Assembly: GCF_003473485.1 (NCBI RefSeq)
Contig: NC_053045.1
Coordinates: 64,109,994 to 64,173,993 of the forward strand
Direction of reading: 5' to 3'
DNA from: Medicago truncatula
Taxonomy: Eukaryota; Streptophyta; Magnoliopsida; Fabales; Fabaceae
DNA: 64,000 nucleotides
The notes under the pieces were generated by a model, which was given only the letters and a program-made list of their open reading frames with translations, searched no databases and had not been told where the DNA came from. Below are positions 1 through 64,000 of the stretch, piece after piece (position 1 is the stretch's first letter; each line of letters opens with the position of its first letter). Made by a program: the position numbers and the translations under genes.

Positions 1-2108
1 TCAACCTTAACCATTTCACATTTGCTTAATAACCTATAGAGTAGTCCTTTCTTTATTTTATTGAGATTATGCTTGCCAATTTGTATATATTCATCTTAGT
101 GAGGATGATGAGTTGCATTGGTCCACAATATTTATCCCCGGGGGCTTACTGAAAATATAAATGCAGAGTCTGGTCCAGAAGAAAGCAAAATAATAGACTG
201 ATAAAAACAGGTAAGCATGAAGTTACTATCCTACGTTGAAGTATATATGGGATTGCACTGAAAACAATAATGGTTTGAACATTGAAATAGGTTTTATAAC
301 CTATGAAGCACAAACACAGATTCGGACACCGAACATTCTCAGAAAGGAATTTAATTCCAATAATTTCATAAACAATGAAGCACAGACGCTTTGCGGATTA
401 AACGTGTTCTAGTGTCGGTCACTCATCGATGTCCGATACCTACACATATGATTATACTAAATTATGTAATTTTCTTAAATTATTATTGGTGTTGACGTAT
501 AAGTGTCATGTCTGATATGAAAGCACTAAAGGGGAATGCTAATAAAGTAGTAGTGCATCCTAAATTAAGTAATGTATATTATCAACTCTTACTATTAGGA
601 AAAAAGAGAAGCAGAGGTTAAGCAAATAAATAAGGACTAAAGAGACTTTGAGAAGCTTTTTGAGGGTGTTTTACACCTTCTAATACAAGGAATGCGCAAT
701 CTACAAATGCTTGAGGACCTCATAACACATGTACAGTTTTCAATAGAAACTGTTCGGAAATACCATCACAATTTCTCTCATTTGTGAAATCAAAATAAGC
801 ACTAAGCAAAAACAAACAAAAAATAATAATAATAAGAGAAGTGAGTAGAAGGATAAAGAATAAAATTTCCACGTGGAAAACCTTCTCAATGTAAAAGGAT
901 AGAACCACGGGATTCAATTCAGTAAAATATTTCGCATATAGAAAAGTAGGATTAAAATAACTCTCCTGATACAAGAGTTTCTCTCTCAATCTCACTCAAT
1001 TCGGATATGATATACCATATCTCTCAACTCTCACAAATCTAAGATGGATATAAAACTTTCACTCAAAGAGGATTGCTAGAACCTCTCGCTATATAACTCT
1101 TGGATAAGATGACAAAACTCCGTGCAAATTCTCCTATTTATAGGAGAAGAACGTGACTTCCTACATGAATGAAGATGTTTCAAGAATGTAAATGTTAAAT
1201 GTGTAGTCTCAAGATTCAAAGATATTTCAAGACCTTGAAATGTCAATACAATACCCCTTTTTCATGCATTTAAATGATTGTGATGGCTTGACTATAATGG
1301 TCCAATCAGGATAAACCTCTGCTCAAGTTTTTTAGGATTGCACCTAATTATAGCCTTTTCTCTTTATCCCTTGCAAAGAAAAAACAAGCCATGATATTTA
1401 GATGAAATAGGTATAAACTTTTTTACTTGCAATTCCTGTAGGGATCCTTGTATATAGACTCTTATACCTTGCTTGGAAAATTAATCATCTAGATTCCTCT
1501 TTGCACAAGGAAAAATATGCTTGCTTAGATCGGACCTACTGGACTATTTATTTTTTATATATATAAAAAAATAAAAATAAAGTATAAACACCAAAATCTT
1601 AATCTTAATCAAAATAACAATTAAATAAGATAATTTGTTTGACAGAATTTTGTTATCCCTTTAAGTACTACTGTGGAGATTCTCTGAATTTACTTTTTGC
1701 ACCATGTGCAATTATCCACACTTATTCTATCAATTTTTATTTTTTTTAAAAAAAAAAAAAAAAAAAAATCTAAGATACCATATTTGGGATTTCCATATCT
1801 AAGATTGGATATAAGAAAAGCATAAAAGCTTAGTATAACAAAATCATGTGATAGGGACATTCCAGATAGCGAAAAAGTTTCAATTAAGCTACCGTGACAC
1901 TGAAGGAACTGAAGTAGGCCCAAAATTTGGGGTCCCAGATTTTGGAAAAAATAAACAATCTCTTTTATAAACTGTGCTTTTTTTTTTTTCTTTCTATAAA
2001 TGACAAGCCATATAAAAGGGCAACACTTATAAGTTATAAGAAAATATATATTATGTCATTACAAGGAATATAGTTGCAAGGTTAGATATTAGAAGCTCCT
2101 GAAGAACC
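1..2108. other. Intergenic stretch, no gene recognised
   Basis: AT-rich sequence with no ORF resembling a known protein. Around 300-450 it has repeat-like wording ('gaagcacagac') that recurs inside a TPK intron near 54900, so part is probably an old TIR repeat. The last ~120 bases hold TATA-like motifs (near 1996 and 2013) and should be the promoter and leader of the X8 gene that follows. Confidence 0.5.
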
Positions 2109-2998
2109 ATGAGTTCCTCAATGGTCAAAATTTTGATAGCTATGCTCCTTGTGACCCTATCTTTTCAAGCATCAGGTAAAATCAGTATTATCCGAATTAC
2201 TGTTTTGCAAAGTTTATCACATTCAGCTAGAGAGTTTACTTAGTATTGTTTTAAAATGAGTTAAATTAAAAGTATATGTTTCATTGTGCAATATGTTATT
2301 TGATGATGATGAGTTATTATTGGAAAATTTCAGGACAATTTTTGGAATGGTGCATAGCTGATGAGCAGACCCCAGATGATGATCTGCAGAGGGCTATGGA
2401 TTGGGCTTGTCATGTGGGTGGAGCAAATTGCAGCAATATACAAGTTAATCATCCATGTTACCTTCCAAATACCATGAAGGATCATGCTTCCTATGTCTTC
2501 AACAATTACTATCAGAAGTTCAAGCACAAAGGAGGATCTTGCTATTTCAACTCTGCTGCAATAACCAGTGATCTCGATCCAAGTAAATAATCTCTCATAA
2601 TTCATCTTAAAAGCTATCAATTTTTATGCTTTATCCTTTCATTTATTTACATATAGTAACAATTAGTAAGATACATTGAATACCTATGCAACACCGACAC
2701 TTACGATCTAAGGCGTGTTTAGTGTCCAACATGTGTAAATGTCACACTGACACGACACATGTAATAACAATCAATTAATTATTTTCGACGTGTCAATATC
2801 GCGTCCTTTGTCGGTGTCTGTGTAAGTGTCCAAAGATGAATACCATATGGGACACAAAAACCTTTTGATTTTACTTAAATGACTTTATCAATTGTTTCTA
2901 TTTATCTGATTTTGAAACATTATCAGTGCAAGTGATATGATTTTTCTCTTTGTTTAATAACAGGTCACGGCTCTTGCAAGTTTGAGTATATCCCTTGA
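2109..2998 (+). CDS. Small secreted X8 (CBM43) domain protein, tandem copy 1
   Basis: Three exons seen: 2109-2175, 2334-2582, 2964-2998, all with GT..AG introns, giving 116 aa. Residues 1-22 form a hydrophobic signal peptide (starts MSSSMVKILIAML). The rest is one X8 domain: EWCIAD, WACHVGGANC, a PNT motif, HASYVFNNYYQ, GGSCYF and a final GSCKFEYIP, with the six cysteines typical of the family. X8/CBM43 domains bind beta-1,3-glucan (callose); single-domain forms are apoplastic, and several plasmodesmal callose-binding proteins carry the same domain. There is no glucanase domain and no C-terminal GPI-type hydrophobic tail, so it should be freely secreted; a wall or callose role is inferred. 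The copy at 5446 has the same exon lengths and intron phases. The short last exon is easy to miss. Confidence 0.9.
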
Positions 2999-3599
2999 AT
3001 GGAGTTTGGGGTAATTTATTTTTTCAAAGTGAAGACAGTAATGAAGTCAATGAAATGTTCTGTCTGCATTTCTTCAATTGTTGTTGTTTCATATCTTGAT
3101 ATGAAGTAGTATTACCATGGTGAAATGACATTGAATTCTTATTTTTCTGCAATTTATTTTTCTAGAGTTTAATTGGACTCGTGTAAATATTAACTGTCAT
3201 AATTTGTTTTTGTTTACTCTGGTTTGAAGTGAGTAAAGTGTAAAGAGAGAAAATCAAATATAACAAATTTATGATTAAAAAATATCTATAAATATCTACA
3301 TTTATTTTTAGATTAACGGTTAATATCACTTATTTTACGGTGTAAAGTGAGTTGTTCACTTTAGAGACATCGAATATGTGGCTAATATAAAATGTTTCTG
3401 CACTCTTAATTTTTAGGCTTGATTATAATTTTGATCATCTTATTTTCACACATTTATGAAATTGATCGCTAATTTTAAAATCAACTAGTGTTGACTTAAT
3501 GATGTGAAGTGATCAACAATCATAAAATTATGAAAAACCAATTAAAAACTTTAGTTTCAACTCCAATTTCACCATTTTTAAGAAAAAAATTGATGAATA

Positions 3600-3607
<8 letters not shown>

Positions 3608-3658
<51 letters not shown>
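3608..3658. repeat. (AT)n microsatellite
   Basis: About 25 uninterrupted AT dinucleotides, seen directly. Confidence 0.95.
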
Positions 3659-3660
<2 letters not shown>

Positions 3661-4875
3661 TATTTTAAAATTACTAAATTGATATTAGAAAAAAAAATAA
3701 AAATTCCAAATTGTTTAAGAAATCAGCGTAATTTTAATAAAACTCTTAACACTACACCAATTAAAGAATTTCAATTTTTTCAAAAAAAATAACCATGAGT
3801 GAGTAATAATTCTATTATATATGTTAGATGAAATAAATAAATGTATGACATAGTAAATGTATTTTTTTTTTATAGCTATTTTGATGTTTTATGCTATTAA
3901 CTTAATTGTTATGTTATATTCATATTTTTAATAGCTATTTTGATGTTTTATGCTATTATTTTTATTATTTTTTGTTTTTAGCGACATTAGTTTGTGTTGT
4001 TTCTGAAGTACTCTATCAATTTAATTGAATGAATATTTTTGTTAAGTAGATAAATGCTAATCTGTTGTGAATAAACTGAAATATTTGTCGTCTCAAAAAA
4101 AGAAACTGGGATATTTGCAAACAAATAGAGTTTAGCTCGTGAAATGCTCAAACTTGATTAATTAAACGGGTCTAATTTAAACCTTATTGACTCTACTTAT
4201 TTTTTAAAAGATGATTTCATAGTCAACTTATTTTAATCAAGGACTCTTTTGTTGTTGTTAATATAAACCATTTTTCTTGTTAAAAAAAACTTATTATAAT
4301 CAAGAAGTTGTGAATAATTTTATCTTATGAACAAAAATTTTAGTTTAGGATTTTTGGATATACACATTAGTTACGTATTCTTATGGAATATTAATCAAAT
4401 ACTAAATTGTTAAATTTTAACAACTTAAGAAATATGTGTATAAATGTAAAAAAACAAAAGAGAAAGAAAAAGAAGAAGATGAATAAGTTATAAATTAGAT
4501 AAATAAGACAAACACAAACGTTTTTTTAGGGGACCTTTACTATTTTTTGATGAGTCCAAATTCATGGTTTGAAATTTTAATTAGGCTCATTTAAATAAAT
4601 GAGGAAAGTCCAAGGCGTGCATTCTTTTTTCAAGTTAAATTCAATGCGTAAGGGTCTTTTTGATTGTCAAAATAAGATAAATTTGATAGCATAAACACTA
4701 TTTTTTTTTTGTCTTTATCCGCTACTTGAAAAGCTAGTACAATGAGATAAATCAACGTTATCCTTAATTCATTGTCCGGTGTATCGGAAAATATTATTAA
4801 TAAAGACGATAGTAGTGATCATTTTATGGTTGTCTGAGATTTGAACTTTTGAGATACAAAGTCAAATTTTTAGTG

Positions 4876-5256
4876 TCCGTTTGGTGCGTAAGATAGAATA
4901 AAGATAAAATATTATAAAAAGTTGGATATGAATTGAATATGATAGTGACGGATAGACACTTATCCTATAATGCGTTTGGTGCACTCATGATAAGAAATAT
5001 TTTATCATAAGAGGTGCGGAGGAGTGAAGGTTTCGACAGTCCTGAGGCAAAACATAACACACGATACAAGTTTTGTAATCCTATCATGTTGTTAACCCAC
5101 CAAAAGTTAAAGATTAAAATAAGAAATGGAGAATAGGATAGGATTAGAAATAGATTGGATTTATCCTTTCCTATTGGTGCACCAAACAACGGATTGAGGA
5201 AGGGTAGGATATTTTAATCATATCATGTCTCTTATCATGTGCACCAAATAGGCCGT
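4876..5256. mobile_element. Degraded TIR element (MITE-like)
   Basis: The left end reads gtccgtttggtgc and the right end gcaccaaataggccg, which are imperfect inverted repeats of the 'CCGTTTGGTGC' type common in plant MITEs. An internal copy of the motif lies near 4974. No target duplication was found and the superfamily is not certain. Confidence 0.45.
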
Positions 5257-5445
5257 TAGGCATTCATCTCATGACAAAATAATAATTATATTTATTTGAA
5301 AGGAAAATAATAAATTTTTTCTTGAAAGGAAAATAATAATTATATTATTGACAGATTATGGGACTACAGATATATATAGTTCAAGGTTAGGGACCAGTAT
5401 TACACCCAAAAAAACAGGTTACATAGCAGTAGCTCCTGAAGAACA

Positions 5446-6162
5446 ATGACTTCTCCAATGCTCAAAATTCTGATAGCTATTCTCCTTGCGTCCATATCTT
5501 TTCAAGCATCTGGTAAAATCAGCATTTCCCTGATAAGTTTATCATTTTCAGCCAGAGAATTTACATAGCAATATTTTAAAATGACCGTTTTTTGAGTGTA
5601 AAAACCATATATTTATTTAATTATTATCTATTAGAAGGCAAAGACTAGTGCAATATCTTATTAGATCGTGATGAGTTATTGGAAAATTTCAGGAAAATAT
5701 ATGGAATGGTGCATAGCTGATGGACAGATACCTGACGATGTGCTGCAGAGGGCCATGGATTACGCTTGTCATGTGGATGGAGTAGATTGCAGCAAGATAC
5801 AAGTGAACCAACCTTGTTACCTTCCAAATACTGTGAAGGATCATGCTTCCTATGCCTTCAACGATTACTATCAGAAGTACAAGCACAAGGGAGGCTCTTG
5901 CTATTTCAACTATGCTGCAATAACAAGTGCTTCTGACCCAAGTAAATTATCTCTCTTCATTCAACTCATCTAAAGAGTTATTAATTTCAATGTTTTATCT
6001 TTTCATTTACGGTAAGACATTGAATACCAAAGGGGACAAAAGTCTCTTTGGTACATGTAGACATTATCAATTGATTTTGAAAAATTATCAGTGCAAATGA
6101 TATCTATTCTCTTTGTTTCAATGGCAGGTCATGGATCATGCAAGTTTGAGTATAACCCTTGA
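5446..6162 (+). CDS. Small secreted X8 (CBM43) domain protein, tandem copy 2
   Basis: Exons 5446-5512, 5693-5941 and 6128-6162 (67, 249 and 35 nt, the same as copy 1) encode 116 aa. A signal peptide (MTSPMLKILIAIL) is followed by one X8 domain with six cysteines: EWCIAD, YACHVDGVDC, the PNT motif, HASYAFNDYYQ, GGSCYF and GSCKFEYNP. No GPI tail and no catalytic domain. It is a tandem duplicate of the gene at 2109, with introns shortened on this side; both reading frames and all splice sites are intact, so both copies look functional. The role is inferred as for copy 1: extracellular binding of beta-1,3-glucan. Confidence 0.9.
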
Positions 6163-6787
6163 ATGAAGTTTAGAGTAATATGATTTCTCAAAGTGAAGAC
6201 AGTAATAAAGTCAATGAAATGTTCTGTCTGCGTCTCTTAAATTGCTGTTGTTTCATAGCTAAAAATATGAAAGCTTATCGTGTCAAAATGACATTAAATT
6301 CTTCTTTTTCTGCAATTTAAATTTAAATGGTTGAGAAATAATATTCAGCAATGCCAATTGTCAGTTGATTTTCTTACATTTTTAATGTCTATCAGAGTTT
6401 TACTGGATTCATATAACTCTCAGAGTTTTATGCTTTGGTTGAATCCCCTCCCTTAAAGACACTCTCCTCTTTTGAATTTTAAAGATACGCTTTCTCATTT
6501 TCTTAATGCCTAGATTCTACATGAGAAAAAATAATAAGTGAAACAATAAACTGATAGATCAAAGTTCAATCAACCTAAAGTTAAAATCTCAATTAGTTTA
6601 ACAATTCGGTAGTGTTCACTTTCATATATTTTTGGCAGAACTCATTTCATATGTCTTTCCTAGTGTGCTGTATCCTTTTAAAAAAGGAATGTTAGGCAAA
6701 TAATATATTAAGCAATTAGCAGAATTTATAACTTTCATAGATCAGACAGATGCAAAGAAACCATGCCACCAAATTGGATTATATATA
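6163..6787. other. Spacer, no gene
   Basis: 3' flank of X8 copy 2, then AT-rich sequence up to the TIR element that starts at 6788. Nothing else recognised. Confidence 0.5.
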
Positions 6788-8440
6788 GGCTTAAATATGT
6801 AAATCGTCCCTGTAATTTGACGTATTTTTGGTTTTCGTCCCTGTATCTTTTTTTGTTATAAAACAGCCCCTATAAGTTAATAACTTTTTGATTTTCGTCC
6901 CTCCCGTCAACTTCCGTTATAAAAATGCACATGTGGCAAATGGAGGATGATGTGGTAGTGCCTAACGTGGCAGACGATGTTGACGTGGCAAACTTATTGA
7001 TGAGTCACACAGTAGAGGGACCAAAATCAAAAAACGAAATTTGTAGAAGGACCAAAGCCAAAAAAACAAAATTCGTAAAGGGACCAAAACCAAAAATTGA
7101 AATTTGTAGATGGACTTGACTATTTCCAGGACCAAAATCAAAAAACAAAATTTGTAGAGGGACCAAAACCAAAAAACAAGACAAAAAATTCAAATTTAAT
7201 TACATTTCTTCATCTTCTTCCCACATTTTCTTCTTCATTACTATCATTGTCTTCATAAACTTCATCATCATCATCAAACAAACACGGAAATTCATCACTT
7301 CAAAATCCAAAAATCCATCAACTCAAAACAACAACAAACTCAATCCAACACCTTCAATTATACCTTCATGTGATAACTTCTCTTTTATTTCTTCTCACAA
7401 ACAACAAAATCAAATTAAACCAATATATTCACTGTTCAACGTGCAATCCAATTTCACACACTTTAAAATCGTCTAAAATAAAACTTATCTCAATTCAACA
7501 TTCCAACATATTTTTCAATTCTATTTATTATCCCTCTAAATATTCAAATGAAAAGAATATTCATATCAAACTTGAACCTTTCTCTTATAATCCAATTTCA
7601 CACAACAATCTTCCAAATCAACCGGAAAAAAAAGAACACGACCCAAATGTTCAAAACAAAAATGATGAGATTAGAGTTCAAAGAATTGACAAAGAAAGCA
7701 TTTGGAGTGACCAAGAAACAACAGAGATGCGAGATCAATGATGAGACGAGAGTTGGTAATGAAAACAAAAAATCATTCTTTAGGTTTTTCAATTTGAGAA
7801 TTTTGTGAATTTTTTCAATATTGGGAATTCGAGTATTCACAATGAGGATTTTGTTGTTATAATTTGATTTTGATATTATCAATAAAAGTTTAGTTGGGAC
7901 TATGAACATTGTGGATTTTAGTGTTGAGATGTCAATCTGACCATTGTCAATGGAGATTTTGTTTGGGTTTGTGAGAAGTTGTCTATTGAGAGTGAGATGA
8001 TGATTTTGAGTTTTTTTTTTTTTATCTCTTTTCTGAGTATTTTTTCCTGGGTTTATTTATGAATTTATGAAGACGATGAAGATGTAAAAGAGGTGGAAGG
8101 AAGAAGATGAAGAAAGCTATTTTTTTCTCGCTTTTTGGTTTTGGTCCCTTTACGAATTTTGTTTTTTGGCTTTGATCCCTCTACAAATTTTGTTTTTTGG
8201 TTTTGGTCCCTCTCACTGTGTGACTCATCAATAAGTTTGCCACGCCAGCATCGTCTGCCACGTCAGGCACTGCCACGTCATCCTCTGTTTGCCACATGTG
8301 CGTTTTTGTAACGGAAGTTGACGGGAGGGAAGAAAATCCAAAAGTTATTAACTTACAGGGGTTGTTTTAGAACAAAAAAAGATACAGGGACGAAAACCAA
8401 AAACACGCCAAATTACAAGGACGATTTACATATTTAAGCC
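6788..8440. mobile_element. Non-autonomous Mutator-like element with long TIRs
   Basis: The left end ggcttaaatatgtaaatcgt is mirrored at the right end (...catatttaagcc). The inverted arms run about 320 bp (6788-7110 against 8125-8440) and share phrases such as 'gggaccaaaaccaaaaa' and the CACATGTGGCA / TGCCACATGTG block. Flanks ttatatata (6779-6787) and taatatata (8441-8449) form an 8/9 target duplication, which fits MULEs. The interior has no transposase. ORFs inside it are compositional and match nothing I know. The element lies between X8 copy 2 and the SVR7-like gene. Confidence 0.75.
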
Positions 8441-8647
8441 TAATATATACTAGTATCAGGTCTTCATTTACTCTATTTGGCATCTAAAATAAAACAGTTG
8501 TTTCAAAAACAAAAAAAAACAGTTGTTACTTATGAAGCTAATACAAAACTTTCCTCAAAATACAAGGAAGATACTTTAAGACTACATTATCAATGGAAAA
8601 AAAAAAAAAAAAAAATTCCTAGACCTAACAACCATGTAGTTCAGAAA

Positions 8648-10768
8648 TTATGCAGCAACTAATTTAGAAGAACCTCTAGACTCCATCCATGACTTGACTG
8701 CTACCTGTGTAGTCAAAAACCAGCCAGCCTTATCGGGAGACTCCCGAAATGGAGCATCGAGTTCCTTCATATGTGATTCAATAACGCCTGCCAAACCTTT
8801 ATCTGAATACCTATGTTTCCCATGACCGGTATGGATTCCGAGGAGTGGTGGAAGGTCCTCTCCTGATTCAAAAGCCTTAGACAAGTCATTTATCCAAACA
8901 TGGAATGCCGTCAGCGAAGCTCCAACTGAGAGACCCCTTAAGATCAAAGACCACTGAGTTTGAGACCTGGATTGTATATCTGTATATATCTCAAGTGTCA
9001 ACCCAAGGTCTAGAAGCACACGTGCTCTGTCCAACAAATCTAGGTTGATACAAAGATCAATTAGAGAATTGCAAAATGCCCTCTTTACTCCATCGGTAAT
9101 TGAACTGAATAGTTCCAATGCTTCTTTTCTGAACTCCCCATCACCCTCCAGCCCTTCCACTAAATATCTTACCACAAAACTAAGCTTTGGATTAGCCTTC
9201 TCCACACAATCAATTAGCTTACCAAGTTCTTCTTTTGGTGTTTGGGTCATAACATTCAGAAGACAACCACAGAATCGATCATCCGGTTCAATGCCCATAT
9301 CCAAGAGCTGGTTAAATGTTTTCACAACATCATCAGTACGCTTGGCTTTTCCATAGCATTGGACAAGCGAAGTCAGAACAAAAATTGTAGGTTCAAATCC
9401 AGATTCAATCATTTCATTCATCATTCTTTCTGCCTCTGAAACTCTCCCACTGCATGAATATATTGTAATCAAGGATGAGAATGTCCAACTGTCAGGACTG
9501 CAAGTATCAGAACTTTTCATGTCTTCAAAAATTTCAAACGCTAGGTCGGTGTAACCAACATCGGCGCACATAGCTAAAAGGGAATTATAGAGATGTGTAT
9601 TCAAATCCATTTCCTTTTCCCTCATTTCCCTGTACACAACAAGAGCATCTTCACAAAAACGTGCTCTACCATAGGCATGTAAGAGAGACGCATAAGTTGC
9701 TCGATTCGGCAAAATGTCATTATTTATCATCTCTTTATATATAGTCCTGGCCTGCCATGGCCTCTTAGCTCTACCCATGGCATCCAAAAGAGTGTTATAA
9801 ACAACCAAGTTAGGCTTAACACCAAGAGCCTTCATTTCCTCATAAACATTCAAGCATCCATCATAATTCCCTGCCACCCCATACATCTTAATCAACGTAG
9901 AGAACGTCGCAGGCTCAATACGCCATTTCTCAGTCCTAGCACGATCATACAAGTTCAAAGCCATATCAATATCCCCAGCCTTTCCATAAGAGTCAATCAT
10001 AACCGAATATGTAACATCATCCGGTTCACATCCAAACAACGGCATCTTTTCAAACCACTCCACAGCTTTATCAGGCAAATAACAAGACCTAGCACAACTA
10101 ATTATAGTCGAAAAAGTAACATTATCAGGCTTCACACCTCTCTGAAGCATTTCACCAAACACCTTCTCTGCACCATCCAAATCCTTACACTTTCTAAACA
10201 CCTTAAGGGTAACATTGTAAAGAATTACCTCCCTAGTGGGTATGCTCTTCCTTTGAACATACTGAAGAACAAAAGGTACAACAACAGAATTCTCCATATT
10301 ATTGATGATAATTACAGCGTCTTGTTCTATAACCTTATCACCCAAACACTTCAAAATTTGAGAAACATCATGTTCAGTGGGTTCACATGAATCCAAAGCG
10401 TTTGAAAGCTTAACAAGAGAACTGTACCTTGCGTCGTAAGATTTCTTTCCAAGTTGTTTAGCTCTGGGGGATTTGGGATTGACCCAAATGTAACTGCTTT
10501 TGGAGGAAGTAGAATTGCCAATTGGGTTATCAAATTTAGCGTCCTTTTGGGAATTAGCGTCTTGTGGTTGTTGTTGTGGAATGGATTCTTGAAGGGAAAT
10601 GTGGAGAAGGGTTTTGGAGTGGGGGGTGAGTGAAGAAGAAGAAGAAGAAGAAGAAGAAGAAGGGGTATGAAAGGAAGAGGGGAAGTTTCGAAGTTTGAAT
10701 TTACGGGAAGAGATGGTGAGTGGGTCGTGGAAAAGAGGGGAAGAGGAAGAGCAAAGATGGTAAGACAT
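8648..10768 (-). CDS. SVR7: Chloroplast PPR-SMR protein, SVR7-like
   Basis: A single-exon gene of 706 aa from the ATG at 10768. It closely matches what I recall of Arabidopsis At4g16390 (SVR7), for example YIWVNPKSPRA, DSCEP, VILYNVTLKVFRK and FGCEPDDVTYS. It has a Ser/Arg-rich plastid transit region, then about ten P-class PPR units through the middle (NVTFSTIISCAR, ATFSTLIKMYG, VVYNTLLDAMGRAKRPW). A C-terminal SMR domain carries PPLLGIHTGHGKHRYS. PPR-SMR proteins bind organelle RNA; SVR7 is linked to plastid rRNA processing and ATP synthase mRNA translation. An in-frame ATG 46 codons upstream (10906) exists, but MSYHLCSSSSPL aligns with the Arabidopsis start, so 10768 was chosen. A run of ten serines (complement of 10631-10661) is a trinucleotide repeat in the transit peptide. 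Confidence 0.93.
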   Translation of the reverse strand: MSYHLCSSSSPLFHDPLTISSRKFKLRNFPSSFHTPSSSSSSSSSSLTPHSKTLLHISLQESIPQQQPQDANSQKDAKFDNPIGNSTSSKSSYIWVNPKSPRAKQLGKKSYDARYSSLVKLSNALDSCEPTEHDVSQILKCLGDKVIEQDAVIIINNMENSVVVPFVLQYVQRKSIPTREVILYNVTLKVFRKCKDLDGAEKVFGEMLQRGVKPDNVTFSTIISCARSCYLPDKAVEWFEKMPLFGCEPDDVTYSVMIDSYGKAGDIDMALNLYDRARTEKWRIEPATFSTLIKMYGVAGNYDGCLNVYEEMKALGVKPNLVVYNTLLDAMGRAKRPWQARTIYKEMINNDILPNRATYASLLHAYGRARFCEDALVVYREMREKEMDLNTHLYNSLLAMCADVGYTDLAFEIFEDMKSSDTCSPDSWTFSSLITIYSCSGRVSEAERMMNEMIESGFEPTIFVLTSLVQCYGKAKRTDDVVKTFNQLLDMGIEPDDRFCGCLLNVMTQTPKEELGKLIDCVEKANPKLSFVVRYLVEGLEGDGEFRKEALELFSSITDGVKRAFCNSLIDLCINLDLLDRARVLLDLGLTLEIYTDIQSRSQTQWSLILRGLSVGASLTAFHVWINDLSKAFESGEDLPPLLGIHTGHGKHRYSDKGLAGVIESHMKELDAPFRESPDKAGWFLTTQVAVKSWMESRGSSKLVAA

Positions 10769-10919
10769 TTTCTTGAACTCTAAACTCGCTCTGTGTGATG
10801 ATGTGGTGTGATTCCTTAGCCTTATCTTTGGAAATTCACACAAGTGGTGTGGGTGGTTGGTTGCTCGAAACCAGGAGAGAGAGAGAGAGGTATCTAATAT
10901 AGACACTTCTCGGATTAAA

Positions 10920-12245
10920 TATGTTGGTGTTTGACGAGTGCGTGAAATTATGTGATAAAGTTATCTATATTTTTTGATAGATAGAAGAAATGATATAACT
11001 ATAACATTGATATTCCAATCACCATCATTGTATCCTCGACTAACATTTTTGTTAATTAAGACTCATTGATAAAAATTCTTTTAAATATTATTTCATTCGG
11101 TCTTATTTATAATAAATATTTGACTTTTTTAATTCGTTATATAAATGATGTATTTGATTTATATTCAAGACAAGATACATTAATTAATCAATAAATCTAA
11201 AAAGTCATTTTTTTTTTTAAAAATAGGGCAAAGGGGATATTTTTGTAAATAGATAAAATGACATTAATTATTATAAATTTATGTCTCGTGAGTTTAATTT
11301 ATTTAGGTTATGACAATGCATAATATATGCAAAGATCCGGAGTTCGAACCCCAACTACCACATAAGAAGGAAAAAAAAAAAACTTATATACAAATTCTCA
11401 ATTCAACCTCATATCAAAGTATACAATTAGGATCGACATTTATGAAGCTACACCACCAATCACATAGTAAACTTACTTTACACCGAATTTACTGTGCACA
11501 TCTTATTTCTATTATTGCTTTAATATTTTTTTGTCAAACTATTAATTTACTTTAACAAGCTATTATTATTTTTTTTCAAAAGTAAACTAATAATTATTTG
11601 ACATGGTTCCAAAAATCTGCAAGTTTAAGGGCTCGGTTCCCATATTAGTACAACGTATTCAAAAACTTCTGACTTTTAGATTGGCGAATCCAATTTAGTC
11701 ATACTTGAAGGGAGGGTAATCGATGTACTAATTGGTTGGTTAACTTTAACTTTTCTCTAGACTCTTTTAATCGTATCAGAATAGAGAATCGATCATGTAA
11801 GCTCCATAGATTTCTTTTTGATGACACCTCTGATGCTTTAATGCCTAATAATATTTGGCTAGTTTCTTAGTTTTCTTTGGGCATTTCGCCTTCTTTTGTA
11901 AAAAAAGTTAAAATAATTAATATATAGTAATGCGATATTATTAATATTAATCTGGCACTCAGCTTTAAAAAAAAAAAATAGTCTGCCGCTACTAGAGCTG
12001 GACATATACATATTAATAAACTAGGGGGCACACAAAATCCGACATGGTGCTTTAAGTCATCCCAATCTATAAGTTTCAGGTTGAGTCTCATCCAAACTCA
12101 AAATAATCTGGTAAGAAAAACAGGGACCATGTTGAAGTTGGGACCAATCTGGGTTGACCTTTGGGTTATAAAGTACAGAAGTGTTATTTTTTACTCATAC
12201 ATTAATAATCTCTCACAAGTCAAATTCATTATCTAGAAAGAAAAA
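10920..12245. other. Intergenic stretch with SINE remnant
   Basis: Upstream side of the SVR7-like gene, then AT-rich spacer. The only recognisable item is a short tRNA-derived SINE around 11289-11382. ORFs here resemble no protein I know. Confidence 0.5.
11289..11382 (+). mobile_element. SINE-like repeat (tRNA-derived), degraded
   Basis: Contains 'gacaatgcataatatatgcaaagatccggagttcgaacccc', whose gttcgaacccc part is a tRNA B-box, followed by an A-rich tail. The same wording recurs at 21985 (- strand), 27015 and 51170. The A-box half is weak. Confidence 0.6.
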
Positions 12246-13401
12246 GACTTAATACATTATCATTTGGTCCTTAATTTATTTTTGATTTTTAATTTAGTCC
12301 CCTAACTATAAAGTGTTTCAATTTGGTCTCATAACTCTTATGTCGTTTATTATTTTGGTCCTCACTCTGTTAACTCATTTCCACGTGTCATTTAAGATTG
12401 GTGATAAACGATTAGATTTAATAAGCACACATGACATACCGTGAACTCACAACATATTATAACTTCTATTGTCATCTTCTTCCCTCCTCATCTTCATATA
12501 ACCTTCATAAAAAAATCGAATTTTTTTCCTTTCAAAAATTCATCATTTCAACTTAATCAAAAACCATATAATCAAATCATTAAATCTGGAATAAACACCA
12601 CCACCATCATCTAACTCACAATCAAACCCACTTATCAAATTCATGAAAATCTATAGAAACCTTGTCTTTCTTCTTCATCGAACCTTCACAGAAGCAACAT
12701 AACAAACAATAATCCAAATCATTATTCATTCTATAAAAGAACCTCGTGTACCGTTATAAATCTGTGTGTTCAAAACATATCTAACCTCTTGTTTTTCTTT
12801 CCTCCTCTTAGAATCTTATTCATTCTAGATCTGCACAAAAGCTTTTATTTGTATAACTGTACTGATTTTTTGACAAACTGTATAATTGATTTACTTGTAA
12901 TTTTCGTAATTGAACATTCTTTCTCAATTTATTACTTGTTTTTATGAGATCATGTAATTAGAATTGGGAATCCTTGCTGGTTATGAACTCTTCTTTTAAA
13001 AAGAATGGAATTGCTTATGATAAAATCGAGTCTCCGTGTGACACAACTTTGCTTGTTTGAAAAGAATGAATCTGAACTTTTCTTTTGGGATGGTTATGGT
13101 GGAGTGAATGATTTTGGGAATGGGAAATTCATAAAAATAAAAAATAAAAAAAAATAAAAAAAAAAGAGTTATCATATGTTGTGAGCCCACGGTATGCCAT
13201 GTGTGCTTTTTAAATTCAACCGTTGATCACCAATCTTAAATGACACGTGGAAATGAATTAACAGATTTTACAAAATACTAACGGGGAGGACCAAAATAGT
13301 AAACGGCATAAGATTTACGGGACCAAATTGAGACATTTTATAGTTATGGGACCAAATTGAAAATCAAAAATAAGTTAAGGGATCAAATGATATATTAAGT
13401 T
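12246..13401. mobile_element. Non-autonomous Mutator-like TIR element
   Basis: Inverted arms: the left has 'ttgatttttaatttagtccc' and 'aaagtgtttcaatttggtc', the right has 'gggaccaaattgaaaatcaa' and 'gaccaaattgagacatttta'; both carry CACGTGTCAT/ATGACACGTGG. The arms match the family at 59702. I see no clear target duplication, so the ends may be eroded. No transposase inside. Confidence 0.65.
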
Positions 13402-14122
13402 TGTTGAAGTTTTGAAAAGATTTTATAAGTCAAATTCAATATATACAAAGAATTTAAAAGATTTTTATAAGAAAAATGCCACGAGAAAGATACTATGCAT
13501 CAAAACTTGTTTTACTATTGAAAATTATATATGGGGCTGTCTCTCTGTTGATTCATATTCTTATTGACAGATGTTAAATACAGACAAATAAACTTAAAAA
13601 AAAAAGACAAATAAAGTTGTGCCAAAAAAAGAGACAGACGAATAAAGTTAAATGAATGTGGCAAACTTTTTCTGTTCTAGCAATAAATATGTATCGCATC
13701 TGCTGCACAACGTTGGATAGTGTTACATTTTAATTTATACAAAAAGTCTAGAATATGACAACAAAATATGATTGTATTGTAGTTGCAGAGGATCTATGTT
13801 TGCAAAATGCATAGCAAAAGGGAAATATATTGGATGATCTCAAATAGAATAAAGTGCTGACAATGAATTTTTGTTACAAGTGCTGACGATAATTTTTTGA
13901 AGGGAATAATCAAATAGGAAAATGCTATGATTAGCAAAGAAGGGAAATGATATGTATAGCGGAAAAAAATGCACGAATCCATCACGATAAGTGTATATTT
14001 TAGTTACCTGCTTACCTGATTTTTGTTAATTCCGGACATCTGCCACTGAGTCATTTTAACTATAATACATGTTTCGTGATGGTTTCACGATTTTTGTCCT
14101 CGTGATAAATAACATCGCTGAA
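13402..14122. other. 3' flank of CYP71D
   Basis: No gene. Several short strings (attcatattcttattgacag, agtgctgacaatga, tttgaagggaataatcaaat) recur beside the second P450 at 17577-17680, showing that the tandem duplication included the 3' flank, later shortened in the second copy. Confidence 0.6.
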
Positions 14123-16099
14123 TCAATGTGGAGTTGGAATCAAATACAGGCCATTTCTCCTAGCCGCTGCAGCTCCAAAGGCTTCAGTCATATCCAAGTC
14201 CTCTGGTTTCATTCCATTAGGAAGTTCCCAATTGAAGTGATACAACAATGCAGCCAGAGGAAGCTCAATATTAGCTAAGCCAAGCGAAATTCCCGGACAC
14301 ATTCTTCTTCCTCCCCCAAAAGGCATGTAATCAAAGCTATTATTATTGTTCAATTTATTAAAATCAAAACCAGTACTATCATTAAACCTTTCAGGTATAA
14401 ACTTCTTTGCATCATACCAATGTTTGGGATCTCTTCCAATTGCCCATGCATTTACTATCACGCTAGTCTTTATTGGTATTTCATATCCATCTATGTTGCA
14501 AGCTTCCCTGCATTCTCTTGGAAGCAAAGTAAAAGGTGGGTGTAACCTCATGGTTTCTTTGATCACTGACTTCAAGTAACTAAGTTCATGTAGATCACTC
14601 TCATATATTCTCTTTTTCCCTTTAACAGCTTCTCTTATTTCGGATTGTGCTTTCTTCATCACTCTTGAGTTTTTCATCAACTCTGACATAGCCCACTCTA
14701 TTACTGTTGCTGAAGTATCACTCCCAGCAGCGAACATATCCTGCTCATTTCCACATATACTATGTTAAAACAACTTATCACCTTAACAACAAAAAATCAC
14801 ATGATGCATTAAAAAAAACTCAAATCTTACATAGATACAAGAATTGAAAGAGTTTATTCAGAATCACCCATCATTTCTATCTACGCACCTAGTCCGAAAT
14901 GAGTTTATAAAAAGGTAGCACTCATCACCTTATTGCATTTTCCCCGATATGATGTTTGCATTGTAGGAGACAGTAATAAAGATTAAGGTTTTTAAAAAAA
15001 GGTTATAACTTGTGATTGCAACATCATGGTTTTTTTATACCTCTACAACTTAAACACGACTATATGATATTGCCTTCACTAATCCAAATTCCAGAATTCG
15101 TTTGTGAAGCAATCAATATTGCGACCGACGAACACAATTGAAAGATTTAATACATGTCATGTTTATGATAAATTACAAAGTATAGATCTAGTTTTAACAA
15201 CTAACCCACAGGACGGCTTTGACATTGTCGTCTGTGATAGGGATATCGAAATTGTCACTTTGCTGAACGCGCAAAAGAACATCAACTAGATTTTCACCCT
15301 GTTTGCCATGGATTGAATTTGATTGATGCTCTTTGATAATGCTTTCTAAAATCTTATCCAGCTTCTTTTGCATATTCTGCAATTTAGCTTTCGTCCGAGT
15401 GATAAGATGAATAGGTTTAAATGAAGGGAACAGATCAGCAGGGTCAAACCCACTTGCCATTTCCACTGTTTGCTTGAGCAAACTCAAAAGTTCATCTTCA
15501 TATTTAGATTTTTTACCAAATGCTGCTCTTGAAACAAAGGTACTTACCAAAGAAAAAGCTGTTTTAGTAACATTAAGTGGTAGTGAAAGTGAAACTTGAA
15601 TTGATTGTATGAGCTTTTGCACCTCTTCTTCTCTAATGGAAGAAAAATAATGAACCCTTTTAGCACTAAGAAGCTGTGATGTACATATTTTCCTCATCTG
15701 TCTCCAATAATCACCGTATGGAGCATAAACAATATCTGTTGAATCATATGATAATATTTTAGGAGCTAGGAGTTCTGGCCTCTGAACAAAAGAAAGATCA
15801 TGTGTCTTCATTATCTCTTTGGCCAAATCAGGAGATGAAACAACCACTGCAGAAATTTCACCAAGCTGAAGATACATAAGAGGTCCATATTTGTTGGATA
15901 GATCTCGAAGAGTATGATGTGGAAGTGATCCTCCTAATGCTAGTTGATGCAAGTTTCCTATTAAAGGAAGCTTCCATGGTCCTGGTGGAAGTTTATGAAC
16001 CTCGTTCTTCACTTTGATTTTCTGCTTATAAATCTTTGTTAAACAAAGTATCAAGAAGATGAATGAGGAAATGATGAGGAAGGAAAATTTGAATTCCAT
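14123..16099 (-). CDS. CYP71D: Cytochrome P450, CYP71D subfamily type
   Basis: Two exons on the minus strand, 15206-16099 and 14123-14740, with a GT..AG phase-0 intron after VKAVLW, encode about 503 aa, the normal length. The start MEFKFSFLIISSF was preferred to a Met seven codons upstream because it begins the membrane anchor. Visible P450 landmarks: anchor at residues 4-20, the hinge LPPGPWKLPLIGN, WRQMRK (helix C), the I-helix AAGSDTSATVIEW, the K-helix [13 protein letters not shown], and the heme loop [10 protein letters not shown] with its cysteine ligand. CYP71D members are ER-bound monooxygenases of specialised metabolism (terpenoids, flavonoids, alkaloids); the substrate cannot be read from sequence. 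All key residues are present and the gene looks functional. A broken sister lies 1.5 kb upstream. Confidence 0.92.
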
Positions 16100-16129
16100 G
16101 GCATACAGTGAAATTGGCACTTATGACCT

Positions 16130-16715
16130 TGAGACTGATCTATGTCCAAGTCTTCTCTCGCCAGGATATTACTATATTTAGTATATTGAAGACAAAGACA
16201 ACGACAAAAAGTGATAGTGAATTGTTGCATGTTGTATTAAACAAGTATCAAATTACCTGTAGTGGTTAACAGAAAAAAACGAAAAAAACATATTTTGCAG
16301 TATATAAAGTACAAAAACAACTCAAATTACCTGTAGTGGCTAACACTATCCAATGGGGATTAAAACACATTTAAATAGTATCGGATATGAGGGGTTGGAT
16401 AAGATAACTCAATTGGTTTAAGATAAGGAAAAAAGAGGTGTATGTCCACTGTTCAAATGATTTGAACAGTGGACATGTGATGGATAATTCAAATTATATA
16501 ATCTGAAAAGTGTTTTTAAGTTTTGAATTACATAATCCACATGAAGGCAACTTTAAGATTGATTGTATCTAATGTATTTTGGATTTTTGATAGAAATATT
16601 TTGCATCCCTTCCCTCCACGTCAAAACTTCTTCATGTATGATAAAAGATGAGTTTGACAAAATCACGACATCATCTTTATTTTATGAGTGCTTATACATA
16701 GACACACATAGGTGG
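16130..16715. other. 5' flank of CYP71D, no gene
   Basis: AT-rich spacer with a repeated phrase (caaattacctgtagtgg at about 16249 and 16324). Nothing else recognised before the hAT element. Confidence 0.5.
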
Positions 16716-16723
16716 CATACACC

Positions 16724-17324
16724 TAGGGATGGGAATAGGTCAGGCCGGCTTACAGGGGTCTACGACCTAGCCTAGGCCAGGCTTTTTTCTTAAATAGAGA
16801 AGGTCTAGGCTTTTTTCTAAGCCTATATATTTAGCTTAAAAGGTCAGGCCACAGGCCTCTCAAAAAGCCTCTTAAGCCTATTAGGCCGACCTATTTAAGT
16901 AATATGAATAATATTATTTATTATTATTATTGTTGTAAACTTTTTCAATAATTTAAGCTTTATTAATATACATTAATTGTTTGCCTATATAAATGTATCA
17001 TATAAACTAAAATAGAAATATGATACAATATATAGTCGAATTCTCTAAAACCTCGTGTTGATTATCAAAAGAGAGTTTAATCTAATTGAACTATTATTTC
17101 GCTAGTCCACTTAAACTTAGATCACATTGGTTATTTAAAGATGTTCATAAGATATAGGCTTTTAAACAGGCTAGCAGGTCATATCAGGCTTTCAAAAGGC
17201 CAGGCTCAGGCCTAAAAAGTAGGCTTATGACAGGCTACAGACCAGACTTTGGCTTTAAAAAAATATGGCAGGCCAGGCTTAGGCCTTGCAAAGCCTAGCT
17301 CGGCCTAGTCTATTCTCATCCCTA
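16724..17324. mobile_element. Non-autonomous hAT-type element with perfect 8 bp target duplication
   Basis: Ends TAGGGATGGGAATAG... and ...CTATTCTCATCCCTA are inverted repeats. The flanks catacacc (16716-16723) and catacacc (17325-17332) are an exact 8 bp duplication, the size made by hAT transposases. The 601 bp interior is rich in subterminal 'aggcct' and 'ggcctag' motifs and encodes nothing. It lies between the intact and broken CYP71D copies, so it probably landed after their duplication. Confidence 0.88.
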
Positions 17325-17672
17325 CATACACCCCGTAAACCCCCACACATAAATGCAACATGTGGCAATGTGAGTTCAAAATAACTACATATCATTTGTT
17401 ACACATTACCAAAATACCCTCCCACATTGGGTGTGTACAAGAGTGGTACGGAAAAAGGATGTCTATCTATATTTTCCTTTATTTTATTGAAGCTCCTCAA
17501 AATTCTAAAATGTGATATTTTCAACTTAAAGTTTTCTTTTTTTTGACTTCCTTATTAACTAGTGTTCCGAGAGCACCGTTGATTCATATTCTTATTGACA
17601 AAAATCTTAACGGCAGAAAACCATCTTTATAGGAGGGACAAGTGCTGACAATGAGTTTTTTGAAGGGAATAA

Positions 17673-19478
17673 TCAAATATATGGAGTTGGAATCAAATAC
17701 AGGTTGTTTCTCCTAGCCACAACAGCTCCAAAGGCTTCAGTCATATCCAAGTCCTCTGGTTTCATTCCATTAGGAAGTTCCCAATTGAAGTGATACAATA
17801 ATGCAGCAAGAGGAAGCTCAATATTAGCTAAGCCAAACAAAATTCCTGGACACATTCTTCTTCCTCCTCCAAAAGGGATGTATTCAAAGTTATTATTATT
17901 ACTATTCACTTTATTAAAATCAAAATATTTACTGTCATGAAACCTCTCAGGTATAAACTTCTCTGCATCATACCAATATTTGGGATCTCTTCACATTGCC
18001 CAAGCATTTACTAACACATTAGTCTTTATTGGTATTTCATATCCACCTATGTTGCATGCTTCCCTGCATTCTCTTATAAGCAAAGTAGCAGGTGGATGTA
18101 ACCTCATAGTTTCTTTGATCACTGAATTCAAGTAACTAAGTTCTTGTAGATCACTCTCATATGTTCTCTTTTTACCTTTAAAGGTTTCTCTTATTTCAGA
18201 TTGTGCCTTCTTCATCACTCTTGGGTTTTTCATCAACTCTGACATTGCCCAGTCTATTGTTCCTGCTGAAGTATCACTTCCGGCACAAACATGTCCTGTT
18301 CAATTCCACATACATTATGTTAAAAAAAGCTTGTGATCATAACAAAATAAACCATATGTTTGCATTGAAGAAAACAATAATATACCAAAAAAAAATTGGC
18401 ACGAGATAAATTATTATTAAAATTTTTACATTTATCCTACACAGGATGTGAACTTGGTTGCTTGAGGTTGTAAGGTCGACCTCTCACCACTACGTTGACA
18501 CAAAAATAGAGATTAACGTTTAAAACAAGGTTATGACTTGTGACGGAAACACAATTATGATTCTCTTAAGTACTAATGATTGTTACGCGATCAATTTTTG
18601 CAACGCGATTGAAAAACTTGATACAGATTAAAGTTTATTAGCTAAGCCATATTACGGCTTTGACATTCTCTTGTGTGATTGGGACCTCGAGATAGCCACT
18701 TTGTTGAACGCGCAAAAGAACATCAACTAAATTTTCATCTTGCATGCCGGCATGGATTGAATTTGTTTGATGCTCGTTGATAATGCTTTCTAAAATTTTA
18801 TCCGACTTCTTCTGCATACTCTGCAATCTAGCTTTAGTCCTAGTAATAAAATGAATAGCTTTGAATGAAGCGAACAAATCAACAACATCGAAACCACTCG
18901 CCATTTCCACTGATTCCTTGAGCAAACATAGAAGTTCATCTTCATATTTAGATTTTTAACCAAACGCCGCTCTTGAAACAAAGGTACTTACCAAAGAGAA
19001 AGCTATTTTAGTAACATCAAGTGGTAGTGAAAGTGAACCTTGAATGGATTGTATAAGCTTTTCTACCTCATCTTCTCTAATGGAAGAAAAAGATTGAACC
19101 CTTTTAGCACTAATATAAGAAGTTCTGATGTACATATTTTCCTCATTTGTCTCCAATAATCACCGTATGGAGCAAAGACAATACCAGTTGAATCATAGGC
19201 TAATATATTAGGAGCAATGAGTTTTGGCCTTTGAACAAAAGCAAGATCACGTGTCTTCAATATCTCTTTGGCTAAATCAGGGGATGAGACAACTATTGTA
19301 GAAATTTCACCTAGCTGAAGATGCATAAGAGGTCCATATTTTTGACAGATTTCGAAGTGTATGGTGTGGAAGTGATTTCGCTTGTTACTTTGAATTTCTA
19401 CTTATAAGTTTTTGCTAACAAAAGGGGCAAGAAGAAGATGAATGAGGAAATGATGAGTAAGGAAGATTTCAATTCCAT
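17673..19478 (-). pseudogene. Broken tandem CYP71D cytochrome P450
   Basis: It has the same exon plan as the gene at 14123 and clear P450 motifs ([29 protein letters not shown]). Damage seen: about 78 nt lost near the N-terminus, removing the proline hinge; a 5 nt insertion after TSELL; AAA to TAA after SRAAFG (near 18956); the intron donor GT changed to CT at 18645-18646; a 1 nt loss in the I-helix (DMF.AGSDTS region, near 18285); and GGA to TGA after NAWAM (near 17991). With at least six independent lesions it cannot make a P450. Identity to the intact copy remains high between lesions, so decay is moderately recent. Confidence 0.92.
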
Positions 19479-19616
19479 GGCATAGACGACTATAGTACAG
19501 TGTGAATTACCACTTTGAAATTGATCTTCTCGCCTACTACCCGTATATACTTTTTTTGGGTGAATTACTTTTTTTTTAGGGGTACTTTTATTTATTTATT
19601 TGATAGCATAATAAAT

Positions 19617-19810
19617 GAGAAATGATATTTATACAATTATTTTATTATAATTTTTCAACAATTTTATCTTTTATACTCACATTCACATTGTATTATTAAT
19701 CTTTCTTTTCTTCTTTATCTCTTTTTTTTTTTGGTACAGTATCTTATTGTTTTTTATCGATAAAATGAGAGAAAAAAATTGTCTCGACAATTGTCACAAA
19801 ATAATCGTCA
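19617..19810. mobile_element. MITE, 'gagaaatgatatttgtacaa' family, copy 1
   Basis: The left end gagaaatgatatttatacaa matches the copies at 20129 and 55842. The right end is eroded, so the end coordinate is approximate. Confidence 0.55.
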
Positions 19811-20128
19811 TTCATCTAAAATAATATGGGATTGTTCAAAAAAAAAAAATCTAAAAAATACGGGATATTATGAATTGTGTCCCCAGCTCGCCGAACCGTT
19901 TAAATACCATTGGAAAAAGAGAGTCAATGTGTCTTACCCTTTGAAAGTGTACTTGGTGGCAGATATTCAAGCGGTGTTACTGCAATGAAGATTTAATTGT
20001 ATTTTTAGTCCCTTGTTTTATCAAATTTGTAGTTTTAGTCTCTTAATTTCTAATTTCATGATTTTGGTCCTTAAATTTAAATAAATAGGAAAAAACTAAA
20101 TATTTTTGGTCCGCAAAATTAAAAAAAT

Positions 20129-20312
20129 GAGAAATGATATTTGTATAACCATTTTGGTATAACTTTTGTACAATTTTCTCTCTCATACTCGCATTATGTT
20201 TTTATTCTCTCTCTTCCTTTTTCTCTCTATAAATTTTTTGACCAATGTACAAAGAAAACAACAACGTTGTCTCAAAGATTGTATCAAAATGGTTGTTAAA
20301 ATATCACTACTC
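20129..20312. mobile_element. MITE, 'gagaaatgatatttgtacaa' family, copy 2
   Basis: The left end gagaaatgatatttgtataa and right end ...aatatcactactc are imperfect inverted repeats. The interior 'ctctctcatactcgcatta' matches the copy at 55842. Confidence 0.7.
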
Positions 20313-21171
20313 TTAAAAGATAACCCAAATTACCTAGTGCTAGTGGTAAGGGTGTCAGAAATTTGATCGGAGTGTGAACCCCTGTTATGCTAGATATTGA
20401 TTGATAAGCAAAATTAGGGGTGTGTTTATTTCCATGGAAAGATAGTGAGGGGGAGAGAAAGACAAAGAAAATAAGCATTTTTTATGGTTTGGAACAATTA
20501 AAACTAACTAAGAAAATTAGAATGAGACACATGGGTCCCACGCTAAAAACCTTTTCACAGCAATATGGACGAAAGGTTGGGGAAACAAGAACTTTTGTTT
20601 GAAAAGTCAAAAGCACCCCTATTTTTATTGTTTTTTTATTTCTAGAGGGGTGTGTATATATACAAGGGTATCTATATCAATTAGAAAAAATATATCTTTC
20701 TTTCCTCCAATTTTCTAATCCACTTTCTATTAAACCAAATAACCAAAACAATCATTTCACTTTCCATTCCCTTTCTTTCCTCATACCATCTTTCCTTTCA
20801 CTATCTTTCCTTTTACATTCTCTTCTTATCCAAACATAGCCTAAAGGACCTAATACAAGGACTAGATTCTTTGCGGTGACGGTAGAATCCAATGAAATCA
20901 TGACCATTGAAAATAAAATAAAATAGAGAGAATTAAATGTAGAAACCAGAAGAGATAAAATGTTTAATAATATATATGCTCACATCGGAGACGCCTGGAT
21001 ATCATTAAAACATTTATTATTTTTCATTACTTTTATTTATTGTTTTTCACTTCACTAAATTAATCATCCTCCTATAATTAATAAGATCATTTAAATAAAT
21101 GACATGCTATTCGGTCTCTATTACAAGAATATTGTAAAAAAAAATTATCATATTTATAAAATAATATCACA

Positions 21172-21356
21172 ATTTTTTTTTGAAAATTCGGTATTCGATT
21201 CAAGAATCGATTAATCCGAAGGAACCAATCCCACCGCCCACTTGTGGGGCCCCGTTTAAAGTCAGAGCAAGCTCTGTATGGACTTAGCCCACCGAAATTG
21301 GCACCAGAGGAAGACCTCTGGAGGAGCAAACTCCAAGATCCCAAGCCAACCACTAG
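21172..21356 (-). mobile_element. SINE, tRNA-derived, minus strand
   Basis: Read on the minus strand it begins gggattggcctagtggttgg, like a tRNA A-box region. It runs through a GC-rich body unlike the surrounding AT-rich DNA and ends in an A-run (the plus-strand T-run at 21172-21181). The GC content and tail suggest a fairly recent SINE insertion. No clear target duplication was assigned. Confidence 0.65.
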
Positions 21357-21665
21357 GCCAATCCCAAACACAACTTTTAAAGTATAGTTATTGCTTAAAT
21401 TATTTATTAAAGTGATAACTAAATCTTATTTATTAAAAGTGTTGGAAAAATAAAATTTAATTATTTTGAATTTTTATTATCAGAATATTGATTATTTTTT
21501 AGCACAAAATATAAAAAATTTAATATGTTTCTTTTAAACAATTAAATTATGTTTATTCTTATAAAAGTCGTCAAATAACTTTTTTTTCCATAAAAAACTT
21601 TTTATTTTATAAAAAATCATTGTTAATTTATTAATTTAAAAAACAAGCGTACCAATTCATTTTAT

Positions 21666-21755
21666 TTTATAGTGTCCGAAGTTCAAACCCAGAACTTTGT
21701 ATATATTATACATTGTTCTTTTTTACTGAGCCAAACTCACATGAACGTACCGACA
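21666..21755 (-). mobile_element. SINE-like repeat, degraded
   Basis: The minus strand shows 'ggctcagtaaaaaagaacaatgta' and a B-box-like 'gggtttgaac'. It resembles the copy at 21985 but is more decayed. Confidence 0.45.
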
Positions 21756-21984
21756 CACTTTAATGTACACACGTACAGTAGAAACTTCCCACTAGTCTCT
21801 CACAAAACTTATATACATCTCTCTACAAGATCTTATTTCCATCTATCTCTCTTAATTATTTTTTATCTTCTAATTATTTCATTATTTTCGTTCATCTTAT
21901 CTCACCTTTCACTCACATCATTTTTTTTTCTCTGAAAGATGGATACATGTTGGATAGGATCCAAATGAGGGTAATGCCATAATG

Positions 21985-22075
21985 ATAAAAAAAATTTGGT
22001 GGTCGAGATTCGAACCCCAAACCTTATATATTATTATGCATTGTCTATATCAACTGAGTTAAACTTACGAGGACG
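21985..22075 (-). mobile_element. SINE, tRNA-derived, minus strand
   Basis: On the minus strand an A-box-like 'taactcagttgatatagaca' and a B-box 'ggggttcgaatctc' are followed by an A/T tail. Same family as 11289, 27015 and 51170. Confidence 0.65.
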
Positions 22076-22301
22076 CCATAATAAAAATTGATAATAGGGA
22101 GAAGGTCCCTACACTTGGAGGGCGTATATGCAAGATAAGGTAATAAGTCATAAAATCAAATAAAATATAAACAAATGGTGATAAGGTTGTATTGGTAGGA
22201 ATTGCTGTAAACACCTTCATTTACATCCACAAGTTGAATACACTTAAAAGGTTAGCTCCATCCATATGTGAGTGATAGCTAGAATTGAAAAAGAAACCAA
22301 G

Positions 22302-22877
22302 ATGAAAAATCTCAGCCTGAAATTAAAGATCCAGCTTCCAAATTCCTCCAACCCCTCTTGTTCTCTTTTCACTCCAAAAGTATTTATCAAACCCATCAAA
22401 GTATTAGGCATTAAAAACTTCAAAAACCCACCTTCTAAATATGCAATAAAACTTAGAGAAGCTTCTCAAATTTCCCTCAAGCACACACCAACTGTGGAAG
22501 ATGCACAAAGGGCACCATCAATGAAACTTCCATTTCTTGAAAATGAGAATTCAAGGATTGTGATAATAGGAGCAGTTTCTGTTGGAATTTTGTTGGTTCT
22601 AAATGGAATGGATGAGCAAAAGGCATTGGCTTTTGTACCTGAAGGACCACTTCTGGAAGAAGAGTTCTGGGACAACGTGAGAAGGTATGGTTTGTATGCA
22701 CTAACTGTTAGTACAGGTGCAATTTACACTATTTTGGTGCCTATATTTGAGCTTCTCAAGAATCCAATTACTGCAATTCTCATCATTGCTATTCTTGGAG
22801 GTGGTTTCTACATTGTTTCTCAAGTCCTTACTGCTATGGTTGGCGTTTCTGATTTTAGTTATGATTATGCAAACTAG
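22302..22877 (+). CDS. Ycf33-like plastid membrane protein
   Basis: One exon, 191 aa from the first ATG (MKNLSLKLKIQL); an in-frame extension 10 codons upstream begins with GTG and was rejected. Residues 1-60 are rich in Ser, Lys and Pro, like a plastid transit peptide. There is a hydrophobic stretch IVIIGAVSVGILLVL near residue 85. The C-terminal part, EEEFWDNVRRYGLYALTV followed by LVPIFELLKNPITAILIIAIL, fits the Ycf33 family pattern (a conserved FWDN..R segment, then '..LLKNP' and a second membrane span). Ycf33 is plastid-encoded in algae and nuclear in land plants; its function is unknown. Family assignment is from memory of the motif and is moderately sure. Confidence 0.7.
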   Translation: MKNLSLKLKIQLPNSSNPSCSLFTPKVFIKPIKVLGIKNFKNPPSKYAIKLREASQISLKHTPTVEDAQRAPSMKLPFLENENSRIVIIGAVSVGILLVLNGMDEQKALAFVPEGPLLEEEFWDNVRRYGLYALTVSTGAIYTILVPIFELLKNPITAILIIAILGGGFYIVSQVLTAMVGVSDFSYDYAN

Positions 22878-22879
22878 AT

Positions 22880-24631
22880 AGTTTATTTGTCAAAGCAATG
22901 TTTTTGAATCCATAGTTTTATTTAATTTGTACCATAGTAAACTCGGTTAAAAGTCCTCCATTGAATGGAATGAGATATTACAATTGCCTGAAATTATGTT
23001 TATAAGTTGAGTTAGATACAAGTACAACTCAAATTTTAAAAGTAAATTGATCTAATAATATTTGGATAAGATGGTTGTTTTTTAGTGAATATTTGGTATC
23101 GCGATGGGCGGAGGCTCAACATAATTATACTATACCCTATGATAACAAATATACACTTATTTTCTCTAGCTACGCAATAGCCAACACAATGGAGGTCGGT
23201 TGAGTTGCTAAGAAGTTGACACATACCCTATAAGAGCGTAAATTTAATTTGTGCCGCCGATGTGAAGATTTTGTTGGTTGATTAGTTTGTAAGTACTATG
23301 TGAGTGTTCTCTAAACCTTGATGTTTGTCTTGACCCTAGTCAACCTTGAGGACCTTACTCGCTTGTTGCATAAGTGTTGACTTTAGTTGGACTTGAGTTT
23401 AGAATTTCCCTATCTCCAACTATCATGTAACAAATTATATGATGCAGCAGCTGCATAGGATTCAAATGTGATAGTCTATGAACTAAGCATATGTTGTCAG
23501 GTAAGGACATCACTTTTGTAGGTGATTGAAGCACTGCATTATTTACCTACAGATGACAAGAATTCCGGATTCTATTGTCTTAGAACTTGGGATATGGAAA
23601 TCTACCGAGGAAGGAGATACTTGAATGCTTATTGACATTTCTACTTTTTCCATTTTTCAATGTTATATTTTTTGGGCTGATTAACCGTAACAGGTCTGGT
23701 ATTGCGTATTCGAGTGTTCCGCAAAACCTCTTGTAAGTTGTAGCAAGACCATTATTTCACATTGAAAAAGATAAATCTTTAAAAATAGTTTATATAGAGA
23801 AACACTATTCATCTTATAAATCAGTTTTATAAGAATAAGGGGAAAATACATTAACCTCCCCTAAACTATGTGTATATGTCACTTACTACCCCTCTATTTT
23901 CTCAATTGACATTAACCTCCCCTGCCGTTAAGAGTTGCCCACCTTCCGTTAGAAAAATAGAAATGTCAGACCCTCTTCCTTTTGTCCTTCATACTATGGT
24001 TGAATCATATGCAACCTCACTGTGCCGCAACACTACTCCATCCCTCATTCAAGCGGTATCACCACTCTCCTCCTCCTTGAGCCCCCTCAATCTGTCAAGC
24101 CGTTTAGTGTATCCCATATTCCCATCAATGAGCGATGGAAGAAGGAAGGTAAGATGGAGATTGTTTCTGTATTTGTTTCAAGCCTCCACCGCCGTGGCCC
24201 TTTTCAATCAAAATGAATTTTGGATTTCCATGGTTGCTCGTTTAATATTTGCTAAACTTTAATTACTAATTCACTTTAATTATTAATCTGTCACAATCAT
24301 TATTTTATTTTTTTACGAAACACTTTGATTCCAAAGCTCTGTTTCACCGTGGAAATAAAACTCATATATTATTGGGTATCTATTCCTTTTCACTTGTCTC
24401 TTTTGTTCTCTATGGTGTGTTTCTTTTGATTCATTATTGGGTATCTTTTTCTTCAATTGAAATGAAGAAAAACAAAAGGATTTGGAAAGCTTTCAACAAT
24501 AGCAGGAATATCAATGGTTTCGTGGAGAAAGACTACTATCACTCATCATATATAATTTTAACTCAAAAAAGTAATGATTGTTAGTTTTAACGGACAGTTA
24601 GCAGGAATTTCTCAGTCTCTATATTTGCTTT
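22880..24631. other. Spacer with one arm of a TIR element
   Basis: No convincing gene. Around 23840-23960 the sequence 'attaacctcccctaaactatg ... ttaacctcccctgccgttaa' has the style of a MULE-type arm; no matching right arm was found. A 130 aa frame from 23870 begins inside this arm and matches nothing known. Confidence 0.45.
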
Positions 24632-25095
24632 GTTTGTATTCAGTTACTTTTCCTTCTACATACACTCTGATCAGAATGAGTCATTCAATGCTTGCGTCTC
24701 AACGTGCTTTCTCTCCATGCTTACTCACACACTTGAAAGGAAATACATGTTTCTCATCTGTAATCTCATCCTTGCTTTTCTAGCCACTACTACCTCATCA
24801 TCATCTTCTCACTCAGTGTATTCTCAATATTCTCAACCTTCCAATGATGATTTGTCCTATAGTACTACAAAGGCTGATCCTTATCTTGTGGCTGATATTC
24901 AAGAAGAATGTGATGAAGTAGTAGTAGGACAAGGGATGAAAAAGGAATAAAAAATTTATGAACAAGTATCAGAAGAAGGAGGGGAGAGGATGAAGCTCCC
25001 GTTGAAGAAGAGGTGGAGGACGAAGATGATATTGATGAGTTAGTTACAACAATGTCAACTAAAGAAGACAAAGAAGAATTGGGAGATGTTAATGG
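24632..25095 (+). pseudogene. Fragment of a small membrane-protein gene with acidic tail
   Basis: The frame reads THTLERKYMFLICNLILAFLA, then a Ser-rich linker and LVADIQEECDEVVV. After a frameshift near 24940 it continues as an acidic stretch (EVEDEDDIDELVTTM). The layout (a short hydrophobic segment after 'ERKY.FL.CN', a serine run, an acidic tail) resembles small plant transmembrane proteins of the DUF4408-like kind. The usual C-terminal basic segment is absent, and the fragment runs into the tail of the F-box pseudogene on the other strand. No good ATG precedes it in frame. Identity is tentative. Confidence 0.45.
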
Positions 25096-26617
25096 CCTTA
25101 TTTACCGGTTTGAAGTTTGTTGTGATGTCAACTTTGGCCGACGGTGAGTTTTGAAGTAAGAAGTCCACTATTCCAGGTATTGAAGGTGGTTTTAAACCCG
25201 CTTCAAATGCTTTTTGTAACTTGGTAGCTTCTTCGCAAGACTCGGCAGCATCTTTCTTTAACATGGCTTCTTTCATTAAGTGGGGTAATTCCATATCATC
25301 TTTAGGTGGTTCCAATTCTATTTCCGTCGACTTCAAGTTACACAAAGAAGGGAGTTTGAGCTCCAATAAATTGGGAACTAAGGAGAGAATCTAAGCAATA
25401 AGGAATAAGGGTGAATTAGGACCAGTTATGTAAGTCAATTGATTTGAAAAAAAAAATGGTAGAAATAAAATAAAGAATCCTAAGATGAATGTAAAATTGA
25501 AGCATAAATTCATGCCAAGGTACCTGAAGAGTTGTTAAAGAGACTTTCAATGATCTTACACTAGCAAGGTCTAGCAGCCAGCTCAATAGAACCATAGGAG
25601 GCTTCACCCAATCATAAATCGCTCGTGCACCAATATTTACTTGTTTAACAGAAGAAAGAGCACTCCCACATATTTTCGGAAAGAGTGGTGATACATGTAC
25701 CACTCCATGTGGCAATACACCCTTTACACCCACATAAAATTCTGACAGGTGGCAATCTAGACCCCACATAAATAGAAGATAAATTGTGGTTGTGAGATGA
25801 ACTTACCAAAATATCCCTAATACATGGGATGTACAATGGGATGTATGAATAAAGGGTGTTTATGTAACATTTTCCTTTCGGAAAAGAAGAACCAAAAAAA
25901 GTGAAGGTACAAAGATCTGGAGCAACTAGCTCAATATTGGCAAACTCAAATGAATTATAACACATATCTAAATTGCCTAGTGTCTAACTTGATATCCTGA
26001 GAATTTGTGCATCCCTTACCTCACAAACACGAATGACCAAACTACTCAACTTGGTAAAGCCCAAAAAGGGCTCAGCACAACCGTTTTCATCACCGCAGAA
26101 GATGAAAGTTTTTAGACTCAAGCTGGTTAATGCTGGCAAAATCAGAGATTTCGGAAATATCTTTAGGGAAAGTTGAAAGTTGCAGGGATGTAAGAGCCTG
26201 ACATAAAGAAACACATGGCCTAACTAGACCACAATCACCACGAATAGCGATTTTTAATTGTTGGAGTTGGGTATTATGGGAACAAACATAATCTAAAATC
26301 TTTTGGATGACTTCAGGCCCAATAATTTCATTACATCCAAAATCAAAAGAGTTCAATGTAGTTGAGTTATCACGAAGAGTCGAAATCTTAGATACGGATA
26401 TGACAAATTGTCTATGCTTCACCCATGATGAAGTTGAGGAATGCAAAATAAGGGCTGGAACATGTTTCCAGAGATATCTCCATCTTGTGGACAAAACACA
26501 AGTTCTAATGACATGCTTGGTCTTCAAAAATGATAAAATGTGAAGGAGAACACTGTCGGGTAAGTCACTTTATCTGTCTTCACTTTCTTCATTATTAGAG
26601 TGCATTCTTCTTTTCAT
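25055..26617 (-). pseudogene. F-box/LRR (RNI-like) gene, broken
   Basis: From the ATG at 26617 (MKRRMHSNNEESEDR) the frame meets TAA at 26570-26572 (probably TTA or CTA originally). It then continues in frame as a full F-box: [38 protein letters not shown]-like segments follow ([21 protein letters not shown]; then in another frame [16 protein letters not shown] and LGFTKLSSLVIRVCEV), then FEFANIELVAPDLCTFTF. A probable intron runs from 25523 (donor GTACC) to about 25381, before VPNLLELKLPSLCNLKS and the C-terminal IPGIVDFLLQNSPSAKV. At least one frameshift (near 26150) plus the early stop make it a pseudogene. F-box/RNI proteins are SCF ubiquitin-ligase substrate adaptors and form large, fast-dying families in legumes. 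Confidence 0.85.
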
Positions 26618-26799
26618 CTTTTTTCCATTCATGCTCTCTTCGATAAAATCAGACATGCCCTCTTTTTCCCTTCGATAATCAATCATTAAAAAGGAAAAAA
26701 AATTCTTCAGTATCAAGAAAGCATTTTGAACAGAATAAGTAATTCTATAGAGAAATATCAAGAAAATATTTTTCAAGGGTCACGCAGGATAATAATTTA

Positions 26800-27014
26800 G
26801 GAAAAATTATACAACAATGAAATTAAGTCAAGGAATGAGAGATACTTTGCTGTTGAGTTGTGTGAGTCTGCGACTTCTGCTGTGGATTGGAACGCTAAGG
26901 GAATAACTCACAACAAATGGATGGAGGCATGCATTTCTAGGGTTCGTTTTTTTTTTAGGGTTAACTATTTAATTTGACCATGTAATATTTACTAAAAAAA
27001 ATAAAAAAATTGTC
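26800..27014 (-). other. Probable upstream leader of the F-box pseudogene
   Basis: The segment 26820-26950 is less AT-rich and, read on the minus strand, contains 'cgaaccctagaaatgcatgc' and a run resembling a plant 5' leader upstream of the F-box start. Inference only. Confidence 0.35.
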
Positions 27015-27140
27015 CCCGTGAGCATAGTTGACATGCATTGTTATATGCAGGGGACAAAATTCGAACCCCGGACACCCCACTTATTCGCATTGAAAATGGT
27101 GAATTCTAACCACTAGGCTACCTGACAAAAATATAAAAAA
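27015..27140 (+). mobile_element. SINE, tRNA-derived
   Basis: 'gacatgcattgttatatgca' is followed by a B-box 'ttcgaaccccggacacccca', then 'ccactaggctacctgac' and an A-rich tail. Same family as 27208. Confidence 0.65.
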
Positions 27141-27207
27141 ATAAAAAAATTGATCAAGGAAAATGTGAAGGATAATAATGTAAGACAATAAAATAAACAG
27201 ATTTGTC

Positions 27208-27320
27208 ACGTAAGTGTAGCTCAATTGGTAACTACCAAGGATAATTTGTGTAGGGGCCGGGGTTCGAACCCCGGATTCCCCACTTCTCCATACTAGGCTA
27301 CTTGACCGAAAAAAAAATAT
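27208..27320 (+). mobile_element. SINE, tRNA-derived, best-preserved promoter boxes
   Basis: An A-box 'tagctcaattggtaac' and a B-box 'ggggttcgaaccccgg' at tRNA-like spacing are followed by 'actaggctacttgaccg' and an A-run. It does not fold as a full tRNA and has no anticodon arm, so it is a SINE and not a tRNA gene. Confidence 0.75.
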
Positions 27321-27428
27321 AAACAAATTCTACCATGTACTACCTCCATCCCTAAATATAAGACTCATTTATTATTTTCAACTACATTAATTATTTCTTT
27401 ATATACACGTATCTATTTATTATACATA

Positions 27429-27777
27429 GGGTGTGTTTGTTTCAAGTTATAATTGTTGATTCCCGGGAATAAAATGATTGGAATGTATATGTCTCTGTTT
27501 GTTACAAGTTTACTAAATTTTATTCCCGGGTATAAAATGTTCCTGGGAATAGAAAAAATTTCCCATGAAAAAGGGTGGGAATAAAGTTCCCATGGAGATG
27601 GGAATAAATTCATAAATAGTTTACCTATTATAATCCCTATTTTTATGGTTCCTAGGAATATTATAAAGTTAACCAAACATATTTTTTCTAAATTCCTTGG
27701 AATAAAATTCCCATCTTTATATTCCAAGGAATGTTATTCCTAGGAATAAATTTGGTAAACTTGAAACAAACACACCC
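27429..27777. mobile_element. MITE with GGGTGTGTTTGTTT termini
   Basis: The left end gggtgtgtttgtttcaagtt and right end aacttgaaacaaacacaccc are exact inverted repeats. The 349 bp interior is built of 'ttcccgggaata' and 'ttcctaggaata' palindromic words. The right flank is TTA and the left ATA, so a PIF/Harbinger 3 bp target is possible but not exact. It directly abuts the 586 bp inverted duplicate. Confidence 0.8.
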
Positions 27778-28363
27778 TTAGTGTTTTTCCGTTGTATATG
27801 CTAGTAAACTAATTTCATTTTTACGCAGTTTATGATTGTGCAATATTTATTATACCCTGCTCTATGAGAAACTATCATGTTGCTATCTGCATCTAATACA
27901 TTTATAATTGAACAATAAAAGTACATCATTTAACATACTAACGTAGTCGTTGCTTGTTCTATGACTTAATACTCCCTCCGTCCCAAATTGTATGTCACTT
28001 TAGAAAAAATATTTGTCTCAAATTGTATGTCACTTTAGAATACCAATGAAACATTAATGTTACTTTTCCTATTATATCCTTAACTATTTATTACTCTTTC
28101 TTTTTTCAATTCTTTCATTTATCTTTCTCATATCATTTATTAATGATAATTTTGTAAAATAAATCATAATATCTCTTTCCCACACAATATTAATTACACT
28201 TCTTAATATGTGTGAAATGCCCAAAACGTCATACAATTTGGGACGGAGGGAGTATATATTGTTGCATGTATGCATGTATCATGTTTCTATACGCAATTTA
28301 TGATTGTGCAATATTTATTATATCCCATCTACCCAACAAGTCTCTGCGCTGCGGCTACTAATC
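27778..28363 (+). repeat. 586 bp segment, inverted near-identical copy at 43424-44009
   Basis: From ttagtgtttttccgttgtat to gctgcggctactaatc this segment matches the reverse complement of 43424-44009 with no length change; few substitutions were seen (for example two in a 63-codon stretch). A Stowaway-like MITE (27972-28252) sits inside both copies. Direct repeats 'tttatgattgtgcaatattt' flank the MITE region. Confidence 0.9.
27972..28252. mobile_element. Stowaway-like MITE (CTCCCTCCGTCCC ends)
   Basis: The left ctccctccgtcccaaattgt and right caatttgggacggagggag are inverted repeats flanked by TA on both sides, the Tc1/mariner target. It lies within the 586 bp duplicated segment. Confidence 0.88.
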
Positions 28364-30355
28364 ACTATTGTGCAATATTTTTCTTCAATCAACAATAAAT
28401 AGCACATGGAAAACATAAACTAACTTCCCCCTCTTAAGGATAAAATTGTAAAACCAATAGTGATTACAAACAACTTTAATACTCACTCTCTTAAGGAGTA
28501 CAAATATCAACTTTCTTAATTCCGGTGATTTTAGCAAAATGATCTTATATATAGGGACGAAGGTAGTAATTTAAGTTTTTTTATTTTTGATCTTTTATTT
28601 TTTCCGTAGACATTAGTCAAGAAAAATGACTTAATTATTGATTTTTTTTTTTATGATTTATTTCAGACTTGTTTTGGACATTAAAATATGAATTTTTACC
28701 TAAAATCATAAATTTTCGACAGTAGATAGATTAATTAGGAATTTTTTAAGTATAAAAAATTCAAAAAACAAAAGAATGAAAATCCAAATTTATAAATCAA
28801 ATTTTGAGGTGATAGAGACATCTATAAAATTTTGTTTTGCATAAGCATACATGTCAAATTTAGTTCCCAAATTTTATAGGCATGATTAACACGTCATAAA
28901 TAACAGCCTTCTCCCTGAAATTTTAAAGTTTTTTTTTTTGGTACAAAAAATTTAAAGTTTTTAATCGAGTGAAGAATTAATTATAACAGCCTTCATTAAA
29001 ATAAATATTAAATAATTCCTTCGACTTACAATAATTTTTGTATGTGATAATTTCACGCAGATTAAAAAAAGATGATAAATGAAAGATAAAAGAATGATTT
29101 TTTTAGTGATTAACCCTTGTCTACATTATAATTACAGTTATTACAAAGTGAAAATAATAACTTGTAAGCCCCGCTCAAAAATAATAACTTGTAAGTAGTC
29201 TATATTATATCAACAATTTTTCTAGAAATAAAAGTGACAACCTAATATTTTTTTCAATTGTAAAAAAATAGAAAAATGCTAACAAGTGTTTAAGGGTATT
29301 GTTTAAGCATATAAAAATAGCAACTTTTGCATTAAAAATTGTAGGGTTGTGACTTTAACATGTGTTTGATATGTATTTTTAAGACATGATTTTTTTTTGT
29401 GGATTTCTTAAACAATGCCCTTAAAACATTCACATTGGTGAGGTCTTCACCATTTAAGACCTGGTACCTAATAAGTGTCAATGTGGAATATTTTTTTAGG
29501 GTCTTCTATGACCTAGGATCTCACTTAAGAACTCAATGTTTAAGTGGACCCCGCGCATTACATTTTCTTAAAATAATCATTGTCATTGTACTATTGTTTT
29601 TCAATTGCAATTAAATATTATAAAATAGATAATAGTGTTTTAAATAAATAGTTATTGGTGAGACTCATATAGACTTTTTGTTGCAGGGTCTCTATTAGAG
29701 TGGTTGCATACCTATTATGTACTATTATTAAAAAATTACAAAAAAGTGATATGTTCATGTGAAACTCGTTTAAGACCTCCAAATTAAGAGTCTCGTAGGG
29801 CACTTGTTAGAAAGAAAGAAAAAAAAAATGGACAAACCATTTGCGGCCAATGAATAGCTTGCAGTTCCTGCCGAATTGATTATTAAAGATGATAATGAAG
29901 TAGAAATTGGGCTCTCTATGTGGTGACTTTTATACAGAGAGGGTGGAAGAAACGGAGACTTTTTGATGTACACAATCCACGATTTGAGCATACGACCTAT
30001 ACTCAATTTTCCTTTCAATAGAATTGAAATTGAAAATGAAAATCACAAATTTGATGAATCATGTGATTGACTTTAATTAATTAATTAATAATGCTAAACT
30101 GAAGTTAGGTGTCACATGAGACCTCATTATCTCTCCATATTTCTTCACCAAGTAAAACCATTGTTAAAATATTAATGACATATATAAACTTTATAAAGCA
30201 CAATTAATGTGGCACATCAACGCGTTGGTATGTTAGTAGTGCATACCACGTTTTATCATCAAATCTTTACCTTAAATACGTGCATGACATTCTCACAATG
30301 CATCATCAATCATATACCAATTACACAACCAAACATTGCTAGCTAAAGAAACAAC
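28364..30355. other. Spacer upstream of the peroxidase
   Basis: No gene. Around 29279-29432 are imperfect inverted repeats (gtgtttaagggtattgttta against taaacaatgcccttaaaaca), a probable small MITE. The promoter of the peroxidase should lie in the last few hundred bases; an AT-rich box 'accttaaatacg' is about 85 bases before the ATG. Confidence 0.45.
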
Positions 30356-31546
30356 ATGAAGTTCCACTACCTATCATTGTTCCTTCTTGTGATCATCTTA
30401 GAGCTAAGCACCAATGTCTATGGTCTCATGCCTAAAAGATCATTGAAGCCCTTATTACCACCTCCTGAAGCCTTGCTTTCCATTGGTCACTATCATTCAA
30501 CATGTCCAGATGCTGAAGGCATTATCTCACAAAAAGTTTTTGCTTGGGTTAAGAAGGACCCCACCTTGGCACCATCCATCATCCGCTTGCATTTTCATGA
30601 CTGTGCCGTTAGAGTAATTTAATTAATCACATAACTCAATCTCTCTTTAAAGTTTACATTTATTTTTGGTCTGCACAATTATATCATATTATTTTTGACA
30701 TCTATATCATGTACAATATTAATCTTAGTCTCTCAAAATAAAGACTAAAATCGATATTAGAGAGTGACTAATTTTTCTTATTGATTTAAAATGCAGGGAT
30801 GTGATGGATCAATTTTACTTAACCATGTGGGAAGTGAGAGAACTGCTTTTGCGAGTAAAACCTTGAGAGGGTTCCAATTGATTGATGAAATCAAAGCTGA
30901 ACTAGAGAGAAGGTGTCCAAGAACAGTGTCATGTGCTGACATTCTCACTGCTGCTACAAGAGATGCAACCATTTTAGCAGGAGGACCATTTTGGGAAGTT
31001 CCATTCGGCCGAAAAGACGGCAAGATTTCAATAGCCAAAGAAGCCAATTTGGTTCCACAAGGACATGAAAATATCACAGGTTTGATTGGATTTTTTCAAG
31101 AAAGAGGACTTGACATGCTTGATTTGGTTACTCTCTCAGGTTCACACACAATTGGGAGAAGCACTTGTTATTCTGTTATGAATAGGATTTACAATTTCAA
31201 TGGAACTGGTAAACCTGACCCATCACTTAACATCTATTACTTGAAGATGTTAAGGAAAAGATGTAAAAAGGATTTGGATTTGGTTCACCTTGATGTTATA
31301 ACACCAAGGACTTTTGACACAACCTATTACACAAACCTTAAGAGGAAGGCTGGATTGTTGTCAACAGATCAATTGTTGTTTTCAGATAAAAGAACATCTC
31401 CTTTTGTGGATTTATTTGCAACACAACCTTTTGTTTTTACAAGTCAGTTTGCTGTGTCAATGGTGAAGCTTGGGAATGTTCAAGTTTTGACCAGGCCTAA
31501 TGAAGGTGAGATCAGAGTGAATTGCAATTATGTCAATCGTGTTTAA
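30356..31546 (+). CDS. Class III (secretory) peroxidase
   Basis: Two exons, 30356-30613 and 30797-31546, with a GT..AG intron between HDCAVR and GCDGS, give 335 aa. Residues 1-23 are a signal peptide (MKFHYLSLFLLVIILELS), so the product goes to the apoplast or vacuole. Catalytic distal RLHFHDC and proximal SGSHTIGRSTC motifs are present. All eight family cysteines are found (YHSTC, HFHDC, GCDGS, RRCPRTVSC, GRSTC, KRCKK, VNCNY). Class III peroxidases use H2O2 to oxidise phenolics in lignin and suberin formation and in defence. Only the intron at the HDC/GCD position is kept of the three typical for the family. The pre-domain region has a proline stretch (LKPLLPPPEALLS), as in PER7-like members. 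All key residues are intact. Confidence 0.95.
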
Positions 31547-31944
31547 TTGATTTGTTTTATTTCATGTGTTGTTTATTTCATTGTTACAATGTTGTACTTG
31601 AGTTTTGTAAAGTTACATTTGTTGTATACCTTTAAGAGGTGCAGGATTGAATACTTATAATAATAATAATAATTGAGGATCATTTTGTATCAAATATCAT
31701 TAACATAAAGGGAAGAGACCTAACTTCTGATTTAATAGGGTGGTAGTATAAATATACAAGGTGATATTCTTTTATACATTATATTTTTTTTGTTATTAAA
31801 CTTGTTTATCTATGTTAATCTTAATTTAATAGTTTTTTGAAAATTAAAAGCTATACTATACCACTTCGTGATCTATTCGAGGAAAATTTAGTCGCGGCAT
31901 ATAGCTGCATCCGCAACCACAATTTAACTCGATCGAAAAAAACA

Positions 31945-32600
31945 TTGGAATATGAAATTAGGTTTTTAACAATCTCACTAGTATCAAATATCAATGGAAA
32001 TATAACTATCAACTCCACCATTGTTAGAAGCAATCTATGAATCTACATCTTAGTGATTCGATCACACAAGACTTCAACAGGTTCTCTATTTTGAGATCTG
32101 AAAGCTGATAAGATAGCTTGTAAAGCCATGTCTTCAGGAAAGACTTCACAAACCGTAGCGGATATGTCAGGCTCGACCAGTGGTGAATTCTTGTGACGTA
32201 TTTTGTTATGCTTGGAAGCTTTCTGAGCAAGCTTCAACATCATGTCTGTTATAAGAGTGTTCATCATATCCAGGGCTTCACCAGAGATAGCAATGTCAGG
32301 ATGAACCTTCTTAAGAACTTAGTAGATGTATTTGTTAAACTTTAACATCTTCGATCGCTTCTTGATTTTGATTCTCTTCTCTTTATCGGTGGTATCTACT
32401 TCCATCGAATTCTTATGTGACATAAAGAGTTGAATGAGTATTTATAGGATATTTATAGGGTTTTTTATTTGGAGAAAACGTTGAATGGGCTGGTATTGTT
32501 TTGGGCTGAAAATGATTTCGGCTGGTGGAACAAAAGAGTTGAAAAATACTCTTTAGGCCACCTCAATTGCTCATACACTCCTCAAAAATCCTAAACTGTC
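31945..32600. repeat. Duplicated block A carrying the H2B-like pseudogene
   Basis: Besides the coding part, both flanks match the block at about 48236-48810: 'ggaatatgaaattaggtttt' on one side; 'actctttaggc' and 'caattgct' on the other. Same orientation, with indels. Confidence 0.75.
32043..32405 (-). pseudogene. Divergent histone H2B-like gene, copy A (internal stop)
   Basis: The minus-strand frame of 121 codons starts MEVDTTDKEKRIKIKKRSKM. It continues NKYIY, then a TAA at 32319-32321, then VLKKVHPDIAISGEALDMM, DMMLKLAQKASKHNK and EPDISATVCEVFPEDMA. This follows the H2B fold order (YKIYIFKVLKQVHPDIGIS.., KLAQESSRLARYNK, IQTAVRLVLPGELA), but the C-terminal helix (KHAVSEGTKAVTK in H2B) is replaced by QAILSAF plus an unrelated tail. 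The stop replaces what is CAA (Gln) in the sister copy at 48283. One nonsense codon breaks an otherwise open frame, so loss looks recent. If ever functional it was an unusual H2B variant; that is inference. Confidence 0.75.
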
Positions 32601-32605
32601 CCTCT

Positions 32606-33216
32606 TTGAACTTAAGAACCGATACCGTTGAGTCTTAATTCGTAACATCCGATTTCTCAAGTTCAGAAGTTACGATCAGATCTACTTTTACAGATATATT
32701 TATCGAGACTTGCTATTTAGTGCGAAGAAATACAGTGCGGACTGGCCACGAAACATGGGCTTAACGGTGACAAATTGTTATTAACATTTTAAAAGTAAAT
32801 AAAAATCAAGCAGATCAAAAGCAAGTATATGATCCAATGGTTATAATTTGTTCGTTGAATTTCCCACAACACAAGTCGCACTATTAAGCTTTTTCCATAT
32901 TTATCAGGCACCAAACATGTACTACAAACCATCACATACACGATCAATCTTCCATTTTCATCATCCACACCAAAATTCAATTATTTTTTTTCTAGAAAAA
33001 AAAGTGTCTCAAATAATCATTAAATGATTGCTAAAAGATTTCTACGTTCACATGACAACAAAGAACAAATAAAACATCTTTAAACCATTTACATGGTTGA
33101 TTCTCATTTTTTCCAGTTGAACTACTATTTTCAAGGGTAAGGGTCAAGTCTCGGACCAGGATCATGTCCTAACTCCCGATCCATTCAGCAACTTGATTAC
33201 TTAATTTTCATTCCAT
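32606..33216. other. Spacer, no gene
   Basis: AT-rich, no recognisable coding or repeat content. Confidence 0.45.
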
Positions 33217-33888
33217 TTGTTGACGTTTCTAAATTATAGTTTAGTTTTTTTATTTTATTTTGATATTTGTAGTTATGGTTGAACACCCTCTTGATCCAAA
33301 TTCATACAACGTTGATGCTTCCGTTGAATTGAAACTAAGCATTATTGAGTCTTTTACTGATGTGAAACCAAACATTGTTGATTCTTCCATTGATGTGGAA
33401 CCAAATGATGTTGAGGTTTCCATTGATTTGAAGTCAAATGTTGATTTTAAGGAGATCATTGTTAAGCCCGATGGTTCTAAATTTGTTGATAATGAAGTTG
33501 ATATATATAGAGAAATACTTTTTAAAGAGATGATTTGATTAATAAGGCTCATCATCAAGCATCAACGGCCATATTTACTTTAATTATTGACAAATCAAAT
33601 CATGGTGATGGACGAAGACCACCGAGTTTGTGAAATGGGTGGTCTGTACCAAGGAAACAAGAAGAACGTGAAGCAAGACGCATGGTCAAGGAACTGTGAA
33701 TGCTCATTTAGGTTATGTGGTTATTTGTTGAAATCAAATGAATGATCGGTGAGTATTGTTAATGGAGTGCACAACCATTTGATGAAGTCAAAGTTAGAAG
33801 GTCGCCGTCTTACTCTTAGATTAAATGAGTAATTGGAGTTTGTTATTGACATGATATGGAATATGGTCCAACCAAAGAATATCTTAAT
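33217..33888 (+). pseudogene. FAR1/MULE-type zinc-finger fragment A
   Basis: An open stretch from the ATG at 33275 (MVEHPLDPNSYNVDASVEL...) has repeated 'ID/TDVKPN'-like words. After decay, a frame at about 33690-33880 reads CECSFRLCGYLL, SVSIVNGVHNHL and SKLEGRRLTLRLNE, then MVQPKNIL. The C..C...H.H pattern with 'HNH' fits the FAR1-type (WRKY-GCM1) DNA-binding domain found in MULE transposases and in FAR1/FHY3-like plant proteins. Two in-frame stops and at least one frameshift lie in that part. A second, more decayed copy lies at 40301-40866. The fragment stops exactly where a TPK channel fragment begins. Confidence 0.7.
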
Positions 33889-34170
33889 GATCTTGTTCCC
33901 ATTAGCACTATAGAAAAATTTCTTGCTTGCATTTATGTCTTCACTGACATGGCTCTTGGTGGCTTAATTCTTAGCAATGCAGCAGATTACATCATCGAAA
34001 AACAGTAAATATTTCTTGTTGAATCCATATGCAAAGTTGAAAATTTTGGTCTAGAAGAGGTTGCTAAACTAAGAAAAGCAAATACAATTTTGTGCTCGCA
34101 ACATCCACTTTTTTTGTGCTCATGATTGCAGATTTTGGTTGTAAATCTTTAGATTTTGTGGGTGCACTCA
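33889..34170 (+). pseudogene. Fragment of the TPK two-pore K+ channel gene
   Basis: Closely matches 54208-54510 of the intact channel exon: from GDLVP through ACIYVFT.MALGGLIL, AADYI.EKQ and ENFGL.EVAK to FFVLMIA and SLDFVGAL. It lacks both selectivity filters, has GAA to TAA after EKQ, and carries small deletions, so it encodes nothing useful. The source region is within one exon, so the copy mechanism (DNA or RNA) cannot be told. It is joined head-on to the FAR1-type fragment. Confidence 0.9.
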
Positions 34171-35537
34171 ACCTATTAAAATTTTTGGCTTTTTAAGATC
34201 GTTTGGATCGATTCCTTAAAATAAAAAAATAAAAAAAAAATCGTTTGAATTGATGACTTGAATTTTAATATTATGATGACATATAGGTTGGTTGAAATAA
34301 ATTTAATAACTAACGAGTAAGAATTACACACAGAATCATCTATGAGATTTTACTATCTCTCCTTGCTTCTCTCTCTAGCTCTCCCGTAAAAAATAAAGTA
34401 AAATAAATATAAGAGTCTTTATTGAGATTTTATGAAAGAGTGTGTTATGATATTTTTTTTCAATTATTTCTTAAAATTCATAAAATCTTTTGAAATCCAT
34501 AAAATCATTTCAAATCCTTTAAAATCTTATCAATTAAATCCATTGAAATCTTTAATAGTCTTTTAAAATCATCAAAGTCATCAAAATCATCTAAAGTCTT
34601 TTAAAATCCTCAAGACTTTTTTAAACAAAAATTGTCCTTTAAAATCCTAATCCAATACACCCTCCTAAATTAATTTTCTTTCAAATTCAAACGATCACTT
34701 CCTTTAGATTAAATTAAGTTTTCTTCCTAATGCCATTCATTATGACTCAAATTAAGTTTTATGCCAGGCTCTTGAAAAACATACACTTCCTCTGAATAAC
34801 AATGAACATCATGTTTCTATATTTTAGAATTTGTAAATACTACAAAAATATAAAGTTAAAGATCTAATTAATTGAAAAACTTTGGAACTAGTTTGGTGTT
34901 TACCCTACTTATATAACTATATATAATTTTCTAAAATCAATTATTTTATTCAAACTTTGTTATAATCACAAAAAGTATTTCTAACAAGAGAACACCTAGC
35001 AAAATCTACCTAAACTTTTTGCGCAATATTAAACTACATTTGTCTCAATTGTACATTCACAAAATTGAAGTGTTTTGGTACTTTTGCATTCAAAATTGAT
35101 TAATTAATGATCGTTTTTAAGAATAAAAAACTATTTATTGACTTTTACATTTTAATAATGATCATCTCATAAGAAAAAAAAATCATTGTTTATACTATTA
35201 TACTAAGTATTAAATATTTATTATTATGAATAATAAAAATTAAAGAAAATAAATTTAATTTCATTTAATTTTGCAGACACAATTTGATAAATGATATTTA
35301 ATGAATATTTTTTTTTAAATGATATATAACATGTTATACTTAAGGAAAAAAAAAACCATTTAACTATATATTCAAAGTTTAATAAGTCCATCAAACTGTT
35401 CAACCGATCGAGTCATATAACTTCCAATAAATATTTTAGTGAAAATGTAAGCAATTTAAGGGGTTTATTGAGGAAACTAGTTTATATGTACAAAAAGAGA
35501 CCGTGGCCCAAAGACCACGACCGAAGTCAGCGTCACG

Positions 35538-35540
<3 letters not shown>
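34171..35540. other. Spacer with shuffled repeat pieces
   Basis: No gene. About 34733-34853 ('cattcattatgactcaaatt ... gaatttgtaaatactacaaa') recurs at 46945-47065. The rest is AT-rich with 'aaaatcttttgaaatcc'-type repetitions near 34480-34620. Confidence 0.5.

Positions 35541-35588
<48 letters not shown>
35541..35588. repeat. (AT)n microsatellite, left side of a TIR element
   Basis: About 24 AT units. A matching (AT)n at 36431-36464 lies just beyond the element's other end. Confidence 0.95.
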
Positions 35589-35590
<2 letters not shown>

Positions 35591-35592
<2 letters not shown>

Positions 35593-36427
35593 CAGAATCC
35601 GTTGACACCAGGTGTCAACGGATTCGTTGACACCAAATCTTAAACGTTCATTTCTTTTAATCTAAAGGTCAATAATCATTTATCAAAATCTTAATGTGGG
35701 CATTTAATATTTCATATCTCCTTTCCTAAAAATCCTCTTGTTTTCTAAATGATCCTAAGCATACACCTAATGCTTCTCCTGTCTTCATTCTTTCGTTATT
35801 ATGCTATCTATGGTTTTCATTTATCTCCTTCACCACTAGGTACACTTGCTGAGATGTTTCATCAATCTAATTTGATGCTTTTAGAAATTAAAAGTCCTCT
35901 TTCAATTAGTGATAGAGTTGAATTGAAAAATATATTGAAATACATATGTTTAACCTAATATCCTTTTACAAATCAAATTTTTTATCTCTACCATCGTTCC
36001 TTAGAAATTCCGAAACAATTTACTTTTTGTTTTATTTTGAGGGGAAAACAATTTGTTCTTTCTCCCAAATATAATAATATATAAGATATAAGTTGCACTC
36101 CAATAACTAACGAAAGAAACAAAAAGCTTGTGAATGAATGGAAATCGACAATCAAAATTTGAATCCTACAATTGTTTTCTCGAGAATCTCAACAAGATGG
36201 GAATTAAAGAAATAAAACGCAGAACTTCATAGCCTTCGTTGAGTTTTCTCGAGCGTCAGGTATATGCTTAGGTTTTTAGGAAATAAGAGGATTTTTAGGA
36301 AAGGAGATATGAAATACTGAATGTCCACATTAAGATTTTGATAAATGATTATTGACCTTTAGATTAAATTAAATGAACGTTTAAGATTTGGTGTCAACGA
36401 ATCCGTTGACACCTGGTGTCGATGGAT

Positions 36428-36430
<3 letters not shown>
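35591..36430. mobile_element. TIR element (Mutator-like) with ~180 bp arms inserted in an AT tract
   Basis: The arms contain 'gacaccaggtgtcaacggat' (left) and its complement near the right end. They extend inward through 'aatcttaaacgttcattt' and 'gtcaataatcatttatcaaa' to about 35770 and 36250. (AT)n flanks both sides, so a target duplication cannot be seen. The interior (35770-36250) includes an open stretch SPLGTLAEMFHQSNLMLLEI followed by SDRVELKNILKYI that looks exon-like; it might be a captured gene piece, source unknown. The element ends about 107 bp before the BURP pseudogene ATG. Confidence 0.7.

Positions 36431-36464
<34 letters not shown>
36431..36464. repeat. (AT)n microsatellite, right side of a TIR element
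   Basis: Seventeen AT units, seen directly. Confidence 0.95.
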
Positions 36465-36467
<3 letters not shown>

Positions 36468-37868
36468 AAAACTAGCCTTTGTATTATTTTTCCTTGACTG
36501 CTCCATCGATAGCAACCCTAACCCTAAATATTTAACATGAACAAACCACTCAACTTTATCTGCCTCTTTCTTCTCTTCTCATCTCTCACTGTAAGAATCT
36601 CTTTTTTTTCATTGATTTCAATTTTTTCTATTGTTGTTTCATGCTCATCATTATTATATCTGAAATGTGTTTTCATCCATGCAGGTAATTTCCGTCGGAG
36701 ATGTGGTCACCGGAGACAAAAACCCATTCACACCAAAAGCATTTGTGACTCGGTATTGGGATAAAGAGATCACCAACGGAAGCAGCGACCTTTGCGAAGC
36801 TAGCTTCAGGCAACATGCTATCCACACGCTTGCCGGAATTTTGCTCGGCCGCCAACCTCCTCTGCCTCCCGGAAGTAGCCCAGAGTCTTGAAAAGCACGA
36901 AGGTGATGAAAATTTCAAGGCTTACAGCGATAAGAATTTCACCAACTACGGAACGAGTCTACCCGGTGGACACGACTCGTTCAAAAACTACTCGGACGGA
37001 GACTACTCTGACGGAGAGGTGAATGATTTCTGTCGCTACAGCCGAAACTCTGCCGGCCATAAAGAAACTTTCACCAACTACACGCCACAAACGCCAACGT
37101 CGCTGATCAAAGCTTTCACACTTACGGCGCTGGAGCCACCGGCGGCAGGGACGAGTTCAAGCAATGCACAACTGAAGCCAACGTTCCAAACGAAGTTTTC
37201 ACTTCTTACTCCGATAACGCCAACGGTAGAACTCAATCCTTCAACTCTTACACCGAAAACGGTAACGGCGGTGACCAATCTTTCACTTCCTATGGTAAAA
37301 ACGGTAATGGCCACACTGAAGAATTCACAAACTACGGAACAAGCTCCAACACTGTTGGATCGGATTTTTCAAACTATGCCGAAACCTCAAACTCCGGTAA
37401 CGACAGTTTCAAAGGTTACAGCGTAGATATGAATAACCCGACCAATACTTTCAGTAACTATGCTAACGGAGGTAACGGTGCAATTCAAACGTTTTCAACT
37501 TACCGTGAAGATGCCAACGTTGGTGCTGATTCTTTTACTAGCTATGCAAAAACCGCAAATGCCGCGAAAATTGGTTTTGATAACTATGGAAAATCCTTCA
37601 ATGGAGGAACTGATACATTCACAAGCTATGCTAAAACATCAAGTGGTGAAACAAAGGTTGATTTTAAGGGTTATGGTGTTGACAACACTTTCAAAGAGTA
37701 TTCTAAAGAAGGTGTTTCTTTTGCAAAGTACACAAACGCGAGTTTGAGTTTAAATGCTTCTATGGAAATGAAAAAGAGCACGGTGAGTGGTAGTTTGGTC
37801 AAAACATCGGTTGAACCGGGTAAGTTTTTTCGGGAAAACATGTTGAAAGAAGTGGTAGTAATGCCTAT

Positions 37869-39434
37869 ACGTATGGCTTTGAATAAGGAAAAAGAAGGAG
37901 TAAATAGTCAATTACCCCCCTGAAATTGTAACTTTCGTCAAAAACTCCCCTGAATTTTGCAAAATGTCAAAAACCCCCCTGAAATTGTCAAGCGTCTGTC
38001 AATTACCCCCCTCCGTTAATTTCCTCCATCCAACATGCTGATGTGGCCGTTAACTGCCACGTGGCACTGACACATGGTCAAAAAAGTCATGCCACGTCAT
38101 AGGGGGGTAATTGACTATATTTTTTTTTTTTTTGAAAAAAATCTGATTTTTTTTTTTAATCTGATTTTTTTTTCTTTTCATAATTAACATTTGTGCCACC
38201 CACTGAACATGCAAATACCCCCCTGAAATTAAACATTTATGTGCAAATACCACCCTCAAATTTAAAATTTATGTAGCAAATATCCTCTCAAATTTATAAC
38301 TTATATGCAAACATCCTCTCCAAATGTAAAACTTATATGCAAATTACACCTTGAATCATAAAACTTTAATGGTTAAGGAAAACTTATTTTTAATCTATAA
38401 TTTACTATATCTCTAATAACAATAAAAAAGGAAAAAAATCACATCTTTAAAATAACATGGAAACAGAGATGCATATGCATCAAAATGTTGTGTTTTGAGA
38501 GCAAATAATTGCAAATCCTACGGAAAAAAAAAAATTAACAAGGATTTGACCAAGACATATATATATAATATATGAAGGTAAATTTGGTAGTTATGGCAAA
38601 GTGTAATTACAGCGGGAAGTTAAATTTTCTCCAACAGCAAAAGTGTAATGGCAATAATCTGTCATCATTTCGAGCAACACCCTTAGGCCTTAACAGATAG
38701 AGAACTAGTGGTGTGTTCCGTGGGAACCCCTGAAGGAGCATAGCTAGAAATATTCCCAAGCTCTTGGCCAAAAAACAATTCTACGTGAGCCTACACACAA
38801 CCATCCATTCATGCACCAATAACCTCTCCCCCTTTGTTTTATTTTAAAGATGTGATTTTTTTTCTTTTTTATTGTTATTAGAGATATAGTATATTATAGA
38901 TTAAGAATAAGTTTTACTTAACCATTAAAGTTTTATGATTCAAGGTGTAATTTGCATATAAGTTTTACATTTGGAGAGGATGTTTGCATATAAGTTATAA
39001 ATTTGAGGGGATATTTGCTACATAAATTTTAAATTTGAGGGTGGTATTTGCACATAAATGTTTAATTTCAGGGGGGTATTTGCACATAAATGTTTAATTT
39101 CAGGGGGGTATTTGCATGTTCAGTGGGTGACACAAATGTTAATTATGAAAAGAAAGTTACAATTTCAGGGGGTAATTGACTATTTACTCGAAAAAGAAGA
39201 GAAAACTTATCTTAGTCTTTTTATCCAGGAAATCCAATGTCTCAAGTCAGATTTTGACAAGTGTACTTTTAGATTTACCCCTAGAAGTGGTAATAAGGCT
39301 GCTGATAGTTTGGCCCAATTAGCCCATACAGACCCTGATATGGTCTGGATAGAGGAGGTGCCACCAGCAAGTTATTATTTTCATGATCTTATAAGCTAAT
39401 AATATTTAGTTTTGATTTCAAAAAAAAAAAAAAA
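37869..39434 (+). mobile_element. 5'-truncated LINE inserted in the BURP gene
   Basis: A perfect 9 bp duplication aatgcctat flanks it (37860-37868 and 39435-39443) and a poly(A) run ends it (39420-39434). With the nested element removed, the LINE reads RMALNKEKEE, then KTYLSLFIQEIQCLKSDF, FTPRSGNKAADSLAQLAH and MVWIEEVPPASYY, the C-terminal RNase H-like end of a plant non-LTR retrotransposon ORF2, closing with a stop before the tail. Only the last ~280 bp of the LINE is present. Confidence 0.9.
37898..39189. mobile_element. Nested Mutator-like TIR element inside the LINE
   Basis: Ends gagtaaatagtcaattaccc and its inverted copy at 39189, with a 10 bp duplication gaaaaagaag at 37888-37897 and 39190-39199. 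It has a compound structure. The left 37902-38118 piece has its own inverted ends (atagtcaattaccccc / ggggggtaattgactat). An inner palindrome has ~300 bp arms (38171-38470 against 38840-39154). A ~32 bp unit is doubled at 39046-39110 on the right arm only. No transposase. Confidence 0.85.
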
Positions 39435-40300
39435 AATGCCTATGCCTGATATCAGAGATAAATTACCTAAAAGGTCGTTTTTACCCCAGAGTATTCTTGC
39501 GAAATTACCTTTTTCTACTTCAAAGATTGATGAGATGAAGGGGTGGGTTATTTAATGCTTCGGATAATGATTCAATGGAAAAGATGATGAGAGATTCATT
39601 GGGTGAATGTGAGAGAGTTCCTGCTAGAGGTGAGACAAAAAAATGTGTGGGGTCTATTGAGGATATGATCGACTTTGCAGCTTCGGTTTTGGGTCGAAAT
39701 GTTGTGGTTCGGACTACTGAGAATGTAAATGGGTCGAAGAAGGATCTTATGGTGGGTCATGTTAGTGGGATTAATAATGGTGGAAAAATGACCCGAACTG
39801 TTTCGTGTCATCAGAGCTTGTTTCAGTATTTGCTTTATTATTGTCACTCGGTTCCTAAGGTTAGGGTTTATCAAGCAGAGCTACTTGACCCGAAAATTAA
39901 GGATAAAATTAATCAAGGTGTTGCTGTTTGTCATTTGGATACATCAGATTGGAGTCCTACTCATGGTGCTTTTGTGTCTCTTGGGTCGGGTCCGGGACAA
40001 ATTGAGGTATGTCACTGGATTTTTGAGAATGATATGTCATGGGCAGTTGCTGATTAAGAAGATTGTGAAGAATGAGAAAAAGATGAATGGTTCAATAGGT
40101 AGAAATCAACCGGTTGTTTTTCTCTACTAAGAAATTCAACAGTTTTGAATTTTAAGTTTAAGTAATTTAATGTTTTATCTTTCAATTTTTAGTTTGATAG
40201 AATAGTTAATGTATGGTATTACATTTTGAATTTGGAAGAAGGTATCTTATTATATTTATACATTCATTTGGAGACCTGATTACTCTATGTTCATTTTATT

Positions 40301-40866
40301 TTGTTGATGTTTCTAAATTATAATATGGTTTTTATTTTATTTTGATATTTTTAGTTATGGTTGAACACACTTTTGATCCAAATTTAAACAATGTCGATGT
40401 TTTCATTGATGTGGAATGTTGAGTCTTTCATTGATGTGAAGCCAATTGATGTTTAAGTTTTCGTTGGTTTAAAATCTAGATTTTAAAGAAAACATTGTTA
40501 ATTCCGATGTTTCTAAACTTGTTGATAATGAAGTTGATATGACGAAATACTTTTTTAAAATGTGAAATGTAAACATTTAGAGATGACATTTTGATTAATT
40601 GGACTCGTCTCCAAGCCCTTTAATTATAGACAAATTTAATCATGGTAGGAGAAGAAGACCATCATAGTTAGTCTTGGGTTGTTAAATAGGATGTGTGTAC
40701 CATGGAATTTAGAACAAAGTGAAGCAAGAAGACATGTGATCAAAGAAATGTGAATGTTCGTTTATGTTTGAGGTTATTTGTTGAAATCAAATGAATGACC
40801 AATGAGTATTGTTAATATAGTTCACAATCAAAGTTAGAAGCTCACATTCTTATTTGAGTACTTGTT
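40301..40866 (+). pseudogene. FAR1/MULE-type fragment B, strongly decayed
   Basis: Parallel to 33217-33888: the same 'atggttgaacacac.tttgatc' start (about 40355), 'gttgataatgaagttgatat', and 'gaggttatttgttgaaatca aatgaatgacc' (about 40771-40800). It has many more stops and gaps than copy A and lacks the TPK piece. It sits 250 bp after the BURP pseudogene. Confidence 0.65.
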
Positions 40867-43247
40867 GGGTTGAGAGATATCATAACTAATTACTATTATT
40901 TACATTTGCCATTAAAAAAAATATAAAATTAATTAGAACAATGACCATACGGCCAATGGAGAATTATAATATACTCAAATATTCTATATCCAATCAACAA
41001 TCTAATTTGCATACCAAGTAAATGTAATTTTTAATATACTCAAAATAAGGTAGTAGTACTGAATGTTACAAATTGATAATCAAATACAAAGTAATTTTTC
41101 ACGTTTCCTAAATCTATGAGCATCTAAAATTCAACCTGGATTTCCTTTTAAATTAATCTCAGCTTACATGTTTAAGGAAAAGAAATCTAATTAGACTGCC
41201 ATGGACATATAAATCATACTTTGCCAACAAACTCCACATCGAATAAGAGTACCAAATAAGGAGAAATGACACATAAACCTGCATCAAAGAGTATGTGATA
41301 TCTAAAGTTAAAAGTCTAAAAGATACATGACTACAAAACCACAGATATTTCACAGTATATTTGAGGCAAGTTCATACATGAAATTACAAAATAAAAGTTT
41401 AAAAGATAATTGTCACATTCACCTACTAAAATTAATGATCCTAGGTGACAAAAGGCTCTCTGATTCACAAACTAGTATGAGTCACAAACTAGATAAATAT
41501 TAAATTTAATCATTTTATTGGTAAGGATGCAGTTGTAGATCAACTCTGGATAAACTCAAGAATTTAGACCCTTTATTTAGTCACATGCATATAAAAAAGA
41601 AAAAGTATAAAAAAATAATAATTAAAATAATAATTAATTTTTAAATGATTATAGTATGTATACTTTTTTGTGCGTGACCAAATAATGGATCCAAATGTTT
41701 GTGTTTATTCAAAAATTATTCGTAGTTTGTAGCTTACAACCATGCCAACTATGCAAAATTCATCCGGTTATACTCACACTTCTATGACTCAAGCAGTATT
41801 TGCATCTTACAACACCACATTCAAAACATGTATAAAATTAAAATTATATTCCTACTTTAATACTAATTTGAAAATATTAGGTAAATTGCTCTGTAAATTT
41901 AATCAAACCCAACAGATCAATGGAATAAAACTTTTCTAAATGGGAAAATACCCAAAAAAGAATAAGGTAACTTGGCAACAAAAACCATATTTTTAAATGT
42001 AAATTGCATCCAAAAGAGAGGAAAGGAAATATAGAAAATTGGGTGATACAAAGAAAAAGAAGATTAAATTAATCTTACTCTGAAGTTCTTACAGTCCAAG
42101 ATTCTTCCCTGATGGCTTAACTCTACTTCACATACATGCACATGAACTTTTCTAATTCAAAAATCTTACTTTACTTAGCAAGTGCACTCCTTTGTTTTTG
42201 GAAGAGTGGGGAACATTCATTTTTTTAACACAAAAACTGAGCATGCAATATTCTTAGTTGTCAAAACCCAAAGACAAATTTGGAAGAGAACCGATCTATA
42301 GCACACTTAAGAGCCCAAGACCAAGGTGGCAAGATTTATATTGAAATATTAATCTTCAATACACTAGGCTAACAATTTAATTAGCTAATGTAAAAAATAC
42401 ACATTAGAAATTAGCACACCAGCTGAGTTCAGACTACTTCATCAGAACAGAAAATTGAATTACTTTTCCCTTCTTTCTTCTCTTCTGTTTTGGTATTTGC
42501 AAGACCAATCGTGAGTGCGTGCATGAGTGGTATTTACTACGAGTGACGCTATTTCCTATGTCTCTTTCCAATTCTAGGGGAAACTTTACAATGGTGGATG
42601 TTTTGATCAGGCCAGAAAATCGATCTTGAAGGATCTTCTCAGCCATGTTAACGTTTTCCCAAAAGCAGCTCAACAGTGTCCTTGGAAATCAATGTAGTTC
42701 CTATTTTGTGCATAAGGATTCAGAGATACATAAGCGATCAACGATGTAGAACCTGTTACGTGTAAGGGAAGGGAATTAGAGGCACACACGTGGATTGCAA
42801 AAAAAAAATCTCCGAACTCACTCTACCCCTTGCTACACACAACACTTCCATTCATTTGCAGATAATGATACGACCGACAATAAAGAGAGATTTCTCGTGC
42901 TCTTCTTACTTAAATCGTGATACCTTCACCAACAATGATATGTTTCAAACCAATATACATGAAACATTCATCAGCAAACAGAACTCAAATTATTGAATAT
43001 CAAGTCTTCTAATTGAACATGTTATAGATTGCCATAGATATCATAGAACAATAATCTTATCAATGAATGGGCGAAAATTTCAATCTTCTCAATCTATTGA
43101 TAACAAATAGCACTAAAAGAAATTGTTTCTGCATTGGCACAAATGGCAGTAATTTGGACAAACTTCTTAGATAACATGATTACTTTCATATGCTCATATA
43201 GTTTATGGAAAATCTTGTAGATTCCACACATTTGAGAAAACTAGTGA
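40867..43247. other. Long spacer, no gene recognised
   Basis: AT-rich DNA with no ORF resembling a known family and no clear TIR element. Around 42430-42700 the base composition is somewhat richer, but no reading frame stands out. Confidence 0.45.
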
Positions 43248-43423
43248 GTGGACAAAGTTGTGGAGGTTAAGAGTACCAAAAAACATTTATGTTTTCACGT
43301 GGAGGATAGCGAGGGGGTGTTTTCCGAAGAGAGAAAAACTCATAAGACGAGGGGTTCAATGTCAAATTTCATGTCCTTTTAGAGAAGAGGAAAATGAAAG
43401 TGATTGACATATATGCCAAGGTG
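43248..43423 (+). mobile_element. LINE fragment (zf-RVT region)
   Basis: Translated, this gives WTKLWRLRVPKNIYVFTWRI then ARGCFPKREKLIRRGVQC and ISCPF, the zinc-binding domain that follows reverse transcriptase in plant LINEs (W..LW.L..P....F.WR....P...L..RG..C). It stops abruptly at the start of the 586 bp inverted duplicate. Confidence 0.75.
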
Positions 43424-44009
43424 GATTAGTAGCCGCAGCGCAGAGACTTGTTGGGTAGATGGGATATAATAAATATTGCACAATCATAAATTGCGTATAG
43501 AAACATGATACATGCATACATGCAACAATATATACTTCCTCCGTCCCAAATTGTATGACGTTTTGGGCATTTCACACATATTAAGAAGTGTAATTAATAT
43601 TGTGTGGGAAAGAGATATTATGATTTATTTTACAAAATTATCATTAATAAATGATATGGGAAAGATAAATGAAAGAATTGAAAAAAGAAAGAGTAATAAA
43701 TAGTTAAGGATATAATAGGAAAAGTAACATTAATGTTTCATTGGTATTCTAAAGTGACATACAATTTGAGACAAATATTTTTTCTAAAGTGACATACAAT
43801 TTGGGACGGAGGGAGTATTAAGTCATAGAACAAGCAACGACTACGTTAGTATGTTAAATGATGTACTTTTATTGTTCAATTATAAATGTATTAGATGCAG
43901 ATAGCAACATGATAGTTTCTCATAGAGCAGGGTATAATAAATATTGCACAATCATAAACTGCGTAAAAATGAAATTAGTTTACTAGCATATACAACGGAA
44001 AAACACTAA
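43424..44009 (-). repeat. 586 bp segment, inverted copy of 27778-28363
   Basis: Starts gattagtagccgcagcgcag and ends ...ggaaaaacactaa; the reverse complement of 27778-28363 with equal length. It contains its own Stowaway-like MITE (43535-43815). It abuts a LINE fragment on the left, so this copy is likely the inserted one; direction of copying is inference. Confidence 0.9.
43535..43815. mobile_element. Stowaway-like MITE inside the inverted duplicate
   Basis: Ends cttcctccgtcccaaattgt and caatttgggacggagggag, flanked by TA. The ortholog of the MITE at 27972, moved with its host segment. Confidence 0.85.
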
Positions 44010-44186
44010 CAAAATTTTGGAAGAAACTAGCAGAATATAGCAGCAATCTAGAGAAAGGGAAATTTGTAAAAGAAAAAACATCTTCATAACTGTGTATTAA
44101 AGCACGAGTTAGTGTATTAAAGCAATTAAAAAACATCATTATAAATGTATCAATGTTATGCAATATAAAGTTCATAAATAAAACAT

Positions 44187-44396
44187 GGTTAAACTGCAGT
44201 TTTAACCCCCTAACTTTCACAATGGTGCGATTTTGACCCCTTATTAAAAAAAAATTAAATTTTAAACCCTTATGTTTTAGCCCCTTTGCAAAACAGACCT
44301 TTTGGTCAATTTTGACCAGGTCAACGCGGAGGTGTCATGCCACATGTGTATTTTTCCATTTATTTTTATTCAAAAAGTCAATTGTGTAATGCTTGG

Positions 44397-44427
<31 letters not shown>

Positions 44428-45515
44428 GGTGTTGGCACGTGAGAGCTTCCAACGGCTAAAAACTCCAACCTTAAAAACCCCCAATTCTTCAACCCTTCTT
44501 CTTCATATGTTCTTCTTGATTTTATTCCACCATAACCCAACCTTCATCTGTTCTTCTCCATAAACCGAACCTTCATCTGTTCTTATTCAACCATCTTATT
44601 CGACCATTCTTCTCCTTTCTTTCACCACTTTCTCAGATTTTAAAAATGTAGTCTCAAATATTAGTTAATATGATATATTAACAAAATTACACCCACCGTT
44701 CCATATTCTGAAATGATTAAAAAATGAGCTATTGATTCTTCATCTGGTTAGTCAAACGAAAAACTATGAATTGCAAAATATGAAAGTGTATGTGTTGGAC
44801 AGTAGCCAATAGAATGCATCACCACTACCTTACTACTTCCTTAAGTTCTATAATAATGTATCATCATTACTAATATTTGAGTTATCCTGCGATTTACTCT
44901 CCATGACTCTAATCTCCAGAACGGTGGTGGCAACCCTTTCTAGCGGTGGTTAGCATGTTTGTGGGAAGTTGTGGTTGAAGTAGCGGCAACCTCTATATGG
45001 GTTGTGGAAGCAATTGAAACGTCGGGTGGGGGAGTGCGGCGTTGGAGTAGTGACGAGTGGTGAACGTCCTTCCCTCCTTCTCTATTGTCCTTCTTCCTTC
45101 CTTCTCCCACTCTCTGTTTTAAATTTTTTTATCTCTTCATTTTGCTTCCCTTTTCCTAATCTGATTAGTTTGATTTCAAAATTGTTTGTATACATTTAAA
45201 AAATCAAGGCTTGTGCAAATTGACAAATAAATTGAAATTGAGTCTGATAAATGGTTTCTTGATAAATCAATTTTCAAGGCAAGATACTACAAGCACTATA
45301 ACAATACAGTATAGTACATAAACATTTTTGGAAGGAGATGAACAATCACCTGGAATTCGATTTGTGATGAACAGATGAAGGTTTATGGAGAAGAACAAAT
45401 GAAAGTTGGGTTATGGTGGAATAAAATCAAGAAGAACAGATGAAGAAGAAGGGTTGAAGAATTGGGGGTTTTTAAGGTTGGAGTTTTTAGCCGTTGGAAG
45501 CTCTCACGTGCTAAC

Positions 45516-45578
<63 letters not shown>

Positions 45579-45787
45579 CCAAGCATTACACAATTGGTTT
45601 TTTGAATAAAAATAAATGGGAAAATACACATGTGGCATGACAGCTCCGCGTTGACCTGGTCAAAATTGACCAAAAAGTCTGTTTTGCAAAGGGGCTAAAA
45701 CATAAGGGTTTAAAATTTAATTTTTTTTAATAGGGGGTCAAAATCGCACCATTGTGAAAGTTAGGGGGTTAAAACTGCAGTTTAGCC
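44187..45787. mobile_element. Non-autonomous Mutator-like element with perfect 9 bp duplication
   Basis: The left end ggttaaactgcagttttaac is mirrored at the right (...aaaactgcagtttagcc). Exact 9 bp flanks ataaaacat lie at 44178-44186 and 45788-45796. The arms are over 400 bp each (to about 44585 and from about 45353). They include an (AT)n tract whose length differs between arms (44407-44425 against 45521-45576). No transposase in the interior; ORFs with IYIYIY runs are just the microsatellite translated. Confidence 0.93.
45521..45576. repeat. (AT)n microsatellite within a MULE arm
   Basis: About 28 AT units. The equivalent position in the other arm (44407-44425) has only about 9, so it expanded after insertion. 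Confidence 0.95.
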
Positions 45788-45796
45788 ATAAAACAT

Positions 45797-48235
45797 TTAA
45801 CACCAACAAAAGCAAGATAGGTATGTTAGACTTCACCAAAGTAAAGAGGACAGGTGCAAATGCACATAACATACTCTCGAAAGATTAGTACCGAAACATT
45901 CAACGTATTGTTCATCAATGAGTTTCTGAGGTCAGAAATACTTGATGCTTCATAATTAATTACAACTAGCAAATCAAAACAATAAAAAAACACAAACTAA
46001 TTGCCGTCTTGCGACTTGCGTTGAGGCATTCAGTAATTCCAGTGATACCAGACAGAAAATCACATTCTCTGGAGCACCATAGAATCAACAAACGCAAGAA
46101 GGAATAAAAAGGTCCATCTCTAATCCCTAAGCAATCTCAATTTATTTATGCATAGGCATCTGTGCCATTGTAAAAACATCGATGGAGGATAACACCACTC
46201 AACCAACAAGATAGTATTTCCCTTTGTGTGCTTCCTCACAGCATTAATACAAACTTCTACATTTAAATCAGAACAAAGCAAAATAAAAACAAAAAGAAAG
46301 AAAACTTGAAAATGTAGCTGAAACATGATGAACATTCCAGAAAAAACTTAAACTTCAGACCGGAAGCAGAAATGATAAGGACAGTGAAAAACAACAACAT
46401 TATCAACAAAAAGGATTGGAACACATATCGTTAGACCCTTTTCATGGAAGTTTATGAATCCTTATTTAAATACTAAGGACCATTTTATAAAGAATAAAAA
46501 GTAAAATACCTAACCCATTATCAAACTATTGCATGTTCTGTATTCACATAGATTCCAGAGAAAAACAAGATGAGTCGGAACATCCAGTCATTTATGACAA
46601 TTCTCTCATCAAACATCCAAGTTGATAGACATCGAATGATCATGTGCTTGATTTAAAGGACCATCTAACAAAGCTAGCAAACCGAGTTTCCTTAGCAAAA
46701 AAAAAAACTTCCAATTGATATCTCATGAATTGATTAATCAAGAAAATCACAGTTGGTGGAATAAAAAGATAAACCAAATAATGCACAATCACACGGTAGA
46801 TGATAAAGATAATCGATGTGAGAATGCACAATGGTAGATGATGAGGAAATCCAACATCAACGAATGCTGCATCAAAAAATTAAAATTATACATGGTATCA
46901 TCTATGAGATAGACTTTAACTCCATCTAATAAATTAAGTTTTAACATGCCATTCATTATGACTCAAATTAAGTTTTATGCCAGGCTCTTAAAACACATAC
47001 ACTATTTCCTCTATATAACAATGAACATCATGTTTCTAGATTTTAGAATTTGTAAATACTACAAAGATGGTCAAATTGGTTAGTCATTTCAGTTGATCTG
47101 ATAAATTGCAAAACCGATATCCATGGGTTTTATTTAGTGGTCAACATAGAATGTAGAATCGATTAAAATTTAAGGGAGAACCATAAAAACACACTTGACA
47201 GGTGGCAAAGTGCAAATTTGATTCCAGCAGAACCATGCTTCTAGTACTAATAGAGAATGTGTAAAAGCCTTCAAAAATGAAGATAAAGCTGATAAAAAGC
47301 AGTCAGCATTCTAAAGCTTTTCTTGCTGCCTAATTTCATATTCCAGGTGATGATTCTAATGGATGTAATGATTTATCATCTATGAAAAGTGAAAACAGTA
47401 TTATTCCACATTAACGTGTGCCAGTGTTGCCCAGATTAAAGTTAAGCCTAATAAGAATGCAGAGGACGTCTTCTAAAAAGACGCACTTAGTATTTCACAG
47501 GATGTATTCATGAGTTGAGTCCTTAATAAAAAATCACATGGACACTTTCCTATTATACTCCAATCAAAGTTCATAAGGGTTTCCTTCATCAACAACTCAA
47601 CTCATCAAATAACAAAGGCAGTAAGACTGCCTTGTGAAGTGTCATTTGGACAAAATGTTAAATTAATCTTTTGTTGATCCAACACTGCAACCCGCCATAA
47701 ATATTGGCATGGGATATTCTATTGATGTAATGATATATATACCATATACTTAAAAATCAAAACTGAAACAAACATAGTCTAATGTTTCACCAAGGACTAA
47801 CGCTGTCAAATATAAGGGAAACAAATTTATTTTGGATTATAAAGTAACAGACTAGCAGTGGTTCCTTTGTATAAAATATGAACAAATGTAGTATTCCATC
47901 AATATCAACATCCATATCTAAGACTTTCAAGTTTCAACCATAATAGCAAAGGGAATATAAATATACACTATAATCATAGTTTCAAATTGTGGTCCACATC
48001 CACAATTGCGGTGTGATCTTCAATCACGTGTATGGCAGTATCAGGAACCATAGCCAACTTTGGCCATGTTCTTTTTCAACAAAAAATTGAAATTCCAGAA
48101 CCCCAAAGCCATTGGAATATGAAACCTTTTATAAGAAATAAATGGTGCAATAGTATGGTTATACTTTATATAGTATGTGAAAAAGAGAATTACCAATGCA
48201 ATATTTACAATGATTGAGAAAAAAGTAATCAAAGA
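45797..48235. other. Long spacer with one shuffled duplicate
   Basis: No gene recognised. 46945-47065 repeats 34733-34853. The stretch 46000-47700 is less AT-rich than other spacers and could be decayed genic or transcribed DNA, but I see no coding pattern. Confidence 0.45.
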
Positions 48236-48810
48236 CATTGGAATATGAAATTAGGTTTCTAACAATCTCAATGGGAATACAACTATCTATCTACATTTTG
48301 GTGATTACATATGTCTTCTACATTCAATCTGATTACATAATTGAAAGCTGATAAGAGGGCAAGGTCGGCCATATCTTCGGGAAAGACTTCCCTAACCGCA
48401 GACGAGATGTCAGGCTCGACCAGTGGTGAATTCTTGTGACGTATTTTATTATGCTTGGAAGCAGCTTTCTGAGCAAGCTTCAAAAATCATGTCTGTTAAG
48501 ATAGTGTTCATCATCATATTAATGGCCTCAGCAGATATAGCAATGTCAGGTTGCACCTTCTTCAGAACTTGGTAGATGTATCTGTTCAACTTTAACATCT
48601 TCTTCTTCTTCTTCATTTTGATTTTCTTCTCTTTACCGGTCGTATCTTCAGTTCCATTTTGTGCGATGATTATAGGGTATTTATAGATTAAGCAGAATGT
48701 GGATTTGTTCGCTGTAAAAATGGGCTGATATTTGTTTGGGCCGAGGGAACAAAAAGGTAAGAAGATTACTCTTTAGGCTCTTTCAATTGCTAACATACAC
48801 CTCAAAATAC
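48236..48810. repeat. Duplicated block B carrying the second H2B-like pseudogene
   Basis: Same orientation as block A at 31945-32600, with similar 3' flank ('ggaatatgaaattaggttt') and 5' flank ('ttactctttaggct'). Confidence 0.75.
48283..48657 (-). pseudogene. Divergent histone H2B-like gene, copy B (frameshifted)
   Basis: On the minus strand, after a shifted ATG at 48657, the frame reads EDTTGKEKKIKMKKKKM, LKLNRYIYQVLKKVQPDIAI and SAEAINMMMNTILTDM. A 1 nt insertion (near 48485) follows, and the next frame gives MKLAQKAASKHNKIRHKNSP, LVEPDISSAVREVFPEDMAD and LALLSAF. The Gln codon lost in copy A is kept here. Like copy A it has the H2B alpha1-alpha2 wording but not the normal H2B C-terminal helix. 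Each copy carries different lesions, so they died independently after duplication. Confidence 0.75.
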
Positions 48811-49189
48811 AGAAAATAACTCCATCGGGTCCTAATTCAGTTCACTTTGTGATTGGGAGATAAATCTCGATTGCTAATTTTTGGATTGGTTCTCTGTTTA
48901 ACTGATTTAACAAAGCAGATCGTTTGCCCTCAAAATTTTCTTGGTTTTGATGTTTTTTTCTTGTTGTACATATGCCCAAAGCTATTTTAATGATGCATTC
49001 TACAAGGAGCACATTATTTTTTAACCAAGAATTATAATTTATACAAAATAAAATGAACTTTTTTGTCCTGAACTAAGAGTGAGGAAGACATCAAGGAGAA
49101 GCTTTGACATCCCGACTAGGTAGGCACCCCCAAAGTTATTTCAATATCCTCTGCCACTCACGCATATAAATATTACTAGGAAAAAAAAA
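48811..49189. other. Spacer, no gene
   Basis: Nothing recognised. Confidence 0.45.
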
Positions 49190-49615
49190 AGGAAAAATTT
49201 ATACAAGAGAGGGGGGACCAAACCAAAACCCTCTAAAAAAACAACGGAAAAAGAAAAGACGAAAAATCAAACAAAATTATGGAAAACGACTATATGGCAT
49301 GCCATATCTGTCCCTAAAGCACTCTTCCCTGATAAAATCAAGCAAAGCACCCCACCAAAAATATGAGAAGAAAGAACTTGAAGACCCAAAGTGAAACAAT
49401 TATGCAAGAAGGGCGCTAGAAGAATCTCCCTCAATCCAAAACGACCCAAGTGATTGACTACGTGCAACAAATTCCCTAGCAATAATGAATCCAAGCAAGT
49501 CAGCCTAAAAAATATATATGTCCCCCAATATAGAAGAGAATATGCCAAAATAAATGAGGAACTCATTCCATGATTGTTCGAAAAGAAGATCTTCATTAAG
49601 AACCCGGAGTTGGAG
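49190..49615 (-). mobile_element. LINE 3' fragment (RNase H-like region)
   Basis: A minus-strand frame gives FIIAREFVARSQSLGSFWIEGDSSSAL, here split as AREFVARSQSLGSF and WIEGDSSSALLA, the pattern of the plant LINE RNase H domain ('..A...A...G....W.E.DS...'). After it the sequence has the T-rich 3' trailer usual for these LINEs ('ggttttggtttggtcc'). Broken by frameshifts; family approximate. Confidence 0.55.
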
Positions 49616-49930
49616 GACCCTGAGACCGGGTTTTAATTATTGAGCGACTTGCCTTCTTTTTTTTGCGACTTCGATAAATACATAATGAAGGGTGCTTCTG
49701 GGTTGCTGCTGGTGTCTGTTAGAGTTTGCTTAATGATCTCTAAGTCCTTGTTCACATTCGAACAACAACGATGCTTCTTGAAAACAGAAAATGAACTTTT
49801 AACGAAGTTTTTTTTAGATCGATTACAAGTTTAACGGCTCTAAAATGTCATACCTTTGATAGATCCATTAAGCTACTTTGTTAAATTGGTTAAATTGGGA
49901 ACCAGTCTAAATCATAGTGAACACGAGTTA

Positions 49931-50103
49931 TGTAACACCCCGTTTTCCCAACGTAAAAATTTCATTTAATTAATCAAAGTAATTCACATAAACGGAATGT
50001 CACACTTTTTTTCTTAAAATCATAAACGGAATAATTAACTAATTATCCTTCAAAATTCAATAAAATAATCAAATAAAACAAATAATTCAAAGAGGGCGTT
50101 ACA
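49931..50103. mobile_element. Solo LTR of a small LTR element
   Basis: Begins TGTAACACCCCG and ends GGGCGTTACA (inverted TGTAAC/GTTACA ends), 173 bp, with a perfect 5 bp duplication agtta at 49926-49930 and 50104-50108. A lone LTR with matching flanks means the rest was lost by recombination between LTRs. No internal region remains. Family not determined; the LTR is short enough for a TRIM-type element. Confidence 0.85.
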
Positions 50104-50160
50104 AGTTATATTCCACATGCAAACAAAAATAGGACCTGCTGGAGGGTATTTTTTGAATTT

Positions 50161-50765
50161 TCAGATGCCCGTGGGCAATTAACCGTTTGGCCCGGCTTTT
50201 TTTTTCCAGCTTTTCTACGTTTTTAAGGAGAAGCTAGGTCAAACACAATATCAATAAAGTACCTTCGAAAAAAAGTATTTTTTTTTAAAATGCATAAAAT
50301 TGAATGGAATGAGCTTTAACCAAAAGTTGTTGAATGCTACTTCAAAAAACTATTTCTCCCCAATTTATTTCACAAGCACCTCTCTTCAACTCCCGCCGGC
50401 AACCTTTTGTTTTATTTTTTCAATATGCTTTTTTCTTCCATTTTTTTTTTTAACCGGTCCATTTAATTTTTTAATGAGGTTCCATTTAAGTTTATTATCT
50501 ATTTTTTTAAGGAATTTTATTATCTTTTTATCACTTATATATTAATTTCAATATCTTTTGATCATCACAACCTCGCAAATATTTGTATTCACGCTGTCAA
50601 TGAATGACACCGAATATTTTTATTCCCTTTCTTCAACCACGGAAATACACACACACGTTAGCGTTTAGAGTAATACTTTATGTTCCTCTTTCTGTTTTTT
50701 TTTTTTGTTATGCTAATGCGTATAATTTTTGTTAGTGTTGTGTAATGCGTATAATTATTTTTATA
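50161..50765 (-). repeat. Single inverted copy of the ~690 bp tandem unit
   Basis: Reverse-complement similarity to 61000-61560: gcttgtgaaataaattg, agtagcattcaacaactttt, atataagtgataaaaag, 'gattgtgtttgacctagcttctcc'-like wording. More diverged than the array copies are from each other. Confidence 0.7.
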
Positions 50766-51169
50766 AAATTTTGATTTTAATTAAAAGTACAAGTGTAGTT
50801 GCTTAAAAAAATTATACTTATATATAATTTACACATTTGTATTGTAACAAACTATGCATATTTTTTTCTTATTAAAAAAACTAAACATATCTTTTTCAAT
50901 GACACCAGCAATGTAACAAATATAATATTATATAATATAAATTCTTATCTTTTTGACCAACACTAAAAATATGGTATTCTTATAACAAAATTTGTTATAG
51001 AGTATAATTGGAAAAGATATTGTACAAATTTGTATTCATGTTACACAAAATAAACGTCATTGAGTAAATATAGTATTCGTAAAAATACATCTTTTATATT
51101 TTAAACATTTTTTCCCTTCAAAAAATATTTTAGACATTTTTTTATTTATTATGTTAATTCATAATGAAT

Positions 51170-51255
51170 TCAAAGTTTTTTTATTTATAGACAATGCATA
51201 AATATATGCAAGGTCCCGTGTTCGAACCCAGACACCACCAAAAAATAATAAATTC
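51170..51255 (+). mobile_element. SINE-like repeat
   Basis: 'tagacaatgcataaatatatgcaa', then 'tgttcgaaccca' (B-box) and an A-rich tail. Same family as 11289. Confidence 0.6.
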
Positions 51256-51871
51256 AAAGTTTTGTACAATATTTTGTCAAACAGCTTTTAACTCAAAAAT
51301 AATTTTAGAACTAAAAAAAAAAATAAAGAAACCAAACAGCTTTAGCCTTTTTCTTAAAGAGCTTTATTTTAACTTTGTTTTAAAGTAGTTTTTAGACCGA
51401 AAAAAAGTCTGACCAAACGGTACCTAAAGATGCATAAAGAGCAATCTTCAAAGGTAAAATCACATCTCCCTAGTTTTGACAAAAAAAACTCTCTCTAAAA
51501 TGAAATATAAACAAACGGAGTAGTTTTTTTTTCTCTAAGTAGTCAGTAAAACAAACAGAATAGTTGAATAACTGATCTATGCAGACTAAACTTTTAACCA
51601 AAAGTCATATTTTTTTGTTATATTTCTTGAATAGTTGAATATTTTTTGTTATATTTCATTTCAGGGCGAGTACCCTCTTTGAACTTAATTTTGTGTTACA
51701 AACATCTTTCTCAATAGTAAAAAAGTTTTTTCTCATATAAAGAATTGACTTAAAAATGTTTTTTTCATTGTCTAAATTTATTGGGTGAACTAGGCTAATG
51801 ATGTATTGTTGTCAAGTTCTTATGGTCTAATAGCATTCTTGTTGTGAACAAGTTTTAAAATACATTTATTT

Positions 51872-52108
51872 AGGACTTACTACAACAATTTGTATATATT
51901 ATTATTGCTTAAATCTATCAGATTGTCTATTAGGATTTACTCCAACAACTTGTATATATTATTATTGTTTACAAAATACACAATCAGAAGAGCATTTTTG
52001 ATAGATTTAAACAATAATAATATATACAAGTTGTTGGAGTAAGCCCTAATAGTCAATCTGATATATTAGATTTAAGCAATAATATATATAAGTTGTTGTA
52101 TAAGCCCT
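51872..52108. repeat. Long imperfect hairpin (~100 bp arms)
   Basis: The left arm (51872-51970) contains tactccaacaacttgtatat and pairs with atatacaagttgttggagta in the right arm (52001-52108). Each arm is itself two related ~55 bp halves. The loop is about 30 bp. It may be a foldback MITE or a hairpin-RNA source. Confidence 0.8.
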
Positions 52109-52797
52109 AATAGCCAATTTGTATTGATTGGGTTTGACTTTGTATCATGACATTAATGTATATTTATGAATTGGCTGGCACCGGTCACCAAAGAAATTTT
52201 GTTCACGTGGACGGAGTAGATGCATCATTACATTGCTTTATCGTGATCAGAAACACTTTTGGTACAATGGTTCTACGTTTCAAGAGGTAAACATATTAAT
52301 TCTTAAAGTATTTAAGTATGTGTTTAATTAGTGTTTAATCAAGATCCGTTTTAATGAGATTTGTTTTGCTAAGAGGATTAAAATTTTGAAAGAACCCCCT
52401 TGATATCCATTCACAAATAACATATAAAACAATAATATTTCCGTTATATTAATTTGAATGAATGAATATCGTTTAATGAGAGTTAAGAAAAAGTTTAAAA
52501 AGGATTGAAACATAAGGGATTTGGGTTCCACACATTAATAACCGTTATAGACCGCTCAATCTGAAATGAACAATTGAGAGATAACACTAGTAAAATCTGA
52601 GTCATTGGATCGTCCACCACGACAAAAAATGTGATAATCAATCAATCTTAAACATTTTAAGGTTTTTAGAATGGCCATTTGGAAGCATCGGAGACATTAT
52701 TGCCTGTATTTATGGATGATTTCTGAACTTCCTCAATCGACAACGTCTTCTTCTTCATGGTTAATTGAACGAAACGAAATTTGAACAACCTTGTCAG

Positions 52798-53814
52798 GTA
52801 TATCCAATCGTTTTCTTACACTACTTCTTCTTGTTCCTTTTAAAATTTCAATCGATATTATACTATTTCAATAATGTATTGTTGATATTGATTTATAGCC
52901 TATAACTATTACTCTATATTTTCTTTCTAATTAATCTGTAAACACATTAGTTTCTAACGTTGAATTTCAAATTTAATGGTAGTTGTAATTGTTAATGTTA
53001 ATTTGATCTACCAATTCATTTATATTGAATGAGACTCTGCTACTTCTTAGTTATTTGATTTCTTCTGCTATTTTTTTCATGAGAGCTTCATGGTTCTGAC
53101 TTCAGAACATGGTAGAAGAAAACTAAGCGTCTCTTTGGCTGAGTGCTCGCACTTTTTAACACTCACTCTAAAATACATGTGGGTCCTACTGTTATGGAAC
53201 TGGCCCCATGTAAAGTGGTGGGGCCACATGTATTTCACTCAATAATAAGAGAGTGAGTGGTGTAGGGTTGGGACCTTTCCGGTGTATTCCTCTCATGTAT
53301 GAATTGATTTATTTGAGTTTATTTACGGGTAAAACCACTTGTCAGGCAGTTTGAGAGAGTTTATGGAAACTACTTATGACATGTCTGTGAGTTGATTTTA
53401 GTTGATTTGCATAAAAACTTCATTCCATTGTTGTTGTCATCAAAAGAAACTCTACTACTACTTATCAGTTTTTTGATTTCTAGTACTATTTTCTTGAAGA
53501 GCTCTAAGCTTCCGAACATTACAAAAGAAAACTAAGGGTTTATCTGGATTGGTTTATTTGACCTTATTTACTTGAACACTTGTGGTCGTGGGACTATTTG
53601 AGAGAGCTTATGAGATGTCTATAAGTTGTTTTGAACTCGTTTCAATAAACTCTCCGCAATGACTTATTAAAATAGTTTATAACATGGAAATATACTGATT
53701 ACATTTTATATTTTCTTATAGAAATAGCTTATACATAAGCATTTATATAATAAGGGCATAATTAGTCTGTTTATCCAAACAGGGCCTAAGCATCTTAGAA
53801 CTTCAACTTTTCAG
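52798..53814 (+). other. Probable 5'UTR intron of TPK
   Basis: Donor cttgtcag|gtatatcc and acceptor cttttcag|gtaacgaa lie at good positions upstream of the ATG. Inside are two MITE-like repeats: near 53130-53280 (acatgtgggtcc / gggccacatgt) and 53527-53790 (actaagggttta / caaacagggcctaag). Inferred from splice consensus only. Confidence 0.5.
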
Positions 53815-53844
53815 GTAACGAATGAAGCATTAGGAAGTAAGTTG

Positions 53845-55461
53845 ATGGGCAGTGATGAAACTCAACAGCTATTGCTTTCAGAGTCAAGGGAACATTCTCT
53901 TCTCAATGAGAAGAATGACCTTCTTCAGAGAAGAAAACCGCGGTGTGGCGGCACTTCAGAGACAGATATCAATCTGCAGCAAGAACAGAATGGTGTCCTC
54001 CAATCCCCTTTATCTCCCCAATGTATAACTGAAAAACAAGAAGCAGAATTCAAGTTCAGGCTAGTGTTCTTGTGTTTAGCAGCATACCTAGGCACAGGTA
54101 CCTTATGTTTCTATCTAACAAGTTACCAAATTGAAGGCATAAAAACAAATGGATTTCTTGATGCCCTTTATTTCTGTGTTGTGACAATGACTACTGTTGG
54201 ATATGGAGATCTTGTTCCAAATAGCACTATAGCAAAACTCCTTGCATGCATTTATGTCTTCACTGGCATGGCTCTTGGTGGCTTAATTCTTAGCAAAGCA
54301 GCAGATTACATTGTTGAGAAACAGGAAATATTTCTTGCTGAGTCCATGTGCAAGGCTGAAAATTTTGGTCTACAAGAGGTTGCTAAAGAACTTGGAACTA
54401 AGAAAAGCAAATACAAGTTTGTGCTTGCAGTAGCCACTTTTTTTGTGCTCATGATTGCAGGAACTGTTTTTCTGTATTTTATTGAGAATCTAGATTTTGT
54501 GGATGCACTCTATTGTGTTTGTTCCACGGTCACAACTTTAGGTTATGGGGATAAGAGCTTCTCGACTGCTGCTGGTAGGATTTTTGCCGTGTTTTGGATA
54601 TTGAGCAGCACCATTTGCTTGGCTCAGTCTTTTGCTTATCTTGCTGAACTCTATACTGAAGATAGACAAAGATCACTGGCAAAAATGGTTCTCACCCGAA
54701 AATTATCACTCAGTGATCTTGAGGCAGCAGATCTTGACGGAGACAAAGCTGTCAGGTACTAAAATACACTAATAGATGAACTATTTTAACAGATACTTCA
54801 CAATTGCAGGGATATACTTTCCAATTCGCAATTATCAGAGATTATTTTGACTGATGCTTATAGCTTCGAGAACCAATTTACAAATTCACTCATAAGTTAT
54901 GAAGCACAGACACGATACGTGTATCTGATACCGCGATACGTCAATAATTGAAAAATATAAGATACGATACATTTAAGATACATATATAAAAAAATTAAAA
55001 TAAAATGGAAATTAAAATAAGTAATATCGGAATTTTTTATTTTTATTTTTTAATTAAAAAATTTCAGATATTCCTTCAATACGTATCAACCAACGGTGTA
55101 TCGGTGCTTCATAGCTCATAAGAAACGACAGTGCTAAGCTTATATTATAAATGTATGTATTCTTTTTATTTATATCATTTGCACCGGGAGATGCAGTGAG
55201 TTCATATTTATAACACCTCATCACTAGTGTTGCATTGATAGATTACTCCAATAATTTAGCTACACTAAGCAGTTAAATCCTCGTATTATTGATCAACAAT
55301 TTTTTCCCAGTGCTGCAGAGTTTGTTGTATACAAGTTGAAGGAAATGGGAAAGATCAACCAAGAAGATATTTCAGCAGTGATGGAGAGTTTTAGAAAACT
55401 AGACTGTGATCAATCAGGAACTCTGACTGAAGCTGATATCAGAAATTCTGAACTATCTTAA
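53845..55461 (+). CDS. TPK1: Two-pore potassium channel, TPK1-type
   Basis: Exons 53845-54755 and 55311-55461 (GT..AG) encode 353 aa; the start is the ATG at 53845. Four membrane spans and two pore loops are visible: TMTTVGYGDLVPN (filter 1) and TVTTLGYGDKSFS (filter 2). TM segments include FRLVFLCLAAYLGTGTLCF, LLACIYVFTGMALGGLIL, FVLAVATFFVLMIAGTVF and IFAVFWILSSTICLAQSF. Two C-terminal EF-hands follow, DLDGDKAVSAAE (split by the intron) and DCDQSGTLTEAD. TPK1 channels sit in the vacuole membrane and release K+ under Ca2+ control. The usual N-terminal 14-3-3 site (RSxSxP) is not evident: only RRKPRCGGTS is seen. A pseudogene fragment of this gene lies at 33889. Confidence 0.93.
54896..55115. 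mobile_element. MITE-like inverted repeat in the TPK intron
   Basis: The left ttatgaagcacagacacgat and right atcggtgcttcatagct form imperfect inverted ends around an AT-rich middle; the same wording occurs near 300-420. Intronic, so splicing removes it. Confidence 0.55.
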
Positions 55462-57837
55462 CATCATCTGCCTTACTACACACATCATGAATTTTAACTT
55501 AAATTATTGTCATTTTGTCGTTGTTAATTTTCAAAATTAATTGAAACTTAAAGTTAATGCTACCGAATAAACAAGTTTACACTTTTAATGAATGGTCTTA
55601 AAATGCAAAAAAAAAAACTAGATTTAATGAATACACATTTGAGCATTTATACCTTTATTTTCATTCATGTTTGTGGCCTTTATACTCATAGAATTGATGC
55701 AATGCAATGCAATTTTCTTTTTAGAATGTTTTGGTCTCTATCTAAACAAAGCGTGAAAGAGTGAAATGAGCTAAAAGCGAGCCTAAACAGTCAATACAAA
55801 GGAAATTTCTAGACTTGTCTATTTGGGAAGTAATCCAATTTGAGAAATGATATTTGTACAATCATTTTCTAACAATTTTTTGACAATTTTCTCTCTCATA
55901 CTCACATTATCTTCTTATTCTCTCTCTTCTTTTTTCTCTCTATTATTTTTGACCAATCAAAAGATAGAAAATTGAAGTTGTCATTATAATTGTACCAAAA
56001 AGTTGTACATATATCACTACTCATCTAATTTTGTGTGCAAAATTGGACGTTCACTATTTCCACATCTACGATGCGTTAAATCCCCTATACGGGTAAATAC
56101 AGGACAAAGAAGCACAAGACAACGCAATAAATTCGTTGAATAAGATAAGACAAACTTTTGCGGTATTGAATAATTTTGTCTCATGCAATTTTTGGTGGAC
56201 AAAAAACTATTTTACTATTTCAGACAACTTTGTATGAGACAAAAAGTTGTACTGAGTTATAATTAGAGATAAGAATTTCTGTTTTTGTCGTGTCTTTTAT
56301 TTCCAGTTTGTTTTGTCTTTAAAATAGTTTTACAAATCAAACATTGTAAATCTGAAATTGTCATATCTTAAGTTTCATTTTTTAGCGGATCAAACACTTC
56401 CCTAACTATAAAAATGTTGTCGTTTGACTAAAGTAGTCAATTTATCTGATTGCAAACTCCACATTGACCAATACGTAAATGACATATGCTTATGACATCA
56501 TCTATAAAATAACGTATTTTTAAATAATATAGTAATGTATTTTACTCCCTCCGTCCCACGTTAGATGACTCCGACACACGTACCAATGCATACGTTTTAT
56601 CTTTGATATCTTCAATTCTCTATTAAAAAAAATTATGAAAATTTTATATTTTAAAAATATTCATCGAGATGAATTCAACATCTTACATGATATTATTTAT
56701 TTTTGTGAATTAGTAGAAAAATATGGTCAAAAAATATTAAGTCAATAATATATATTATCAAATAGGTCATCTATTGAAGGACGGCATGAATAGTTTTTTT
56801 CTTAAACATTTTATTTTTAATCTACCTTAAAATACACGTAGAGAGGACTACCTGAAGCTTAGCTTGAACCCACTTTCATAATATCACTATCAAATACTAA
56901 TGGTTAGTAATAATGAAAGTCAAATATGTTAAATCATTTCATCAGAAAATTCAACTTTGAATGATGGTTTGACACAGCTATCTCTCTTGAAGTCATTGTT
57001 CATTTCGTTGTTGGTAAACCTTCTCTTTGTCGTGTACCAAAATATAACGACATTTGGCTTTGGCCTTGGCAGTGTTGTTCAGACACAGCTGAAGCCGTAG
57101 ACATTTTAAAAATAAAAAGGGTCTCGTTAACCGATACTCCTGGGGCACTGATTAAGGTAACTAAAAATGGAAGTTTTAAAACACTTTTTTTTTTTTATAT
57201 TTTTGAAGAGTTGACAGCATAAGTTCCAATACAATACTTATTACATTTAATTTCTTAATCAGTACCCCGAAGCACCGGTTAACATTTCCCTAATTATTTC
57301 TTATCACTCCATTTGATCATTATTAATCCACTTCCACTCACTCTATTTGATCATTATTAATCCATTTGAATTGATGTTGTGACAGTACCAAAAAAACACC
57401 TTAGAAGGTTCTAAAGTAAAACTTTTTTTATAATACAAACTAGTTACAAATTCGTGCGAACGGGTTCAATAACGTTATCGATAAAAAAAATCTTTGAAAG
57501 AAGAGATATTAAAACGAAGGAACATTGTGATTCATCATAAAATATGTATGAGCTGTTTAAGAGAGCATATAATCAGTTTATGATATTAGGAATTGACATA
57601 ATATTTAGGATGAAAACAATTGAAACCAATAAAGGAACCAATGATGTGTGAATTTACATATTATCCAAAATTATAAAAAAGAGTGTTGTTGTTATAGAGT
57701 TACCAAAAAATGTTTGATACCCATATTTACATCAAATGAAATCAAGCAAAGAAGTAGCATCGGTGAGTGAAGATAATCTAGTCTAGGATTAGAGTTAAGG
57801 TGATCTGTTCAACGTGTGGGTCATCAACACCAAATCT
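55462..57837. other. Spacer between TPK and the B3 pseudogene
   Basis: No gene. It contains a MITE (55842-56022), one end of a CTCCCTCCGTCCCA Stowaway-like element near 56544, and the 3' part of the duplicated B3 unit from about 57560. Confidence 0.5.
55842..56022. mobile_element. MITE, 'gagaaatgatatttgtacaa' family, copy 3
   Basis: 181 bp; ends gagaaatgatatttgtacaa and ttgtacatatatcactactc are inverted repeats. The flanks atccaattt / atctaattt agree at 8 of 9, fitting a Mutator-type target duplication. Best-preserved of three copies. Confidence 0.75.
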
Positions 57838-58710
57838 TTATTTGGAAACGACTTGAACGTGCATATTTTTAGGTGGCTTCTCTAGATCAAAAATTAACTT
57901 ATCACCTACCTCTAACATATGTTCTCGGCAAAATTTGAACCATTGACCGCCTAAGTATTTTTCGTAACTTGCTCTCTTTGCCGTTATCAAGCGACACTTA
58001 TACCTTTTTTGAGTTTGTTTGTCGATGAGTGTAATTTTTTTCCCTGTTCCTTTTAGAAATGTCATTGATATCTCATTTGAGAAGTGCTAGGTAAAAAACA
58101 AATTGCAGTGTTAATTAGAAGTTATATATATATACATTTCTAAAACATTTACCAAAACATTATAAAGATTTACTGTAGGAAAAGTGCATGTTTTATTAGA
58201 AAACAACATTACAATTAACATGATACTAATTGGAACCAATGAAGGAACCAACAATGTGCAGATTAATTTAACATAATAGTTAAGTTTATAAAAGAGATTG
58301 CAAGTTTCATATACTAACCAAAAAGGGATTTTTGTCAATATTTACACTAGACAAAATGAAAAGAGCAAATGACATCCCAAAGTCAAGATAATTTACGACT
58401 ACAGTCCAAAGCGATACGTCAAACTAGTAGAAGTTGAAATAGTTCAACAACAAAGATCTACTTTGGAACAACTCGAATTTGCAAGTTCTTCTGTGACTTT
58501 TCGAGATCAAAGATGAGCTTACCACCTTCTTCTATCACTCGTTATCTGCAGAAATTGAACCACTGCCCACCCAAGTAATTTTCATAGCTTGCTCTATCGG
58601 CGGTAATGAGGTGACAGTTATAATGTCTCTGTGTCTGGTCATCAATGAGAGTGATTATTTTGCGCTTTCCTTTCAGAATTGTTCTTGACACCTCGTTTGG
58701 GAAATGCTAA
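57560..58710. repeat. Tandem duplication of a ~620 bp unit (B3 exon plus 3' flank)
   Basis: Units about 57560-58090 and 58180-58710 share, besides the exon, flank words such as 'accaat.aaggaaccaa.gatgtg' and 'gtcaagataat'-like sequence. Boundaries approximate. Confidence 0.7.
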
Positions 58711-59360
58711 ACAGGAAAATAACTGCAATATTAGTCTAATGCATATTTACATGTATAAGATGTATGCAAATATAGTTACATATAATTTATAAAATAAAGG
58801 TAGCATAACTGATTTTAAGCTAAAGAAAATGTAGCATGACTTATAATTTATCTTGATATTATCTTCCTATAAAGTCTAGATAAATGCATGCATGAACATT
58901 ATATGTACCCCGTTGACCAATTAACATTGTTGAAATAAATGAAAATTAAGCATCACTTCCGCATGTGCATATACAACTAGAACAATTTGACATTAATGTC
59001 TTCGAACATTTGGTGCAACTCTCATAATACAATCCAAACTGGTTAGGATTGAATTTAGTTGTTTTTCAAATAGTGATGCAGTATGTTTCCTAACACAAAT
59101 TATGCGCATGAAATAAAGAATAATGCAATATGTATTTTTAATTTGTGCCTAAAAAAACTCAAAGCATGTTTGTGCATAAAAAAAAAGTAAACATTGACTA
59201 AGTTTATAAATTCAGCAATTGGCCTAACCTGAGACAGTTTGGAAAAATCGTTGTACGAAGTACGTTGAGAAGAAGTCGAACTCTGACTTAAGTTCTAACT
59301 GAAGCTTTGACTCTGAGCTTGAGAAGTGTTAAGGTCACGACAACAATTCAAGAAACATGG
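57838..59360 (-). pseudogene. REM-type B3 DNA-binding gene with duplicated last exon, broken
   Basis: Two tandem copies of a terminal B3 exon are seen. 58460-58706 reads HFPNEVSRTILKGKRKIITL, then LITADRASYENYLGGQWFNF and a TAA where the sister has GAA or CAT wording. 57838-58086 reads HFSNEISMTFLKGTGKKITL, then RASYEKYLGGQWFKFCREHM, LEVGDKLIFDLEKPP and a normal stop. Both follow an acceptor site. An upstream exon (about 59237-59360, donor CAG|GTTAGG) reads TSSQRTSYNDFSKLSQ, with an in-frame TAG before it. B3/REM proteins are plant nuclear transcription factors. The 3' copy is open on its own and could serve as an alternative last exon, but stops upstream argue against a working gene. Confidence 0.7.
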
Positions 59361-59701
59361 TAAAAAAACAATCAAATCGGATTGTGAAATTATAAGTTAC
59401 TCTAACACTGTACTGTGAAATCATAATGCAAACTTACTAAGTCTTAAACTTCTCAACAACCGGATGATGTAGGTTGATGAGCAGCCTCGAACCTGACCAA
59501 TTGTTACATATATTTGGGTTGCCATTGACTACAAAATGGAAGCAAAGAACTCAAGGTAAATAGATGGTAAATGATAAAGCTACGGAGTATTTTTCCCATA
59601 GTGTTACATCAACTATATTCCTACTACATAAGGAAAGACATCTTTCGGGTCATTATCAAACTTATACAAAATCATATCATCTGATGCTGACAAAATAGAA
59701 A
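59361..59701. other. Upstream side of the B3 pseudogene
   Basis: A minus-strand stretch at about 59430-59530 reads NICNNWSGSRLLINLHHPVV, possibly another decayed exon of the B3 gene. No splice pair is convincing. Confidence 0.35.
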
Positions 59702-60809
59702 GGCTTAATACATGCTTTGATCCCTTAACTTATTTTTGATTTTCATTTTGATCCCCTAACTATAAAGTGTCTCAATTTAGTCCTATAACTCTTCTGCCGT
59801 TTACCATTTTGGTCTTTTCCATCAGTTTTTAACACTAAATGTCTAAGGTGGACCAACATTATAGGTGGTCCACCGTAGACCTTACTAAGTTTTTTAATTT
59901 TAACCATTTGATATTTTGATTAAAAAGAGGATCGTTGGATTGTGTATGTCTATTCTATCTTATAGTATATCATTTACTAACTAATTTTTCCTCCATTCTT
60001 CATCCTCTTCTTAATCATCTTCAACATAATTTTTCCTCCATTTTCATACCAGCCCAGAATTTTTTCTTCTTCTCCACCAAACGTGTTGCTCAAACGCCCA
60101 AACCAGCAACAACATTAACTTGTTCATAAAACCCAAAATTCATCAACTTGTTCATAATGTTCATTACAAACCCATAATTTTTTTCAAAATGTCGAAGACA
60201 AAAACCATGGTTGTGGGTCAATTCTAAAATGGGTTGGCAAAACTTGGTTTAATATTCCATGTTTGAATGCTGTTGAATTAAAACGAGGTTTTGGAGGAAG
60301 AAAAGTGAAGGGTTTGAGGTTAGTGTTAAGAGAAGAGGAAGAAGATAAAAGCATATCCATAACTTCTTCAACTGTTGAATGGTAAAGCGATAGAGTTTAA
60401 GCACTGAAATGAAAGTGTCAAAGAACAAGAACCTAAAGGGTAAAGTGTGTGTTGTGTCTGGTTTCTGTTCACACCTCTTCACTATTAAATATAGCTATGT
60501 ATATAGATGGATTTAGGTTTTTGAAAAGAAATTTTTTTTGGAAAAAGTTAATGAAGACATGAGGAGGAAGAAGAGAGAAGAAGATGAAAAGTGGAAAAAA
60601 ATTAGGTGCCGACGATTCACTATTAGATACAATGGACATGCAATCAAATGGTTAAAATCACATAAAAAAATTAGACATTAAAAAACTAACGAAGAGGACC
60701 ACATTAGTAAACGGAGGAAAGCTTATAGGACCAAATTGAGACACTTTATAGTTAGGGGGCCAAAATGAAAATAAAAAATAAGTTAAGGGACCAAAGCATG
60801 TATTAAGCC
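59702..60809. mobile_element. Non-autonomous Mutator-like TIR element
   Basis: The left ggcttaatacatgctttgat is mirrored at the right (...caaagcatgtattaagcc). Arms share 'aactataaagtgtctcaatt' with 'aattgagacactttatagtt'. Flanks aaatagaaa (59693-59701) and aaataaaaa (60810-60818) match 8/9. Same family as 12246. No transposase; small interior ORFs are not recognisable. Confidence 0.82.
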
Positions 60810-60989
60810 AAATAAAAAATAATACCTTTTCTATTTAGCAATGTTTAGTTTTTTTGAATAAGAAAAAAATATGCATAGTTTGTTACGATATAAAGGTGAA
60901 ATATATATATATATATATATATAAGATAAGTATAATTTTTTTAGGCATCTATACCTTTTTTGAAGAAAAGACATTTACAATTTTACTTT

Positions 60990-62870
60990 TAATTAAAATC
61001 AAAATTTTATAAAAATTATACGCATTAACGTAACAAAAAAACAGACACACATAAAGTATTACTTTAAAAGCTAATATGTGTGTCTGTATATTTGCGAGGT
61101 TGAAGAAAGAAAATAAAAATATTCTGTATCATTAGATGATAGCGTGAATAAAAATATTTGTGAGGTTGTTATGATTAAACGATATTTAAATTAAATATAT
61201 AAGTGATAAAAAGAAAATAATTTTTCTTTGAAAAAAAGGTAATAAAATTAAATGGAACCTCCTTAAAAAAATTAAATGGAAGAAAAAAACATTGAAATAT
61301 AATATTAGAAAATAAAAGAAAAGGTTCCCAATGTGAATTTAAGAGAGATGCTTGTGAAATAAATTGTCGAGAAATAGTTTTTTGAAGTAGCATTCAACAA
61401 CTTTTGACCAAATCTCATTCCATTCAACTTTACGCATTAAAAAAAAGTACCTTTTTTAGAAAGTACTTAATTGATATTGTACTTGGGCTAAGTTCTCCTT
61501 AAAAATGTAGAGAAGTTGAAAAATAAACCGGGTCAAACGGTATCTTAATCTCCCACAACGGCAGTGTAGAAGCAACTGAATTTGGGAGAAAAAAAATAGA
61601 TAATAGTTAAAAATAAAAAATTTGGAAAATAGTTAAAAGTTTTTAAAAATGAAATTAGAAAATAGTTAAAAAAAATCGGTGAGGTAGCACTCAACCAAGC
61701 AATACTAAAAAAAATTATATGCATTAGCGTAACAAAAAACAGACAGACGAACATAAAATATTACTTTAAACGTTAATGTGTGTGTATATATTCACGAGGT
61801 TGAAGAAAGGAAATAAAAATATTTGGTATCATTAAATGACAGCGTGAATAAAAATATTTGTGAGGTTGTTATGATTATACAATATTGAAATTAAATATAT
61901 AAGTGATAAAAAGATAATAAAATTAAATGGAACGATTAAAAAAAAAATAAAGTAAATTTACATGAAAAGAAAACATATTGAAATATAATATTAAAAAATA
62001 AAAGAAAAGGTTCCCAACGTGAGTTGAAAAAAGGTGCTTGTGAAATATATTGTCGAGAAGTAGTTTTTTAAAGTAGCATTCAACAACTTTTGGCCAAATC
62101 TCATTCCATTCAATTTTATACATTAAAAAAAGTTCCCTTTCTAGTAAGTACTTAATTGATATTGTGTTTGACCTAACTTCTCCTTAAAAATGTATAGAAG
62201 TAAAATAAAACCGGGTCAAACGGTATCTTAATCTCCCACAACGGCAGTGTAGAAACAACTGAATTTGGGAGAAAAAAATTTGAAAATAGTTAAAAATAAA
62301 AAAACTGGAAAATAGTTAAAAGTTTTTAAAAATATAAAAATTGGAAAATAGTTAAAAAAAAATCAATGAGGTAGCACTCAACCAACCAACACTAAAAAAA
62401 ATTATATGCATCAGCGTAACAAAAGTACAGACAGACGGAAATAAAATATTACTTTAAACGTTAATGTGTGTGTGTGTAAATATTTGCGAGGTTAAAGAAA
62501 GGAAATAAAAGTATTTGGTGTCATTAAATTACAGTGTGAACAAAAATATTTGTGAGGTTGTGATGATTAAACTATATTGAAATTAAAATAATTGATAGTG
62601 TGTTTGACCTAACTTCTCCTTAAAAATATAGAGAAGTTGAAAAAAAGCCGGGTCAAACGATACTTTAATCTCCCACAACGGCAATGTAGAAGCAACTGAA
62701 TTTGGATGAAAAAATTGAAAAATAGTTAAAAAAATAAAAATTGAAAAATAGTTAAAAATTATTAAAAGTATAAAAGTTATTTTTGTTGAGGTATAAAAAT
62801 ATAAAAGTTATTAAAAATATAAAAATTATAAAATAATTAAAAAATGGTGAGGGACAAAATGGGAAATGCA
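60990..62870. repeat. ~690 bp tandem repeat array, about 2.7 units
   Basis: Landmarks recur in order: 'gcatta.cgtaacaaaa' at about 61022, 61720 and 62408; 'aatctcccacaacggca' at about 61547, 62230 and 62670; 'aggttgttatgattaaa'-type words in each. Spacing is 680-700 bp, except that the last unit lacks roughly 240 bp. Each unit ends with '..ggaaaatagttaaaa' subrepeats. An inverted diverged unit lies at 50161. Origin unknown; no coding potential. Confidence 0.85.
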
Positions 62871-64000
62871 CCTTAAAAATGATGAGGTGGCACTAACCAC
62901 TCCCCATCAATAGGAAATTACTAAAATGCTCCTCCTGGGGCAAAATGGTAAAATCATAGGGATTTATCTTTATATTGTAGTAAGCAGATAGATTTTGAAA
63001 TCCCACAAATTACAAATTTTGTAAACTTATGTTAACCAACCAAATATAAGCATGACAAAATTAATATAGGACACTTTTGAAATTGCCAAAACTAAAACCG
63101 TAATTATTTAAAATCTCATAAAATGAATCTATGATTTTTAATTTTTTTAGGTCGGTCAAAAGGCTCTACCACTATTTAATAGTGTTGACTTTTTTTTTTT
63201 TTGGTATTAAATAAAGTGGCAAGCTACTGAAATTAAACTCACATAAAACTATGAAGTTTCGGTCGAATCCGGATCAAGACGTCCGACCTTGTAATAAGTA
63301 TTCATATTGTCTTGGGTATCAATTTTGATAATTGAAAAAAACATTTAACTTCTGAGCAAAGAAGACAACTTTAATTCGTCGCTTTCAAATTAGAATCATG
63401 AGTACCACCTACCTCTTTTCCTTTGTTACAATCGCAGTCTTATCAGAGAAATTTCCATAAGTACAATAAAATCATCACTGAACTGTTTTTGCGGTTAAGC
63501 AATTCAATAGTCCAAATTTGTAACAAAAAGAAAAGAAAAGAATATGACAAATAGTCTTGTCCTTTTATTTAAGAGTTAAATCAAATGATTTCGGATCCTT
63601 AGAATTAAGCCCTAGTAATTATGTCCACTTTACATTTATCCAGGACCTTGATTGGTATGTGATGATGATCCTGTCTAAATATCTCAATAATAATTATATC
63701 GAATATTGAAGCAAAAGGTGTCAGCAAATTATAAAGGAAAGAAGTCTTATAGACACTGAAATTATTGAGTAACTTTATATTTGGTGTCCATGCAAATTGG
63801 ATCTTCTTTCTCACACTTTCTCTTTTCATTAAAAAAATAAAAATATAATCAAGACCGAGAATGAGATTGTGAGAGAGTTAAAAAGTTAGGAGAGGGAAAT
63901 CTATGTTCATGAACCTTATTTTAAGTCAACTAAAGCACAAATCAATTGATATATTATCTAAACAGCTGAGACTAAAGATTTATTTATGGGAGTAAAAGTA
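62871..64000. other. Right-hand end of the window, no gene
   Basis: AT-rich spacer; ORFs are short and unrecognised. Nothing else supported. Confidence 0.45.

What the first reader, a model, noticed from the sequence alone, without database searches (positions are those of the whole stretch)
36537..40057. Layered fossil record: BURP gene, split by a LINE, split by a MULE-like element
The order of events can be read. The LINE has a perfect 9 bp duplication and poly(A) tail in the BURP exon. A TIR element with a 10 bp duplication interrupts the LINE reading frame, which resumes exactly after it. Three BURP frameshifts lie outside the insertions. It is a clean relative-dating case in a cell-wall gene.
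Basis: partly seen in the sequence, partly recalled or inferred. Interest (0 to 1): 0.7.

Follow-up and report, generated by a model that had tools for sequence, protein, structure and literature searches.

The report
Dead plant gene, two nested transposons
A duplicated cell-wall gene of what is very probably barrel medic was killed by small indels and by a retrotransposon that itself received a second transposon; the kind is ordinary, but its tail end appears to have been published as a working drought-induced gene (MtBURP25).

Summary
Window 36537-40057 is a PG1-beta-type BURP pseudogene, 9-12% diverged in DNA from an intact 630-aa paralog on contig C5 that carries the empty site: the paralog aligns through the insertion point with exactly 9 bp, the target duplication, overlapping. 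The insert is the last ~260 bp of an L1-type LINE (RNase H end, poly(A), 9-bp TSD). Inside it sits a 1,292-bp non-autonomous Mutator-like element with a 10-bp TSD. Of 28 family loci examined, 25 have exact 9-12-bp TSDs; cross-paired flanks match in 1 of 702. Nesting fixes duplication, then LINE, then MULE. It does not date the three BURP frameshifts, so the full order cannot be read.

MtBURP25 is therefore very probably the 3' fragment of this pseudogene, and the intact paralog is MtBURP33. Biologically ordinary; useful as an annotation correction.

The parts
36537..36590 (+). BURP (PG1-beta type) exon 1, signal-peptide part
   Evidence: aligned to intact paralog L034 with the same exon/intron boundary
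36591..36684 (+). retained intron (GT...AG), so the copy is not a retrocopy
   Evidence: aligned to the intron of L034
36685..37868 (+). 5' part of BURP exon 2 (FxxY repeat region), ending in the left LINE target duplication 37860-37868
   Evidence: 88% identical to L034/L039 over 36778-37868
36777..36778 (+). frameshift 1: 53-bp deletion relative to L034
37081..37084 (+). frameshift 2: 2-bp insertion (placement approximate)
37869..37897 (+). first 29 bp of the 5'-truncated LINE; its last 10 bp (37888-37897) are the left TIR-element target duplication
37898..39189 (.). non-autonomous Mutator-like element, 1292 bp, long TIRs; right arm lacks 243-263 bp at about 39152 relative to four family copies
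39190..39434 (+). rest of the LINE: right element target duplication 39190-39199, ORF2 RNase H end with stop, short 3' UTR, poly(A)
   Evidence: RVT_3 E 2.1e-7; 9 of 11 relatives show a like stop and A-rich 3' end
39435..40057 (+). right LINE target duplication 39435-39443 and 3' part of BURP exon 2 to the original stop
   Evidence: BURP PF03181 E 2.8e-51; 91% identical to L034
39541..39548 (+). frameshift 3: 4-bp tandem duplication (placement approximate)
39436..40057 (+). gene model matching published MtBURP25/Medtr4g133840.1: exons 39436-39542 and 39592-40057, 49-bp pseudo-intron 39543-39591
   Evidence: 190 aa, 20.9979 kDa, pI 6.99 against 190 aa, 20.9981 kDa, 6.99 in PMC4829796 Table 1

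Best explanation
This is a dead gene with a layered history. (1) A PG1-beta-type BURP gene was duplicated as DNA, intron included, giving the intact C5 copy (MtBURP33) and this C4 copy; Ks is 0.26. (2) The C4 copy stayed under at least partial constraint for much of that time. (3) The end of an L1-type LINE RNA was reverse transcribed into exon 2 by target-primed insertion, giving 5' truncation, a poly(A) tail and a 9-bp duplication. (4) A non-autonomous Mutator-like element transposed into that LINE fragment (10-bp duplication) and, on arrival or later, lost about 245 bp of its right arm. Three indels outside the inserts also broke the BURP frame, at unknown times. A gene finder later called the 3' remnant a gene, starting at the ATG in the LINE target duplication and stepping over the last frameshift with a 49-bp pseudo-intron; this is very probably the published MtBURP25. 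Shown: homology, empty site, TSDs, nesting, element family, match to the published model. Inferred: the insertion mechanisms (from the anatomy), constraint before death, absolute times, and that the remnant makes no working protein.
For: Paralog L034/L039 contiguous through the LINE site with a 9-bp overlap equal to the TSD. Intact 630-aa frame in L034, whose mass and pI match MtBURP33. LINE: RVT_3; 11 relatives at 70-82% DNA identity over parts; 7 of 7 ORFs scanned from 5 of these 11 loci hit RVT_3 and/or zf-RVT; like stop and A-rich 3' end shown in 9 of 11. Element: 25 of 28 loci with exact 9-12-bp TSDs; 25 of 27 own against 1 of 702 cross pairs; TIR arms of 537-563 aligned bases in 5 of 7 other copies, 452 and 281 in two. 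Element young: terminal branch 0.0123, nearest copy 98.56%. Constraint until late: 0 stops in 603 codons; pair dN 0.066, dS 0.262. MtBURP25: of 17 two-exon 190-aa models the best is 0.2 Da off, the next 9 Da off; of 9 C4 BURP matches this is the only one outside 33.79-34.37 Mb.
Against: Relaxed constraint on this copy is only suggestive: polarised syn/nonsyn 37/45 here against 38/25 in L034, Fisher p 0.093, 32 changes ambiguous. Outgroup L036 gave an impossible negative dS branch. No close LINE relative was found (best 78%), so the LINE cannot be dated directly. LINE contiguity across the element rests on few residues. Only 30 of the 63 other BURP matches were cut out and compared. The paper reports MtBURP25 expression, highest in leaf and raised by drought, which argues against a silent locus, though not for a working protein. 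Species identity rests on the MtBURP33 and MtBURP25 matches, not on a record title.
Confidence: 0.93

Rival explanations
1. The insert works as an intron: the split gene is spliced and still encodes a PG1-beta protein.
For: The flanks are in frame with each other across the LINE target, and there are 0 nonsense codons in 603.
Against: Three frameshifts lie outside the insert, two of them upstream; paralogs L034, L029, L032 and L036 have long open frames without an intron there.
Confidence: 0.02
2. The 3' fragment (MtBURP25) is a real, selected short gene, transcribed from LINE- or MULE-supplied sequence and drought-responsive.
For: Reported leaf expression and drought induction (PMC4829796); 4 of 4 CH pairs of the BURP domain kept; lower nonsynonymous share in the 3' part (15 syn/12 nonsyn against 22/33 in the 5' part).
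Against: It needs a 49-bp intron that removes residues present in the intact paralog; no signal peptide listed, unlike MtBURP33; the 5'/3' difference is not significant (p 0.24); primers and probes could cross-react with the 91%-identical paralog (not tested; primer table not seen).
Confidence: 0.07
3. Assembly artefact (mis-joined repeats or false indels).
For: Repetitive elements are involved; reads were not available here.
Against: Two perfect TSDs, a family-wide TSD pattern, and a published protein of the same mass whose chromosome-4 position (47.42) differs from this contig's (64.15 Mb), so it probably comes from an earlier assembly and already needed the same way round frameshift 3 (inference).
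Confidence: 0.02

Closest known systems
MtBURP33 / Medtr5g034320.1 (PG1-beta-like BURP gene)
   Same: intron at the same place, signal peptide, FxxY repeats, BURP domain; 88-91% DNA identity in exon 2
   Different: intact 630-aa frame, no LINE or MULE; carries the empty site
Plant L1-type LINEs (RT, zf-RVT, RNase H; the class name and RT part are recalled)
   Same: RNase H end related to 11 genomic relatives, several with zf-RVT; like stop and A-rich 3' end in 9 of 11
   Different: only the last ~260 bp present; nearest relative 78% identical over 150 bp
Non-autonomous long-TIR Mutator-like elements (features from passages of PMC3310237)
   Same: 9-10-bp TSDs, TIRs up to 563 bp, multicopy, 1.25-1.69 kb
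   Different: many arms hold an inward copy of the terminus about 227 bp in; the window copy lost about 245 bp of one arm
MuTAnT (PMC4486113, first of four parts of the text read)
   Same: Mutator-like family of M. truncatula
   Different: mostly 200-300 bp, targets TA microsatellites, different TIR: its 16-base mask has 1 match with 3 mismatches in the window, elsewhere, 0.43 expected by chance

Membership tests
BURP, PG1-beta subfamily | C-terminal BURP domain with four CH pairs (CH pattern recalled) | tested here: met
   PF03181 E 2.8e-51; 4 of 4 CH pairs kept
BURP, PG1-beta subfamily | 14-aa repeat segment between signal peptide and BURP domain | tested here: met
   repeats spaced 84 bp and multiples of 42 bp, F..Y units in translation; definition from a passage of PMC4829796
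functional PG1-beta gene | uninterrupted frame | tested here: not met
   three frameshifts and a 1.57-kb insert
L1-type LINE insertion | ORF2 C-terminal domain related to RT-type elements | tested here: met
   RVT_3 in the window; relatives with zf-RVT and RVT_3
L1-type LINE insertion | poly(A) end, TSD, 5' truncation | tested here: met
L1-type LINE insertion | reverse transcriptase domain | tested here: inconclusive
   outside the truncated piece; only C-terminal ORFs of relatives were scanned
Mutator-like element (non-autonomous) | 9-11-bp TSD | tested here: met
   10 bp here; of 28 loci 20 exact of 10 bp, 4 of 9, 1 of 12 in a TTA repeat, 2 with one mismatch, 1 without a right end
Mutator-like element (non-autonomous) | long TIRs (100-500 bp) | tested here: met
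   281-563 aligned bases at 96.6-99.3% in 7 other copies; 285 at 97.9% in the window copy
Mutator-like element (non-autonomous) | shared TIR with an autonomous mudrA-bearing element | not tested
   the TIR pattern search did not complete

The most novel reading that the evidence does not exclude
The remnant is not silent: the LINE/MULE insertion gave the 3' BURP fragment its own transcription start, and the resulting drought-induced RNA, 91% identical to this part of MtBURP33, helps lower MtBURP33 (the paper reports MtBURP25 up and MtBURP33 down under drought).
Probability: 0.06. Interest if true: 0.65.

Novelty: new member of a known kind. Interest (0 to 1): 0.28.

Why it matters
It is a cleanly documented case of gene death with an empty site in a paralog, and it gives a young Mutator-like family usable for dating. 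More practically, a gene in the published M. truncatula BURP family, reported as drought-induced, is very probably the tail of a pseudogene. Its expression data should be rechecked for cross-reaction with the intact paralog, or reinterpreted as transcription of a pseudogene.

Tried and rejected
Rejected: insert as intron (frameshifts outside it; paralogs uninterrupted). Rejected: BURP copy as a retrocopy (intron retained). Not supported: a segmental duplication with long flanks (at E 1e-5 the window and 14 kb around the paralog share the gene and four short matches of 48-62 bp). Given up: dating the LINE by its relatives (best 78%). Outgroup L036 gave a negative dS branch and was not used for the argument. 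Of 28 element loci, L071 had no right end and was left out of the tree and the flank control (27 used); L061 and L069 have a largely different core (core scores 140 and 79 against 324-370 for the rest) but were kept. Literature: searches for context and 54 for the gene names; one search gave nothing relevant. Genome searches for the upstream foldback and for the 40265-40830 repeat did not complete, so both stay unexplained.

Full report
Setting. The window lies at C4:64109994-64173993 of a 429.9-Mb genome in 42 contigs. The match of a paralog to a published M. truncatula protein (below) identifies it as very probably Medicago truncatula; the record itself is unnamed, so this is an inference.

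The gene. A BURP domain is found in the 3' piece (PF03181, E 2.8e-51); the four other BURP pieces scanned hit no family. A genome scan gave 64 BURP matches, 9 of them on C4; the one in the window is the only C4 match outside 33.79-34.37 Mb. Of the 30 BURP loci cut out (30 of the 63 other matches), L034 (C5:14777418) is by far the nearest: 91.3% over the 3' piece and 87.9% over most of the 5' piece; the next, L032, has 74.9% over the 3' piece. L034 has an intron shared with the window copy and an intact 630-aa frame. Its computed mass and pI, 68.7646 kDa and 8.57, match MtBURP33/Medtr5g034320.1 in PMC4829796 Table 1 (630 aa, 68.7653, 8.57).

The empty site. In BLAST, window 36778-37868 matches L039 4380-5462, and window 39435-40219 matches L039 5454-6245. 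The overlap 5454-5462 is 9 bp, the length of the proposed target duplication.

The LINE. Between the two AATGCCTAT copies lie 29 bp, the TIR element, the second element TSD copy, then 235 bp ending in A's. The piece encodes an RNase H-type domain end (RVT_3, E 2.1e-7). Besides the window's own, the genome search gave 11 relatives, 70-82% identical over parts of the query. Seven ORFs from five of these loci were scanned and 7 of 7 hit RVT_3, zf-RVT or both. A like stop position and A-rich 3' end were shown in 9 of 11 (L051 and L053 were not caught by the motif used). Translated, ungapped matches of 5 of 11 relatives (L045, L046, L047, L049, L053) run across the element's insertion point, with at most 9 residues upstream of it; nucleotide alignments (9 relatives tried) were gapped there or did not reach far upstream. 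The statement that the LINE frame resumes exactly is therefore supported but not proven by relatives; the TSD is the stronger evidence.

The TIR element. 37898-39189, 10-bp TSD. A search with the left arm scored 40 of 1,223 candidates; these 40 matches fall into 28 places, all of which were read (8 fetched, 20). A search with the core gave 42 matches. Of the 28 places, 27 have both ends (1,250-1,685 bp): 20 have exact 10-bp TSDs, 4 have 9 bp, 1 has 12 bp in a TTA repeat, 2 have one mismatch; 1 lacks a right end. Own flank pairs match exactly in 25 of 27, cross pairs in 1 of 702. In the 7 other copies first compared, the TIR arms align over 537-563 bases in five, 452 and 281 in two. The window copy is shorter because its right arm lacks 243, 249, 263 and 246 bp at 39152 relative to L004, L008, L055 and L059, while it has 31-33 extra bp near 39043-39072, a tandem 32-bp unit. 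By TSD length and long TIRs this is a non-autonomous Mutator-like family (features from passages of PMC3310237). A transposase-bearing relative was not found because that search did not complete.

Order and time. Nesting gives duplication, LINE, element. Ks between the paralogs is 0.262 and Ka 0.066 over 603 codons. At the rate implied by Table 2 of PMC4829796 (passage; about 6.1e-9 per site per year, my back-calculation) the duplication is near 21 My. The element's terminal branch is 0.0123, with 10 private changes in 1,254 columns, about 2 My at that rate; this is roughly an upper value for its insertion, since it includes time in an unsampled source. No nonsense codon in 603, with 2.65% of random changes giving a stop, bounds neutral divergence since death at 0.0625 per site (95%), about 10 My. 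The window branch has a higher dN/dS than L034 with outgroups L029 (0.41 against 0.11), L032 (0.31 against 0.19) and L033 (0.50 against 0.08, 356 codons); with L036 the dS split is impossible (negative) and the window value is low, 0.07. Polarised counts are suggestive only (p 0.093). The frameshifts cannot be ordered against the inserts.

The published gene. PMC4829796 (sections 15 and 21 read; other passages) lists MtBURP25/Medtr4g133840.1: chromosome 4, position 47.42, 190 aa, 20.9981 kDa, pI 6.99, no signal peptide. I enumerated 190-aa models with an ATG between 37000 and 40000, one GT or GC...AG intron and the stop at 40057: 17 models, 4 within 50 Da, one within 1 Da (20.9979 kDa, pI 6.99); no single-exon model of that length was printed. 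The matching model starts at 39436, inside the right LINE target duplication, and has a 49-bp intron at 39543-39591 that spans frameshift 3. In the intact paralog the corresponding bases are coding. I conclude that MtBURP25 is very probably the pseudogene's 3' fragment. The paper reports it as highest in leaves and raised by drought, MtBURP33 as lowered. Whether that is pseudogene transcription or cross-reaction cannot be told here. A search for Medtr4g133840, MTR_4g133840, MtBURP25 and Medtr5g034320 in the held library gave 2 papers, one of which holds MtBURP25. In that paper the word 'pseudogene' occurs once, in the reference list.

Verdict. Real, well supported, ordinary in kind; the annotation correction is the part worth passing on.

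Noticed in passing
35588-36430: A foldback element flanked on both sides by long (TA)n sits about 75-110 bp upstream of the BURP ATG; its arms, TA runs included, match over 216 bp at 91%. It resembles TA-microsatellite-targeting Mutator-like elements but does not carry the MuTAnT TIR mask.
   Followed up: partly
37898-38124, and family copies among L002-L008, L054-L073: Many arms of the TIR element contain an inward-facing copy of the terminus about 227 bp in, as if a smaller TIR unit were built into each arm.
   Followed up: partly
27778-28378 and 43409-44009: Inverted pair, 603 bp, 98.8% identical: a recent repeat on both sides of the BURP locus.
   Followed up: no
33191-33774 and 40274-40827: Direct repeat in two pieces (83% and 74%) starting about where BURP paralogy ends on the 3' side; nature unknown.
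   Followed up: no
33889-34131 and 54208-54460: A fragment 87% identical to part of a potassium-channel-like ORF at 53728-54762 (name from reading, no family search); looks like a partial duplicate.
   Followed up: no
14123-16120 and 17638-19484: A P450-like gene and a tandem copy 82-93% identical in pieces; no ORF of 130 aa or more is listed for the second copy, so it may be broken (name from reading, no family search).
   Followed up: no
44185-45789: Another inverted repeat (arms 95-97%) with a (TA)28 run at 45520-45576.
   Followed up: no
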